Source: an uncultured Bacteroidia bacterium (GTDB taxonomy: Bacteria > Bacteroidota > Bacteroidia > Bacteroidales > UBA932). From it: DNA of 52,738 nucleotides. Both the position numbers and the translations under genes were made by a program. The DNA lies in NCBI GenBank assembly GCA_902788095.1, contig CADAIT010000017.1, positions 1 through 52,738 on the forward strand. Direction: 5' to 3'. The number at the start of each line of letters is the position of its first letter. Position 1 is the stretch's first letter. A model generated the notes under the pieces. The model saw only the letters and a list, made by a program, of their open reading frames with translations. It ran no database searches and was not told the origin of the DNA. Positions 1 through 52,738 of this stretch are shown piece after piece.

Positions 1-390
1 ATGGAACAGAAACACGCCCTTGGAAGACGTAAATCAGCTGTCGCTCGTGTTTATGTTGTAGCCGGCAGCGGCAACATTGTCATCAATGGCCGCCCCATGA
101 CGGAGTACTTCAAGGAGGAAACCCTCCAGTACATCGTTAACCAGCCCTTCGAGGTTACCGGCACAGCAGGTCAGTTTGACATCAAGGTTACCCTCGTCGG
201 TGGTGGTACCAAAGGTCAGGCAGAGGCCGTTCGTCTCGGTATCGCCCGCGCTCTGTGCGAGGTGGACAAAGAGGCTTACCGCTCTACCCTCAAGGCCGCC
301 GGTTTCCTCACCCGCGACGCCCGCGAAGTTGAGCGCAAGAAACCTGGTCAGCCTGGCGCACGTCGTCGCTTCCAGTTCAGTAAGCGTTAA
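1..390 (+). CDS. rpsI: 30S ribosomal protein S9
   Basis: Small-subunit ribosomal protein S9 (uS9). Its basic C-terminal tail reaches the P-site tRNA. The 129-residue product is full length for the family. It shows the N-terminal [11 protein letters not shown] signature, the [19 protein letters not shown] core and the basic C-terminus ending in FQFSKR. The gene begins on the first base of the window, so its promoter, and the rplM gene that usually precedes it, lie outside. It is followed by a 177-bp gap before rpsB, consistent with a translation-gene cluster. The identification is secure. Confidence 0.97.
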
Positions 391-567
391 TCTTACTGCA
401 GGTTTTACGTCAGCACGGCTTAGGTATGTAAATCCTGAGACCTTGGTGAGGATGCGAATCTTCCCGAGCTACGAAAAGGATTGCCGGGCCGCGAAAAAAT
501 CCCGGAGACCAGCACAAGACTGCTACTTCGGATTGATGAATGAGTTATTAAAAAGAACAAACAACCC
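391..567 (+). promoter_or_regulatory. Leader region of rpsB with possible RNA hairpins
   Basis: This 177-bp gap carries no convincing gene but has small inverted repeats: ATCCT (432-436) with AGGAT (449-453), and CCGGG (484-488) with CCCGG (501-505). Many bacteria control rpsB-tsf by binding of excess S2 to the rpsB leader, so an autoregulatory 5' leader is a reasonable reading. No known Bacteroidetes motif was identified, and the hairpins are short, so the regulatory role is inference only. Confidence 0.35.
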
Positions 568-1434
568 ATGTCAAGAACTAATTTTCAGGAATTGCTTGAT
601 GCAGGCTCCCATTTCGGCCACCTGGCCCGCAAGTGGAACCCTAAGATGGCCCCGTATATCTTCGTAGAAAGAAACGGCATCCACATCATCGACCTGCACA
701 AGACCGTCGTCAAAGTTGACGAGGCAGCGGAGGTCCTCAAGGAAATGGCCCGCAGCGGCCGCAAGATCCTCTTCGTTGCCACCAAGAAACAGGCTAAAGA
801 CGTTGTCGCCGAAATGGCTGCTTCCGTCAATATGCCTTCCGTGACCGAGCGCTGGCCGGGCGGTATGCTTACCAACTTCCCCACCATCCGCAAGGCCGTC
901 AAGAAAATGAACACCATCGACAAGATGAAAGAAGATGGCACCTTCGAGAAGCTCGCAAAGCGTGAGCGTCTGCAGGTGGAGCGCCAGCGGGCCAAACTGG
1001 AGAAGAACCTCGGTTCCATCCGCGACATGTCCCGTCTCCCGAGCGCCCTCTTCGTGGTCGATGTCCAGAAGGAGGCCAATGCCGTCAAGGAGGCCGTCCG
1101 TCTGAACATTCCGGTTATCGCAATGGTTGACACATGTTGCGATCCCACGCCCATTGATTATGTGATTCCGGCAAACGACGACTCCACGAAGTCCATCGCC
1201 CTCATCATGGAAGTGATGTGCAAGGCTATCAACGAAGGTCTGGAAGAGCGCAAACTGGAGAAGGAAAAGGAAGTTGAGGCCGAGCCTGCAGAGGCCGAGG
1301 CCGCCGCTCCCGAGCGCAAGCTCCGTTCCCGCCGCGCTCCCAAGGCCGAACCCGTTGACGCCGCCGCAGAGGCCGCCGCTGAAGCTCCCGCAGCTGAAGC
1401 ACCTGCAGCCGAAGCCCCCGCTACAGAAGAGTAA
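568..1434 (+). CDS. rpsB: 30S ribosomal protein S2
   Basis: Small-subunit ribosomal protein S2 (uS2), 288 residues. The start at SRTNFQELLDAGSHFGH matches the conserved N-terminus, and WNPKMAPYIF, RWPGGMLTNF and the DTCCDP segment are S2 hallmarks. After about residue 230 the protein carries a low-complexity extension rich in Ala, Glu and Pro, with repeated AEAPA units, which exceeds the conserved S2 fold. The longer reading frame that overlaps the upstream gap is in another frame. It lies 25 bp upstream of tsf and is almost certainly co-transcribed with it. Confidence 0.97.
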   Translation: MSRTNFQELLDAGSHFGHLARKWNPKMAPYIFVERNGIHIIDLHKTVVKVDEAAEVLKEMARSGRKILFVATKKQAKDVVAEMAASVNMPSVTERWPGGMLTNFPTIRKAVKKMNTIDKMKEDGTFEKLAKRERLQVERQRAKLEKNLGSIRDMSRLPSALFVVDVQKEANAVKEAVRLNIPVIAMVDTCCDPTPIDYVIPANDDSTKSIALIMEVMCKAINEGLEERKLEKEKEVEAEPAEAEAAAPERKLRSRRAPKAEPVDAAAEAAAEAPAAEAPAAEAPATEE

Positions 1435-1459
1435 TTAACCGTTTAAAAAGCAAGTAATT

Positions 1460-2458
1460 ATGGCTATCTCTTTAGCAGATATCAAGAAACTCCGCGACAT
1501 GACCAGCGCCGGCATGATGGACTGCAAAAAAGCCCTCGAAGAGGCTGCAGGCGAGTTCAAACGTGCTGTCGAAATCCTGCGCGAGAAAGGTAAATCCACC
1601 CTCGCCAAGCGCGGTGACAACGAGACCACCCAGGGTGCCGTGCTCAGCCGTATAGACGGCGGCAAGGCCATCCTCGTCTGCCTCGGTTGCGAGACCGACT
1701 TCGTGGCCGCCACCCCGGACTTCAAAGCCCTTTCCGGCAGCATCGCAGATGCAGCCATCGCCGCTTTCCCTGCTTCCGCAGAAGAGCTGAAGGCCGTGAA
1801 ACTTGCCGATGGTTACTCCATCGAAGAGGACATCACCAACCAGGCCGGCAAAACCGGTGAAAAGCACGTGCTGGCTTATTACGGCGCCCTTGAGGCTCCG
1901 TTCGTGAGCGAATATGTGCACTTCAACGGCAAACTGGGCGCCATCGTTTCCTTCTCCAAGGAAATCCCTTCCGACATCGCCCGTGGCATCGCCATGCAGG
2001 TGGCTTCCATGAACCCCGTGGCTGTGGACGCCGAATCCGTTCCCGCCGAGGTCATCGAAAGCGAGAAAACCGTGGCCATCCAGAAGACCAAGGACGAGCA
2101 GGTTCAGAAGTCCGTGGACAACGCCCTCAAGAAGGCCGGTATCAACCCTGCCCACGTGGACAGCGAAGACCACATCGAATCCAACACCGCCAAGGGCTGG
2201 CTCACTTCCGAGCAGGCTCAGCAGGCCCGTGAAATCATCGCCAAAGTGGGTGCGGAAACCCTTGCTTCCCTTGAGCAGAAGGTGCAGATGATCAACGGTA
2301 TCGTGAACGGCCGTATCCAAAAATTCCTGAAGGAAAACACCCTCATGGACCAGGAGTACCAGCTGTCCGACGACAAGAAGACGGTGAAGGAAGCCCTCGC
2401 CGCCGTGGACAAGGACGCCAAGGTTCTCGCCTTCAAGCGTTTCTCCCTGGCCGACTAA
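1460..2458 (+). CDS. tsf: Translation elongation factor Ts
   Basis: EF-Ts, the guanine-nucleotide exchange factor for EF-Tu. The 332-residue product starts with a UBA-like N-domain containing the family signature (LRDMTSAGMMDCKKALEEA), followed by CLGCETDFVA in the core and the N- and C-subdomains. The length is at the long end for the family, as is common in Bacteroidetes. It directly follows rpsB, the near-universal arrangement, and is followed by a strong intrinsic terminator that closes the ribosomal block. Confidence 0.97.
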   Translation: MAISLADIKKLRDMTSAGMMDCKKALEEAAGEFKRAVEILREKGKSTLAKRGDNETTQGAVLSRIDGGKAILVCLGCETDFVAATPDFKALSGSIADAAIAAFPASAEELKAVKLADGYSIEEDITNQAGKTGEKHVLAYYGALEAPFVSEYVHFNGKLGAIVSFSKEIPSDIARGIAMQVASMNPVAVDAESVPAEVIESEKTVAIQKTKDEQVQKSVDNALKKAGINPAHVDSEDHIESNTAKGWLTSEQAQQAREIIAKVGAETLASLEQKVQMINGIVNGRIQKFLKENTLMDQEYQLSDDKKTVKEALAAVDKDAKVLAFKRFSLAD

Positions 2459-2476
2459 TTCGAGTCCTCATTACTG

Positions 2477-2512
2477 AAAACGTCCTTCGGAAAAAACGGA
2501 GGACGTTTTTTT
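2477..2512 (+). terminator. Rho-independent terminator after tsf
   Basis: A 10-bp inverted repeat, AAAACGTCCT (2477-2486) with AGGACGTTTT (2500-2509), leads into a run of Ts. It starts 18 bp after the tsf stop codon and is the clearest intrinsic terminator in the window. Confidence 0.85.
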
Positions 2513-2560
2513 GTATCCCCCCTCCGAAACTCCATGCCCTGGGCCCTCAGGCAAGCGAGC

Positions 2561-2679
2561 AAGCCACCCGGCAAGCATTTTGGGGCGATTTCGCTGGCCA
2601 GGTGGTTCCCACGAGCCATGTGCCCGGCATTTTCGAGCCTTTTTGCTGGCCAAGTGGCTCGCGGCGAATAAGCCACCCC
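2561..2679. repeat. Imperfect direct repeat in the tsf-S51 gap
   Basis: The 217-bp gap between the tsf terminator and the next gene contains two diverged copies of a unit of about 47 bp (2571-2617 and 2622-2666). They share GCATTTT and CTGGCCA(A/G)GTGG, and the pair is flanked by AAGCCACCC at 2561-2569 and 2671-2679. The frame is open through it, but the translation looks like nothing and the promoter of the next gene lies downstream, so it is treated as non-coding repeat DNA. Confidence 0.5.
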
Positions 2680-2717
2680 CAACAGTCCCGCCAGGGGAGC
2701 GTTTTGCAAGATTTTCG

Positions 2718-2725
2718 TATCTTTG
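2718..2725 (+). promoter_or_regulatory. -7 promoter element of the S51/ATP-grasp gene
   Basis: TATCTTTG fits the Bacteroidetes TAnnTTTG consensus and ends 4 nt before the ATG at 2730, so the transcript should start at or beside the start codon (leaderless). No good -33 TTG is visible at the usual spacing. Confidence 0.6.
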
Positions 2726-2729
2726 TTCC

Positions 2730-4670
2730 ATGATTTTGTATCTCACAGGAAGTCCCACCCGATACGGGGAAGCCCGGTTCACGCAGGACAATGGTTTTTT
2801 GGCCGATATCAAGACAGAACTGGCCCGCGCCGTACGCCGGGCGGGCGGCGGGGAAGGCGACAAGCCCCGCGTGCTGCTGGTGAGCGCCGCCCCGGACGAC
2901 CGCGGCTTCACGGACTCCGTCCTCCGGGGGATGAGCGAATGTATCCACGGCTCCGGTATCGGCACGGAGGAGGTGGTCATGCTGGACCGCAGGAATGCGG
3001 CGCAAACCCCGGAGCTGGTGCGCTGGGCCCATTGGATTGTGCTCTGCGGAGGCCATGTCCCCACGCAGAACCGTTTCCTGCACGAGATTCGCCTCAAGGA
3101 ACTGCTCAAGGACTTCCCGGGCGTGGTGATGGGCTGCAGCGCCGGCAGCATGAACTGTGCAGAGGATGTGTACTCCCACCCGGAACTGCCCGGAGAGGCC
3201 GCCGACCCGCAGTACAGGCGCTGGTTGAAAGGCCTGGGCCTCACGGACATCAATCTGATTCCCCACATGGAGCAGGTGCGGTATGCGCAGGTGGACGGAC
3301 TTCGCCTGTTCGAGGACATTGCCTTCCCGGACAGCTGGAATCACCGCTTCTATACCTTCAAGGACGGCGGTTATGTGAAAATCGTCCATGGAAAGCCCAC
3401 CCTGTACGGCGAGGCGTATGAAATCACCGGCGGTGCCATGCGCCGCGTAAGCGAAGAAAACAAAACTTACAGCTTTATGAACTTAGTATTTATCTCTCCC
3501 CATTTTCCCGCCACCTACTGGCATTTCTGCGCCGGGCTCAAGCAAAACGGCGTCAACGTACTGGCTATTGCCGATACCGACTACTGGAACCTGCCGCAGG
3601 AACTCCGCGACAACCTGTCGGACTACTACAAAGTGAACAACCTGGAGAACTACGACGAAATGTACCGCGCCGTGGCCTGGTATGCCCACAAGTGGGGCAA
3701 AATTGACTGGATTGAGTCCAACAACGAATACTGGCTGGAGCAGGACGCCCGCCTGCGCACGGATTTCAACGTTACCACAGGCATCCGGAACGACCGCATC
3801 GCCGCCATCAAGAACAAGAGCGAGATGAAAAAATACTACGCCCTGGGCGGCATCCCTACGGCCCGTCAAATCAAGGGCGCGGAAGGCCTGGCCAAGGTGA
3901 AAGCCTTCGCCGGGAAAACCGGCTATCCCATCATCGCCAAACCGGACAACGGCATGGGCGCCGGCGGCACCAGTAAAATCCGGAACGCCGAAGAGCTGGA
4001 AGCCTGGTTCGCCGCCCATCCCGACGCCGGCGCCTATGTGATGGAAGAGTTCATCACCGGCCTTCTGGTAAGCTACGACGCCATTTTCAACGCCGACGGA
4101 GAACCGGTCTTCGAGAACAACTCCGTGTTCCCCACGCCCATCATGGAGATTGTACACGGGAACCTGGACACCTGCTACTGGACCAACAAGACCGTTCCCG
4201 CCAAGCTCGCCGCCATCGGCCGACGTACCGTGAAAGCGTTCGACGTAAAGAGCCGATTCGTGCACCTGGAGTTTTTCCAGCTGGACCGCGACCGCGAGGG
4301 CCTGGGCAAAAAGGGCGACTACGTGGGTCTGGAAGTGAACATGCGCCCGCCGGGCGGCTATACGCCGGACATGATGAACTTCGCCCACAGTACGGACGTC
4401 TTCCAGATCTGGGCGGACATGGTGGCCTTCGGCGAAGCCCGCAAGCCGCTGGGCGAGCCGTACTTCTGCGCCTACGCAGGCCGCCGCGACGGCAAGGCCT
4501 ACCTCCACAGCCATGCGGAAATCCTGTCCCGTTACGGCCACGCCCTGTGCATGGCGGAACGCGTCCCGGACGCCCTCTCCGACGACCTCTGCAACATGGC
4601 CTACATCGTCCGCCTCAAGGACAAGAAGGACATCGGCGTCTTCTTCGACTTTGTCACCCGGCTCGCGTAA
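2730..4670 (+). CDS. Fused S51 peptidase-like and ATP-grasp ligase protein
   Basis: A 646-residue protein with two enzyme modules. Residues 1 to about 245 resemble peptidase family S51 (dipeptidase E/cyanophycinase): GGHVPTQN, the nucleophile elbow GCSAGSMN with Ser137, and IPHMEQ with candidate His179. Residues 250-646 form an ATP-grasp carboxylate-amine ligase-like module: KPDNGMGAGG, YVMEEF, LEVNMRPPGGYTPDMMNF. In Bacteroidetes the second module is known as a stand-alone protein starting at the equivalent of the internal ATG at 3477 (MNLVFISPHFP), preceded here by a purine-rich stretch that could also serve internal initiation. The start at 2730 was chosen because a TAnnTTTG element sits just upstream; the frame stays open further 5' but only through repeat DNA. 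The substrate is unknown; pairing a peptide-cleaving with a peptide-forming fold recalls cyanophycin-type chemistry, but that is inference. Confidence 0.85.
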   Translation: MILYLTGSPTRYGEARFTQDNGFLADIKTELARAVRRAGGGEGDKPRVLLVSAAPDDRGFTDSVLRGMSECIHGSGIGTEEVVMLDRRNAAQTPELVRWAHWIVLCGGHVPTQNRFLHEIRLKELLKDFPGVVMGCSAGSMNCAEDVYSHPELPGEAADPQYRRWLKGLGLTDINLIPHMEQVRYAQVDGLRLFEDIAFPDSWNHRFYTFKDGGYVKIVHGKPTLYGEAYEITGGAMRRVSEENKTYSFMNLVFISPHFPATYWHFCAGLKQNGVNVLAIADTDYWNLPQELRDNLSDYYKVNNLENYDEMYRAVAWYAHKWGKIDWIESNNEYWLEQDARLRTDFNVTTGIRNDRIAAIKNKSEMKKYYALGGIPTARQIKGAEGLAKVKAFAGKTGYPIIAKPDNGMGAGGTSKIRNAEELEAWFAAHPDAGAYVMEEFITGLLVSYDAIFNADGEPVFENNSVFPTPIMEIVHGNLDTCYWTNKTVPAKLAAIGRRTVKAFDVKSRFVHLEFFQLDRDREGLGKKGDYVGLEVNMRPPGGYTPDMMNFAHSTDVFQIWADMVAFGEARKPLGEPYFCAYAGRRDGKAYLHSHAEILSRYGHALCMAERVPDALSDDLCNMAYIVRLKDKKDIGVFFDFVTRLA

Positions 4671-4749
4671 AAACAGGCGGCCGCTTTATCCCGTCCCGGG
4701 AGGGCATTCCCGCCAGCCTTTCCCCGGTGTGCGGTAACGGAAAAATTGC

Positions 4750-4757
4750 TAACTTTG
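4750..4757 (+). promoter_or_regulatory. -7 promoter element of the small lipoprotein gene
   Basis: TAACTTTG matches TAnnTTTG and lies 17 nt upstream of the ATG at 4775. No clear -33 partner is visible. Confidence 0.55.
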
Positions 4758-4774
4758 TGAAAATTGTTCGACCT

Positions 4775-6694
<1,920 letters not shown>

Positions 6695-6696
<2 letters not shown>

Positions 6697-6720
6697 ATTC
6701 TTCACTTCGTCCAGAATGGC
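6695..6720. repeat. Palindromic repeat family 1, copy at atpD-atpC junction
   Basis: AGATTCTTCACTTCG followed by TCCAGAATGGC overlaps the atpD stop codon and contains the atpC start codon. It differs at only two positions from the copy at 16894-16919. Other relatives are at 7078, 11027, 11673, 16926 and 49053. Confidence 0.75.
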
Positions 6721-6958
6721 CATTGCATTGCATATCCTGAGCCCTGAAGGGACCTTGGTCCGGGCCGATGTCAGCCTGGTGACACTGCCGGGCGTCTGCG
6801 GGCCGTTTACCGTGCTCAAAGACCACGCGCCGCTCATCACGGCCCTTGAGAAGGGCCATATCCGCTATGTGGAGGAAGGGGAAGAGAAGTCCCTGTCCAT
6901 CCGCGAGGGCTTTGTGGAGGTGAAGGACAATGTGGTAAAAGCGTGCGTGGAAGTATGA
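6716..6958 (+). CDS. atpC: F1Fo ATP synthase subunit epsilon (short form)
   Basis: Epsilon subunit, 80 residues, consisting only of the N-terminal beta-sandwich (ALHILSPEGTLVRADVSLVTLPG, in two parts: ALHILSPEGTLV and RADVSLVTLPG). The C-terminal two-helix inhibitory domain found in E. coli epsilon is absent, as in other Bacteroidetes. The ATG at 6716 lies inside a dispersed palindromic repeat, so the start region appears to have been supplied or remodelled by that repeat. The stop codon overlaps the atpB start (ATGATG at 6955-6960), indicating translational coupling. Confidence 0.9.
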   Translation: MAIALHILSPEGTLVRADVSLVTLPGVCGPFTVLKDHAPLITALEKGHIRYVEEGEEKSLSIREGFVEVKDNVVKACVEV

Positions 6959-8079
6959 TGCTGACCTTCCTCATATCGTTCTTGCTTCTGCAGGCAGATC
7001 CTTCGGCACAAGTGCCTCAGGATGACATTACTGCCGTGCCTCAGGATGACATTACTGCCGTGCCTCAGGACACCCCTGTCATTCTGAGCGAAAGCGAAGA
7101 ATCTATCAACCTTGGCGAAAGCGAAGCATCTGCGGAGGAAAACATCGACATCGCGGGAATCATCTTCGAGCATATCGGCGACGAGTACGAGTGGCACATC
7201 ACCGAATGGAAGGGAAAGCCTGTCGCCATTCCGCTGCCGGTCATCGTAAAAAGCAGTACGGGCTGGCATGTCTTTTCGTCGGAGCGCCTTCAGCACGGGG
7301 CGCATTACCAGGGCCTTTACATAGACCCGGAAAAAGGAAAAATTGTGGACGAGGCCACCGGCAAGCGGCCGCTGGACCTTTCCATCACCAAGAACGTGCT
7401 GTCCCTGATGATGAGCACCGCGCTGCTGCTGGTGATTATCCTTCTCACGGCCCGGTGGTACAAGCGGCACGATGCCCTGAAGGAAGCGCCCACCGGCCTG
7501 GCCGCCGCCGTGGAACCGCTGGTGATGATGGTCCACGACATGGCCCGCGAGAATATCGGCGAGGCCGACTACCGGAAATATTCGCCTTACCTGTGCATGG
7601 CCTTCCTGTGGATTCTGACCAACAACTTCATGGGCATCATCCCGTTTTTCCCGGGAGGCGCCAACCTCACCGGCAACATCGCCATCACCCTGGTGCTGGC
7701 CCTGTTCACCTTCTTTATCGTGAACCTCACGGGCACCAGGCACTACTACAAGGAGATTTTCAATCCGGACGTGCCGGTGTTCCTCAAGCCCATCATGCCC
7801 GTCATCGAGGTGTTCAGCGCCATGATGAAACCCGTTTCGCTCACCATCCGTCTGTTCGCCAACATGCTGGCGGGGCACATCATGATTCTGAGCATGGTCT
7901 GCATCATCTTCATCGTGGCCAAATACGGGCCGCTGATGAGCGGCGGCATGACCGTAGTGAGCGTGCTGTTCGGGGTGTTTCTGGATGCCCTGGAGTGCCT
8001 GGTGGCCTTTATCCAGGCGTACGTATTCACCATGCTCAGCTCCATATACATCGGTTTGGCCAGAGCCCACGAAGAATAA
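6955..8079 (+). CDS. atpB: F1Fo ATP synthase subunit a
   Basis: Membrane subunit a, 374 residues from ATG 6955 (the adjacent ATG at 6958 is also possible). It has a signal-like N-terminus (MMLTFLISFLLLQ), a periplasmic domain, and a membrane domain from about residue 140 with the essential-Arg helix (PVSLTIRLFANMLAGH) and the closing IQAYVFTMLSSIYIG helix. Residues 20-50 are unusual: the 8-residue unit VPQDDITA is repeated, followed by VILSESEES and a second ESEAS. At DNA level this stretch is two and a half copies of a 24-bp unit plus a copy of palindromic repeat family 1, so the periplasmic tail has absorbed repeat DNA in frame. The membrane core looks intact. Confidence 0.95.
   Translation: MMLTFLISFLLLQADPSAQVPQDDITAVPQDDITAVPQDTPVILSESEESINLGESEASAEENIDIAGIIFEHIGDEYEWHITEWKGKPVAIPLPVIVKSSTGWHVFSSERLQHGAHYQGLYIDPEKGKIVDEATGKRPLDLSITKNVLSLMMSTALLLVIILLTARWYKRHDALKEAPTGLAAAVEPLVMMVHDMARENIGEADYRKYSPYLCMAFLWILTNNFMGIIPFFPGGANLTGNIAITLVLALFTFFIVNLTGTRHYYKEIFNPDVPVFLKPIMPVIEVFSAMMKPVSLTIRLFANMLAGHIMILSMVCIIFIVAKYGPLMSGGMTVVSVLFGVFLDALECLVAFIQAYVFTMLSSIYIGLARAHEE
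7012..7131. repeat. Tandem and palindromic repeats captured inside atpB
   Basis: GTGCCTCAGGATGACATTAC plus TGCC (24 bp) is repeated at 7012-7035 and 7036-7059, with a third partial copy to 7070. It is followed by a family 1 copy (7078-7104: GTCATTCTGAGCG, AAAGCGAAGAATCT) and a duplicated GCGAAAGCGAAGNATCT (7088-7104 and 7115-7131). CCTCAGGATGAC is the reverse complement of the GTCATCCTGAGG at 16926, which links the unit to the intergenic family. Confidence 0.8.
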
Positions 8080-8102
8080 AAAACATTTAAACTATACTTA
8101 TT

Positions 8103-8363
8103 ATGATTCTCTCTACAATGATTCTCCAGGCCGCTGCAGGTGCAGCCCTCGGTAAGTTCGGTGCAGCCCTCGGCGCGGCTGTCGCTGCCCTGGCCGCCGC
8201 CATCGGCATTGGCAAAATCGGCAAATCCACCATGGAATCCATCGCCCGCCAGCCCGAGAGCGCCGGCAACTTGCGTACGTCCATGATTATCGCCGCCGGT
8301 ATGATTGAAGGCGCCGCCTTGTTCGCCATTATCGTCTGTCTGCTTGCCATCCTGATTAAATGA
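8103..8363 (+). CDS. atpE: F1Fo ATP synthase subunit c
   Basis: Proteolipid of the c-ring, 86 residues, with two transmembrane helices. Helix 1 carries the small-residue packing stretch GAALGAAVAALAAAIGIGKIG, here split as GAALGAAVAAL and AAAIGIGKIG; the loop contains ARQPE, and helix 2 carries the ion-binding Glu69 in GMIEGAALF. Helix 1 lacks the Gln, and Gly follows the Glu, so the Na+-coordinating pattern is absent and proton coupling is likely. The frame also offers an ATG at 8118; 8103 gives the usual family length. The stop overlaps the atpF start. Confidence 0.95.
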   Translation: MILSTMILQAAAGAALGKFGAALGAAVAALAAAIGIGKIGKSTMESIARQPESAGNLRTSMIIAAGMIEGAALFAIIVCLLAILIK

Positions 8364-8872
8364 ACCTGATTACACCTGACATGGGCCTTCTGTTCTGGAT
8401 GGTCGTCATTTTCGGGATTGTGTTTTTCCTCCTTGCGAAGTTCGGTTTTCCGGTCATCACGGACATGGTGGATGAACGCAGTGCCAAAATTGCGCAGTCG
8501 CTGAAGGACGCTCAGGAGATTGAGGCCCGGATGGCCCGGTGGAAGCAGGAACAGGCGCAGATGCTGGAAGAAACCCGCAAGGAGCAGTCCCTGATGCTGC
8601 GCAATGCCACCGAGACCAAGGCCCGCATCGTGGCCGAAGCCAAGGCGCAGGCGCAGGCGGAGGCGGACAAAATTCTCTCGGAAGCCAAGCTTCAGATAGA
8701 GGCGGAAAAAGAGAGCGCCCTGCGCGACGTACGCCGCGAAGTGGCCATGCTGAGCGTTCAGGTGGCGGAAAAAGTGCTCAGGCACGAACTCTCCGACGAA
8801 GGCAACCAGCTTGCGTTTATCGACCAGCTGGTGGACGAGGCCAGCAAGGCTCCCATGCATAACAGCAACTGA
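8360..8872 (+). CDS. atpF: F1Fo ATP synthase subunit b
   Basis: Peripheral-stalk subunit b, 170 residues: one N-terminal membrane helix (GLLFWMVVIFGIVFFLLAKF) followed by a long charged, Ala-, Glu- and Gln-rich coiled coil (for example AEAKAQAQAEADKILSEAK) that dimerises and reaches delta at the top of F1. Its ATG overlaps the atpE stop as ATGA, and its own stop shares one base with the atpH start, so translation is coupled along the operon. Confidence 0.94.
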   Translation: MNLITPDMGLLFWMVVIFGIVFFLLAKFGFPVITDMVDERSAKIAQSLKDAQEIEARMARWKQEQAQMLEETRKEQSLMLRNATETKARIVAEAKAQAQAEADKILSEAKLQIEAEKESALRDVRREVAMLSVQVAEKVLRHELSDEGNQLAFIDQLVDEASKAPMHNSN

Positions 8873-9432
8873 TGAACAGGGCCATTGTCATAACACGCTA
8901 CGCCAGAGCACTGGTACGCTATGTCCGTGACAACGGGCACGGGGACATCGTGTGTTCGGAGGCGCAGATTCTGCTGGCTGCGCTGAACAGCGTCCCCGAC
9001 CTGCTCCGGATGGTGGAGGCCGCCGGCGATGTCGTGAGCGACTTCGACAAGAAGAAACTGCTCCAGAGCGCCCTCGGCAACCGCATGTCGCCGGATTTGA
9101 GCCGATTCCTGACGCTGCTGAACAAGAACGGGCGCATGGAACTGGTGCAGGACATCCTGCGGGATTTCGTGGACATGTACCACCGGAGCGTGGGCATCCG
9201 CAAGGCTCACCTGACCACGGTGTCGGAACCGTCGGAGCGCCTGCTGCAGCGCCTGAAGGCCTTGGTGAAGAGCAAGACCGGCGACGATGTCATCATCGAG
9301 GTGGACGTGGACCCTTCCCTTGTCGGCGGCTTTGTGTTCGACATCGACGACTACCTCCTGGACGCCAGCGTAAAACGCCAGCTGGACCTGATCCGGGAAC
9401 AATTTATTGAACGAAACAGAAGAATAATCTAA
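8872..9432 (+). CDS. atpH: F1Fo ATP synthase subunit delta
   Basis: Delta (OSCP) subunit, 186 residues, which joins the peripheral stalk to the F1 head. The N-terminal helical bundle starts [12 protein letters not shown], and the C-terminal conserved segment is [25 protein letters not shown] (two overlapping parts: [10 protein letters not shown] and DASVKRQL). Length and position between b and alpha are standard. It shares one base with each neighbour. Confidence 0.94.
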
Positions 9433-11018
9433 TGGCAAATACTACCCTCAAACCCAGCGAAGTGAGCGATATCCTCCTCGGGCAGCTCAGGGACATGAAA
9501 AGTGAGCTCCAGTTCGAGGAAATCGGCAAGGCTTTACAAGTGAGCGACGGCGTGGTGCGCATTTATGGACTGAACCATGCGGAGGCCGGCGAACTGCTGG
9601 ACTGCGGTAACGGCGTCATGGCCGTGGTGATGAACCTGGAGGCGGACAACGTGGGCGCCGTCATGATGGGGCCGACGGACCTGGTGAAGGAAGGCATGGT
9701 GGTGCGCCGGACAGGCCGTATCGCATCCGTCGCCGTGAACGACAATCTGCTGGGCCGCGTGATAGACCCGCTGGGCAATCCGCTGGACGGCCTGGGACCT
9801 GTCGAAGGGGAGAAACTGGACATGCCGCTGGAGCGCAAGGCGCCGGGCGTCATTTTCCGCCAGCCGGTGAGCGAGCCGCTGCAAACGGGCCTCAAGGCCA
9901 TCGACGCCATGATTCCTATCGGCCGCGGCCAGCGGGAACTCATCATCGGCGACCGCCAGACGGGAAAAACCGCCATCGCCATCGACACCATTATCAACCA
10001 ACGCGCCGCATACGAGGCCGGGAACCCCGTGTTCTGCATTTACGTGGCGATCGGCCAGAAAGGCTCAACGGTGGCTTCCCTGGTGAAAACGCTGCGGGAA
10101 CACGGCGCCATGGACTATACCGTGGTGGTGGCTGCGACGGCGGCGGATCCTGCTGCCTTGCAGTATTATGCCCCCTTTGCCGGCGCGGCTATCGGCGAGT
10201 ATTTCCGCGATACCGGCCGCCATGCGCTGGTGGTGTACGATGACCTTTCCAAGCAGGCCGTGGCTTACCGCGAAGTATCCCTCATCCTGCGCCGTCCTTC
10301 CGGCCGCGAGGCGTATCCGGGCGATATTTTCTACCTGCACAGCCGTCTGCTGGAGCGTGCCGCACGCATCATCGACCAGCAGGAAGTGGCCGAGCAGATG
10401 AACGACCTGCCGGCGGTGCTCAAGGATAAGGTGAAGGGCGGCGGCTCGCTGACCGCGCTGCCCATCATCGAGACGCAGGCCGGCGATGTGAGCGCCTACA
10501 TTCCCACCAACGTGATTTCCATCACCGACGGACAGATTTACCTGGAGCAGTCCCTGTTCAACCAGGGCATACGCCCCGCCGTCAATGTGGGCATCAGCGT
10601 GTCCCGTGTGGGCGGAAGCGCCCAGGTGAAATCCATGAAAAAGGTGGCCGGTACGCTGAAGATAGACCAGGCCCAATGGGCGGAACTGGAGGCGTTCTCC
10701 AAGTTCTCGTCCGACGTGGACAAAGTGACGGAAATGGCCCTGGACAAGGGCAGAAAGAACAACCAGCTGCTCATCCAGCCCCAATACAGCCCCATGCCGG
10801 TCGGGGAGCAGGTAGCCATCCTCTACTGCGGTACGCACGGTCTTATGCGCGAGATTGCCATCGACCAGGTGCGTCCGTTCCAGGACGTTTTCCTGGACCG
10901 CCTCCGCGCCGCTCACAAGGCCGATGTCCTGGAGCCGCTGGGCCAGGGCAAGTTGACGCCGGAGATTGAGTCCGTGCTGACGGAAACCGCCGCTTTCGTG
11001 ATTCTCACTTTGAAGTAA
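9432..11018 (+). CDS. atpA: F1Fo ATP synthase subunit alpha
   Basis: Non-catalytic nucleotide-binding alpha subunit, 528 residues. Walker A is GDRQTGKT (residues 173-180); the family signature [17 protein letters not shown], the [12 protein letters not shown] segment and the C-terminal helical bundle are present. The start overlaps the atpH stop by one base. It is followed by a 36-bp gap that is mostly a copy of palindromic repeat family 1. Confidence 0.97.
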
Positions 11019-11026
11019 GTTATTTT

Positions 11027-11054
11027 TTCATTCTGAGCGAAGTCGAAGAATCCC
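11027..11054. repeat. Palindromic repeat family 1, copy abutting the atpG start
   Basis: TTCATTCTGAGCGAAG followed by TCGAAGAATCCC ends on the base before the atpG ATG. It occupies nearly the whole atpA-atpG gap and is in the opposite orientation to the copy at 6695. Confidence 0.75.
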
Positions 11055-11951
11055 ATGCCCACACTGAAAGAAATAAAAGGCCGCATCGCCTCGGTCCGGA
11101 GTACCCTCAAGATTACTTCGGCCATGAAACTGGTCGCCAGCGCCAAGTTGCGGAAGGCCCAGATGGCCATTGAAGCCATGCGTCCGTACCAGGAGCAGCT
11201 GCAGGGCATCCTGACTTCGCTGCAGGGGAGCAGCGCCACGGACAAGGCCGATTTCACGGCGCCAAGCCCGGAAAATGCCGCAAGTGCCTCGAACGAGGCC
11301 GATTTCACGGCGCTCGGCACCAAAACCATCGTGGCGATTGCCTCCGATTCCTCGCTCTGCGGCAGTTTCAACGCCAATGCGGTGGCCAAGGTGCGTTCCA
11401 TCCGGCAGCCCGGGGACACCGTTTACGCTATCGGCCGCAAAATGGCCGATGCCATGCGTCGGGACGGCTTTGCCTCGCCGGCCGATTGCTCGTCCCTCTC
11501 GGAGCATCCTTCTTACAGCGATGCGGCGGCGCTGGTGGATAAACTGGCGGAGGAAGCGGGGCACACCGGCACGGTGGTGCTGGTGTACAACCACTTTGTT
11601 TCCACGGCCCGCCAGGAGCCGGTGGTAGAGGTGCTGGTGGGGGCAGCGCCTCAGGATAATGACGCGGATGCCGTTCTGAGCGCCGGCGAAGAATCGGCCG
11701 GCACCATCTTCGAACCAAGCCGGAAGGAACTGCTTGCGACGCTCCTTCCCAAAACACGAAAACTAAAACTATACGCTGCGCTGCTGGACAGCACGGCCGC
11801 TGAACACGCCGCCCGCACCGTGGCCATGCAAACGGCCACCGACAACGCGGAAGACCTGCTTGCGGAACTTACCCTGCAATACAACAAGGGCCGCCAGCAA
11901 AAAATTACCGCGGAGATTCTGGACCTTGCAGGCGGACAGGCAGAAAACTAA
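11055..11951 (+). CDS. atpG: F1Fo ATP synthase subunit gamma
   Basis: Central-stalk gamma subunit, 298 residues. The N-terminal helix (IKGRIASVRSTLKITSAMKL) and the C-terminal helix (ATDNAEDLLAELTLQYNKGR) that form the rotor are present. Two surface stretches look inserted. Residues about 62-88 contain the duplicated ADFTA (18-bp direct repeat AGGCCGATTTCACGGCG with flanks), and residues about 198-216 (PQDNDADAVLSAGEES) are encoded by a CCTCAGGAT...GTTCTGAGCG...GAAGAATC arrangement like that in atpB. Both rotor helices look intact. It is the last gene of the operon; yitT follows after 9 bp. Confidence 0.95.
   Translation: MPTLKEIKGRIASVRSTLKITSAMKLVASAKLRKAQMAIEAMRPYQEQLQGILTSLQGSSATDKADFTAPSPENAASASNEADFTALGTKTIVAIASDSSLCGSFNANAVAKVRSIRQPGDTVYAIGRKMADAMRRDGFASPADCSSLSEHPSYSDAAALVDKLAEEAGHTGTVVLVYNHFVSTARQEPVVEVLVGAAPQDNDADAVLSAGEESAGTIFEPSRKELLATLLPKTRKLKLYAALLDSTAAEHAARTVAMQTATDNAEDLLAELTLQYNKGRQQKITAEILDLAGGQAEN
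11649..11695. repeat. Palindromic repeat family 1, copy inside atpG
   Basis: CCTCAGGATAATGAC (11649-11663) and GTTCTGAGCGCC plus GGCGAAGAATC (11673-11695) reproduce, with drift, the order of the repeat pieces seen in atpB. They are read in frame as part of gamma. Confidence 0.6.
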
Positions 11952-11960
11952 CCACACACT

Positions 11961-12893
11961 ATGAAAACTAACATTAAAGAAAACCTCATTCAGCCGCTGC
12001 TGACCTACAAGTTCTGGAAGGAACTGGTAATCATGACTGCAGGCATGTTCATCGCTGCGGCCTCCGTGTATTACTTCCTGATGCCCAGCAATCTGGTCAT
12101 CGGTTCCATCACGGGTCTCTCCATGGTGATAGCCAGTGTATTTACCGCAGCCGGCATTCCGGTGAAGGTGTCGCTGGTGGTCACCATTATCAACGCCCTC
12201 CTGCTGGTGCTGGCGTGGCTCCTTATCGGCGCGGAATTCGGCGCCAAGACGGTGTACACGGCCCTTATCCTGGGCCCGTTCATCGAGCTTTGGGAGAAGA
12301 TTCTGCCTTACCAGAAGCTGATGGAACCCGGGCAGACTTCCGTCATGGGAGACCCCTGGTTCGATTTGCTGTGCTTCGTACTCATCCTCAGCGCCTCGCA
12401 GACCATCCTGTTCAACATCAACGCCTCTACGGGCGGGCTGGATATCCTGGCCAAAATTGTGAACAAGTACCTGCACTTCGACATCGGCACGTCCGTATCG
12501 GTGGCCGGTGCCCTTATCTGCTGTACGGCCTTCGCGGTGAACCCTTTCCGCATGGTTGTCATCGGCCTGATAGGAACCTGGATAAACGGCCTGGCCCTGG
12601 ATTACTTCACCGCCGGCCTAAACCGCCGCAAGCGCGTGTGTATCATATCGTCCCGCTATGAGGAGATTCGCAAATACATTATCGAGGACCTGCAGCGGGG
12701 CTGTTCCCTGTACGATGTTACGGGCGGCTACAACGGTCACCGGAATGTGGAAATCCAGTCCCTCCTTACGCAGAACGAATTTTCCGACCTCATGAGCTAT
12801 CTGAAGCAGAACGACATCCACGGTTTCATCACCGCCGGCAACGTGAGCGAGATTTATGGGGACTGGAATGCAAAAAAGAAGAAAAAAAGATAA
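11961..12893 (+). CDS. YitT family membrane protein
   Basis: A 310-residue protein of the YitT family (DUF161 membrane domain plus C-terminal DUF2179). About five to six hydrophobic segments span residues 20-225, including the conserved SASQTILFNINASTGGLDI region (NASTGGLDI). The last 85 residues form the soluble DUF2179 domain (SSRYEEIRKYIIEDLQRG, GCSLYDVTGGY). Its biochemical role is not established. It starts 9 bp after atpG and may be read with the operon, although a functional link is not known. It is followed by a hairpin at 12903-12923. Confidence 0.88.
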   Translation: MKTNIKENLIQPLLTYKFWKELVIMTAGMFIAAASVYYFLMPSNLVIGSITGLSMVIASVFTAAGIPVKVSLVVTIINALLLVLAWLLIGAEFGAKTVYTALILGPFIELWEKILPYQKLMEPGQTSVMGDPWFDLLCFVLILSASQTILFNINASTGGLDILAKIVNKYLHFDIGTSVSVAGALICCTAFAVNPFRMVVIGLIGTWINGLALDYFTAGLNRRKRVCIISSRYEEIRKYIIEDLQRGCSLYDVTGGYNGHRNVEIQSLLTQNEFSDLMSYLKQNDIHGFITAGNVSEIYGDWNAKKKKKR

Positions 12894-12902
12894 ATTTTCA
12901 GG

Positions 12903-12963
12903 CGTGCCACAAGTTTTGGCACGGTATTGGAAATAAGGGGTATCAGACATAAATATTGATACC
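12903..12963. terminator. Hairpins after the YitT gene
   Basis: CGTGCCA (12903-12909) pairs with TGGCACG (12917-12923) around a 7-nt loop, and GGTATCA (12939-12945) pairs with TGATACC (12957-12963). There is no strong T-tract, so termination is plausible but not certain. Confidence 0.45.
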
Positions 12964-12997
12964 TTACTATAATCCCGCAGCCAATTGTGAAATTCGC

Positions 12998-13027
12998 TTG
13001 CGGGTATTTCTTTTTATTGTACCTTTG
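12998..13027 (+). promoter_or_regulatory. Promoter of the HAD phosphatase gene
   Basis: TTG (12998-13000), 19 bp, TACCTTTG (13020-13027): an almost ideal Bacteroidetes promoter, 9 nt before the ATG at 13037. The -33 region overlaps the right arm of a CCCGCA/TGCGGG inverted repeat (from 12974), a possible operator. Confidence 0.75.
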
Positions 13028-13036
13028 CAGGAAATT

Positions 13037-13648
13037 ATGGTAAAGGCTGTTATTTTTGACATAGGCGGGGTGCTGATTAACCTTGACATGGACGGATGCA
13101 TTCGCGCATTCCGCGAAAATCTTGGATTCGAGCGCATTACGGAACTGCTGGACCCTTATCACCAGAAAGGTATCTACGGGGACATGGAAGCCGGCATTCT
13201 CAGTGCCGACGAATTCCGGGCGCAGGTGCTTCGGGAATCCGCTCCCGGTAGCAGGCCGGAGGATGTGGACCGTTCCATGCGCGCGCTCCTTTCGGGCATG
13301 GAGGCCGATACCGTGGAAACGGTGAAGGATTTGTCGGCCCGGTATCCCCTGTATCTGCTGTCCAACAACAATCCCATTTCCATGGGACACATCCTGCACA
13401 TGTTCCAGGATTATGGCATCAATCCGGAAACGACTTTTCGTGAGCAGTTTATCTCCTGCGAGATGAAGCTGCTCAAGCCGTCGGCGCAAATATACATGGA
13501 AGCGGTGACCCGGGTGGGCCTTCCGGCGCAGGAAATCCTCTTTATCGACGACAACGATGCCAATGTGCAGGCGGCGCGTGCCGTCGGTCTGCAGGCGCGG
13601 GTATATGTTGCCGGCACCCGGTTGTCGATACTGCTTAGCGATTTGTAA
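13037..13648 (+). CDS. HAD-superfamily phosphatase (YihX-like)
   Basis: A 203-residue cytoplasmic hydrolase of the haloacid dehalogenase superfamily. Motif I is VIFDIGGVL with Asp8 (DxG rather than DxD), motif II is LLSNNNP, the conserved Lys sits in EMKLLKPS, and motif IV is ILFIDDNDANV. The helical cap between motifs I and II fits subfamily IA glucose-1-phosphatase/YihX-like enzymes, but the substrate cannot be read from sequence. The start is the ATG 9 nt after the promoter element. The stop codon shares its last base with the start of the MFS gene, so the two are coupled; a sugar-phosphate link is plausible. Confidence 0.88.
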   Translation: MVKAVIFDIGGVLINLDMDGCIRAFRENLGFERITELLDPYHQKGIYGDMEAGILSADEFRAQVLRESAPGSRPEDVDRSMRALLSGMEADTVETVKDLSARYPLYLLSNNNPISMGHILHMFQDYGINPETTFREQFISCEMKLLKPSAQIYMEAVTRVGLPAQEILFIDDNDANVQAARAVGLQARVYVAGTRLSILLSDL

Positions 13649-15000
13649 TGTTCCTCTTTTCCTTTTTCCGTATCAGCAAGCCTCGGGCCCAAAAGGTGCC
13701 GGAAGGGGAGGTGGACGCGACGTACAGGCGTTTGCGCCGGCGCACATTCTGGGGCGTGACCGCCGTCTATACGCTTTATTATATCTGCCGGGGAACGCTC
13801 AGCGTGGTTAAGCAGCCGCTTATCGACGGCGGTGTGCTCACGGCCGGGCAGCTCGGCATCATCGGCTCGGCTTTCCTTTTCGTGTATGCCGCCGGCAAGT
13901 TCATGAACGGTTTTATTGCCGACTATTGCAACATCCGGCGCTTCATGGCGGTGGGGATAGGTGTTTCGGCCTTGGTGAACCTGCTGCTGGGGGTGCTGGG
14001 GCTGTTGCACGGCACTTTGGCCGTGGGCTCGGTGACCGTGCTGCTGCTCTTCATGGTGCTGTGGGGCATGAACGGCTGGGCGCAGAGCATGGGTTCGCCG
14101 CCCGGTACCATCAGTTTGTCGCGGTGGTTCCCGCTGTCGCGAAGGGGTACCATGTACAGCATTTTCAGCTCCACGCCGCAGCTGGGAAAGGCCTTGTCCA
14201 TGATTATGACGGGTTTCATCGTGGCGGCGGCCGGCTGGCAGTGGGGCTTCCTGGCCGCGGCTGCAGCCGGTGTGACGGGGCTTGTCGTCTCGCTTCTTTT
14301 CATTTCCGATACGCCTGAAAGTGAGGGACTTCCGTCCGTGCAGGAACTCTCCGGGGAGGAGGTCCGTCCCATGGACAAGCAGCCTACCAAAGATTTGCAG
14401 AAGTGGGTGTTCCGGCATCCGGGTATCTGGGTTATCGCCATCTCCACTGCGTTCCTGTATATTACCCAGCAGGCCGTCAGCGACTGGGGGGTGCTGTTTC
14501 TGCAGAAACAGAAAGCCTTCTCGCTCACCAGCGCGGCGCAGGTGATTGGTTATGCGGAGATTTTCGGGGTCATCGGCAATGTGGCCGCCGGCTGGCTCTC
14601 GGATGTGCTGTTCCGGGGCAACCGGGTGCGTCCGGTGATGATAGCGGGCGTATTGGCGGTTGCGTCGTTGTCCGGATTCCTCTTTCTGGACGGCGGCTTT
14701 GTGTGGAATATCATCTTTGTCGCGGTGTTCAGCTGCGCGTTCAGCGTGGTGTTCTGTATCGTGGCCGGCCTCATGGCCCTGGACTTTGTGCCCCGCAAGG
14801 CTACGGGTGCCGCCCTGGGTATCGTGGGCGTGTTCAGTTATGCGGCCTCGGGTCTGCAGTCCATGGCCAGCGGCTTCCTGATCGACGGGTATGCCGCCGA
14901 CGGCGTGTACGACTTCGGCCCCGTGTCCGTTTTCTGGCTGATTGCCTGCCTGCTGGCCTTCGTCCTGCCCGTCCTGGGCTGGAAATACCTGCGGCGATAG
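13648..15000 (+). CDS. MFS transporter, organophosphate:phosphate antiporter type
   Basis: A 450-residue, twelve-helix major facilitator protein resembling the OPA family (GlpT/UhpT/UhpC). Features are YTLYYICRGTLSVVKQPL in helix 1, GFIADYCNIRR in the 2-3 loop, the conserved WGMNGWAQSMGSPPG stretch, and the GWLSDVLFRGNR repeat of the cytoplasmic loop in the C-half. This family exchanges sugar phosphates or glycerol 3-phosphate for phosphate. Its coupling to the HAD phosphatase supports, without proving, a sugar-phosphate substrate. It is followed by a palindromic hairpin shared with the convergent MATE gene. Confidence 0.85.
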   Translation: MFLFSFFRISKPRAQKVPEGEVDATYRRLRRRTFWGVTAVYTLYYICRGTLSVVKQPLIDGGVLTAGQLGIIGSAFLFVYAAGKFMNGFIADYCNIRRFMAVGIGVSALVNLLLGVLGLLHGTLAVGSVTVLLLFMVLWGMNGWAQSMGSPPGTISLSRWFPLSRRGTMYSIFSSTPQLGKALSMIMTGFIVAAAGWQWGFLAAAAAGVTGLVVSLLFISDTPESEGLPSVQELSGEEVRPMDKQPTKDLQKWVFRHPGIWVIAISTAFLYITQQAVSDWGVLFLQKQKAFSLTSAAQVIGYAEIFGVIGNVAAGWLSDVLFRGNRVRPVMIAGVLAVASLSGFLFLDGGFVWNIIFVAVFSCAFSVVFCIVAGLMALDFVPRKATGAALGIVGVFSYAASGLQSMASGFLIDGYAADGVYDFGPVSVFWLIACLLAFVLPVLGWKYLRR

Positions 15001-15096
15001 AACGTTGCTTGTTTCCTCCTAAGTTCAGCCTCCGGACCATCCCTGCGGATGGAATGTGTGACAGTTAAGTCTCTGTGATTCAGCGTGTTACATACT

Positions 15097-15125
15097 AATC
15101 CTCGTTCGTTTTTTGAACGAGGATT
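15097..15125. repeat. Family 2 hairpin repeat between MFS and MATE genes
   Basis: AATCCTCGTTC, a 7-nt loop, then GAACGAGGATT: an 11-bp perfect stem. It lies between convergent genes and may act as a two-way terminator. The same stem recurs at 38782, 41176, 48968 and, altered, at 16047. Confidence 0.8.
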
Positions 15126-15153
15126 GTTGTATAAGTTATTGTGGGATAATCGA

Positions 15154-16890
15154 TTAGCTGTCACCCTTGAAGTGGGGGAGCAGGACGGCGGGACGGTAAC
15201 GGACGGTCTGGTAGATGCTGCGGATGGCCAGGTGGACAAAGTAGGCGGCCATCAGCAGGTGCAGCGACAGTTCCGGGGAAAGGGGGCCTTCTGCGCCCGG
15301 GGTTCCGCCGGTCAGGCCTCCCGGGGCTCCGTTTGGCAGGTCGCCCGGGGTTCCGCCGACGAATAAGGGCAGCAGCCATCGGCCCGCAAACCATACGGCA
15401 AAAAAGCCGGCGGCGCATAGCAGGGTGCTGTTGCGGAGGTCTTTGGATGCCGTCGCGCCGATATAAATGCCGTCCCAGGTGAAGGCGGGGCAGCCGATAA
15501 GCGGCATCAGGAGCAGCCAGGGGAGGTAATCGCGGCCGGCCACTACCACGGAAGCGTCGGAGGTCATCATTTGGAGCAGGGGCGTGCCGCCCAGGCCGTA
15601 CAGCAGCATGAAGAAGCCGGCCAGTCCGAAACCCCAGACGAAGGTGCCGCGGACCGTGGAACGCACTCCCTCCTCTGTATGTTCGCCGATGAATCGGCCC
15701 GTCAAAGCCTCTCCGGCGTAGGCGAAACCATCCGTAAAGTAGCTGAAAAGCATGAGCAGTTTCATGAGGATGCTGCTCACGGCCAGCATGCGGTCACCCA
15801 GCCCGGCGCCAATCACCGTAAAGCCGATGTACACGGCAATCATCCCCACCGAGCGCAGGAACAGGTCCCGGTTCAGGGAAAAGAAGGAGTCGGCCTCCCT
15901 GGAGCGGGCGGCGGCTGTCTGCTTGGCCGCGGCCAGGGGTTTTGTGGTGGGGGCTGTACCCTCGGGCCGGTCTGAGATTTGGTCTTCGGTGGGGATTTGG
16001 CCGGAAATGGAGTGATCGCTAACCTTGTGATTATCAGTGTTTTGCTGAAAATCCTCGTTCTTTTTTGCGCAGAGGATTTTCAACAAATGACTGAGTGATA
16101 GATACTTACGTGTCATGAACAGAGCGAGGAAAAGGCCGGTCCACTGGGCGATGACCGTGCCCCAGGCCACGCCGGCGAATCCCAGGGTGGGGAGGAGCGT
16201 AAAACCGGGCTCCGGTCCCCCTGTCGCGCCCAGGGCCGCCGTGCCCAAATGCAGGTCGGCCCCCAGCACCGATGTCCCCAGGTGTAAGCCGGCCCCCAGC
16301 GCCGATGTCCCCAAATGCAAACCGAAGCCCAGCCCCAGGGAGAAGAGGATGTTTACCAGGTTCACCCACAGGTCCGTGAGCATGGGGCGCAGGGTGTCCT
16401 GCAGGCCGATGAACCAGCCCTTGAGCGCGAAGAGCGAAAGGGTGGCGGGGGCTGCCCAGATGCGGATGTAGAAGTAGCGGGTGGCGAGTTCGCGCACCTC
16501 CGGGGAGCAGTCCACGAACAGGAAGGCCAGCTGCACCACCACCCACTGCAGGGCGATGAGCGCTACCCCGGACAGCAGCGCTATCCGCAGCGCCCGCGCC
16601 AGGATGCGCCCGATGGTGGAAGAATGAACGTGCCCCGTCGCTTTTTCCCTGCCATAGGCCTGGGCCGTTAAACCGCCCGTTCCGGCACGGAGAAAGGCGA
16701 AATTCCAGTACAGCAGGTCGAAGAGCATGGTTCCCACGGAAATACCGCCGATAAGCGCCGCCCCGGCGAAGCCTTCCACATCCCCCAAGTGCCCCACTAC
16801 GGCCATGTCCACCATCCCCACCAGGGGAACGGTGATGCCGGCCAGAATGCTGGGCACCGCCAGCCGCAGTATTTCTCGGTGTAATTTCAT
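15154..16890 (-). CDS. MATE family efflux transporter with internal expansions
   Basis: A multidrug and toxic compound extrusion (MATE/DinF-like) protein of 578 residues; the family is usually about 440-460. The N-terminal half (LAVPSILAGITVPLVGMVDMAV, read as LAVPSILAGI and VGMVDMAVVGHLG) and the C-terminal half are recognisable. The excess is in three places: a tandem 11-residue repeat (GLHLGTSALGA three times) from 33-bp DNA repeats at 16231-16320; a hydrophilic linker of about 70 residues that contains a family 2 hairpin at 16041-16087; and a Gly/Pro-rich stretch (GGTPGDLPNGAPGG) near the C-terminus. The frame stays open throughout. It precedes nothing on its own strand and follows rsgA, separated by paired repeats. 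Confidence 0.85.
   Translation of the reverse strand: MKLHREILRLAVPSILAGITVPLVGMVDMAVVGHLGDVEGFAGAALIGGISVGTMLFDLLYWNFAFLRAGTGGLTAQAYGREKATGHVHSSTIGRILARALRIALLSGVALIALQWVVVQLAFLFVDCSPEVRELATRYFYIRIWAAPATLSLFALKGWFIGLQDTLRPMLTDLWVNLVNILFSLGLGFGLHLGTSALGAGLHLGTSVLGADLHLGTAALGATGGPEPGFTLLPTLGFAGVAWGTVIAQWTGLFLALFMTRKYLSLSHLLKILCAKKNEDFQQNTDNHKVSDHSISGQIPTEDQISDRPEGTAPTTKPLAAAKQTAAARSREADSFFSLNRDLFLRSVGMIAVYIGFTVIGAGLGDRMLAVSSILMKLLMLFSYFTDGFAYAGEALTGRFIGEHTEEGVRSTVRGTFVWGFGLAGFFMLLYGLGGTPLLQMMTSDASVVVAGRDYLPWLLLMPLIGCPAFTWDGIYIGATASKDLRNSTLLCAAGFFAVWFAGRWLLPLFVGGTPGDLPNGAPGGLTGGTPGAEGPLSPELSLHLLMAAYFVHLAIRSIYQTVRYRPAVLLPHFKGDS
16041..16087. repeat. Family 2 hairpin repeat inside the MATE gene
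   Basis: GAAAATCCTC (16047-16056) pairs with GAGGATTTTC (16072-16081), extended outwards by TTTG/CAAA with one mismatch. The left arm continues as GTTC like the intergenic copies. It is translated as part of the hydrophilic linker. Confidence 0.65.
16231..16320. repeat. 33-bp tandem repeat inside the MATE gene
   Basis: About two and a half to three copies of a 33-bp unit (for example GGCCCCCAGCACCGATGT and GGCCCCCAGCGCCGATGT) encode the repeated LHLGTSALGA motif on the minus strand. Confidence 0.75.
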
Positions 16891-16893
16891 AGT

Positions 16894-16959
16894 AGATTCT
16901 TCACTTCGTTCAGAATGACAAGCCTGTCATCCTGAGGAGCTTTGCGACGAAGGATCTGT
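16894..16959. repeat. Inverted pair of family 1 repeats between rsgA and the MATE gene
   Basis: AGATTCTTCACTTCG plus TTCAGAATGAC (16894-16919) is followed in opposite orientation by GTCATCCTGAGGAGC and GACGAAGGATCTGTC (16926-16959). The pair fills the gap between the two minus-strand genes and its end touches the rsgA stop codon, like a bacterial interspersed mosaic element. Confidence 0.8.
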
Positions 16960-17873
16960 CAGCGGAACTTTTTATCCTCTTCCAACATCCCCAGATAGGA
17001 ATTGTACCGCTCCGGGGAAATGATCCCCGCATCCACGGCGGCCTTGACGGCGCAGCCCGGCTCATGGGTGTGCGTGCAAGGCGTAAAACGGCAATCGGCT
17101 CCCTCCCGCAGCATTTCCGGAAAGTAGCGGGCAATTTCCTCCTTCTCCACATCTACCAGCCCGAAACCGCGAATCCCCGGAGAATCAATTACATATCCTC
17201 CCGTAGCGAGCGGATACATCTCGTATAACGAAGTGGTGTGCTTCCCCTGCAGGTGCGCCGTGGAAATAGCCCCGATTTTGGGGTCCAGCGTCGGGTCCAG
17301 CGCCTTTATCAGTGACGATTTCCCCACGCCGGACTCGCCGGAAAACAGGTTCACCTTCCCCTTGCAGGCCTCGCGGATCGCATCAATGCCCTCTCCGCTC
17401 ACGACGGATGTCTCCATCACCGGATACCCGGCACCCTCATAAATGGAGTGGAAACGTGCCAGTCCTTCCGGATCCAGTTCGCGGTACATGTCCACCTTGG
17501 ACAGGACGATGGTGGCAGGAATGCCATACAGCTCGCAGGTGACCAGGATGCGGTCCAGGAAGGGCAGTTTCACCTCCGGAAAGTACAGCGACACCACCAG
17601 ATAGGCCCGGTCCACATTGGCGGCGATGATGTGCGCCTGCCTGGACAGGTTGGTGGAACGGCGGATTACGTAGTTGCGGCGGGGAAGGATTTCCGTGATG
17701 ACATCGTCCTCGTAGCGGACCCGGTCTCCCACGGCAATGGGATTGGTGACCACGCTGGCCTTCAGGCGGATTTTTCCTCTCAGGACGGCGGGAAACACAT
17801 CCCACTCAGGCAGTTCCGACAGCAGATAATGGCTGCCGGCATTCTTTACGACGGTTGCTGTTCCTGTTTTCAT
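16959..17873 (-). CDS. rsgA: Small-ribosomal-subunit biogenesis GTPase RsgA
   Basis: Circularly permuted GTPase that checks maturation of the 30S subunit, 304 residues. An N-terminal OB-fold (residues 1-70) is followed by G4 (LSKVDMY), G1 (GESGVGKSSLIKAL), G2/G3 (HTTSLYEM, DSPGIRGFGL) and a C-terminal zinc site (CRFTPCTHTHEPGC). All GTPase motifs are present. The stop codon falls on the last bases of a dispersed repeat. The start ATG is 4 nt downstream of a -7 element, implying a leaderless message. Confidence 0.95.
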   Translation of the reverse strand: MKTGTATVVKNAGSHYLLSELPEWDVFPAVLRGKIRLKASVVTNPIAVGDRVRYEDDVITEILPRRNYVIRRSTNLSRQAHIIAANVDRAYLVVSLYFPEVKLPFLDRILVTCELYGIPATIVLSKVDMYRELDPEGLARFHSIYEGAGYPVMETSVVSGEGIDAIREACKGKVNLFSGESGVGKSSLIKALDPTLDPKIGAISTAHLQGKHTTSLYEMYPLATGGYVIDSPGIRGFGLVDVEKEEIARYFPEMLREGADCRFTPCTHTHEPGCAVKAAVDAGIISPERYNSYLGMLEEDKKFR

Positions 17874-17877
17874 CGTA

Positions 17878-17908
17878 CAAATTTACAATTTTTGTTCATT
17901 CGTCGCAA
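17878..17908 (-). promoter_or_regulatory. Promoter of rsgA
   Basis: On the minus strand TTG (17908-17906), 20 bp, TAAATTTG (17885-17878), ending 4 nt before the rsgA ATG. Confidence 0.7.
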
Positions 17909-17969
17909 TAATTACGCAGTTCGGTGAAAAACCCGTCGGCATCATGTAGCAATATTCCCTTAAATATCG

Positions 17970-17977
17970 TATATTTG
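17970..17977 (+). promoter_or_regulatory. -7 element of the glucanotransferase gene
   Basis: TATATTTG, 25 nt before the ATG at 18003; it diverges from the rsgA promoter across an AT-rich gap of 129 bp. No clear -33 partner is visible. Confidence 0.6.
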
Positions 17978-18002
17978 TTTTGCTAACGAACACGTAAAAC
18001 CT

Positions 18003-20402
18003 ATGACCATCAACGTTCAGCTTCAGTATCATACCAACTGGGGAGAAAGCGTGCAACTGCGCATCGGCAAGCGGCGCATTCCCATGGAATATTCTTTCGG
18101 CGGCCTGTGGCAAATCATGCTCACGGGACGTGACCTGCATCACGGTGACGAATTCACCTTCGAGGTGGTCCGTGACGGAAAAGTAATCAAGCGCGAATGG
18201 CGCACCCATCATTTCAAGGCCCCGCAGGCCCAGAAAAACATTATCGTGCGTTCCCGCTGGACAGCCCGCCCGTCCAATTCGGCTTTCTACGCTTCGGCCT
18301 TCAGCGATGTCATTTTCCGCCGTCCGTCGGGGATGTCGTTCCGTAAGCCGCAGCGCATGAATCCCGATTTGGAAAACGTGTGCATCCGCGTGGCCGCTCC
18401 GGAGGTGCGCAGCGGCGAGTCCCTGGCCATCGTGGGCAGCAGCGCCGCGATGGGCAAGTGGAACAAGGTAATCCTGCTTTCGGACGATGCCTTCCCCTGG
18501 TGGTTCATCACCTTGGACGTAAAGGAACCCCTGGAGTATAAATTCGTGATCGTGGACACCAAAACCAAGGAAATCCGCCTGTGGGAAGAGGGCCCCAACC
18601 ACTTCTTCGCGGAAGTCCCGCCCAAGGATACGCAAATTATCATTGCCGATTTGGAACCCAAATTCCCCACGGAACCCTGGCGTGGCGCCGGCGTGGCCGT
18701 TCCCGTGTTCTCGCTCCGCAGCGAGGACAGCTTCGGCGTGGGCGAATTCAACGACATCAAGCACTTGGTGGACTGGGCCGTGAAGGCGGGCACCACCATG
18801 ACCCATACCTGGCAGGACTCTTACCCGTACAACGCGGTGAGCTCCTTCGCCCTGCATCCGCAATTTGTCCATCTGCCGGACGCCGGCGTGCGTCAGGATG
18901 CCGCCTACAAAGCCAAAAAGGCCGAACTGGAAGCCCTGGGCCTCGTGGACTATGAAGCCGTCAACAGTGCCAAGCTGGACCTGCTCCGCAAACTTTACAA
19001 CGGCGCCAAGGGCAAGGCTACGCTCGCCTCGGAGGCCTACAAATCCTTTGTCGATGCCAACAGGGACTGGCTTCTTCCGTACGCCGTTTTCAGCGTCCTG
19101 AGAGACCTCAACGGCACGCCGGACTTCCAAAACTGGAAGCGGCTTTCCGCCTACAATGCAAAAAAGGTACAGGCCTTTGCCGATGAAAATGCCGGGGAAG
19201 TGGGCTTTTACTGCTATGTGCAGTTCCTGCTGGACCGCCAGCTCAAGGAGGCGGTGGACTATGCGCACCGGCACGGCGTGGCGCTCAAGGGAGACCTTCC
19301 CATCGGCGTGAGCCGTCACAGCGCGGATGCCTGGCAGCACCCGAACCTGTTCCACATGGACAGCCAGGCCGGCGCTCCGCCGGATGCCTTCGCCGAGGAC
19401 GGTCAGAACTGGGGCTTCCCCACCTACAACTGGGAAGAGATGGCCAAGGACGGCTATGCCTGGTGGAAGGCCCGCATGGGCAAGATGGCGGAGTATTTTG
19501 ATGCCTTCCGCATAGACCATATCCTGGGATTCTTCCGCATCTGGGAAATTCCTTCGCAGTACAAGAGCGGCCTCATGGGCCACTTCAACCCCGCCCTCCC
19601 TTATTCTGAGCAGGAACTGCAGGGCATGGGATTCGACCCGCGCGGGGGAGAGGGAACCGATGTCCTCTTCGTGGAGGACCCGCGTCGGAAAGGCTGTTTC
19701 CATCCTCGCATCTCCGCCCAGAAAACCGCCCGGTATGCAGCGCTTCCGCAGGAGCTGAAAGACCGTTTCAACCAGCTGTACAATGATTTCTTCTGGCACA
19801 GGCACGACGATTTCTGGCGGGAGAGCGCCCTGCGCAAGCTCCCGGCCCTGCTCCGCTCCACCGGCATGCTTTCCTGCGGGGAGGACCTGGGCATGATACC
19901 CGGCTGCGTCCCCTCCGTGATGGAAGAACTCAATATCCTTTCCCTGGAAATCCAGCGCATGCCCAAAGACCCCAAGGATTTGTTCGGCTATCCGGCAGAC
20001 TATCCCTACTGGTGTGTCTGTGCCACCGGAACGCACGACACCTCCCCTCTGCGGGCCTGGTGGGAAGAGAACCGTGCCCTTACCCAGCAGTATTACAATC
20101 AGGTGCTGGGCTGTGAGGGCGATGCCCCGTACTTCTGCGAGCCGTGGGTGGCGGACCTGATTGTTTCCCAGCACATGCATTCTCCGGCCATGCTGGCCAT
20201 TCTGCCCCTGCAGGACTGGCTGGCCACGGACGGCGAAGTGCGCTACCCGGGCAACCCCTCGGACGAGCGCATCAACGTGCCGGCCATCCCCCGCTATTAC
20301 TGGCGCTATCGCATGCACTGCACGCTGGAAAGCCTGGTGGCCAACGACCGGCTCAATGCGCACATCCTGGCGCACGTACAGGCCGGCGGCCGCGGAAAGT
20401 AG
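18003..20402 (+). CDS. malQ: 4-alpha-glucanotransferase, GH77, with N-terminal CBM20-like domains
   Basis: Cytoplasmic amylomaltase-type enzyme (disproportionates maltodextrins), 799 residues. The N-terminal 220 residues look like two starch-binding CBM20-like modules. The GH77 barrel carries the nucleophile region FDAFRIDHILGFF, the acid/base Glu in SCGEDLGMIP and the third Asp in CATGTHDTSPLRAWW. The plant DPE2/Bacteroides type is usually close to 890 residues. Here the expected strand VQILPIND is missing: VDWAVKAG runs directly into TTMTHTWQDSYPYNA, a loss of about 12 residues (36 bp) in the barrel, and the region after MGHFNPALP is also short. The three catalytic residues remain. Whether the enzyme is fully active is uncertain. 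Confidence 0.92.
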   Translation: MTINVQLQYHTNWGESVQLRIGKRRIPMEYSFGGLWQIMLTGRDLHHGDEFTFEVVRDGKVIKREWRTHHFKAPQAQKNIIVRSRWTARPSNSAFYASAFSDVIFRRPSGMSFRKPQRMNPDLENVCIRVAAPEVRSGESLAIVGSSAAMGKWNKVILLSDDAFPWWFITLDVKEPLEYKFVIVDTKTKEIRLWEEGPNHFFAEVPPKDTQIIIADLEPKFPTEPWRGAGVAVPVFSLRSEDSFGVGEFNDIKHLVDWAVKAGTTMTHTWQDSYPYNAVSSFALHPQFVHLPDAGVRQDAAYKAKKAELEALGLVDYEAVNSAKLDLLRKLYNGAKGKATLASEAYKSFVDANRDWLLPYAVFSVLRDLNGTPDFQNWKRLSAYNAKKVQAFADENAGEVGFYCYVQFLLDRQLKEAVDYAHRHGVALKGDLPIGVSRHSADAWQHPNLFHMDSQAGAPPDAFAEDGQNWGFPTYNWEEMAKDGYAWWKARMGKMAEYFDAFRIDHILGFFRIWEIPSQYKSGLMGHFNPALPYSEQELQGMGFDPRGGEGTDVLFVEDPRRKGCFHPRISAQKTARYAALPQELKDRFNQLYNDFFWHRHDDFWRESALRKLPALLRSTGMLSCGEDLGMIPGCVPSVMEELNILSLEIQRMPKDPKDLFGYPADYPYWCVCATGTHDTSPLRAWWEENRALTQQYYNQVLGCEGDAPYFCEPWVADLIVSQHMHSPAMLAILPLQDWLATDGEVRYPGNPSDERINVPAIPRYYWRYRMHCTLESLVANDRLNAHILAHVQAGGRGK

Positions 20403-20414
20403 CGTTATTTTGCG

Positions 20415-20422
20415 TACCTTTG
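20415..20422 (+). promoter_or_regulatory. -7 element upstream of yciH
   Basis: TACCTTTG, just after the malQ stop and 67 nt before the yciH ATG. No good -33 TTG is visible. Confidence 0.5.
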
Positions 20423-20439
20423 TCCGCGAACAGCGTAAA

Positions 20440-20468
20440 GTCCCTTCCCCGAGGGGGGCGGGTGACGT
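20440..20468. repeat. Family 3 G/C-rich repeat, single copy
   Basis: GTCCCTTCCCCGAGGGG followed by GGCGGGTGACGT resembles, in shortened form, the two copies at the right end of the window (52633 and 52698). It lies between the promoter element and the start of yciH, so it would be in the 5' leader. Confidence 0.65.
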
Positions 20469-20488
20469 GAATAAGTAAAAGCGAAGCT

Positions 20489-20827
20489 ATGAGCGATTGG
20501 AAAGACCGTCTCGGGGTGGTTTACTCCACCAATCCGGACTTCAAGTACACCACTGCCCAGGAGAAAGCGGTTGACACCCTTCCTCCCGGGCAGCAGCGGC
20601 TTATCGTGGGTATCGACCGCCGGAACCGGGGCGGCAAGCAGGTGACGCTGGTGAGCGGTTTTGTGGGCGGTGCGGAGGACCTGAAAGAACTTGCCCGCTC
20701 ACTCAAGACCAAGCTCGGTGTGGGCGGCGGCGCCAAGGACGCCGAAATCACCATCCAGGGAGATTTCCGCGACAAGGTGGTGGACCTGCTGCGCGGAATG
20801 GGGTATAATGCAAAACGGGGAAACTGA
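20489..20827 (+). CDS. yciH: SUI1/eIF1-like translation factor (YciH)
   Basis: A 112-residue protein of the SUI1 (eIF1) family. Its C-terminal domain (VGIDRRNRGGKQVTLVSGF; GGAKDAEITIQGDFRDK in two parts, GGGAKDAEI and IQGDFRDKV) has the conserved RxxRGGKxVT and IQGD motifs. In bacteria this protein can influence start-site fidelity, but its physiological role is not settled. The stop codon shares a base with the next gene. Confidence 0.92.
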   Translation: MSDWKDRLGVVYSTNPDFKYTTAQEKAVDTLPPGQQRLIVGIDRRNRGGKQVTLVSGFVGGAEDLKELARSLKTKLGVGGGAKDAEITIQGDFRDKVVDLLRGMGYNAKRGN

Positions 20828-21441
20828 TGCTGTGGGAAATCCTGGTAGTTGTATTTGTGCTGCTGATGATGCTCCAGCTCAAGCGCGTCTGGGAACTGGC
20901 TCCGCTCCTGGGCGACAGCCTCTTCCGCATGCGCGGCAGTTCCACGCTGGAAAACAGCGTCCGCCACAGCCGTGACCGGAACGAGTTCGCCCTTACGCTG
21001 GGGCTGGCCGCCGTGCTGGTGAGCGTCCGTTATCACTTGTATCGGCCCTCCTTCCTGGAAGATTTCACGCCCAATCTGTACCTGCTGGCGGTGGCAGGCG
21101 TTTTCCTGGCTTTTCTGCTGCTGCGCCTGCTGATGTACCGCCTGCTGAAACCGCGCATCCGCCCGGACAATTTTGTGCTCGCCCACCAGATGGGGCACAC
21201 CTACTTCATCGTGTTCGTGGTGCTGGCGCTCGCCACGGTGGGCGTGCTCTCCCTCTTTCATGGCGCAGACTGGCTTGTGAGGGCCATCCTGTATGTGGAA
21301 GTCCTCCTGATTTACCTGCTTTTTATCTTCCGTAAAACACAAATTCTTTTGTTGTTTTGCAATCCTTTGCGAACTTTTTTGTACCTTTGCGGCCTCGAAT
21401 TTTTTCCCGCCGGGTTGCTGGTAGCATCAGCGGCAATGTAG
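20827..21441 (+). CDS. DUF4271 membrane protein
   Basis: A 204-residue integral membrane protein with about five hydrophobic segments, matching the Bacteroidetes-specific DUF4271 family (ends PLRTFLYLCGLEFFPAGLL). The function is unknown. In this phylum it is often found just upstream of hemD, as here. Its last codons contain the TACCTTTG element of the next gene. Confidence 0.8.
   Translation: MLWEILVVVFVLLMMLQLKRVWELAPLLGDSLFRMRGSSTLENSVRHSRDRNEFALTLGLAAVLVSVRYHLYRPSFLEDFTPNLYLLAVAGVFLAFLLLRLLMYRLLKPRIRPDNFVLAHQMGHTYFIVFVVLALATVGVLSLFHGADWLVRAILYVEVLLIYLLFIFRKTQILLLFCNPLRTFLYLCGLEFFPAGLLVASAAM
21382..21389 (+). promoter_or_regulatory. -7 element of hemD, inside the DUF4271 gene
   Basis: TACCTTTG lies in the coding end of the DUF4271 gene, 69 nt before the hemD ATG, with TTTG at 21356-21359 (22 bp upstream). 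It would allow hemD-rnpA-yidD-ubiE to be expressed separately. Confidence 0.5.
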
Positions 21442-21458
21442 AAAGAAGCGTATATAAG

Positions 21459-22202
21459 ATGAGCATAAGTAAAATCCTGGTTTCCCAGAACGCTCCCCGC
21501 GTTCTCACTCAGTATCAACACGTCAGTGAAAAGTATGGCGTCACCTTCGATTTTCGCCCGTTTTTCAAAATTGAACCCCTGACTTCCCGCGAGTTCCGCG
21601 CCCAGCGCATCAATTTCCTGGACTACACCGCCGTGGTGTTCTCGTCCCGGCACGTCATAGATGCGTATTTTTCCCTGGCCGAGGAACTGCGAACCAAGAT
21701 TCCCGAAACCATGAAGTATTTCTGCACCACAGAGGCCGTGGCCATGTACCTGCAGAAACACATCGTGTACCGCAAGCGTAAAATCTTCTACGGCACCGGA
21801 ACCCCGGAAAGCGTGATTTCCCTTATCGGCCCCAAGCACAAAGGGGAGAAATTCCTGGTGGCCATGTCGGATATCGCGCAGTCGGAAGCCATTACGTCGC
21901 TGTTCGAGGCCAACCACCTGCAGTTTGCTTCCGGCGTGTTCGTGAAGTCCATCAGCCAGGACCTCAAGGATCTGGACCTGCATGCGTACGACATGGTGGT
22001 CTTCTACAACCCTGCCGATGTGAAATCCCTCCAGGAAAATTTCCCGGATTTTGAGCAGGGAGACATGAAGATGGTGTCTTACGGCCGTTCCATCGTGCGT
22101 GCCATGGAGGAGGCCGGTCTGCGCATAGACGTAAAAGCCCCGTCGGCGGAAGCGCCGTCGGTAGCGTCTGCTATCGACCTGTATCTCAAGTCTTTACAAT
22201 AA
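21459..22202 (+). CDS. hemD: Uroporphyrinogen-III synthase
   Basis: A 247-residue HemD-fold protein: SISKILVSQ at the start, TAVVFSSRHVIDAYF, a central KYFCTTEAVAMYLQK segment, and the second Rossmann-like half. It closes the ring of hydroxymethylbilane in tetrapyrrole synthesis. HemD sequences diverge strongly, so the call rests on the pattern SSRHV and on context: in Bacteroidetes a HemD homologue commonly sits between DUF4271 and rnpA. The start at 21459 was preferred over an in-frame extension that would overlap the upstream gene. It overlaps rnpA by one base. Confidence 0.82.
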   Translation: MSISKILVSQNAPRVLTQYQHVSEKYGVTFDFRPFFKIEPLTSREFRAQRINFLDYTAVVFSSRHVIDAYFSLAEELRTKIPETMKYFCTTEAVAMYLQKHIVYRKRKIFYGTGTPESVISLIGPKHKGEKFLVAMSDIAQSEAITSLFEANHLQFASGVFVKSISQDLKDLDLHAYDMVVFYNPADVKSLQENFPDFEQGDMKMVSYGRSIVRAMEEAGLRIDVKAPSAEAPSVASAIDLYLKSLQ

Positions 22203-22558
22203 TGGACGCCCGCCTTCCCAAGACTGAACGCCTGAGGGGAACCACCTCCGTGGCCGCTTTGTTCGAGCATGGGAAGCATTTTCAGGCGGGCTGCCTCCGT
22301 GTCAAATACCTGCCGCGTCCGGACGAAGGTCCTTCGCGCATTGTCGTTTCCGTCCCCAAGCGCCATTTCAAGCGCGCGGTGAAGCGGAACCTGCTCAAGC
22401 GCCGCATCCGCGAGAGTTACCGCAGGCAAAAATCCCTGCTCGTGGGGGTGTGGGACCTGCTTATCGTGTACACTTCCCGCGAGGTGTTGCCCTATGAGAA
22501 CATTTTTGCCGACATGAGCGTGCTGCTCCGTGAAATCAAAACGGTGAATCATGCGTAA
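22202..22558 (+). CDS. rnpA: Ribonuclease P protein component
   Basis: Protein subunit of RNase P, 118 residues; helps the catalytic RNA trim the 5' leader of tRNAs. The basic helix [18 protein letters not shown] is the RNR signature, and the N-terminal LPKTERLRG matches the family. It overlaps yidD by 8 bases. The rnpA-yidD pairing is widespread. Confidence 0.95.
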
Positions 22559-22793
22559 GTTTCATTCCACGCTCAAAAAAATACTCATTGCACCGGCGGT
22601 ATTCCTCATCAAGTTTTACCAGCTGTGCATCAGTCCTTTCACTCCGCCCAGCTGCCGGTTCACCCCCACCTGTTCGCAGTATGCGCTGGAAGCCTTCCGC
22701 AAGCACGGCCCGTTCAAAGGCCTGTATTTGTCGGTTCGCCGCATCCTTCGCTGCCATCCCTGGGGCGGAAGCGGCTATGACCCCGTACCATAA
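22551..22793 (+). CDS. yidD: Membrane protein insertion efficiency factor YidD
   Basis: An 80-residue protein of the YidD family, thought to assist YidC-dependent insertion. The signature [23 protein letters not shown] (in parts: [22 protein letters not shown]) and the [13 protein letters not shown] end are diagnostic. It overlaps rnpA at its start and shares a base with ubiE. Confidence 0.95.
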
Positions 22794-23491
22794 TGCCCAA
22801 AAAAGAAAAAATAAAGGAAATGTTCGACGGGATAGCCCCGTCGTATGACCGGCTCAACCACCTGATGTCCCTGAACATGGACAAGCTGTGGCGCAAACGC
22901 GCCCTCGCGGAGATTGTCGATGGCACCCCGCAGCGCATCCTGGATGTGGCCTGCGGCACCGGCGACAGCACCATCGCCATCGCCAAGGCGGCCGGCAGCG
23001 GTTCGCGCATTACCGGAGTGGACATTTCCGAGGGCATGATGGCGCCGCTCATGGAAAAAGCCGCGCACGAGGGCGTGCACGACCGCATCCGCCTGCAGGT
23101 GGCCGATGCCGAAGCCCTGCCTTTTGCGGACGGGACTTTCCACCGGGTGACCTGCGCCTTCGGCGTGCGGAACTTCGAACACAAGGAAAAGGGACTGCAG
23201 GAATTCTGCCGCGTGCTCGTGCCGGGCGGAAAAGCCGTCATCCTGGAACTGTCCGTCCCGCAGAAGAAGTGGATGCGCAGCCTGTACGACTTGTACTTCA
23301 TGCACATCCTGCCCTGGGTGGGCGGGCTGGTGTCCGGTGACAAAGCGGCGTACTGCTACCTGCCGGCCTCGGTGCATGCTTTCCCGCCGCCGGAAGAGGT
23401 CATGCGCATGCTGACGGAGGCGGGATTCCGGCTCGTTCGGCACAAATCGTTTACTTTCGGACTGTGCCGTATGTTCATTGGAGAAAAATGA
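22793..23491 (+). CDS. ubiE: Demethylmenaquinone methyltransferase (UbiE/MenG)
   Basis: SAM-dependent C-methyltransferase for the last step of menaquinone synthesis, 232 residues. Motifs are MFDGIAPSYDRLNHLMS at the N-terminus, the SAM-binding ILDVACGTGDST, ADAEALPFADGTF, and the family signature VTCAFGVRNF. Anaerobic Bacteroidales use menaquinone. It ends just before the promoter element of the next gene. Confidence 0.93.
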   Translation: MPKKEKIKEMFDGIAPSYDRLNHLMSLNMDKLWRKRALAEIVDGTPQRILDVACGTGDSTIAIAKAAGSGSRITGVDISEGMMAPLMEKAAHEGVHDRIRLQVADAEALPFADGTFHRVTCAFGVRNFEHKEKGLQEFCRVLVPGGKAVILELSVPQKKWMRSLYDLYFMHILPWVGGLVSGDKAAYCYLPASVHAFPPPEEVMRMLTEAGFRLVRHKSFTFGLCRMFIGEK

Positions 23492-23492
23492 C

Positions 23493-23500
23493 TATCTTTG
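23493..23500 (+). promoter_or_regulatory. -7 element of the GNAT/ligase gene
   Basis: TATCTTTG begins one base after the ubiE stop codon and ends 17 nt before the ATG at 23518. Confidence 0.6.
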
Positions 23501-23517
23501 TAGGCTAACTAAGACGT

Positions 23518-26163
23518 ATGAAACCTGAAACCATCATTGTGCCCGTTTCCGGCAAGGGCATGCTCAAGGAATTTATCGAATTTCCGCTCGAGTTATACAA
23601 AAACTGCGACAAGTGGGTGCCTTCTTTTGAAAGTGATGAATACAGTACACTGGGTCCGGACAATCCCTCTCTGGCTTTCTGTGAGCGGGAACTGTTCCTG
23701 GCCAGGCAGAACGGGAAAACCGTAGGCCGCGTAGCCGCCATCCTGAATAAGAAGGCCAATGAAAAGTGGAAGGAGAAGTCGGTCCGCTTCGGCTGGATAG
23801 ACTTTATCGAAGACTTCGACGTGTGCAAGGCCCTCATCGACACTGTCATTGCCTGGGGACAGGAACGGGGTGCGGAAAAAATCAAAGGCCCCCTGGGCTT
23901 CACGGATATGGACCGGGAAGGCCTGCTGGTAGAAGGCTTTGAGAACGAAAGCCCCTTCACCGTCATTTACAACTACCCTTATTATCCGGAATACCTGGAG
24001 CGCCTGGGCTTCACCAAGGATGTGGACTGGACGCAGCGTGTCCTGAACGTGCCCGAGGAAAAGCCGGCCATGTTCAATTTCGCGGACCGCATCTCGGAGC
24101 GCTATGGCATCCGTATCTATCGGGCCAACTCCATCAAGCAGATGGCCCGCCGCGGCCGGGAAATGTTCCATGTCCTCAATGAGGCCTTCGCCGGCCTGTA
24201 CGAATATACCCAGCTGTCGCAGGACCAGATAGACGGCTATGTGAAGCAGTATGCTCCCGTCCTGGACAAGGACCTGGTGGCTTTTGTGGTGAACGAGAAA
24301 GACGAACTCATCGGCTTTACCGTGACCATGCCGCATATCTCCGCCGCCGTCCGCAAGGCCAGAGGCCGCATTTTCCCCTTCGGCTGGATTCACCTTCTTC
24401 CGGCGCTTTCGCCCAAGCGGAACGACACCACCGAGGCCCTGCTCATCGGCATCCTTCCGGCCTATCAGGCCAAGGGGGCGGCGGTGCTCATGTTCAATTA
24501 CCTGCTGGAGAATTACCACCGGCTGGGCGTCAAGCACATGCTCCTGAATCCGCAGCTGGAAGAAAACCATAAGGTGCAGTCGCTCTGGGACAATTTCGAC
24601 ACCCGGATGTACCAGCGCCGCCGTTCCTATGTAAAAGATATTAAAACCCATAACCCTAAACGTATGACTTCCCAAGAGTATTTCCAGAACCTGCTCCCCA
24701 AGGAGGAGTTTGAGCGTCTGCCGTATCTGCCCACCATGGGGCAGTTCGTGGACTGGTTCACCAAGGAGTATGCTTCCTTGCCGGCCCTGTCGGATTTGAC
24801 AAACACCATTACTTACAAGGAATTCGGTGAGCGTATCGCCCGCCGTCGTGCCTTCATCGGCAGCCTTGGCCTGCCCAAGGGTGCCCATATTGCCGTTTTC
24901 GACCGTAACAGTCAGGACGCCATCGAACTGTATTATGCCATTACTTCCGCCGGCTATGTGGCCATGATGTTCCCTTCCTCCCTGCCTGAGCAGGCCGTGA
25001 TCGGCTGCTGCATGAAATTTGACATCGCCGCCATCTTCGTGCGTGAGGAATTCATGCCGCTGACCGCGAATATCCAGGGCACCAAGGTGCTTCCTGCCGC
25101 TTCCATCGCGGAGGAAGGCGTTCCCGTGGCTGCCGACATCGACCCGGAAAGCCCCGCCGCCATCTTCTTCACCGGCGGCACCACCGGCGCTCCCAAGGGT
25201 GCCGTCCTGAGCCATCGCGCCCTCATGAGAGGCAACTACAATACCATCTTCAAACCCGGCAAAACCATCGGCGTACACCGCTATATCGCCCTGCTGCCGC
25301 TGAGTCACGTGTTCGGCAACGTGGCCGGACTCTCCGGGTGCTTCTACACGGGCAACCTCATGTACACCTGCGAGGACATGAAGGCGACCATCGGCAAACT
25401 GTCTGTAATCAAACCCACCCTTCTGGTCATCGTACCGGGCATCTGCGACATCCTGAGCGGCCTGGTGAAAATGTATGGCGCACAGTTCCTGGGCGGTTCG
25501 CTCCGCCTGATTATCGCCGGCGCCGCCAACGTGCCGCCGCGCCTGGTGGACATCTTCACCAAGCTGGGCGTGGAATTCTGCTTCGGCTACGGCCTTACGG
25601 AAACCGCCAACCTTACCAGCGCCAATGCCAACGCCATCGAGAAACCCACTTCCATCGGCCGCATTTATCCCGGCCAGGAAGCCAAGTTCGTGGACGGCGA
25701 GCTGCTTATCAAAGGTGACAATGTGTTCTCCGGTTATTACAAGGATCCGGAGCGCACCGCGGAAGCCTTCACGGAAGACGGCTGGTTCCGCACCGGCGAC
25801 CTCTGCCATATGGACGAAGACGGCTTCGTGTACATTACCGGCCGCATCAAAAACCTCATCATTCTGCCCAACGGCGAAAACGTGAGCCCGGAAAGCCTGG
25901 AGGAACCCTTCTATGCCGACCCTTGCGTGCGCGACGCCATGGTGAAAGAGGACGAACTGAACGGCGCCCAGGTAATCGCCATCGAAATTCTGCCCTTCAT
26001 GCCTGCCTTCGACGGCAAGCCGTTCGAGGAGGTGGAGGCCTATATGAAGGCCTTGGTGGACAAGGTGAACGCCACCCTGCCCAGCACCCATCAAATCCGT
26101 AAGGTGACGGTACGTACGGAAGATTTCAAGCGTACGGGAAGCATGAAGGTGGCCCGCGTATGA
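23518..26163 (+). CDS. GNAT-like acyltransferase fused to an acyl-adenylate ligase
   Basis: An 881-residue two-part protein. Residues 1-380 match a large Bacteroidetes GNAT-like family (FCERELFLARQNGKTVGRVA, FGWIDFIEDFDV, GPLGFTDMDREGLLVEGF), which normally ends near RRRSYVK. Residues 383-881 are an AMP-binding acyl-CoA/acyl-ACP synthetase-type domain: TGGTTGAPKG (552-561), FGYGLTE, WFRTGDL, GRIKNLIILPNGENVSPE and a catalytic Lys877 in RTGSMKVAR. The junction (24628-24666) is AT-rich with TAA triplets in the other frames and an ATG at 24664, as if an old intergenic spacer had become coding. The stop overlaps the start of an acyl carrier protein gene, so the ligase probably loads that ACP and the GNAT domain may use the acyl group. 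Product unknown. Confidence 0.88.
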   Translation: MKPETIIVPVSGKGMLKEFIEFPLELYKNCDKWVPSFESDEYSTLGPDNPSLAFCERELFLARQNGKTVGRVAAILNKKANEKWKEKSVRFGWIDFIEDFDVCKALIDTVIAWGQERGAEKIKGPLGFTDMDREGLLVEGFENESPFTVIYNYPYYPEYLERLGFTKDVDWTQRVLNVPEEKPAMFNFADRISERYGIRIYRANSIKQMARRGREMFHVLNEAFAGLYEYTQLSQDQIDGYVKQYAPVLDKDLVAFVVNEKDELIGFTVTMPHISAAVRKARGRIFPFGWIHLLPALSPKRNDTTEALLIGILPAYQAKGAAVLMFNYLLENYHRLGVKHMLLNPQLEENHKVQSLWDNFDTRMYQRRRSYVKDIKTHNPKRMTSQEYFQNLLPKEEFERLPYLPTMGQFVDWFTKEYASLPALSDLTNTITYKEFGERIARRRAFIGSLGLPKGAHIAVFDRNSQDAIELYYAITSAGYVAMMFPSSLPEQAVIGCCMKFDIAAIFVREEFMPLTANIQGTKVLPAASIAEEGVPVAADIDPESPAAIFFTGGTTGAPKGAVLSHRALMRGNYNTIFKPGKTIGVHRYIALLPLSHVFGNVAGLSGCFYTGNLMYTCEDMKATIGKLSVIKPTLLVIVPGICDILSGLVKMYGAQFLGGSLRLIIAGAANVPPRLVDIFTKLGVEFCFGYGLTETANLTSANANAIEKPTSIGRIYPGQEAKFVDGELLIKGDNVFSGYYKDPERTAEAFTEDGWFRTGDLCHMDEDGFVYITGRIKNLIILPNGENVSPESLEEPFYADPCVRDAMVKEDELNGAQVIAIEILPFMPAFDGKPFEEVEAYMKALVDKVNATLPSTHQIRKVTVRTEDFKRTGSMKVARV

Positions 26164-26402
26164 CCAGAGAAGAAGCATTTGACGGCCTGAAGGAAGTGAT
26201 AGCCGTCATCCGTCCCCATACGGACCTTTCCAAGGTAACCTATGACTCCGAACTCATCCGCGACCTGGGCATTGATTCCCTGACCATGCTGCTGCTTGCG
26301 CTGGCTTCGGAAGAGAAATTCCAGATTCGTTTTCCCGACGGCATGCAGCCCCGGACCGTGGGCGAGGTATGCGACGCCGTCGTCGCCGCGAAAGGAAACT
26401 GA
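26160..26402 (+). CDS. Acyl carrier protein
   Basis: An 80-residue acyl carrier protein. The phosphopantetheine attachment motif is GIDSLTM with Ser40, preceded by ELIRDL and set in the usual four-helix arrangement. It starts inside the stop codon of the ligase fusion (ATGA overlap), so the two are made together. The sequence differs from the housekeeping AcpP of fatty acid synthesis, which argues for a dedicated carrier. It is followed by a terminator. Confidence 0.9.
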   Translation: MTREEAFDGLKEVIAVIRPHTDLSKVTYDSELIRDLGIDSLTMLLLALASEEKFQIRFPDGMQPRTVGEVCDAVVAAKGN

Positions 26403-26423
26403 TAGGGAGCGACAACTTGATTG

Positions 26424-26453
26424 AAGGGACTGGCTTTTTGGCCAGCCCCTTTT
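26424..26453. terminator. Terminator between ACP and AraC genes
   Basis: AAGGGACTGGC (26424-26434) pairs with GCCAGCCCCTT (26441-26451; one mismatch) and runs into Ts. It sits between convergent genes and could serve both. Confidence 0.75.
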
Positions 26454-26456
26454 GCG

Positions 26457-27386
26457 TTATTGTATTTTGTGTGAGGCTATCTGATATACGCGCAGGGAGG
26501 CGCGGTATTCTGAGGGAGACATCCCCACGGCCCGTTTGAAATAGCGGCCGAAGAGGGACTGCGACGGGAAATTGAGATTGAAGGTAATCTGCTGGATGGT
26601 GTTCACGGTGGAGGACAACTGCGCCTTGGCATCCAGGATGAGGTAATCTTCTATCCACTGGATAGCGGATTTCCCGCTCGCTTTCTTGACGAGCGTCGTC
26701 ATGTACTTGGCCGATATGTTCATCTTGTCGGCATAAAACGCGACCTCGTGGTGCTCGCGGTAATGGTTTTTCACCAGCTGAAGGAACTGCATCATCACCT
26801 CGTTCTCCCGATGCTGTATTTCCTGGCCTGCACTGGAGGCATGGAGGAGGCCGCCTATCAGGAGAATGAACAGTCTGGTAAGCAGGTGGAGCGCCTCTTC
26901 CATGTTCGGGGTGTTCTGCTGAATCTGCAGCAGTTTGTGCAGCAGGTCGAGATAGGAGCGGAAAACGTCGGCCGTTCCGTCGTCCAGCTGGTAAAAGGGG
27001 TGGCTTTCCACATGCTTGTAAAACAGGTAGGCGTCTCCTTGGCCCAGGCGGTTGAAGAAGTGCTCCGAAATGAGGATGAAGGACCCTTTGAAGTCGGCCC
27101 CCACCTCGTACGATTGAATAATCTGGGAGGGAAGGGTTATCAGGAGGGAATTTTTCCGCAGGCGGAACGAGCGCAGGTTGACAGCTCCGAAACCGCTGCC
27201 TTCGTGGCAGAGGGCGACAAGGATATATTTCATCCTGTACGGCTCCCAGTTTACATTGAAATGGGGGTTGTGCAGGATGAGTATTTCGTCCCTGAACCGT
27301 TCCATCCATTCTGTCTTGGAAAGGTCGAAGTTGGACATCTGCAGGCTTTCCAGCCGTTCCTGGTCGAGTTTTTCGTTATGCGCCAT
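26457..27386 (-). CDS. AraC family transcriptional regulator
   Basis: A 309-residue regulator. The N-terminal 200 residues form a cupin-like sensing domain (ILHNPHFNVNW, SLLITLPSQIIQSY). The C-terminal 100 residues carry two helix-turn-helix motifs of the AraC type (FYADKMNISAKYMTTLVKK and FNFPSQSLFGRYFKRAVGMSP-like; read NLNFPSQSLFGRYFKRAVGM), ending PSEYR. It is divergent from the five-gene lipoprotein operon, and the shared AT-rich gap contains repeated AACAATA sites, so control of that operon is likely. The inducer is unknown. Confidence 0.92.
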   Translation of the reverse strand: MAHNEKLDQERLESLQMSNFDLSKTEWMERFRDEILILHNPHFNVNWEPYRMKYILVALCHEGSGFGAVNLRSFRLRKNSLLITLPSQIIQSYEVGADFKGSFILISEHFFNRLGQGDAYLFYKHVESHPFYQLDDGTADVFRSYLDLLHKLLQIQQNTPNMEEALHLLTRLFILLIGGLLHASSAGQEIQHRENEVMMQFLQLVKNHYREHHEVAFYADKMNISAKYMTTLVKKASGKSAIQWIEDYLILDAKAQLSSTVNTIQQITFNLNFPSQSLFGRYFKRAVGMSPSEYRASLRVYQIASHKIQ

Positions 27387-27459
27387 GTGTTGTAGTATGC
27401 AAATCTTTCACAAAAGTAAGCAATTTTTCTCCTATAGCACCATAAAAAAGGAAAAAATG

Positions 27460-27514
27460 AACAATAATCGAGAATAATTGCGAACAATATTTCCATATTA
27501 TTGTTGTACTTTTG
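27460..27514 (+). promoter_or_regulatory. Putative operator and promoter of the lipoprotein operon
   Basis: AACAATAAT (27460-27468) and AACAATATT (27483-27491) are direct repeats 23 bp apart; ATTATTGTT (27497-27505) is an inverted copy of the first. They lead directly into the -7 element TACTTTTG (27507-27514), 30 nt before the ATG at 27545. The placement fits binding by the divergent AraC regulator; no binding data exist here. Confidence 0.5.
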
Positions 27515-27544
27515 TCACTCAAAGTATAAACAGAGTACTTGATT

Positions 27545-29734
27545 ATGAATAAACATTTCTTGCCGTGCGTTCTGCTGCTCAGTTTACTGGCCGGATGCAC
27601 CGCGGAGAGTCCCGGAGGCCCTGTTTCGTCTGATGAAGGCGCCATCCGGCTCACCCTTTCACAAGAAGTGCCGGGAACGAAATCCGATCTGGAGGACCTG
27701 CCTTCCCTGGACGATTTCGAGGTGGAAATCTACAATACGAACGCCATCCGGCTCTATCGGGACACATACGCCCGGGCCAAAGACGCTACCATCAAGCTCA
27801 ATGCCGGCGAGTTCCGGCTGGTCGCTCACCACGGAGATACCTTGGGCGCCGGATTCGGAAAGGCCTATTTCCTTGCCGACCAGGCATTTACAGTACATGG
27901 CTATGTAGAAAACAACGGCCAGCCGGACCAGGTGTCCGCTACGGCCCGCCTGGCCAACGTGCGCATGCGCGTGCAGCTGGGGAACAGCCTTCGTACAAGC
28001 TACAAGGACGCCTACGTCGTTGTCCGCCATGCCCGCTACGCCGGGAAGCAGGTCAAGTTCACCCGGGACGAAACCCGCTACGGGTACATGCCCGGCGGCG
28101 AACTCTACCTGGAAGTCTATGCACAGCTCTTTTCCGACGAGTGGAAGTATTACAAGAGCGAAGCGACGGAGTACCTTCCCAACGACAATGTCACCTTTAA
28201 CGTGGAGGCCGCCGGCCGCGACGGCTCCCTTTCCGTGAGCATCGCGGTGGACCGCAGCGTGGAAACCATCGAAGTGACGGAACTCATCGGAGAAAACGCC
28301 CTTCCCGCGCGCGCTCCTTATTTTGTCTTCGACGGAGACAAGGATGGGACGTTCGCCTACAGCTGCAACGCCGGTCTCACCAAAATCGTGAACGATGCCA
28401 TCCTCACCCTGAGCGCCGGTGCCAGCACCAGCATCAGCAGCGTGACGATGCATACGGAATCGGCCTTCGTAAGCCTTCCGGACGTGGATTTGGTATCCGT
28501 TTCGGGCACTGACAAGCAGCGTCTCACGGATGCCGGTCTGGACTGGATGGCCGGCAATACCAGCAATTTGGGCTATGTGGACTTCAACGGTCTCGTCAAC
28601 CGCATGCTGGAGAGCGGCAGCGCCTGCTCGGCCACCTTCACCCTGACGCTCACCGATGGCGTCGGGCAGACGGTGGAGGGTACCATCGTGCTGGATGTGA
28701 AGCCTTTCCGTGCAAGCGTGAACATCCCCGCCGGGAACATCTGGGCCTGGAAAATGACGGATGTCACCGCCACCGTGGCCGATGTGGACGCCATTCCCGC
28801 CGATGTCCCCATGGGCCTGCAATGGAGCACCGACGGCAGCTCCTGGAGCACGGAAAAAGCAGCGGTGTCTGTGAGCGGGAACACCCTCCGCTTCGGCGAC
28901 ATCGCCGGCCTGACCCCTGCTACGGCCTATCGCTTCCGCGTGGTACCCATGCACCAGACGGACCGCGCTTCCGTAACCGCCGGGACCTTCACCACCGAAG
29001 CCGCCCAGCAGGTGGGGAACAGCGGGTTCGAGGAGATTACGGCACAAAGTTATACTACTCCCGTCGCGATTGTCAGCGACTTCAAGGTTACCTGGTGGCA
29101 GCTGTACGGCAATGCTTCCAATGCCTGGTGGGGCGTCAATGCCATGCGGACCATCGAAGACGGCCGGATGGCGACAGGCTATCAGGACTACAAGACCTAC
29201 CCTTGCGTGGCCGTGTTCAATTCCGGCTCCTATTCCGGAAACAGCGTGATGCTGGCCACTGTCTATATCGGCAGTTCCGTGGCATCCGAGGTGAAGCACG
29301 GCGACACCAATTATCCCGGTGAAATCTTCCTGGGGACGGCCAACAACAAGAACAAAGGCTCCTGGGCCAAGACTTCCGAGGGCCATGCTTTCTCCAGCCG
29401 TCCGTCGGCCCTGTCCTTCATGCATCGCTTCAACCCCAACGGAGCGGCCTATTATGCCCAGATTCAGGTGCTGGACGCCTCCGGCAATGTCATCGGAACC
29501 GGTGAAAAGAACGACGGAACGGCGGCGGTGGACGCCTGGACAAGGGTGAACATTCCCGTCACTTATACCGTTACCGACCGGAAAGCCGCTTCCATCCGTA
29601 TCAGCATCCGCTCCTCCAAGGACGGAGGGGAAGAAGCCCGGAAACTGGACGGCATCTCCACCCTTTCCGGCTCGCACAAAATTTACTGCGGCAACGCCCT
29701 GTATGTGGACAACGTAGAACTCCTTTACCAATAA
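27545..29734 (+). CDS. Surface lipoprotein with DUF4493, Fn3-like and PCMD-like domains
   Basis: A 729-residue predicted lipoprotein (signal LLLSLLAGCTAE, lipidated Cys). Residues about 30-230 resemble DUF4493 (IRLTLSQEVPGTKSDLEDL, FEVEIYN, AGEFRLVAHHGD). A region near 400-490 is Fn3-like (GLQWSTDGSSWS, TAYRFRVVP). The C-terminal 240 residues resemble the PCMD (putative carbohydrate metabolism) beta-domain, ending ALYVDNVELLYQ. These domains are known mainly from Bacteroidetes surface lipoproteins of unknown ligand. The TTG at 27539 is also in frame, but the ATG at 27545 gives the proper signal peptide. First gene of a five-gene operon. Confidence 0.82.
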   Translation: MNKHFLPCVLLLSLLAGCTAESPGGPVSSDEGAIRLTLSQEVPGTKSDLEDLPSLDDFEVEIYNTNAIRLYRDTYARAKDATIKLNAGEFRLVAHHGDTLGAGFGKAYFLADQAFTVHGYVENNGQPDQVSATARLANVRMRVQLGNSLRTSYKDAYVVVRHARYAGKQVKFTRDETRYGYMPGGELYLEVYAQLFSDEWKYYKSEATEYLPNDNVTFNVEAAGRDGSLSVSIAVDRSVETIEVTELIGENALPARAPYFVFDGDKDGTFAYSCNAGLTKIVNDAILTLSAGASTSISSVTMHTESAFVSLPDVDLVSVSGTDKQRLTDAGLDWMAGNTSNLGYVDFNGLVNRMLESGSACSATFTLTLTDGVGQTVEGTIVLDVKPFRASVNIPAGNIWAWKMTDVTATVADVDAIPADVPMGLQWSTDGSSWSTEKAAVSVSGNTLRFGDIAGLTPATAYRFRVVPMHQTDRASVTAGTFTTEAAQQVGNSGFEEITAQSYTTPVAIVSDFKVTWWQLYGNASNAWWGVNAMRTIEDGRMATGYQDYKTYPCVAVFNSGSYSGNSVMLATVYIGSSVASEVKHGDTNYPGEIFLGTANNKNKGSWAKTSEGHAFSSRPSALSFMHRFNPNGAAYYAQIQVLDASGNVIGTGEKNDGTAAVDAWTRVNIPVTYTVTDRKAASIRISIRSSKDGGEEARKLDGISTLSGSHKIYCGNALYVDNVELLYQ

Positions 29735-29740
29735 GCGAAT

Positions 29741-31006
29741 ATGAAAAAATTACTCTATATTGTCGCAGCCGCTGCCGCCGTGGCAGCCTGCGGGGCCAGA
29801 GAAAGCCTGAACGAGGGCCATGGCCATCTTTCCCTTACTGCAGTCCAGGAGGGTGTTTATTCCACCAAGGCCAACGATGTGCTGGGCGATTTCGTCGTGG
29901 ACATTGTCCGTTCCGACGGCTGGACCAAGCACTATGACCGCTACACCGACATTCCCCAGACCATTACGCTGGGCAGCGGGGAATATACCCTTACCGTGGC
30001 TTCTCCCGAGTTCCGGTATGCCGGCTGGAACCTTCCTTTTTATAAGGGAAGTGCGGATTTCACCATCCGCGTGGACGAGCTCACGCCCGTGAACGTGACC
30101 GCCGCCCTGCAGAACATGAAGGTGAGTTTCGCACTCACGGACAGTTTCAAGAGCGAACTCTCCTCCTACACCATCGTGGTTACCAATGCCGCCTCCTGGG
30201 ATGCGCCCGATGCCGGTGAAAGGAGCCTGACCTGGTCTTCCGCCACCGGTGACGTGGAGCAGACGGCCGGTTATTTTTCCGTGGCGCCGCTCCGCGTAAA
30301 AGTCGATGGCTATCGTGCCGTGGACAACAGCGAAACCCATTCTGAACTGCTGATTTCCGATGTTTCCGCCAAGGACCACCACGTCATTACCCTGGATGCC
30401 CGCGTGACCGGTCTGGTGAACGGTGTGTCCATTACCATCGACCCTTCGGTGAACGACCGCACGAGCGACGTGGAGGTGCCCGGCTGGGATGAGGTGCCCG
30501 TGGATGGCGGCGATTCCGACGACAATCCTACGGACCCGACAGACCCGACGGAAGACCCGTCCGTGAACCCGCAGCCTTCCACCGTGCCCACCATGACCTG
30601 GGACAAGAATCCCACGTTCGCCCCGACGCCCATCGCCGGGACGATGGACGTGGAGATTGTGATTGACGTTCCGGAAGGCATCCGCGACTTTGTGGTGGAT
30701 GTGGATTCCAACGTGCTGGGCGAGACGATTGCCGGACTGGCCGGTGCCAGCTATACCTACAGCCCCGATACGCCGTTCCCGATGGACCTCATCAACGACG
30801 AGGCGATGATTGCCGCGCTCAACGGCATGATTCCGGTGGGCGACCAGCTGAAGGACCAGACGACGGTGAATTTCTCCCTCTCGCAACTGGTCCCGCTGAT
30901 TGCCGTGTACACCCCCGAAAGCGGCTCGCAGCACACCTTTACCTTGAAAGTAACCGACAAAAAGAACCAGCGCCTTGAGAAGGCCGTCGTATTCTATGCC
31001 GAATAG
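29741..31006 (+). CDS. DUF4493-type lipoprotein
   Basis: A 421-residue predicted lipoprotein (MKKLLYIVAAAAAVAACGAR). Its N-terminal half resembles DUF4493 (GHLSLTAVQEG, FVVDIVRSDGWTKHYDRYTD, LGSGEYTLTVASPEF). A Pro/Asp/Thr-rich linker (NPTDPTDPTEDPSVNPQPS) joins a C-terminal domain of about 140 residues with no recognised family. Six bases separate it from the previous gene and four from the next. It lacks the PCMD-like domain of its neighbours, so it may be the accessory partner of the set. Confidence 0.8.
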   Translation: MKKLLYIVAAAAAVAACGARESLNEGHGHLSLTAVQEGVYSTKANDVLGDFVVDIVRSDGWTKHYDRYTDIPQTITLGSGEYTLTVASPEFRYAGWNLPFYKGSADFTIRVDELTPVNVTAALQNMKVSFALTDSFKSELSSYTIVVTNAASWDAPDAGERSLTWSSATGDVEQTAGYFSVAPLRVKVDGYRAVDNSETHSELLISDVSAKDHHVITLDARVTGLVNGVSITIDPSVNDRTSDVEVPGWDEVPVDGGDSDDNPTDPTDPTEDPSVNPQPSTVPTMTWDKNPTFAPTPIAGTMDVEIVIDVPEGIRDFVVDVDSNVLGETIAGLAGASYTYSPDTPFPMDLINDEAMIAALNGMIPVGDQLKDQTTVNFSLSQLVPLIAVYTPESGSQHTFTLKVTDKKNQRLEKAVVFYAE

Positions 31007-31010
31007 CCAG

Positions 31011-33161
31011 ATGAAAACCAAGTATTGCCTTGTCGCGCTGCTGGCTCTGCTGGCCTGTTCGCGCGAAGCCGACCGGTCGCAGGAGGAAGGGTATCTCTCC
31101 GTGCGCCTCTCCGCCGACCTGGGGGTGACTCCGGTCGTAAAGGCCGAGGCCGGCGAGCCCGACCCTGTCTTCTCGCTGGAGCTTATCCCGGCGAAGGGCG
31201 GCGAAACGGTTCGGATTGCCGATTACCGTACCCTGGAGAGCGAACCGATGACCTTGCCCGCTGGCGACTATACCGTCAAAGCCATTTCCGGCCCGGACAC
31301 GCGCCAGAGCTGGGATGAACCCCGTTACGAGGGCGAAGCACAGGTTACCGTCCGTCCCGACCGTCTTAGCGAGGCGACCATTACCGCCACGCTCGCCCGT
31401 ACCATGGTCACGGTGGAGTTCGATGCCGAAACGGCCGCCTATTTTTCCGAGTACCGGGTGTCCGTCGCCAACGAAAACGGCGACGCCCTGGTCTTCAGCA
31501 CGACGAACGGAAACCTCTCCAGGAAGGGATATCTGGCCGCATCGGCACTGGAATGGGACCTGTATATGGTGAATACCCAGGGAACGGTCTATCGGGTGGG
31601 GCCGGTCTCGATTGACTCCGTGGAGCCGCGTCAGCACTATCACTTCAAGTTCGCCCTGGACCGCACCCGGGCCCAGGCGGGCTCTTCGCTGCTGCGCGTG
31701 CTGGTAGATGATTCCCTGAATGCAAAATACTACCAGCTGAATCTGGACTTCACCGGCGAAGGCCTGCCTGCCATCACCGGACAGGACTTTGACCTGGCCG
31801 ACGGCATTTCCGTAAAGAAGGGCGATACGAACAGTCACAACATCGTGCAGTTCTACGCGCCCAAGGGCATGAAGTCCCTGACGCTGAGCCATAGCGACAC
31901 CAAGCTGCAGGAAGCGGGTCTGCCGCAGCATGTGCAGCTGGTCGATGCTCCCGCCGCCACGGTACAAAGCCTGACCGCCGCCGGCCTGGGCGTATCGGCA
32001 CTCAGTTACGGCGCCACGGAAACGACCGTGGACTTCGGCCCCTTCCTGGCCGCTCTTCCCATGGGCGAGTATTACCTCTCCCTGGATTTGATAGATGCGC
32101 GCAACCGTTACAGCGCCGCCACGGTGGTCCTTTCCGTGACCTCGCCGGTGGAGGCCGAGGCCGCTACCGCCAAACCCTGGGCCGAATTTGCCATCCTCAG
32201 CGGCCGTTGGTTCACCGACGGGCGTCCCGCCGGATTGCGTTTCCAGTGGAAGAAGGCAGGGGATGCCCAATGGACCGATTGCAGCGGCCCTGTCACGTAC
32301 AATGACGCCGCCGCCACCTGCAGCACGGAGCTGTACGGTCTTCAGGCTTCCACGGCATACGTATTCCGCGTCAAGACGGACAAGGACGAAGATACCCGCG
32401 AGCTGAGCTTCACCACGGCGGCCGCCGGCACCATCCCCAATCTGAACTTCGACGACTGGTACAAGGATGGAAACGCCTGGTATCCGGGTTCCGGTGCCTC
32501 CTCGCGTGTCTGGGATTCCGCGAACGGCGGAACGGCCAGTTTCGGCACGGTCCCTACCACCCCGGAAGAGTCCGCGGTGGTGCGCGGAAAAGCCGCCCGC
32601 CTGGAAAGTACGGCGGTGAAGGTGGTCGTCATCACCAAGTTTGCCGCCGGCAATGTCTATGTGGGCGACTTCGTGAAAGTGTCCGGCGTCGGTGCGGAAC
32701 TGGATTGGGGCCTTCCCTTCTCCTCCCGCCCGCTGGCCCTCCACGGCTACTACAAATACAGCCCCAAGACCATCGACTTTGCCGAGGACCCCTACAAGTC
32801 TAAGATAGGAGAGGCGGATGCCTGCTCCATCAAGATGTACCTTTGCGACTGGAGCGCCAAGTTCCGCGTCAATACCTCCAAGGGCATTTTCCTGCAGGAT
32901 GACGACCCTTCCATCATCGCCATGTGTGACTTCACCTCCAATGTGAGCACCGACGGATATGTGGAATTCACCTTCCCGCTGCAGTACCGTGACGCCCGTA
33001 CGCCCAAGTACGTGGTCATCGTAGGCGCGGCCTCCCGTCTCGGAGACTACTTCACCGGCGGCAAGGGCTCCACCCTCTGGCTGGACGAACTGTCCCTGGT
33101 GTACGACGCCGGCCAGCTTTCCGAAGCCGACCGCGAACTGGTCGGATACCGTAAACTGTAA
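31011..33161 (+). CDS. Surface lipoprotein with DUF4493, Fn3-like and PCMD domains
   Basis: A 716-residue predicted lipoprotein (VALLALLACSRE). The order is DUF4493-like (GYLSVRLSADLG, LPAGDYTVKAISGPD), a middle domain, an Fn3-like domain (LRFQWKKAGDAQW, STAYVFRVKTD) and a PCMD domain from about residue 480 (IPNLNFDDWYKDGNAWYP, RVWDSANGGTASFG, STLWLDELSLVYD). The start at 31011 gives the signal peptide and follows the previous stop by 4 bp. The PCMD part is clearly paralogous to that of the gene at 33910. The stop shares a base with the barrel gene. Confidence 0.83.
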   Translation: MKTKYCLVALLALLACSREADRSQEEGYLSVRLSADLGVTPVVKAEAGEPDPVFSLELIPAKGGETVRIADYRTLESEPMTLPAGDYTVKAISGPDTRQSWDEPRYEGEAQVTVRPDRLSEATITATLARTMVTVEFDAETAAYFSEYRVSVANENGDALVFSTTNGNLSRKGYLAASALEWDLYMVNTQGTVYRVGPVSIDSVEPRQHYHFKFALDRTRAQAGSSLLRVLVDDSLNAKYYQLNLDFTGEGLPAITGQDFDLADGISVKKGDTNSHNIVQFYAPKGMKSLTLSHSDTKLQEAGLPQHVQLVDAPAATVQSLTAAGLGVSALSYGATETTVDFGPFLAALPMGEYYLSLDLIDARNRYSAATVVLSVTSPVEAEAATAKPWAEFAILSGRWFTDGRPAGLRFQWKKAGDAQWTDCSGPVTYNDAAATCSTELYGLQASTAYVFRVKTDKDEDTRELSFTTAAAGTIPNLNFDDWYKDGNAWYPGSGASSRVWDSANGGTASFGTVPTTPEESAVVRGKAARLESTAVKVVVITKFAAGNVYVGDFVKVSGVGAELDWGLPFSSRPLALHGYYKYSPKTIDFAEDPYKSKIGEADACSIKMYLCDWSAKFRVNTSKGIFLQDDDPSIIAMCDFTSNVSTDGYVEFTFPLQYRDARTPKYVVIVGAASRLGDYFTGGKGSTLWLDELSLVYDAGQLSEADRELVGYRKL

Positions 33162-33916
33162 TGACGAAAAAATACCTCATCCTTCTTCTGGCCGCCTGTC
33201 TCGCCATTTCGGGACAGGCCCAGGAGAAGTTTACGCGCGGCTTTGCGGGAAAGAACAAGATATTCATCCCCAAGGGGAGTTTCGGCGGCGGCCTCAGCGC
33301 GTCCTGGCGCAAGTTTTCGCTGGGAGACGATGAAGGCTACACGGTGCTGTCCAAGTATATCGGCGACCTGAAAGGCGGGTACCGCTCCATCGGCGTGGCG
33401 CCCTCGTTCGAGTATTTCTTCGGCACCAACCTGAGCGCGGTGGCCCGCTTCGAGTATTCCTGGCTGGGCGTGGACCTGAACAAGGCCTCGCTGCATCTTT
33501 CGGAAGACCTGGGCCTGGATATCGCCGGACAGCATTACAAGCGGCAGTCGTATGCCCTGGCGGCCGGCGTCCGTTATTATGTGCCTTTCATGGGCAGCCG
33601 CATCTTCGGCTGGTTCGTGGAGGGGACGCTCAATGGCGGCTATGTGCAGAGCATGCTGTATGAAGAGACGGACAATCTGAAACAGGGGACATACAAAGAC
33701 AAATGGAAACTGGCTCTGCGGTTGGACCCGGGCATTTGTTTCTTCGTGCACGAGAACTTCGACTTCGAGGTGTCCGTGGGCTTGTTGGATTTCACCTGGA
33801 CAATCACCAAACAGACGGAAAACCAGGTGAAGACCAGCAGCGGAAACAGCCTGGGTACGGGACTGAACATCGACATTCTGGCCATCCGTTTCGGCGCGCA
33901 CTTTTATCTATGGTAA
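33161..33916 (+). CDS. Outer-membrane beta-barrel protein
   Basis: A 251-residue protein with a signal peptide (LLLAACLAISGQAQ) and alternating amphipathic strands ending in an aromatic residue (FGAHFYLW), as expected for a small outer-membrane barrel. It is placed among lipoprotein genes, overlapping both neighbours by a few bases, so it may anchor or export them. No specific family was recognised. Confidence 0.75.
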   Translation: MTKKYLILLLAACLAISGQAQEKFTRGFAGKNKIFIPKGSFGGGLSASWRKFSLGDDEGYTVLSKYIGDLKGGYRSIGVAPSFEYFFGTNLSAVARFEYSWLGVDLNKASLHLSEDLGLDIAGQHYKRQSYALAAGVRYYVPFMGSRIFGWFVEGTLNGGYVQSMLYEETDNLKQGTYKDKWKLALRLDPGICFFVHENFDFEVSVGLLDFTWTITKQTENQVKTSSGNSLGTGLNIDILAIRFGAHFYLW

Positions 33917-35499
33917 AACGCTGGATGAACATAGCCCTTTGCGGCATGCTGGCCGTCAGCTGCTTTTTCCCGAACGACCTGGATTATCCGCAGTTGGTCG
34001 GGGCCATCGTGGCGTTCGAGGTGGAAGATGCCAAGGAGGTCCGCATAGACGCGGCGGCGCGCGAAGTTTCCATCGTCCTGGAAGAATGGGCCGATATGTC
34101 CCACGTGAAAGTGACGTCGTTCGAAATGACGGACAAGGCCACCTGCGCCGACATCGGGGAGTGGCTGGACCTGACGCAGCCCGTGAAAGCGGTGCTGCAC
34201 ACGTACCAGGACTACGAGTGGACCATCACCGCCACCCAGCCCATCGAGCGGTATGTGCGCTGCGCGGGCCAGGCGCAGGAAGCCCAGTTCAATATGGAAA
34301 CCCGCAGCGTGTATGTGTATATGCCTGATACCAAGCCGCTTTCTTCCGTGACGTTCGAGGCGATGAAACTGGAGCCCGAAGGTTCCCGCATCGTGAGCAC
34401 CACCGGATACGAGAGCGACCTGCAGCACCTGACGCTCACCACCCGCGCCGTGTCGTTTCCCATGACGCTGGACTGCGTCACCGAACGGAGTTTCTTCGTG
34501 GAATGGAAGGGGGAAATGATTGAGTGGCGCCTGAAAGCCTTGCAGCTTAAAGTAAGCACGGCCGTGAGCGAGGTGGACGCCCACTGCTACTCGGCCCGTG
34601 TGCGCGGGGTGTTCGCCTCCGACGGCTCGGACGTGGGCGTGGAGTACAAAAAGGCCGACGAGAGCACCTGGACGGCCGCTACGGAGGTTTCCGTGTCGGG
34701 GGTGGGGCTTACGGCCCGCCTGACGGGACTTACGCCCAAGACGGCCTACGAGTGCCGGGTGCGGGACGGGGAGGAAGTATCGGCCCCCATGCCTTTTGAA
34801 ACGGGAGAGCCGGTGCAGCCCGCCAACCTGAACTTCGATGCCTGGCATGCCAACGGGAAGGTATGGAACCCGTGGGAAGAGGGCGGCGTGCAGGTTTGGG
34901 ATTCCGCGAACAAGGCCACGGCCTCTTTCACCGGCAGTGCCACCATGCCCGACGATTCCTTCGTGGCGGTGGCCGGCGAGGGCAAGAAAGCCTGCCGGAT
35001 GGAGAGCAGCTATGCCGTGGTGAAATTTGCCGCCGGCAGCGTGTTCACCGGACAGTTCGTGAAACTGCAGGGCCTGGGTGCGGAGTTGGCCTGGGGCCTT
35101 CCCTTTACCGCCAAGCCGGTTTCGCTGAAAGGCAGCGCCGCATACAAGTCCACGCCCATTACCGACACCGATGGCGCCCACGCGGCCCTGAAAGGCCAGC
35201 CTGACACCGGGCACATCCTGATAGCCCTTACCGACTGGGCGGACCAGTTCCATGTCGTCAGTTCCAACAGTACGTATGTGGACTTCGACAACGATCCGGC
35301 CATCATCGCCTATGGCCGATACGCCCTCTCGGAAACCACCGACGGATACGTTCCATTCGATATTCCGCTTACGTACCGCAGCGACCGGACTCCCAGATAT
35401 CTGGTGATTGTCGCTTCATCCAGCGCCCTGGGCGACTATTTCACGGGCGGGCGCGGGAGTACCCTTTGGGTGGATGAGTTTGAGCTCGTGTACGACTGA
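33910..35499 (+). CDS. PCMD-domain lipoprotein
   Basis: A 529-residue predicted lipoprotein (IALCGMLAVSCFFPNDLDYP). It lacks the DUF4493 domain and begins with an Ig-like region (VGAIVAFEVEDAKEVRIDAA, SSVTFEAMKLEPEGS), then an Fn3-like domain (VGVEYKKADESTW, TPKTAYECRVRDG) and a PCMD domain (NLNFDAWHANGKVWNPW, VWDSANKATASF, GSTLWVDEFELVYD). The start is the ATG at 33910, overlapping the barrel gene by 7 bases; a longer upstream frame is only its shadow. Last gene of the operon. Confidence 0.82.
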   Translation: MVKRWMNIALCGMLAVSCFFPNDLDYPQLVGAIVAFEVEDAKEVRIDAAAREVSIVLEEWADMSHVKVTSFEMTDKATCADIGEWLDLTQPVKAVLHTYQDYEWTITATQPIERYVRCAGQAQEAQFNMETRSVYVYMPDTKPLSSVTFEAMKLEPEGSRIVSTTGYESDLQHLTLTTRAVSFPMTLDCVTERSFFVEWKGEMIEWRLKALQLKVSTAVSEVDAHCYSARVRGVFASDGSDVGVEYKKADESTWTAATEVSVSGVGLTARLTGLTPKTAYECRVRDGEEVSAPMPFETGEPVQPANLNFDAWHANGKVWNPWEEGGVQVWDSANKATASFTGSATMPDDSFVAVAGEGKKACRMESSYAVVKFAAGSVFTGQFVKLQGLGAELAWGLPFTAKPVSLKGSAAYKSTPITDTDGAHAALKGQPDTGHILIALTDWADQFHVVSSNSTYVDFDNDPAIIAYGRYALSETTDGYVPFDIPLTYRSDRTPRYLVIVASSSALGDYFTGGRGSTLWVDEFELVYD

Positions 35500-35505
35500 A
35501 CCGTG

Positions 35506-35543
35506 TTGTAAGCCTGCGAAGTTTTTGTTAACTTTGCAGGCTT
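35506..35543 (+). promoter_or_regulatory. Promoter embedded in a palindrome, upstream of the DUF2723 gene
   Basis: TTG (35506-35508), 20 bp, TAACTTTG (35529-35536) is a good promoter. It lies on an inverted repeat: AAGCCTGC (35510-35517) with GCAGGCTT (35536-35543) and AAGTT (35519-35523) with AACTT (35530-35534). The hairpin may also end transcription of the preceding operon. Confidence 0.65.
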
Positions 35544-35556
35544 ACTGTATGTGATT

Positions 35557-38500
35557 ATGGACCAAAAGGAATTTAATAAGTGGAACTGGATTGTGGCGCT
35601 TACCGTTTTGGCGGTATCGGCCGTCACATATCTGTCCACCATAGAGCCCACGGCTTCGTTCTGGGACTGTGGAGAATTCATTGCATCGTCGTATAAACTG
35701 GAGGTGGGGCATCCCCCGGGAAACCCGGTGTTCCAGCTGCTTGCGCGTTTCTTCACCATTCCGGTGAAGCCGGAGCATGCCGCCGTGGCCGTGAATGCCA
35801 TGAACGCCATCCTGAGCGCCCTGACCATCTTCCTGCTGTACTTCACCATCGTCTTTTTTGCCAAACGCTTGATCGGAGCACCGTGGGAGAGCTCTCGTGT
35901 TCGGCCGGAGGCCGCGGGGGATAATAGGGGGCAGAGCCCCCTCAAAAACGAAGATCGAAGCGTAGCTCGTGCGATAGCGATCTTCGGCTCCGGCGCGGTG
36001 GGCGCCCTGGCCTACTGCTTCAGCGACACGTTCTGGTTCAGTGCGGTGGAAGGGGAGGTATATGCCATGTCGTCCCTGTTTACGGCCTTGGTTTTCTGGG
36101 CCATGTGCCAGTGGTACGACCACGCGGATGAACCCCATTCCCGCCGCTGGATAGTGCTCATCGCCTTCCTGATGGGCCTGAGTATCGGCGTGCATCTTCT
36201 GAACCTGCTCACCATCCCGGCCTTCGTGTTCATGTACTACTATCGCATGAACGAGGACAAAAAACTGCCGTTCAAGCACTTGCTGGGCATTTTTGCCATC
36301 GGCGTGGTCATTGAGTTCCTGCTGGTGTACCTCTTCATTCCGTACCTGCCCAAGCTGGCGGCCTTCTTCGACCGCATCTTCGTGAACAGCTTCGGCCTGC
36401 CGTACAACAGCGGCGCCCTGGTGTTCCTGGTGGCGCTGCTGGTTTTGTGCTTCTGGGCGCTGTTCGCAACGCTCAGGAAGGGCCGGGTGTTCCTGAATAC
36501 GGTGACCCTGTGCGTCACCACCCTGGTAATCGGCTTTTCGCTGTTTTCCATGGTCATTATCCGTTCCAGCGTCAAAACCCCTACCAACGAGTATCAGCCG
36601 GACAACCCGTACACCCTGGTGCGTTACCTGAACCGCGAACAGTATGGTTCGGCCCCGCTGTTGTACGGCCAGTATTTCGATGCCCCGTACGACCTTACGC
36701 AGGACAAGTACTGGGCTCCGCTGGACGGCAAATACGTCCGGGCCGAGGCTCCCGCGGACGCCGCTTATCTGCCGGAAGGCAAGATGCTGTTCCCGCGCAT
36801 GTGGTCTTCGGCGGACCCTCGCTACATCGACTTTTACGAGACCTATACGCAAGGGAAGGGGACGCGCGTGAAGGGCGCCAAGCACCGCAAGCCCAGCTTC
36901 GGGGCGAATATGGCCTATTTCTTTGACTATCAGCTCAACTGGATGTACTGGCGCTACTTCATGTGGAACTTCGTAGGCCGCCAGAACGACATCCACTCCC
37001 CGCTGCCGGGCAATATCTTCAACGGCAACTGGGAGAGCGGCATCGGCTTCCTGGACGAATTCCGCCTGGGAGATCAGTCAGACGCTCCTGCGCCGCTGCG
37101 CGAGAACAAGGGCAAGAACCATTACTTCTTCCTGCCGCTGCTGCTGGGCCTGCTGGGACTGGTGTTCCAATACGACAAAGACAAACGCGGCAGCTGGATT
37201 GTGTTCCTGATGTTCTTCATGACGGGTATCGCCATCGTCATGTATCTGAACCAGCCGCCGTATCAGGTGCGTGAGCGTGACTACGCATACGCCGGTTCGT
37301 TCTATATGTTCGCCATTTGGATTGGCCTGGGCGTGGCGGCCCTGTACCAGTGGCTGGGGGCGGCTGCCAAGAAGCTGCCTCCTGTCGCCGTCGCCGGCGG
37401 GGTATCGGTCCTGTGCCTGTGCGTACCCGTGCTGATGGCCGCCCAAAACTGGGACGACCACGACCGCTCCAACCGTTATACGGCGCCGGAAATGGCCTGG
37501 AACTACCTGAATTCGGTGGGCGAGAACGGCCTGCTGGTGACGCACGGGGACAACGATACCTTCCCCTTGTGGTATGCCCAGGAAATTGAGGGCGTCCGCA
37601 CGGACGTGCGCGTGGTGAACACCTCGCTGCTGGGCACGGACTGGTATATCGACCAGATGAAATGGGCCTGCAACGAGAGCAAGCCGCTCAAACTTACGGT
37701 TCCGCAGGAACAGTACCTGTACGGCACCAACGAGTTCGTGTACATTACGTACGACGACGGTTCGCCCATGCTGCTGAGCGACGTCATGGACGTGTTCAAG
37801 GACCCCAAGATGAAGGTTCCGCTGGAGAGCGGCCGCAAGCTGGATTTCATCTGCGCCCGCAATATCGTGATTCCGGTCAACAAGGAGAACTGCCTCAAAT
37901 ACGGGATTGTCCCGGAGAAGTTTGCCGACGAAATCCCCGACCAAATCATGCTCACCATGTCCAAGGACAAGAACTATATTTCCAAGCCGGAGCTGTTCCT
38001 GCTGGACTTCCTGTCCACCTACGAGTGGGACCGTCCGCTGAACCTTCTGAACATGGGCGGAGACCTGAACGTGGGCATCAAGGATTACCTGATGTTCGAC
38101 GGCTTCTCCTATCGGTTCACGCCCATCCGCAACAAAATCGGCACCACGGACGCCGGCAAGGTGGACGCCCTGCAGTTGTACAATGACTTCAAGACCAAGT
38201 ACAAGTGGGACGCCCTGAAGCGCACGGACTACTTTGTGGACTACCAGAACATGTACACCTTCCTGGGCGTGCTCAGCCAGCGGCAGTTGTTCCTCACGGT
38301 AGCCAATGCCCTGATTGACGCCGGAGAAAGCGAAAAGGCCCTGGAAATCATGGACATGTGCCAGGAGAACTTCCCGGAGGAGAATTTCCCGCTGGAAAGC
38401 ATTTCCGTGGGCTTCAGCGGAAACGACTATATGGTGGCCCAGATGCTGGAAAACTATTACTATCTGGGCGAGTACGAGAAGGCGCGTGACCTGGCGGCCC

Positions 38501-38739
38501 GTTTCGGGGACCAGCTCATGGACACCGCCCGCTTCTACCTGGAATGGGGTTCCCTGGGCTCTTCCGAGTTCGAGACCGCTTCCCGGGTGCTGCTGTACGT
38601 CTCCGACGTGTGCAAGCAGTACGGCGATACGGAGTTGTCGAAGGCCATCGTGTCCAACCTGGAGGCACTGCTGCATGCCGCTTCGGGCGGTACTTATCGG
38701 CCCGAGCGTTCCTCCGACACGCTTGAGGTGGCCGGGTGA
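35557..38739 (+). CDS. DUF2723 (GT-C-like) membrane protein with C-terminal repeats
   Basis: A 1060-residue membrane protein of the DUF2723 family, related to GT-C glycosyltransferases such as protein O-mannosyltransferases. The conserved luminal motif EPTASFWDCGEFIASSYKL (read TASFWDCGEF) has the acidic residue typical of GT-C catalytic loops, and PPYQVRERDYAYAGSFY follows in the second half. About a dozen membrane helices precede a soluble C-terminal domain of about 300 residues with helical, TPR-like repeats. Residues 108-145 (between FFAKRLIGAP and AIFGSGAVGALAY) are an unusual hydrophilic insert encoded by palindromic DNA. The substrate is unknown. Confidence 0.88.
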   Translation: MDQKEFNKWNWIVALTVLAVSAVTYLSTIEPTASFWDCGEFIASSYKLEVGHPPGNPVFQLLARFFTIPVKPEHAAVAVNAMNAILSALTIFLLYFTIVFFAKRLIGAPWESSRVRPEAAGDNRGQSPLKNEDRSVARAIAIFGSGAVGALAYCFSDTFWFSAVEGEVYAMSSLFTALVFWAMCQWYDHADEPHSRRWIVLIAFLMGLSIGVHLLNLLTIPAFVFMYYYRMNEDKKLPFKHLLGIFAIGVVIEFLLVYLFIPYLPKLAAFFDRIFVNSFGLPYNSGALVFLVALLVLCFWALFATLRKGRVFLNTVTLCVTTLVIGFSLFSMVIIRSSVKTPTNEYQPDNPYTLVRYLNREQYGSAPLLYGQYFDAPYDLTQDKYWAPLDGKYVRAEAPADAAYLPEGKMLFPRMWSSADPRYIDFYETYTQGKGTRVKGAKHRKPSFGANMAYFFDYQLNWMYWRYFMWNFVGRQNDIHSPLPGNIFNGNWESGIGFLDEFRLGDQSDAPAPLRENKGKNHYFFLPLLLGLLGLVFQYDKDKRGSWIVFLMFFMTGIAIVMYLNQPPYQVRERDYAYAGSFYMFAIWIGLGVAALYQWLGAAAKKLPPVAVAGGVSVLCLCVPVLMAAQNWDDHDRSNRYTAPEMAWNYLNSVGENGLLVTHGDNDTFPLWYAQEIEGVRTDVRVVNTSLLGTDWYIDQMKWACNESKPLKLTVPQEQYLYGTNEFVYITYDDGSPMLLSDVMDVFKDPKMKVPLESGRKLDFICARNIVIPVNKENCLKYGIVPEKFADEIPDQIMLTMSKDKNYISKPELFLLDFLSTYEWDRPLNLLNMGGDLNVGIKDYLMFDGFSYRFTPIRNKIGTTDAGKVDALQLYNDFKTKYKWDALKRTDYFVDYQNMYTFLGVLSQRQLFLTVANALIDAGESEKALEIMDMCQENFPEENFPLESISVGFSGNDYMVAQMLENYYYLGEYEKARDLAARFGDQLMDTARFYLEWGSLGSSEFETASRVLLYVSDVCKQYGDTELSKAIVSNLEALLHAASGGTYRPERSSDTLEVAG
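35926..35989. repeat. Palindromic insert inside the DUF2723 gene
   Basis: GGGGGCAGAGCCCCC (about 35928-35942) followed by CGAAGATCG (about 35949-35957) and its complement CGATCTTCG (about 35979-35987) form two hairpins within the coding sequence, translated as the hydrophilic insert. Confidence 0.65.
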
Positions 38740-38781
38740 TTTTGTGTGGCTGCTAATCGACTGATTTTCAGGATGTTATGG

Positions 38782-38816
38782 TATAATCCTCGTTCGATTT
38801 TTGAACGAGGATTATA
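38782..38816. repeat. Family 2 hairpin repeat between DUF2723 and methyltransferase genes
   Basis: TATAATCCTCGTTC, 7-nt loop, GAACGAGGATTATA: a perfect 14-bp stem between convergent genes. A two-way terminator role is plausible. Confidence 0.8.
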
Positions 38817-38861
38817 CTGTAATAAATTGATACAAAAGGAGATAAGTGTCACACGAACACC

Positions 38862-39809
38862 CTAGCGTTTAAGCCTGACATAGATACTCAGCGGCAGGAT
38901 TTTGCCGAAGGAATCGTTGAAGGCCAGTTCCCCGGAAGTCATTTCAAGGAACTGGTTTTTGAATGCCTCGCGCACCACGGTTTCTCCCAGGGCGGCGCTG
39001 TAGCCGTTGGAGTAGAGGTTCAGGACCATGAAGGCATCGCGTTCGCTCAGGATGGCGGCCACGTTTTGCAGCAGGCCGAAAAGGAGCTCGTCCAGCTTCC
39101 ATTTTTCGCCGTCCGGGCCGTGGCCGTAGGCGGGCGGGTCCAGGATGATGCCGTCGTACTTGTTGCCGCGTCTGGCTTCCCGCCGGGCAAACTTGAGGGC
39201 GTCTTCCACCACCCAGCGGATGCCGTCCAGGCCGCTGCGCTCCATGTTTTCACGGGCCCAGGTGACTACCTGGCGCACGGAGTCCAGGTGGGTGACATCG
39301 GCCCCGGCGCACTTGGCGGCCAGGGAAGCGGCGCCGGTGTAGGCAAAGAGGTTGAGAACGCGCGGTGCAGCCAGGCCGTTGGCCTTGTGAATGCGGGCCA
39401 GGCGGGCCGTTTGGGCATAGATAAATTCCCAGTTGGGAGCCTGCTCCGGGAACACACCCACGTGTTTGAAGGAGGTGAGGCCCAGCCGCAGGGCCAGGTG
39501 CAGGTCGGAAGCGGCGTGGGTTTCGGGGTCCGGCTCCCCGTTGTAGGTGATGCCCCACTGGTCTTCCATTTTCCGGAGTTTTTCCCAGGTGCCGCTGTCC
39601 TCCTTGCCGGCCTTGCCGAAACCGGCCCCGGGCTTGAAAACCACGTGGCTCTGCCGGCGCCAATCGGCCTCCGGGAGGGAAGGTGCCCACAGCGCCTTGG
39701 GCTCCGGGCGGCGAAGCACATACTTGCCGAAGCGCTCCAGCTTTTCACCGTTGCCGCTGTCTATAAGCTCATAGTCTTTCCAATATTGTGCAGGGAATTC
39801 TACCGCCAT
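38862..39809 (-). CDS. Class I SAM-dependent rRNA methyltransferase-like protein
   Basis: A 315-residue methyltransferase resembling the C-terminal half of RlmI/RlmK-type 23S rRNA methyltransferases. SAM motif I is VLNLFAYTGAASLAA, motif II AGADVTHLDSV, and motif IV LDPPAYGHGPDGEKW. It lacks the PUA domain of RlmI. The target nucleotide is not known. It is divergent from pgk with overlapping promoters and convergent with the DUF2723 gene. Confidence 0.85.
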   Translation of the reverse strand: MAVEFPAQYWKDYELIDSGNGEKLERFGKYVLRRPEPKALWAPSLPEADWRRQSHVVFKPGAGFGKAGKEDSGTWEKLRKMEDQWGITYNGEPDPETHAASDLHLALRLGLTSFKHVGVFPEQAPNWEFIYAQTARLARIHKANGLAAPRVLNLFAYTGAASLAAKCAGADVTHLDSVRQVVTWARENMERSGLDGIRWVVEDALKFARREARRGNKYDGIILDPPAYGHGPDGEKWKLDELLFGLLQNVAAILSERDAFMVLNLYSNGYSAALGETVVREAFKNQFLEMTSGELAFNDSFGKILPLSIYVRLKR

Positions 39810-39812
39810 AAT

Positions 39813-39859
39813 TTTGATTTTTTCTGCAAAGATAGCTAAATTTGCAGACTGGAAACAAA
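39813..39859. promoter_or_regulatory. pgk: Overlapping divergent promoters of the methyltransferase and pgk genes
   Basis: Plus strand: TTTG (39813-39816), 20 bp, TAAATTTG (39837-39844). Minus strand: TTTG (39859-39856), 21 bp, TATCTTTG (39834-39827). The -7 elements are 2 bp apart and each -33 lies beyond the other -7, so the two polymerases would compete for the same 47 bp. Confidence 0.75.
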
Positions 39860-39878
39860 TTTACAATTTATTATATCC

Positions 39879-41132
39879 ATGCAACAATTCATTGACAAGT
39901 ACGACTTCAAAGGCAAGAAAGCCATTGTACGCGTTGACTTCAACGTTCCCCTGAACGAAAATTTTGAAATCACGGACGATACCCGTATCCGCAGGGCCAT
40001 GCCCACCCTCAAGAAGGTGCTCGCGGAAGGCGGTTCCCTCATCATCATGTCCCACCTGGGCCGTCCCAAGAAAGTGGACCCCAAGTTCTCCCTCAAGCAC
40101 ATCGTGGCCCGCGTGAGCGAATGTCTGGGCGTTCCCGTCCAGTTTGCCGAGGATTGCATGAAGGCCAAGGCCCAGGCCGACGCCCTCAAGCCCGGTGAGG
40201 CCCTTCTCCTGGAGAACCTCCGCTACTATGCCGAGGAAGAAGGCAAACCCCGCGGCCTGGCCGAGGATGCCTCCGACGAGGAAAAGAAGGCCGCCAAGGC
40301 TGCCGTGAAGGCCTCCCAGAAGGAGTTCGTGAAAACCCTCGCCAGCTATGCCGACTGCTACATCAACGACGCTTTCGGCACCGCGCACCGCGCACATGGT
40401 TCAACCGCCCTTATCGCTGAGTACTTCCCCAATGACAAGATGTTCGGCTACCTGATGGAAGGCGAAATCAAGGCCATCGACAATGTGCTCAAGAACGCCC
40501 AGCGTCCCCTCACGGCCATCATCGGCGGCTCCAAGGTGAGCTCCAAGCTGGCTGTGCTGAAGAACCTGGTGGGCAAGGTGGACAACCTGATTATCGGCGG
40601 CGGCATGGGCTATACCTTCATCAAGGCCCAGGGCGGCCATATCGGCCTGTCCCTGCATGAGGACGAGCTCATTCCCGATGCACTGGAGATTATGAAGGAA
40701 GCCAAGGAGCGCGGCGTAAACCTGTCCCTCTCCGTGGCCACCGTCTGCGGCCAGGCCTTCGACAACGACACGCCCCGCAAGATTTTCCCCATCACCGAGA
40801 TTCCCGACGACTGGGAGGGCATGGATGCCGCACCCGCTTCCCTGGAGAACTGGAAGAAGATTATCCTGAGCTCCAAGACCATCCTCTGGAACGGTCCCGT
40901 GGGCGTTTTCGAGCTTCCGAACTTCGCCAAGGGTACCCTGCAGATTGCCGAGGATCTGGCCGAGGCCACCAAGAACGGCGCCTACACCCTGGTGGGCGGC
41001 GGTGACTCCGTGGCTGCCGTTACCCAGATGGGTTACGCCGACAAGGTGAGCTACGTCTCCACCGGCGGCGGCGCCATGCTGGAAGCCATCGAAGGCAAGA
41101 TTCTCCCCGGCATCGCAGCCATCCAGGACTAA
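39879..41132 (+). CDS. pgk: Phosphoglycerate kinase
   Basis: Glycolytic kinase making ATP from 1,3-bisphosphoglycerate, 417 residues. The N-domain signature [11 protein letters not shown], the RxHLGRP substrate region ([15 protein letters not shown]), and the nucleotide-site motifs ([34 protein letters not shown]) are all present. It has its own strong promoter and is followed by a family 2 hairpin, so it is likely monocistronic. Confidence 0.97.
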
Positions 41133-41175
41133 TTCTGTTGTGATTGTCAACCGGTTGGCAATCAGTGAGTTATAT

Positions 41176-41210
41176 GATAATCCTCGTTCAAAATCTGAAC
41201 GAGGATTATC
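41176..41210. repeat. Family 2 hairpin repeat after pgk
   Basis: GATAATCCTCGTTC, 7-nt loop (AAAATCT), GAACGAGGATTATC: a perfect 14-bp stem between pgk and the exonuclease gene, both on the plus strand. Confidence 0.8.
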
Positions 41211-41261
41211 CAGTATTTAGATGAGTATCAGTCGTTTAACTGCCACTGACAATGTACCATC

Positions 41262-41756
41262 ATGACGGATTTTGCGGCCATAGACTTTGAGACGGCGAAT
41301 GAGTGCCGAAGCAGCGTCTGCAGCGTGGGCGTGGTGATCGTGCGCGGAGGAGAAGTGGTGGATTCGTTCTACTCGCTCATCCATCCGGAGCCGGACTATT
41401 ACCAGTGGTTCTGCCAGCGGGTACATGGCTTGTCGGCCGAGGACACCGAGGAAGCCCCGGTATTCCCGGAGGTATGGGAAAAGATAGCGCCGAGGATCGA
41501 GGGCCTGCCGCTGGTGGCTCACAATGCGCGTTTCGATGAAGGCTGCCTGAAAGAAGTGTTCAAGTTGTATCGGATGGACTATCCGGATTACGAATTCTTC
41601 GATACCCTGGCCGTATCCCGGCGGGTGTACGGTCAAAGCCTGCCCAATCACCAGTTACAGACCGTTGCGGCGGCGTGCGGCTACGACCTTACACGGCACC
41701 ATCATGCCCTGGCCGATGCGGAGGCCTGTGCACAGATAGCCTTGAAGCTGCTGTAG
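41262..41756 (+). CDS. DEDDh-type 3'-5' exonuclease
   Basis: A 164-residue DnaQ-like exonuclease: Exo I AAIDFETAN, Exo II LVAHNARFD, Exo III HHALADAEACAQIA with the catalytic His and Asp. It resembles the polymerase III epsilon exonuclease domain alone, without a polymerase-binding tail. It could proofread or degrade nucleic acids on its own. The 67 bp downstream before lgt (minus) hold no clear terminator. Confidence 0.88.
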   Translation: MTDFAAIDFETANECRSSVCSVGVVIVRGGEVVDSFYSLIHPEPDYYQWFCQRVHGLSAEDTEEAPVFPEVWEKIAPRIEGLPLVAHNARFDEGCLKEVFKLYRMDYPDYEFFDTLAVSRRVYGQSLPNHQLQTVAAACGYDLTRHHHALADAEACAQIALKLL

Positions 41757-41823
41757 GAGTTGCATTCGCTGCGCCCGGTATGATGAGCGCCCGGCATGCC
41801 GGAGGAGGAAGCGCCGGAGGGCG

Positions 41824-42702
41824 TTACTTCGCGTGCGCAAAGTGGGTGGGCTCTTTCTTCTGGGGCCCTTTCTCCGGATGGACGGCCCGGGCGGGGATTT
41901 TTTTCACGTAGGCGTACACCAGGAAGCCGATACCCAGCAGGATGAACGGGATGCTCAGAAGCTGCCCCATGTTCAGGACCATGTCGGCCTCAAAGTCCAC
42001 CTGGTCGTTCTTGACGAACTCGATAAGGAAGCGGCTGCCGAAGCACACGATGAAGAAAATCCCGAAGTAGGTTCCGCGGTACGTCTTGTCCAGCCCCCAC
42101 TTGTACAGGGCGGTGAGCCCCAGGCCCAGCAGCAGATAGGTAAGGGCCTCGTACAGCTGCGTGGGGTGGCAGGGCACCGTTTCATTGTTGCGCTCGAACA
42201 CAAAGCCCCAGGGCAGGGAAGTGGGGCCGCCGTAAATCTCCGAATTGAACAGGTTGCCCAGGCGGATGAAGCAGGCGGCGTATGCGATGGGAATCACGAT
42301 ATGGTCCACCATCCACACAAAGTCAAAATCGTTGGCGGGGCCGTATTTTTTGGCATACCACCACACGCCCAGAATAAGGGCGATGGTGCCGCCGTGGCTG
42401 GCCAGGCCGCCTTTCCAGGGCATGAAAATTTCCAGGAAGCCGGACCAGGAGCCGAAATAGTAATCCGGCTGGTAGAAAATGCAGTGCCCCAGACGTGCGC
42501 CCACAATGGTGCAGATGAGGAGCATGTACAGGAGCGGGTCCATCAGGGACTCCGGGATGCGCTCCCGCTTGAACATAGCTTTCACGATGAACCAGCCCAG
42601 GACGAATCCGCTCACGAACAGGAGCGAATACCAGCGGAGCTCAAAACCGCCCAGCTTGAGAATGGCCGGGTCCACATTCCAATGTACTACCAGATATTCC
42701 AT
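41824..42702 (-). CDS. lgt: Prolipoprotein diacylglyceryl transferase
   Basis: Integral membrane enzyme that adds diacylglycerol to the lipobox Cys of lipoproteins, 292 residues. The motifs GARLGHCIFY, GGLASHGG (HGG), ACFIRLGNLFNSEIYGGPT (RLGNLFNSEIYG) and PTQLYEAL are diagnostic. The start at MEYLVVHW is chosen because it lies 4 nt after a TATCTTTG element; an ATG 27 bp upstream would sit inside the promoter. The window contains several lipoproteins that would be its clients. Confidence 0.95.
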   Translation of the reverse strand: MEYLVVHWNVDPAILKLGGFELRWYSLLFVSGFVLGWFIVKAMFKRERIPESLMDPLLYMLLICTIVGARLGHCIFYQPDYYFGSWSGFLEIFMPWKGGLASHGGTIALILGVWWYAKKYGPANDFDFVWMVDHIVIPIAYAACFIRLGNLFNSEIYGGPTSLPWGFVFERNNETVPCHPTQLYEALTYLLLGLGLTALYKWGLDKTYRGTYFGIFFIVCFGSRFLIEFVKNDQVDFEADMVLNMGQLLSIPFILLGIGFLVYAYVKKIPARAVHPEKGPQKKEPTHFAHAK

Positions 42703-42706
42703 ACTG

Positions 42707-42714
42707 CAAAGATA
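42707..42714 (-). promoter_or_regulatory. lgt: -7 element of lgt
   Basis: TATCTTTG on the minus strand, ending 4 nt before the lgt ATG; predicts a leaderless transcript. Confidence 0.6.
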
Positions 42715-42774
42715 GAAAAAAATCCCCATTTGCTGCGACTCTACGACTTTATTAAAAACAATCGTGCGGGTTTC

Positions 42775-42805
42775 TTGCTTAGGCGTAGATTTTGCAGTAA
42801 CTTTG
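42775..42805 (+). promoter_or_regulatory. Promoter of the RND efflux operon
   Basis: TTG (42775-42777), 20 bp, TAACTTTG (42798-42805), 26 nt before the ATG at 42832. Confidence 0.7.
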
Positions 42806-42831
42806 CCCGCTTAAAAGTTAGTTGGTTAATT

Positions 42832-44328
42832 ATGAAAAAATGTATGCTCGCGCTTATACTGCTGCTTCCGCTGCAGGCATGGGCGCAATACCAGGAAACC
42901 GGACCTGCACAAGCGGACTCCACACTGGTTCTGAGCCTGGAAGACGCGCTTAAAATCGCCCTGTCGGAAAACACCTCCGTAAAGGTGGCCGATATGGAAA
43001 TCCAGCGCCAGAAATACGCACAGAAGGGCGCCTACGGCGCTTTGTTCCCGCAAATCAATGCGACGGGCATGTACAGCTACGCCCTCCAGAAGCAGAAGGT
43101 GTTCTTCGGCTCGGACGATGACAGCCAGAGCAGTTCCGGCGGCGGCATGTCGTCCATGATGTCGGGCATGATGGAGCCCATCATGTATTACATTCAGCAG
43201 TTGTACGAAGTCACCGGCACCCCGTTCGTGGAGTATGTGGCTCCGGAACAAGAAGGGCCGGGCACCAGCAGCGATCCCATCGAGATGGGCCGCCGCAACC
43301 AGGTGCAGCTGAGCCTGAGCGCTGCCATGCCGCTGGTGAATGCACAGCTGTGGGAAAGCCTCCGCCTCACCAAAGACCAGGTGGAACTCACCATCGAAAA
43401 GGCCCGCGAGTCGCGTCTGAATACCGTCACGTCCGTCAAGCAGGCCTATTATGCCGTGCTGATGGCCAAGGCCTCGTACAATGTGTACAATGCCGTGCTG
43501 GAGAACGCCGCGCACAACCTGAAGCTCACGGAGAGCCGATACAACGTACAGAAGGCCTCGGATATGGATTTGGCCCGCGCCCAGAGCAGCTTTGCCGCCG
43601 CCATCCCCAATCTGTACAATGCGGAAAATGCCATCCAGCTGGGACTGTGGCAGTTGAAGGCCGTCATGGGCATCGCCCTGGACACCCCTGTCGATATAGA
43701 AGGGCAATTGAGCGACTACGCCGATTCCATGTTCCGCGACCTTACCGAAGGCGAGGAATCGGACCTGGAGCGCAATACCCAGCTCCGTCAGCTGGCCACC
43801 CAGGCGGAAATCCTGGCCAAGCAAATCCGCATGCAGCAGTTCGCCTACATCCCTACGCTGAACCTCTCGCTCACGTATAACTACTATACCCAGAGCGACA
43901 AATTCAATCTGAGCCAGTGGAAATGGCTGCCGTCCAGCACCATGGTATTCACCCTCAGCATCCCTATTTTCTCCGGCGGCCAGCGGTATCACGCCATCAA
44001 GCAGACACGTGTCCAGGCCGATGAGCTCCAGCTCCAGCGGGAGAACACGGAGCGGCAGCTGCGAATCGGCATCCGCCAGAACCTGAACACCATGGCCACC
44101 GCCATGAAGACGTACGATGCCGCCAACGAGGCGCTCAAAAGCGCGGAGAAGGCCTATGAGATAGCTTCCAAGAGTTACGAGGTGGGAAAAACCACCTTCA
44201 CGGACCTGAACAACACGGAACTCACCCTCACCCAGACCCGCCTGCAGGCTGCCCAGGCCGTGTATAACTTTGTCGTGGCCAAAGCCACGCTGGAGCAGAC
44301 CCTCGGCTACGATTTCACAGAAGAATAA
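42832..44328 (+). CDS. TolC family outer-membrane efflux protein
   Basis: A 498-residue outer-membrane channel of the TolC family. A signal peptide (LILLLPLQAWAQ) is followed by two OEP-type repeats with long alpha-helices (VKQAYYAVLMAKASYNVYNA; AYEIASKSYEVGKTTFTDLN) and FSGGQRYHAIKQ in the second half. Residues about 100-115 form a Met-rich stretch (GGGMSSMMSGMMEPIM) predicted to lie in an extracellular or periplasmic loop. The start at 42832 gives the signal peptide; the long frame upstream runs antisense to lgt and is not coding. First gene of a tripartite efflux operon. Confidence 0.93.
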   Translation: MKKCMLALILLLPLQAWAQYQETGPAQADSTLVLSLEDALKIALSENTSVKVADMEIQRQKYAQKGAYGALFPQINATGMYSYALQKQKVFFGSDDDSQSSSGGGMSSMMSGMMEPIMYYIQQLYEVTGTPFVEYVAPEQEGPGTSSDPIEMGRRNQVQLSLSAAMPLVNAQLWESLRLTKDQVELTIEKARESRLNTVTSVKQAYYAVLMAKASYNVYNAVLENAAHNLKLTESRYNVQKASDMDLARAQSSFAAAIPNLYNAENAIQLGLWQLKAVMGIALDTPVDIEGQLSDYADSMFRDLTEGEESDLERNTQLRQLATQAEILAKQIRMQQFAYIPTLNLSLTYNYYTQSDKFNLSQWKWLPSSTMVFTLSIPIFSGGQRYHAIKQTRVQADELQLQRENTERQLRIGIRQNLNTMATAMKTYDAANEALKSAEKAYEIASKSYEVGKTTFTDLNNTELTLTQTRLQAAQAVYNFVVAKATLEQTLGYDFTEE

Positions 44329-44339
44329 CAGAAGAAGAT

Positions 44340-45353
44340 ATGAAGAACAAATCGGCAATCATCTTTGCCCTCCTCGCGGCGGTCGCATGCGGGAGCAATG
44401 AATCCAAAACGGAGCAGGCCGCTCCCGAAACGGTCGTCCCGAACGTAGAGGTGGCTTTGGTACAGGTCCGTGCCGTTCCCCAGGAAAGCACGTATGCCTC
44501 CACCGTCGAAGCGTATGCAGTGAACAACATTATGCCGCAGCAAGGCGGCCGCATCCGCAAAATCAACGTGGAAGTGGGCGACTATGTGTCCAAGGGACAG
44601 GTGCTGGCGGAGATGGACCGCCTCCAGCTGGACCAGCTGGCCCTCCAAATCCAGAATGACAACGTGGAATATGAGCGCCTGAAGAGCCTGTATCAGGAAG
44701 GCGGCGTTTCCAAGAGCGATTTCGAGGCTGCCGAACTGGGCTACAAGGTGCGCAAATCCAATTATCAGAACGTAGAGGAAAACACCATCCTCCGCAGCCC
44801 GGTCACCGGTTATGTCACCGCCCGCAACTTCGATGTCGGGGACATGTTCGCCATGAGCGCCCCGTTGTTTACGGTACAGCAGGTGGTGCCCGTGAAATTG
44901 CTTGTGGGTATTTCCGAGAGCGAATATACCAAGGTGAAGAAAGGAGATGCGGTCAGCCTGACGGTGGATGCCATCCCCGGAAGAACTTTCCACGGAAAGA
45001 TTGAACGCCTGTATCCCGTGATTGACGCCGCCACCCATACCTTCAAGGCGGAAGTGGTGGTGCCCAACGCGGACAGGGTGCTGCGCCCGGGCATGTATGC
45101 CCGCGTGCTGGTGAACTTCGGCTCCCACAACAGCGTGGTGGTCCCGGACCGGGCCCTGGTGAAACAGGAAGGCACCGGCACCCGCTTCATCTATGTGCTG
45201 CAGGAGGACGGTACCGTGAAGTACCTGCCCGTCAAGACCGGCCGCCACATGGGTGCCGAATATGAAATTACCGAAGGTCTCCAGGATGGCTGGAAAGTGG
45301 TTGTGAAAGGACAGGCCGCCCTGCGTGACGGCGTGAAGGTGAATGTGCTATGA
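44340..45353 (+). CDS. RND efflux periplasmic adaptor (MFP) lipoprotein
   Basis: A 337-residue membrane-fusion protein. The signal peptide ends at a lipobox (LLAAVACGSN), followed by the biotinyl-lipoyl-like domain (GGRIRKINVEVGDYVSKGQVLA), a short coiled-coil hairpin, and beta-barrel and membrane-proximal domains. It links the RND pump to the TolC channel. It starts 11 bp after the TolC gene and its stop overlaps the RND start as ATGA. Confidence 0.94.
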   Translation: MKNKSAIIFALLAAVACGSNESKTEQAAPETVVPNVEVALVQVRAVPQESTYASTVEAYAVNNIMPQQGGRIRKINVEVGDYVSKGQVLAEMDRLQLDQLALQIQNDNVEYERLKSLYQEGGVSKSDFEAAELGYKVRKSNYQNVEENTILRSPVTGYVTARNFDVGDMFAMSAPLFTVQQVVPVKLLVGISESEYTKVKKGDAVSLTVDAIPGRTFHGKIERLYPVIDAATHTFKAEVVVPNADRVLRPGMYARVLVNFGSHNSVVVPDRALVKQEGTGTRFIYVLQEDGTVKYLPVKTGRHMGAEYEITEGLQDGWKVVVKGQAALRDGVKVNVL

Positions 45354-48300
45354 GTATTTACAGAACAGCCGTCAATAATCCGGTCACCACGGGACTGCTC
45401 TTCCTGGCGTTCGCTATCCTGGGCGTTTTCGCCCTTACGCGCCTGCCGGTGGACAACTTCCCGGACGTGGAGTCCAACGTAATCATGGTGATGAGCTCCT
45501 ATCCCGGCGCTTCGGCGGAGGATGTGGAGAACAACCTCACCAAGCTGCTGGAGAACTCCCTCAACGGTGTATCGGACCTGAAGAATATAACCTCCAACTC
45601 GCGTGAGAACATTTCCGTCCTTACGCTGGAGTTCGAATATGGAACGGACATCGACGAAGCCACCAACGACGTCCGGGACAAGTTGGACATGATATCGCAG
45701 CAGCTGCCGGACGGCGCGTCGCTGCCTTTCCTGTTCAAGTTCAGCGTGGACGATATGCCCATCATGATCATGGCCGCCACGGCGGACCAGAGCGTGAGCG
45801 CGCTGGACAAGATCCTGGACGAGCGCATTGCCACCCCGCTGGGCCGCGTGTCCGGTGTGGGTACGGTGTCGGTGGCCGGTGCCCCCAAGCGTGAAATCCA
45901 GGTCTATTGCGACCCTTCCAAGCTGGAGGCCTACAACCTGTCCATCCCCGCCATTTCCCAGATTATTGCCGCGGAGAACCGCAACATCCCTTCCGGCAGC
46001 ATCGACATCGGTTCCGACACCTATACCCTCCGTATCAAGAAGGAGTTCAGGGACCCCTCGGAGCTGCTGAACGTGGTGCTGGGCAACTTCAACGGGGGAA
46101 CCGTCTATCTGCGTGACGTGGCCCGTGTGGTGGACGATGTGGAAGAAAAGTCGCAGGAGTCCTACACCAACGGCGTCCGCGGCGCGCAAATTATCATCCA
46201 GAAGCAGTCCGGTTACAACACCGTGGAGGTTATCCGCAAGGTGAAAAAGGAAATGGCGCGTCTGGAACGCACGCTTCCTGCCGATATCAAGATTACCACC
46301 GTGGTGGACTTTTCGTCCAACATCCTCCGTACCATCAACTCCCTGAAGGAGACCATCATGATCACCTTCCTGGTGGTTATGCTGGTGGTGTTCCTCTTCC
46401 TGGGCCGCCTGAAAGGTACGCTCATTGTGGTGCTGTCCATCCCCATCGCCCTGCTGGCCTCCCTGCTGTATCTGTCCGCTACGGGCAATACGCTTAACAT
46501 CATTTCCATGAGCGCCCTGTCCATCGCCATCGGCATGGTGGTGGACGATGCCATCGTGGTGCTGGAGAACGTGACTTCGCACCTGGAAAGAGGAGAAAAG
46601 CCCAAGGAGGCGGCGGTGCACGGCACGGCCGAGGTGGGTATCTCGGTTATCGCCTCCACGCTTACCATGCTGTGCGTGTTCCTGCCCCTGACCATGATTT
46701 CCGGCATGGCCGGCATCATGTTCAAGCAGCTGGGCTGGATTGTGTCCATCATCATGATTGTGTCCACTACGGCCGCCCTTACGCTGGTTCCCATGCTGTG
46801 CTCGCAGCTGATGGACAACAACATGAACAGCGGCAAGTTCTTCAATCTGGTCTTCGGTCCGGTGAACAAAGCCCTGGACGGAATTTCTGCCGGCTACAGC
46901 CGCCTCATCGGCTGGTGCATGAACCGCAAGAAGTGGGTGCTGGCCGGAGCCGTCGTCATTTTTGCTGGCGTCATGGTCTTTTATGCGCCGCGCATGAAAA
47001 CGGAATATTTCCCCAATGCGGACTCCGGCCGTATGACGGCCACCATCGAACTGCCCATCGGTACGGCGCAGGATGTCACACGTGACGTGGCCGCCCGCAT
47101 CTATGCCAAACTGGCGGAAGACATTCCGGAAATCCAGGTGCTCAGCTACCGTTTTGGTCAGGCCGACTCCGACAATGCCTTCGCCTCCATGCAGCAGAAC
47201 GGTACGTACCTTATTTCCATGAACATCAACGTGGGTTCCATGGAAAACCGTACGCGTACCTTGAGTGAACTGGCCGATATTGTCCGCGCAGACCTCCGCT
47301 CGTTCCCGGAACTCAACAAGTTCAATGTGACGGAAGGCGGTGGCGGCATGGGCGGCCGTGCATCGGTGCAGCTGGAAATCTACGGCTATGACTTTGCGGA
47401 GACGGAGAGCGCCGCCCGCGCCGTGCGTGCACGCATGATGGAAAGCGGCCTGTTTGCGCAGGCCATCCTGTCCCGCGACCAGTACACCCCGGAATACGAG
47501 GTGGACTTCGACCGTGAAAAACTGGCCCTCAACGGCCTCTCTTCCGTGAGTGCCGCAGCTGCCGTGTCCGCTGCCATGTCCGGTTCCGTGGGCTCGTTCT
47601 ACCGCGAGGACGGTGAAGAGTACAACATCCGCGTGCGCTACGCCCCGGAGTTCCGTACCTCCATCGAAGACATCGAGAACATCATGATTTACAACACGCA
47701 GGGCCGCGGTATCCGCGTGAAGGACCTGGGCCGCATTGTGGAGTCCAAGGTGCCGCCCACCATCCAGCGCAAGAACCGTGACCGGTACATCCAGGTCACC
47801 GGCATCATGGCGCAGGGCAAGTCCCTGAGCGAAGGTGTGGAGACGGTGACCTCCCTGCTCAACGAGAACCCGCTGCCGCAGGGCCTGAGTTGGCAGATCG
47901 GCGGTGACTATGAAAACCAGCAGGATATGTTCCGCGACATGCTTCTCCTGGTGGCCCTGATAGTCATCCTGGTGTACATGGTGATGGCTTCCCAGTTCGA
48001 ATCCTTCATGGGACCGTTCGTAATCATGTTCTCCATCCCGTTCGCCCTGGTGGGCGTGGCGCTGGGTAACCTGGCGGCGGATATGGCCATTGGCGTGATG
48101 TCGCTCATCGGCATCATCATCCTGCTGGGTATCGTGGTGAAGAACGGTATCGTGCTCATTGACTACACCATCCTGCTGCAGGAGCGGGGCTATAGCGTAC
48201 GGGAGTCGTCCGTAATGGCCGCCAAGAGCCGTTTGCGTCCTATTCTCATGACTACGCTCACCACCGTGCTGGGTATGCTTCCCATGGCCCTGGGCCGGGG

Positions 48301-48445
48301 CGAAGGCTCCGAGATGTGGCGCGGCCTGGGTACCACCGTGGCCTGGGGTCTGAGTATATCCACCCTCATCACCCTGGTGCTCATCCCTGTCCTGTATTGC
48401 GGCTTCACGGAGTTCCGTGCCCGCAGAAAAGCTAAGAAGAATTAA
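45350..48445 (+). CDS. RND family efflux permease
   Basis: Proton-driven pump of the AcrB/hydrophobe-amphiphile efflux type, 1031 residues. It has twelve predicted membrane helices with two large periplasmic loops, a TM4 motif VVDDAIVVLENV with the paired Asp of the proton relay, and the conserved GKSLSEGVETV and RLRPILMTTLTTVLGMLP segments. The substrate cannot be read from sequence. It is coupled to the adaptor by ATGA overlap. A 131-bp inverted-repeat element begins 2 bp after its stop codon. Confidence 0.95.
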   Translation: MSIYRTAVNNPVTTGLLFLAFAILGVFALTRLPVDNFPDVESNVIMVMSSYPGASAEDVENNLTKLLENSLNGVSDLKNITSNSRENISVLTLEFEYGTDIDEATNDVRDKLDMISQQLPDGASLPFLFKFSVDDMPIMIMAATADQSVSALDKILDERIATPLGRVSGVGTVSVAGAPKREIQVYCDPSKLEAYNLSIPAISQIIAAENRNIPSGSIDIGSDTYTLRIKKEFRDPSELLNVVLGNFNGGTVYLRDVARVVDDVEEKSQESYTNGVRGAQIIIQKQSGYNTVEVIRKVKKEMARLERTLPADIKITTVVDFSSNILRTINSLKETIMITFLVVMLVVFLFLGRLKGTLIVVLSIPIALLASLLYLSATGNTLNIISMSALSIAIGMVVDDAIVVLENVTSHLERGEKPKEAAVHGTAEVGISVIASTLTMLCVFLPLTMISGMAGIMFKQLGWIVSIIMIVSTTAALTLVPMLCSQLMDNNMNSGKFFNLVFGPVNKALDGISAGYSRLIGWCMNRKKWVLAGAVVIFAGVMVFYAPRMKTEYFPNADSGRMTATIELPIGTAQDVTRDVAARIYAKLAEDIPEIQVLSYRFGQADSDNAFASMQQNGTYLISMNINVGSMENRTRTLSELADIVRADLRSFPELNKFNVTEGGGGMGGRASVQLEIYGYDFAETESAARAVRARMMESGLFAQAILSRDQYTPEYEVDFDREKLALNGLSSVSAAAAVSAAMSGSVGSFYREDGEEYNIRVRYAPEFRTSIEDIENIMIYNTQGRGIRVKDLGRIVESKVPPTIQRKNRDRYIQVTGIMAQGKSLSEGVETVTSLLNENPLPQGLSWQIGGDYENQQDMFRDMLLLVALIVILVYMVMASQFESFMGPFVIMFSIPFALVGVALGNLAADMAIGVMSLIGIIILLGIVVKNGIVLIDYTILLQERGYSVRESSVMAAKSRLRPILMTTLTTVLGMLPMALGRGEGSEMWRGLGTTVAWGLSISTLITLVLIPVLYCGFTEFRARRKAKKN

Positions 48446-48446
48446 T

Positions 48447-48577
48447 TTAATGCCTGTTGTTTTTCAAACCGTCGCTTCGCGACCCCTTCCATTCGCAGCG
48501 TGCTAAAGCACGGCTGTGGGCCCCACCCTCTTACACGGCCGAGGGTAGCCATGGGATTGAAAAACAACAGGCATTAA
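48447..48577. repeat. 131-bp inverted-repeat element with internal hairpins
   Basis: A perfect 21-bp terminal inverted repeat (48447-48467 and 48557-48577; outer end TTAATGCCTGTTG) encloses 89 bp with three further hairpins: GTCGC/GCGAC (48471-48483), CGCAG and CGTGC against GCACG and CTGTG (48494-48518), and ACCCTC/GAGGGT (48525-48546). It has no open frame. It could be a MITE or a structured RNA between the RND gene and its partner gene. Confidence 0.8.
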
Positions 48578-48596
48578 CAAAAAATTATAGATACGT

Positions 48597-48890
48597 ATGA
48601 AAGCGATATTCATTGCATATAATCAGGCATACAATCAGGAGATTGTAGAGCTGTTGGAAAGCTTGGGACAGCGGGGATACACCGTGTGGGAAGAGATTGG
48701 CGGCAGGGGTAGCGTGGACGGAGAACCGCATTTGGGGAACCATGCCTGGCCTACGCAGAACCATGCTTTGCTCACGGTGCTGGAAGACAGCCTGGCTCCC
48801 AAGGTAATGGCCGCGCTCCGGGAAACCGACGCCGCCAACCGGATGCTGGGCCTGAGGGCCTACGTACTCCCGGTGGAGGACGCGCTGTAA
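48597..48890 (+). CDS. PG0541-type transporter-associated protein
   Basis: A 97-residue small cytoplasmic protein, like the PII-like/PG0541 family found next to RND pumps in Bacteroidetes. It starts MKAIFIAYNQAYNQEI and has the conserved HLGNHAWPTQNHALLTVLED segment. Its role is not established; a regulatory function for the pump is inferred from constant neighbourhood and the ferredoxin-like fold of PII relatives. It lies 151 bp after the pump gene, with the inverted-repeat element in between. Confidence 0.8.
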   Translation: MKAIFIAYNQAYNQEIVELLESLGQRGYTVWEEIGGRGSVDGEPHLGNHAWPTQNHALLTVLEDSLAPKVMAALRETDAANRMLGLRAYVLPVEDAL

Positions 48891-48967
48891 CGGACCCGGA
48901 ACGGACGCCCTCCCTTCCGGCTGTTTATGAGTGGCAAGTAACTATCTGAACATCAATGTTTTTCACG

Positions 48968-49000
48968 ATAATCCTCGTTCATTTTTCGAACGAGGATTAT
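48968..49000. repeat. Family 2 hairpin repeat before trxA
   Basis: ATAATCCTCGTTC, 7-nt loop (ATTTTTC), GAACGAGGATTAT: a perfect 13-bp stem in the gap upstream of trxA. Confidence 0.8.
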
Positions 49001-49052
49001 TCGGTAGCTCGCTGTGCGTCAGGTGTTTAGTGATCACGGCCGGCGGGGAGCT

Positions 49053-49075
49053 GCATTCGCTTCGCTGAGCATGAC
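49053..49075. repeat. Degraded family 1 repeat before trxA
   Basis: GCATTCGCTTCGCTGAGC followed by ATGAC resembles the reverse-orientation family 1 copies at 6695 and 16894, with several changes. Confidence 0.5.
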
Positions 49076-49179
49076 AGGGCGGGTCTGCCCGGTACGGCAG
49101 CCCTGTGCTGTGCCGGGACGGGGAAAGCCCGGCGAAAAATCTCTTTCGGGGCGGCTCCATCTTTTTTATATTTTTTCAT

Positions 49180-49187
49180 TATATTTG
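49180..49187 (+). promoter_or_regulatory. trxA: -7 element of trxA
   Basis: TATATTTG, 21 nt before the ATG at 49209, in an AT-rich stretch. No clear -33 TTG is visible. Confidence 0.6.
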
Positions 49188-49208
49188 TAGAATAAAAGAC
49201 AAAATATT

Positions 49209-49523
49209 ATGGCAAAAGTAGCAACCAATACCAATTTTGACGAGCTGCTGCAGGACGGCAAGCTGGTTATCGTGGACTTCTGGGCCACCTGGTGCGGCCC
49301 CTGCCGCATGCTTTCTCCCATCCTGGACGAGGTCGAGGAAGAAATGCAGGACAAAATTTCCGTGGTGAAGGTAAACGTGGATGACGCCGATGAAATCGCC
49401 GCCCGGTACCGCATCATGAGCATTCCTACGCTGCTGTTCTTCAAGGACGGCCAGGTGGTGGACAAGACCGTGGGGGCCATGCCCAAGCCGGTCCTGGTGG
49501 AAAAAATCAACGCTAACCTGTAG
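49209..49523 (+). CDS. trxA: Thioredoxin
   Basis: Cytoplasmic disulfide reductase of 104 residues with the active site WCGPC (Cys29 and Cys32), the cis-Pro loop SIPTLLFF and standard length. It has its own promoter element. The barrel gene follows after 5 bp and could be co-transcribed. Confidence 0.96.
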   Translation: MAKVATNTNFDELLQDGKLVIVDFWATWCGPCRMLSPILDEVEEEMQDKISVVKVNVDDADEIAARYRIMSIPTLLFFKDGQVVDKTVGAMPKPVLVEKINANL

Positions 49524-49528
49524 TTGTC

Positions 49529-50140
49529 ATGAAAAAGCTTCTCCTTACGCTGGCCCTGGTGCTGGGTACTTTGACCGCAGCCCATGCGCAGATTGGCGTC
49601 GTCGGTGGCTGGACCACCGCCAAGACGCCTACGGGCAATGACGCCTTGTCTCCCAAGAATGCCAGCCTGTTTCATGCCGGCGTGGCTTATAAGATTGAGC
49701 TGGGTCCGGTGTTCACCCTGCAGCCCGCCCTGGTGTATCAAGGAAAAGCGGCAAGCGTTACCGAGGGGACGGATGTCCTTTACAGCCGTGCCAATTTCCT
49801 GGAACTCGAGCTGGGTGCCCAGGTGGGTATCGACCTGCTGGCCCTGCGCCCGTACTTCCTCTTTGAGCCTTTCATCGGCCTGGACCTGGGTGCCCACAAC
49901 AAGGTGAACGGAGATGTGCAGACCGTGCTGAACAACGCCAAGAACCGTTTTGAATATGGCTTCGGCGTGGGTGGCGGCATAGAGTTGCTCAATCACTTCC
50001 AGATATCCGTGCAGTGGTTCATGAACCTGGGAAAACTGTACGACGGCAACAAACTGGCCGTCGGCGATTACGATTTCAGCAAGTACGCCAACTTGAGGAA
50101 TTATCAGGGCGTGAAAATCACCTTGGGACTGTTCTTCTAA
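49529..50140 (+). CDS. Outer-membrane beta-barrel (porin-like) protein
   Basis: A 203-residue protein with a signal peptide (LGTLTAAHAQ) and a small barrel pattern of the outer-membrane beta-barrel family (GVVGGWTTAKT, QPALVYQGKAA, FEYGFGVGGGIELLNHFQIS read GFGVGGGIELL, ending VKITLGLFF). The function is unknown. It is tightly placed between trxA and the LOG-family gene. Confidence 0.8.
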   Translation: MKKLLLTLALVLGTLTAAHAQIGVVGGWTTAKTPTGNDALSPKNASLFHAGVAYKIELGPVFTLQPALVYQGKAASVTEGTDVLYSRANFLELELGAQVGIDLLALRPYFLFEPFIGLDLGAHNKVNGDVQTVLNNAKNRFEYGFGVGGGIELLNHFQISVQWFMNLGKLYDGNKLAVGDYDFSKYANLRNYQGVKITLGLFF

Positions 50141-50143
50141 AAG

Positions 50144-50671
50144 ATGGGCAGACAGGTAGTGATTTTCTGTGCTTCGAGCGGCACCATCGACCCGAAGTAT
50201 AATGAAGCGGCGCGGCTTCTGGTACGGGGACTGCATGCCAGGGGATACGACATCGTATCCGGCGGCGGAGACCGTGGCACGATGGGCGCCATCACCGGCG
50301 AATCCATCCGGACAGGCGGCCGTCATGTCGCCGTCCTGCCTCGTTTTATGGCCGGCATGGAGAATCGGGGCGTTTCCGAGATTGTCTGGACGGATACCAT
50401 GTCGGAGCGGAAGGACCGCATGCGGGAAAACACCGTGGCGGCCATTGCGCTGCCCGGCGGAATCGGCACGCTGGACGAACTGATGGAAACCCATACGCTG
50501 CGCAAACTGAAAAAGTACGACGGCGCCGTCTATGCCTTGAATCTGGATGGCTTTTATGAGCCGCTGAAAACGCTGCTGTCGCATTTTGCGGCCACCAACA
50601 TGACCGCCCGCGCGGATATAGACCTTGTTGCTTTCCCGGAAACGGTGGAGCAGCTGCTGGAGAATTTTTAA
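50144..50671 (+). CDS. LOG family nucleotide phosphoribohydrolase
   Basis: A 175-residue LOG-type protein (TIGR00730-like). The catalytic motif LPGGIGTLDELME matches PGGxGTxxE, and the first glycine motif reads SGGGDRGTMGAI, replacing the more usual YGGGxxGLMG. Family members cleave nucleoside 5'-monophosphates to free base and ribose phosphate; in bacteria the substrate is often AMP. Its stop shares a base with the polyprenyl synthetase start. Confidence 0.88.
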   Translation: MGRQVVIFCASSGTIDPKYNEAARLLVRGLHARGYDIVSGGGDRGTMGAITGESIRTGGRHVAVLPRFMAGMENRGVSEIVWTDTMSERKDRMRENTVAAIALPGGIGTLDELMETHTLRKLKKYDGAVYALNLDGFYEPLKTLLSHFAATNMTARADIDLVAFPETVEQLLENF

Positions 50672-51651
50672 TGCACATTCAGGAGATTTTTACCTATCTG
50701 GGGCCGGATTTGGCCCGTGTGGAGGCGCGTATCAATGCGTCTCTCCGTTCCGATATTTCCTTGCTGAACAGTGTCAACCGGCGTCTGCGGGCGCATCCCG
50801 GCAAACAGTTGCGGCCCGTGCTGGCCTTGCTGGTTGCGGGTGCCTGCGGCGGCGTGACGGAAGACAGCTTGCGTTTTGCAGCCTCCGCGGAGCTCTTGCA
50901 CAATGCCACCTTGCTTCACGACGACGTGGTGGACGGAGCGGACGAACGCCGGGGTGTTCCGACAGTTGCCAAGTTCCTGGGCGCGGGCCCGGCCGTGCTG
51001 GTGGGAGATTACTGGCTGGTGAGCTCCATCCATGAGATATTGGCCGCATCGCATGAGTCGGAGCGGGTTCTGCGCATCCTCTCGCAGACGCTGCTGCACC
51101 TTGCGGAAGGCGAACTCCTGCAAATGGAAAAGGCGGGCAAGGGAGATACTACCCAGGAGGATTACCTGCGTATCGTTTACGGAAAAACGGCGTCGCTGTT
51201 CGAGGCGACGGCCACCGCTGCGGCCATATCGGCCCGGGCGTCGGAGGAGCAGGTGGAGGCCATGGGGCGGTTCGCACGCCAGCTGGGAACGGCTTTCCAA
51301 ATCAAGGACGATATCCTGGACTATAGCGAAACGTCCGCAGCGCTCGGGAAGCCGGTCGGCATCGACCTCAAGGAACAGAAAATTACGCAGCCGCTCCTTT
51401 GTGCGCTGGAAACCGTTCCGGCCGAAGAAGCAGAACGCTGGCGTGCCCGTGTGACACAGGTGGCGGAGCATCCGGAGCAGATAGACGCCATTGTGGATTT
51501 TGTGCGTACGCATGACGGCGTGGAGCTGGCCGGCAAGGTGATGGACAATTACATAGCCGATTCCATCCTTTGCCTGGACGTGCTGGAGGAGAGCCCCTGC
51601 AAGCAGTATTTGAAAGACCTGGCCTTTTTTGTCGGAGACCGTACGGTATGA
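50671..51651 (+). CDS. Polyprenyl (all-trans) diphosphate synthase
   Basis: A 326-residue trans-isoprenyl diphosphate synthase. The first Asp-rich motif is DDVVD (84-88, in LLHDDVVDGADERRG) and the second DDILD (213-217, in FQIKDDILDYSE). It probably makes the side chain of menaquinone (octaprenyl or similar), which fits the ubiE gene elsewhere in the window. Chain length cannot be deduced with certainty. The stop overlaps holB as ATGA. Confidence 0.92.
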   Translation: MHIQEIFTYLGPDLARVEARINASLRSDISLLNSVNRRLRAHPGKQLRPVLALLVAGACGGVTEDSLRFAASAELLHNATLLHDDVVDGADERRGVPTVAKFLGAGPAVLVGDYWLVSSIHEILAASHESERVLRILSQTLLHLAEGELLQMEKAGKGDTTQEDYLRIVYGKTASLFEATATAAAISARASEEQVEAMGRFARQLGTAFQIKDDILDYSETSAALGKPVGIDLKEQKITQPLLCALETVPAEEAERWRARVTQVAEHPEQIDAIVDFVRTHDGVELAGKVMDNYIADSILCLDVLEESPCKQYLKDLAFFVGDRTV

Positions 51652-52622
51652 CAGTTTACGGGAATACGGAGGTAGTGGCCGCCCTGCATCAGATGGTGCG
51701 GAGCGGACATGTCCCGCATGCCCTGCTCCTGCACGAGGACGACGGCGGCGGGGCCTTCCCGCTCTCCATCAACTTCCTGGAGGAACTGTACGGCGGTTCC
51801 CCGCGCGTGCAGAAACTTATTCACCCGGATATCCATTTTGTGTTCCCGGTGGCCGGGGCCGACAAACCGGTGTCGCTGCAGTTTGCAGGCAAGTTCCGCG
51901 AGCTGGCGCTGGATAACCCTTATTTCTATGAGAATGAGTTATATACGGCTATCGGCATAGAGGGGAAGCAGGGCAATATATCCGTCAACGAGGCCCGGAG
52001 CATCCTGGACCGTCTGTCGCTGAGTGCGGTGGAAGGCGGTTACCGGACGGTGTTGCTGTACCTGCCGGAGAAGATGAACGCCCAGGCGGCCAATGCGTTG
52101 CTTAAAATGGTGGAGGAGCCGCCGGCAAAAACGCTTTTCCTGCTCATCACCCATGCGCCGGAAAAGGTGCTCACCACCATATCGTCCCGCTGCCTCCACA
52201 TGCGGGTGCAGCCGTTGAGCCCCGAGGCCGAACGTGAGGTGCATGCCCGGGAAAACGCATCCAATCAGCTGCTTACGGACCTGTTCCACGACCTGCTGGA
52301 GGCGATTGTCTCGCGCGACAGGCTCAAGGCGCTGGAGACCGGCGAGGCGGTGGCGGACCTCAAGGTGCGTGAGCAGCAGAAGACCTTCTGCCGACTGGCT
52401 TCGGAGGACCTTCGCCGGCTGTTTTTCCTGCAGAAGATGCCCGCCCTTTCGCATGTGCCGGAGGGGGAAGAAGACTTTTACAAGCGCATGGCCGGGGCCC
52501 TGAAGCCCAGCTTCCCCCGCAGGGGAATGGCCGCCCTGGACCGCGCCCTGCTCCTAGTCGAGCGCAATGTTAACCAAAAAATCCTGTTCGCCGATTTGGT
52601 CGGGCAGTTGTATTGTATATAG
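51648..52622 (+). CDS. holB: DNA polymerase III subunit delta-prime, without zinc module
   Basis: Clamp-loader subunit of 324 residues. The Bacteroidetes holB core is clear: HPDIHFVFPV, YLPEKMNAQAANALLKMVEEPP, FLLITHAPEKVLTTISSRC. Two usual features are altered. The P-loop region reads LLLHEDDGGGAFPLS instead of a GxxGxGK-like loop, and the CxxCxxC zinc module expected between it and HPD is gone (LEELYGGSPRVQKLIHPD). Delta-prime does not need to bind ATP, so it may still work. The start at MTVYGNTEVV follows the ATGA overlap; an in-frame extension would lie inside the preceding gene. Confidence 0.88.
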   Translation: MTVYGNTEVVAALHQMVRSGHVPHALLLHEDDGGGAFPLSINFLEELYGGSPRVQKLIHPDIHFVFPVAGADKPVSLQFAGKFRELALDNPYFYENELYTAIGIEGKQGNISVNEARSILDRLSLSAVEGGYRTVLLYLPEKMNAQAANALLKMVEEPPAKTLFLLITHAPEKVLTTISSRCLHMRVQPLSPEAEREVHARENASNQLLTDLFHDLLEAIVSRDRLKALETGEAVADLKVREQQKTFCRLASEDLRRLFFLQKMPALSHVPEGEEDFYKRMAGALKPSFPRRGMAALDRALLLVERNVNQKILFADLVGQLYCI

Positions 52623-52632
52623 CACTCTTAAA

Positions 52633-52738
52633 GTCCCTCCCCCCGAGGGGAGGGGTTTCGGGAGGGGGTAACGTAAAATAGTCCCTGGACCCGCAGGGTC
52701 CCTCCCCCGAGGGGAGGGGTTTCGGGAGGGGGTAACGT
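52633..52738. repeat. Family 3 G/C-rich direct repeats at the right edge
   Basis: Two copies (52633-52674 and 52698-52738) of a 41-42 bp unit, starting GTCCCTCCCCC, continuing CGAGGGGAGGGG, TTTCGGGAGGGGG and ending TAACGT. They differ by one C. Between them is the small palindrome GTCCCTGGACCCGCAGG. The array may continue past the window edge. A shorter relative lies at 20440-20468. Confidence 0.85.

Follow-up and report, generated by a model that had tools for sequence, protein, structure and literature searches.

We found that a single gene of an uncultured gut Bacteroidales bacterium encodes an N-terminal tandem-GNAT N-acyltransferase resembling YghO/bCerS and a C-terminal acyl-AMP ligase, followed by a gene for an acyl carrier protein (ACP). 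In uncultured gut Bacteroidales these parts form a conserved three-part module, which in some species is fused into one protein plus carrier. The window, i.e., the whole stretch of DNA analysed, comprises 52,738 nucleotides. What the sequences show is a conserved fusion with intact motifs, homology to YghO, and linkage to the ACP gene, as well as linkage to serine palmitoyltransferase (SPT) in relatives; the loading of the ACP, acyl-ACP as the donor, and the acceptor are what we infer. We consider it probable (roughly 0.57) that the fusion and its ACP constitute a self-loading lipid N-acyltransferase acting on a sphingoid base to give (keto)dihydroceramide.

The fusion gene (positions 23518 to 26163) is an open reading frame (ORF) of 881 aa, supported by Pfam, the junction peptide, the YghO match, and dN/dS; it and the other features of this locus lie on the + strand. 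Residues 1-375 (24642 being the last position) form the N-acyltransferase part, residues 376-382 (24643 to 24663) a linker, and the remainder, from the Met383 codon (24664 to 24666) to position 26163, the ligase part. The latter contained an AMP-binding domain at residues 415-741 (163.7 bits in Pfam), the A3 motif FFTGGTTGAPKG at 550-561, and DFKRTGSMK at 869-877, which includes the catalytic Lys877, invariant in a 10-member ligase alignment; the fold, the A3 motif, and the catalytic C-terminal lysine of AMP-binding enzymes were thus all present. The ACP gene (26160 to 26402) shares an ATGA overlap with the fusion ORF and encodes 80 aa with a PP-binding domain (PF00550, 25.2 bits against a cut-off of 20.8) and the attachment site Ser40, D39-S40-L41 being invariant in a 10-member alignment, as expected of a carrier protein; it is probably dedicated to the fusion. 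ORFs, Pfam, and motifs therefore agree with the original prediction of an 881-residue fusion containing a complete adenylate-forming ligase and overlapping an ACP gene.

In the N-terminal half, Pfam detected only a weak Acetyltransf_1 domain at residues 239-357 (25.8 bits against a cut-off of 20.7), and a sequence search of the PDB gave a single match with an E value of 0.13. This half was homologous over its full length to YghO of E. coli BL21 (27% identity over 375 columns, E = 4e-43; hhalign E = 2.1e-39, probability 100), and the top Foldseek matches spanning it included entries titled as tandem GNATs (2wpw and 7q3a). It is a tandem (double) GNAT rather than a single GNAT domain with an extension, which corrects the original prediction. 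According to a section of PMC9386255, dihydroceramide biosynthesis in Rhodobacteria requires the N-acyltransferase gene yghO/CC_1154, whose product is termed there a presumed acyl-CoA N-acyltransferase. YghO was approximately equidistant (22-30%) from all Bacteroidales GNAT paralogs compared, and the cassette clade was not singled out. Several GNAT-family paralogs occurred in many genomes, including some in which SPT was not detected, such as G013. The window's own genome has a second member, C2:61232, which could be its ceramide synthase; inspection by eye revealed no obvious lipid genes among the neighbours of this paralog. The equidistance of YghO, the paralogs in genomes without detected SPT, the second family member, and the acyl-CoA donor presumed in that section count against the ceramide reading.

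The best family and PDB matches of the ligase were acyl-CoA ligases. PDB entries titled acyl-ACP synthetase (8hsy and 8jyl, which we take to be AasS of Vibrio harveyi) also matched, with an E value of 8.7e-24. AasS and, by description only, Aas1/Aas2 of Alistipes are AMP-ligases as well and attach exogenous fatty acid to ACP, but they are unfused and acylate the housekeeping ACP; the Alistipes acyl-ACP synthetases are named in a part of PMC9386255. The ligase scored 113 bits against the synthetase domain of Aas and 64 bits against AasR, which excludes it from the AasR group; its core was 32% identical to that of Aas over 283 columns. As in the excerpt of PMC11416262 that describes the Aas layout, E. 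coli Aas carries an N-terminal acyltransferase and a C-terminal AMP-binding acyl-ACP synthetase in one protein. However, the transferase of Aas is a PlsC-type O-acyltransferase (PF01553), whereas the present fusion has a tandem GNAT and is followed by an ACP gene, and it was not assigned to Aas.

Among 81 ligase loci, an ACP gene lay within 400 bp of the end of the ligase in 76 and upstream in two of the remaining five, and a GNAT gene lay within 8 kb in 74. Some of the seven loci with no GNAT nearby were cut by contig ends (e.g., L086, L113, and L152) and others were not (e.g., L109 and L143). Genes found between the cassette genes, such as those for an FAD oxidoreductase and a ResB-like protein, were not consistent across loci. 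The linkage of ligase, ACP, and acyltransferase, conserved across families, is consistent with the predicted logic in which a fatty acid would be activated, loaded onto a carrier, and transferred.

The GNAT and ligase genes are separate in most relatives. A 117-aa peptide covering the junction was free of stop codons in 14 of 400 sampled genomes of the same genus, which rules out a frameshift in the assembly; the halves are thus neither always separate nor unlinked. In colinear unfused relatives, a GNAT stop codon and a short spacer were followed by ATG at the place matching Met383, and Met383 was retained in all nine aligned fusions, the linkers of which are in frame and differ in length. Because of this correspondence, the linker probably descended from an intergenic spacer, as had been proposed, and the Met383 codon may serve as an internal start. 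In five pairs that included the window, the GNAT part gave a dN/dS of 0.06-0.09, the ligase part 0.07-0.08, and the 26-residue junction 0.10-0.35, all rough values with synonymous sites near saturation; purifying selection seems to act on both halves. It is scarcely credible that the fusion is an artefact of assembly or annotation, or a fusion without consequence. The genomes are draft MAGs, in one fused relative (G005) the break in the ligase is a run of N, and in L087 the genes are separate again. Against this stand the 14 fused genomes, the varying in-frame linkers, and the dN/dS of each half, which is well under 1; an artefact is already contradicted.

On the ligase tree of the named loci (82 rows), the fused state required at least two changes. 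In a 26-row subset, a clade of the ten fused ligases without the unfused L087 was rejected (p-AU = 0.00075), whereas one including L087 was not (p = 0.465), and the GNAT tree of the subset recovered the fused loci plus L087 with support of 100/99. These clade tests omitted L089, which is partial, and the GNAT test also omitted L091, the GNAT of which is in pieces. Two independent fusions were set aside on these grounds. Because the clade fails only when L087 is left out, one fusion followed by one later separation is the simpler account.

Regarding the acceptor, in genomes of two other Bacteroidales families GNAT-family genes immediately follow SPT, as SPT-GNAT-epimerase in G047 and SPT-GNAT-GNAT in G055, with both SPTs above the NF047600 cut-off. 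In G616, from a third family, a ligase-ACP-GNAT set was convergent with an SDR gene and SPT (654.9 bits, above the cut-off). The window's own genome has an SPT (660 bits, above the family cut-off) and an SDR 41% identical to that beside SPT in G616; its SPT is not adjacent to the cassette, which counts against the ceramide reading. Using good genomes of the genus and an SPT family model, we found an SPT-like gene in 38 of 42 genomes holding the ligase versus 42 of 108 without it (odds ratio 15, not corrected for phylogeny, also a point against this reading). Two of the four exceptions had partial SPT-like matches (404 and 374 bits), whereas in the other two (G230 and G357), which also count against the ceramide reading, no SPT-like match scored higher than Kbl/BioF relatives do. 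This count replaced an earlier one based on a single SPT protein at a fixed E-value, in which any SPT-like match was present in 81 of 111 ligase genomes versus 113 of 289 others, and matches of at least 70% identity in 54 of 111 versus 32 of 289; the remaining matches, below the family cut-off, were not on their own associated with the cassette (27 of 111 versus 81 of 289, p = 0.53), a further point against the ceramide reading.

Taken together, these findings suggest the following reaction. The ligase half would use ATP to convert a free fatty acid, scavenged or recycled, to acyl-AMP, and would then load the acyl group onto the ACP of the adjoining gene, at the phosphopantetheine carried by Ser40. 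From this acyl-ACP, the tandem-GNAT half would transfer the acyl group to the amino group of 3-ketosphinganine or sphinganine, supplied by the genome's own SPT, to form (keto)dihydroceramide. The fusion would keep activation and transfer together and the acyl pool separate from housekeeping ACP and CoA.

The same self-loading mechanism could instead serve another amine, such as an amino acid, a lipid head group, or a polyamine, to give an N-acyl-amine lipid. The multiple GNAT paralogs, found also where SPT is not detected, and the ligase in G230 and G357, which lack a convincing SPT, would fit this alternative; we regard it as unlikely, since it leaves the linkage and co-occurrence with SPT unexplained. 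Glycine N-acylation moreover has its own enzyme, GlsB, encoded by a separate gene elsewhere in the same genome (NF053696, 407 bits against a cut-off of 300), and a glycine lipid was rejected as the likeliest product. GlsB/GlsA, the lipid N-acyltransferase of Bacteroides glycine lipids in the portion of PMC10191378 concerned, belongs to this other family and has no ligase fusion. Because of the separate GlsB, the homology to YghO, and the SPT neighbours and co-occurrence, which point to sphingoid bases, the lipoamino-acid product of the original prediction appears less likely. A further alternative is that the acceptor is capnine or another product of an SPT-like enzyme (a sulfonolipid route), at least where the SPT-like gene scores below the cut-off. 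Of the 194 genomes with an SPT-like match, 86 exceeded the 640-bit cut-off; the genes of the other 108, where listed, were mostly 53-58% identical to the window's SPT, and some could be other alpha-oxoamine synthases. This route is nevertheless very improbable. All but one of the 14 fused genomes, the window's own included, carry an SPT above the cut-off, which in the other 12 is 93-99% identical to the window's; the exception (G244) shows only an incomplete match where a contig begins. Nor are the low-scoring genes associated with the cassette.

The Rhodobacterial ceramide module (YghO/CC_1154, or aca; AasR; AcpR; and Spt; CC_1154 presumably being the gene called bCerS), known from E. coli BL21 and Caulobacter, resembles ours in its homologous N-acyltransferase, the ligase and ACP beside it, and SPT in the genome. 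BL21 has yghO and, divergent from it, a gene annotated as fatty acyl-AMP ligase, followed by genes for an epimerase/dehydratase, ACP, and spt, and six of the 81 listed loci have the same divergent GNAT-ligase arrangement. However, AasR belongs to another AMP-ligase branch, the genes are not fused, and, as stated in a section of PMC9386255, AcpR/AasR feed SPT rather than the N-acyltransferase, another point against the ceramide reading. On this model, the ligase and ACP could supply SPT or general phospholipid synthesis, with the GNAT fusion giving co-expression without channelling; the pair also occurs without GNAT, beside a PlsC-type acyltransferase gene, in four other families. We consider such a supply role distinctly unlikely, since the fusion and the swapping of partners point to the neighbouring acyltransferase as the consumer, and none of the four genomes with a PlsC-type partner has an SPT above the cut-off. 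In available parts of the literature, Bacteroidetes SPTs are described as using acyl-CoA and the dedicated acyl-ACP supply as Rhodobacterial (2024, PMC11324152). The relevant part of a 2023 review of the Bacteroides dihydroceramide route (PMC10191378) gives an identified reductase and bCerS from Caulobacter and does not name a Bacteroidota ceramide N-acyltransferase; a passage from 2022 (PMC9278070) counts ceramide synthase among the activities identified in Bacteroides, citing Stankeviciute et al.

Outside the genus, the ligase was found in six of 295 genomes of the order; SPT was above the cut-off in both genomes in which a GNAT gene adjoins it and in none of the four in which a PlsC-type gene does. 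There is about an even chance that the fusion is an "N-acyl Aas", a bifunctional ceramide-forming enzyme using free fatty acid, a private carrier, and a sphingoid base, within a wider Bacteroidales module of ligase and ACP whose partner is a ceramide-synthase-like GNAT where sphingoid bases are made and a PlsC-type O-acyltransferase where they are not. Unlike an unfused operon, the fusion itself indicates which enzyme is likely to use the acyl-ACP, and with its own ACP it offers a defined gene, donor, and acceptor for experiments. It also raises the possibility that gut bacteria incorporate fatty acids from the host or the diet directly into their sphingolipids.

The fusion is encoded on the forward strand at 23518-26163 (881 codons), and its frame overlaps by ATGA that of the ACP (26160-26402, forward strand, 80 codons). 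Pfam indicated an AMP-binding domain at residues 415-741 and a weak Acetyltransf_1 match at 239-357 of the fusion, and a PP-binding match in the ACP product. The A3 motif (550-561 here), Lys877, and Ser40 of the ACP were all located where the original prediction had placed them, and the catalytic Lys of the ligase and the Ser of the ACP were each unchanged in 10 homologues. The ligase fold was backed by a structure model of middling quality (mean pLDDT 75.9) and by Foldseek. The other half is a tandem GNAT: two Acetyltransf_1 stretches were detected in four of the five proteins scanned, the window's own showing one, and the top Foldseek matches of its model (mean pLDDT 76.8) spanned the whole length, including entries titled tandem GNAT (2wpw and 7q3a; TM about 0.55-0.6). 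Adjoining the stop codon of ubiE, 17 bases 5' of the fusion start, TATCTTTG (23493-23500) fits TAnnTTTG, the -7 promoter element of Bacteroides, and is a candidate promoter element. Beyond the ACP and an AraC-type regulator, 27539-35499 encodes a series of large proteins, secreted or lipoprotein-like by eye, that show nothing pointing to lipid synthesis.

The fusion is genuine and of fairly recent origin. When a 117-aa junction peptide was searched against 400 genomes of the same genus, it was matched in 112, and 14 of these read through the junction without a stop (10 with open frames of 883-892 codons), bearing out the proposed fusion. At the position of the fused linker, colinear relatives show the GNAT stop codon followed by a short spacer and the ligase ATG; the fused linkers vary in length and keep the frame. 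The GNAT and ligase trees fit a single fusion with a later split in one locus (L087). The dN/dS was about 0.06-0.09 in each half, a rough figure because synonymous sites are near saturation. Met383, where the ligase start formerly stood, was present in all nine aligned fusions; hence, a separate ligase product is possible. One MAG, RGIG9187 (cf. G294), contained both a fused and a convergent cassette (L075 and L119), possibly by contamination, and another genome (G128) likewise had two ligase copies.

The ligase, ACP, and GNAT genes constitute a three-gene module. Among 81 loci (the best 80 of 323 encoding matches and the window), the GNAT gene was convergent with ligase-ACP in 52, fused in 11, divergent in six, colinear but separate in three, downstream on the same strand in two, and absent within 8 kb in seven. 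The ACP lay at most 400 bp from the ligase end in 76 of the 81; among the other five, L140 and L142 had it immediately upstream of the ligase. Nineteen mapped loci represented several distinct chromosomal settings with varying module orientation. The ligase was present in 111 of the 400 same-genus genomes and in 7 of 295 sampled across the order, the window's own counted. The titles of the best 80 of the 323 matches comprised 22 RGIG, 35 RUG (rumen uncultured genome), four with a deer label and ruminant host, and 19 without a host. A FAD-dependent amine-oxidase-like oxidoreductase (PF01593), of a family found in five loci, was observed inside or next to the cassette (L106:10914-12368 and L124:9740-11206). 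A transporter-like membrane protein (family F19, eight loci; AtoE short-chain fatty acid transporter-like by eye only) was located near the cassette in a subclade with other cassette orientations (L140, L142, L144, L147, and L154).

The GNAT half was 27% identical to YghO of E. coli BL21 over 375 columns (BLASTP, E 4e-43), with an hhalign probability of 100. YghO shared 22-30% identity with each of the Bacteroidales paralogs compared and did not single out the cassette clade, whose orthology to YghO is therefore no more than a possibility. In the GNAT tree, all 13 cassette GNATs and those of two genomes with ligase-ACP on a different contig (G010 and G014) formed one clade (99/98), which a wider clade (95/94) joined with five other paralogs and a GNAT flanked by SPT and an epimerase (G047a). 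At the BL21 locus, yghO and a fatty acyl-AMP ligase gene are divergently oriented, and epimerase/dehydratase, ACP, and spt genes come next. PMC9386255, in which the rhodobacterial system was defined, identifies yghO/CC_1154 as the N-acyltransferase gene needed for dihydroceramide biosynthesis, terms its enzyme a presumed acyl-CoA N-acyltransferase, and has AasR and AcpR feed SPT.

Several neighbourhoods pair such GNATs with SPT (NF047600, cut-off 640 bits). In G047, SPT (677 bits) is followed 5 bases downstream by GNAT and then by a NAD-dependent epimerase-like gene (E 3.6e-34 to the BL21 epimerase); in G055, SPT (681 bits) precedes two GNATs, after which come a HisC-like aminotransferase gene and one that weakly matches CDP-alcohol transferase. 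In G616, ligase-ACP-GNAT faces an SDR gene and SPT (655 bits) in convergent orientation; an MMPL transporter and a LolA-like protein are encoded further out. The source genome has SPT above the cut-off (660 bits) away from the cassette, and an SDR 41% identical to that of G616. Among genomes with completeness of at least 90% and contamination of no more than 5%, SPT-like genes (E 1e-150 or better) occurred in 38 of 42 with the ligase versus 42 of 108 without it, as raw counts ignoring kinship. Two of the four exceptions had partial matches (G223, 404 bits; G244, 374 bits), and the other two (G230 and G357) had no SPT-like match above the Kbl/BioF level. The cut-off was exceeded in 86 of the 400 genomes; 108 more matched below it, a group that may include other alpha-oxoamine synthases and on its own showed no association with the cassette.

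We consider a self-loading N-acyltransferase, which loads its own ACP and N-acylates a sphingoid base, somewhat better than an even bet (about 0.57); that the YghO-type enzyme has been named for acyl-CoA counts slightly against it. The ligase half would convert free fatty acid and ATP to acyl-AMP, a step well founded on its motifs; transfer to the private carrier, giving acyl-ACP, is predicted from gene linkage; and homology, neighbours, and co-occurrence suggest a sphingoid base as the acceptor that the tandem GNAT would N-acylate. The source genome gave five PP-binding matches, including the window's ACP and two others on short frames (85 and 88 codons); given these other carriers, an ACP dedicated to the fusion is plausible. 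A large ORF of the source genome, of 2406 codons with two PP-binding matches (G000:C14:44840-48043), is perhaps an NRPS/PKS. Glycine N-acylation has a separate enzyme there, GlsB.

According to PMC11416262, E. coli Aas joins an N-terminal transferase to a C-terminal acyl-ACP synthetase in a single chain. The fusion has the same domain order; Aas is the O-acyl counterpart, whereas the fusion carries an N-acyltransferase. The ligase belongs to neither Aas nor AasR; it scores higher with the Aas synthetase domain (113 bits) than with AasR (64 bits). No description of the fusion or cassette was found in literature searches or in the available parts of PMC11324152, PMC11087976, PMC9386255, PMC10191378, PMC9278070, and PMC11416262; the GNAT family of Bacteroidota may have been mentioned earlier, e.g., by Stankeviciute et al. 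or in the Alistipes acyl-ACP synthetase paper. PMC9278070 lists ceramide synthase as an already identified activity, citing Stankeviciute et al.

Outside the genus, ACP adjoined the ligase in all six ligase-holding genomes. In G684 (L201:7745-10934), the pair is flanked on both sides by acyltransferases (PF01553; PF19576/PF01553); after the second comes a gene that by eye looks like a CDP-alcohol transferase, an arrangement resembling the glsB neighbourhood of the source genome (L073). GNAT adjoined ligase-ACP in G039 and G616, both with SPT above the cut-off; a PlsC-type acyltransferase (PF01553) took its place in G053, G479, G619, and G684, where no SPT-like match exceeded 352 bits. Given this exchange of partners, and few as the six genomes are, the ligase-ACP pair seems to act as a module that supplies acyl groups and is plugged into differing acyltransferases.
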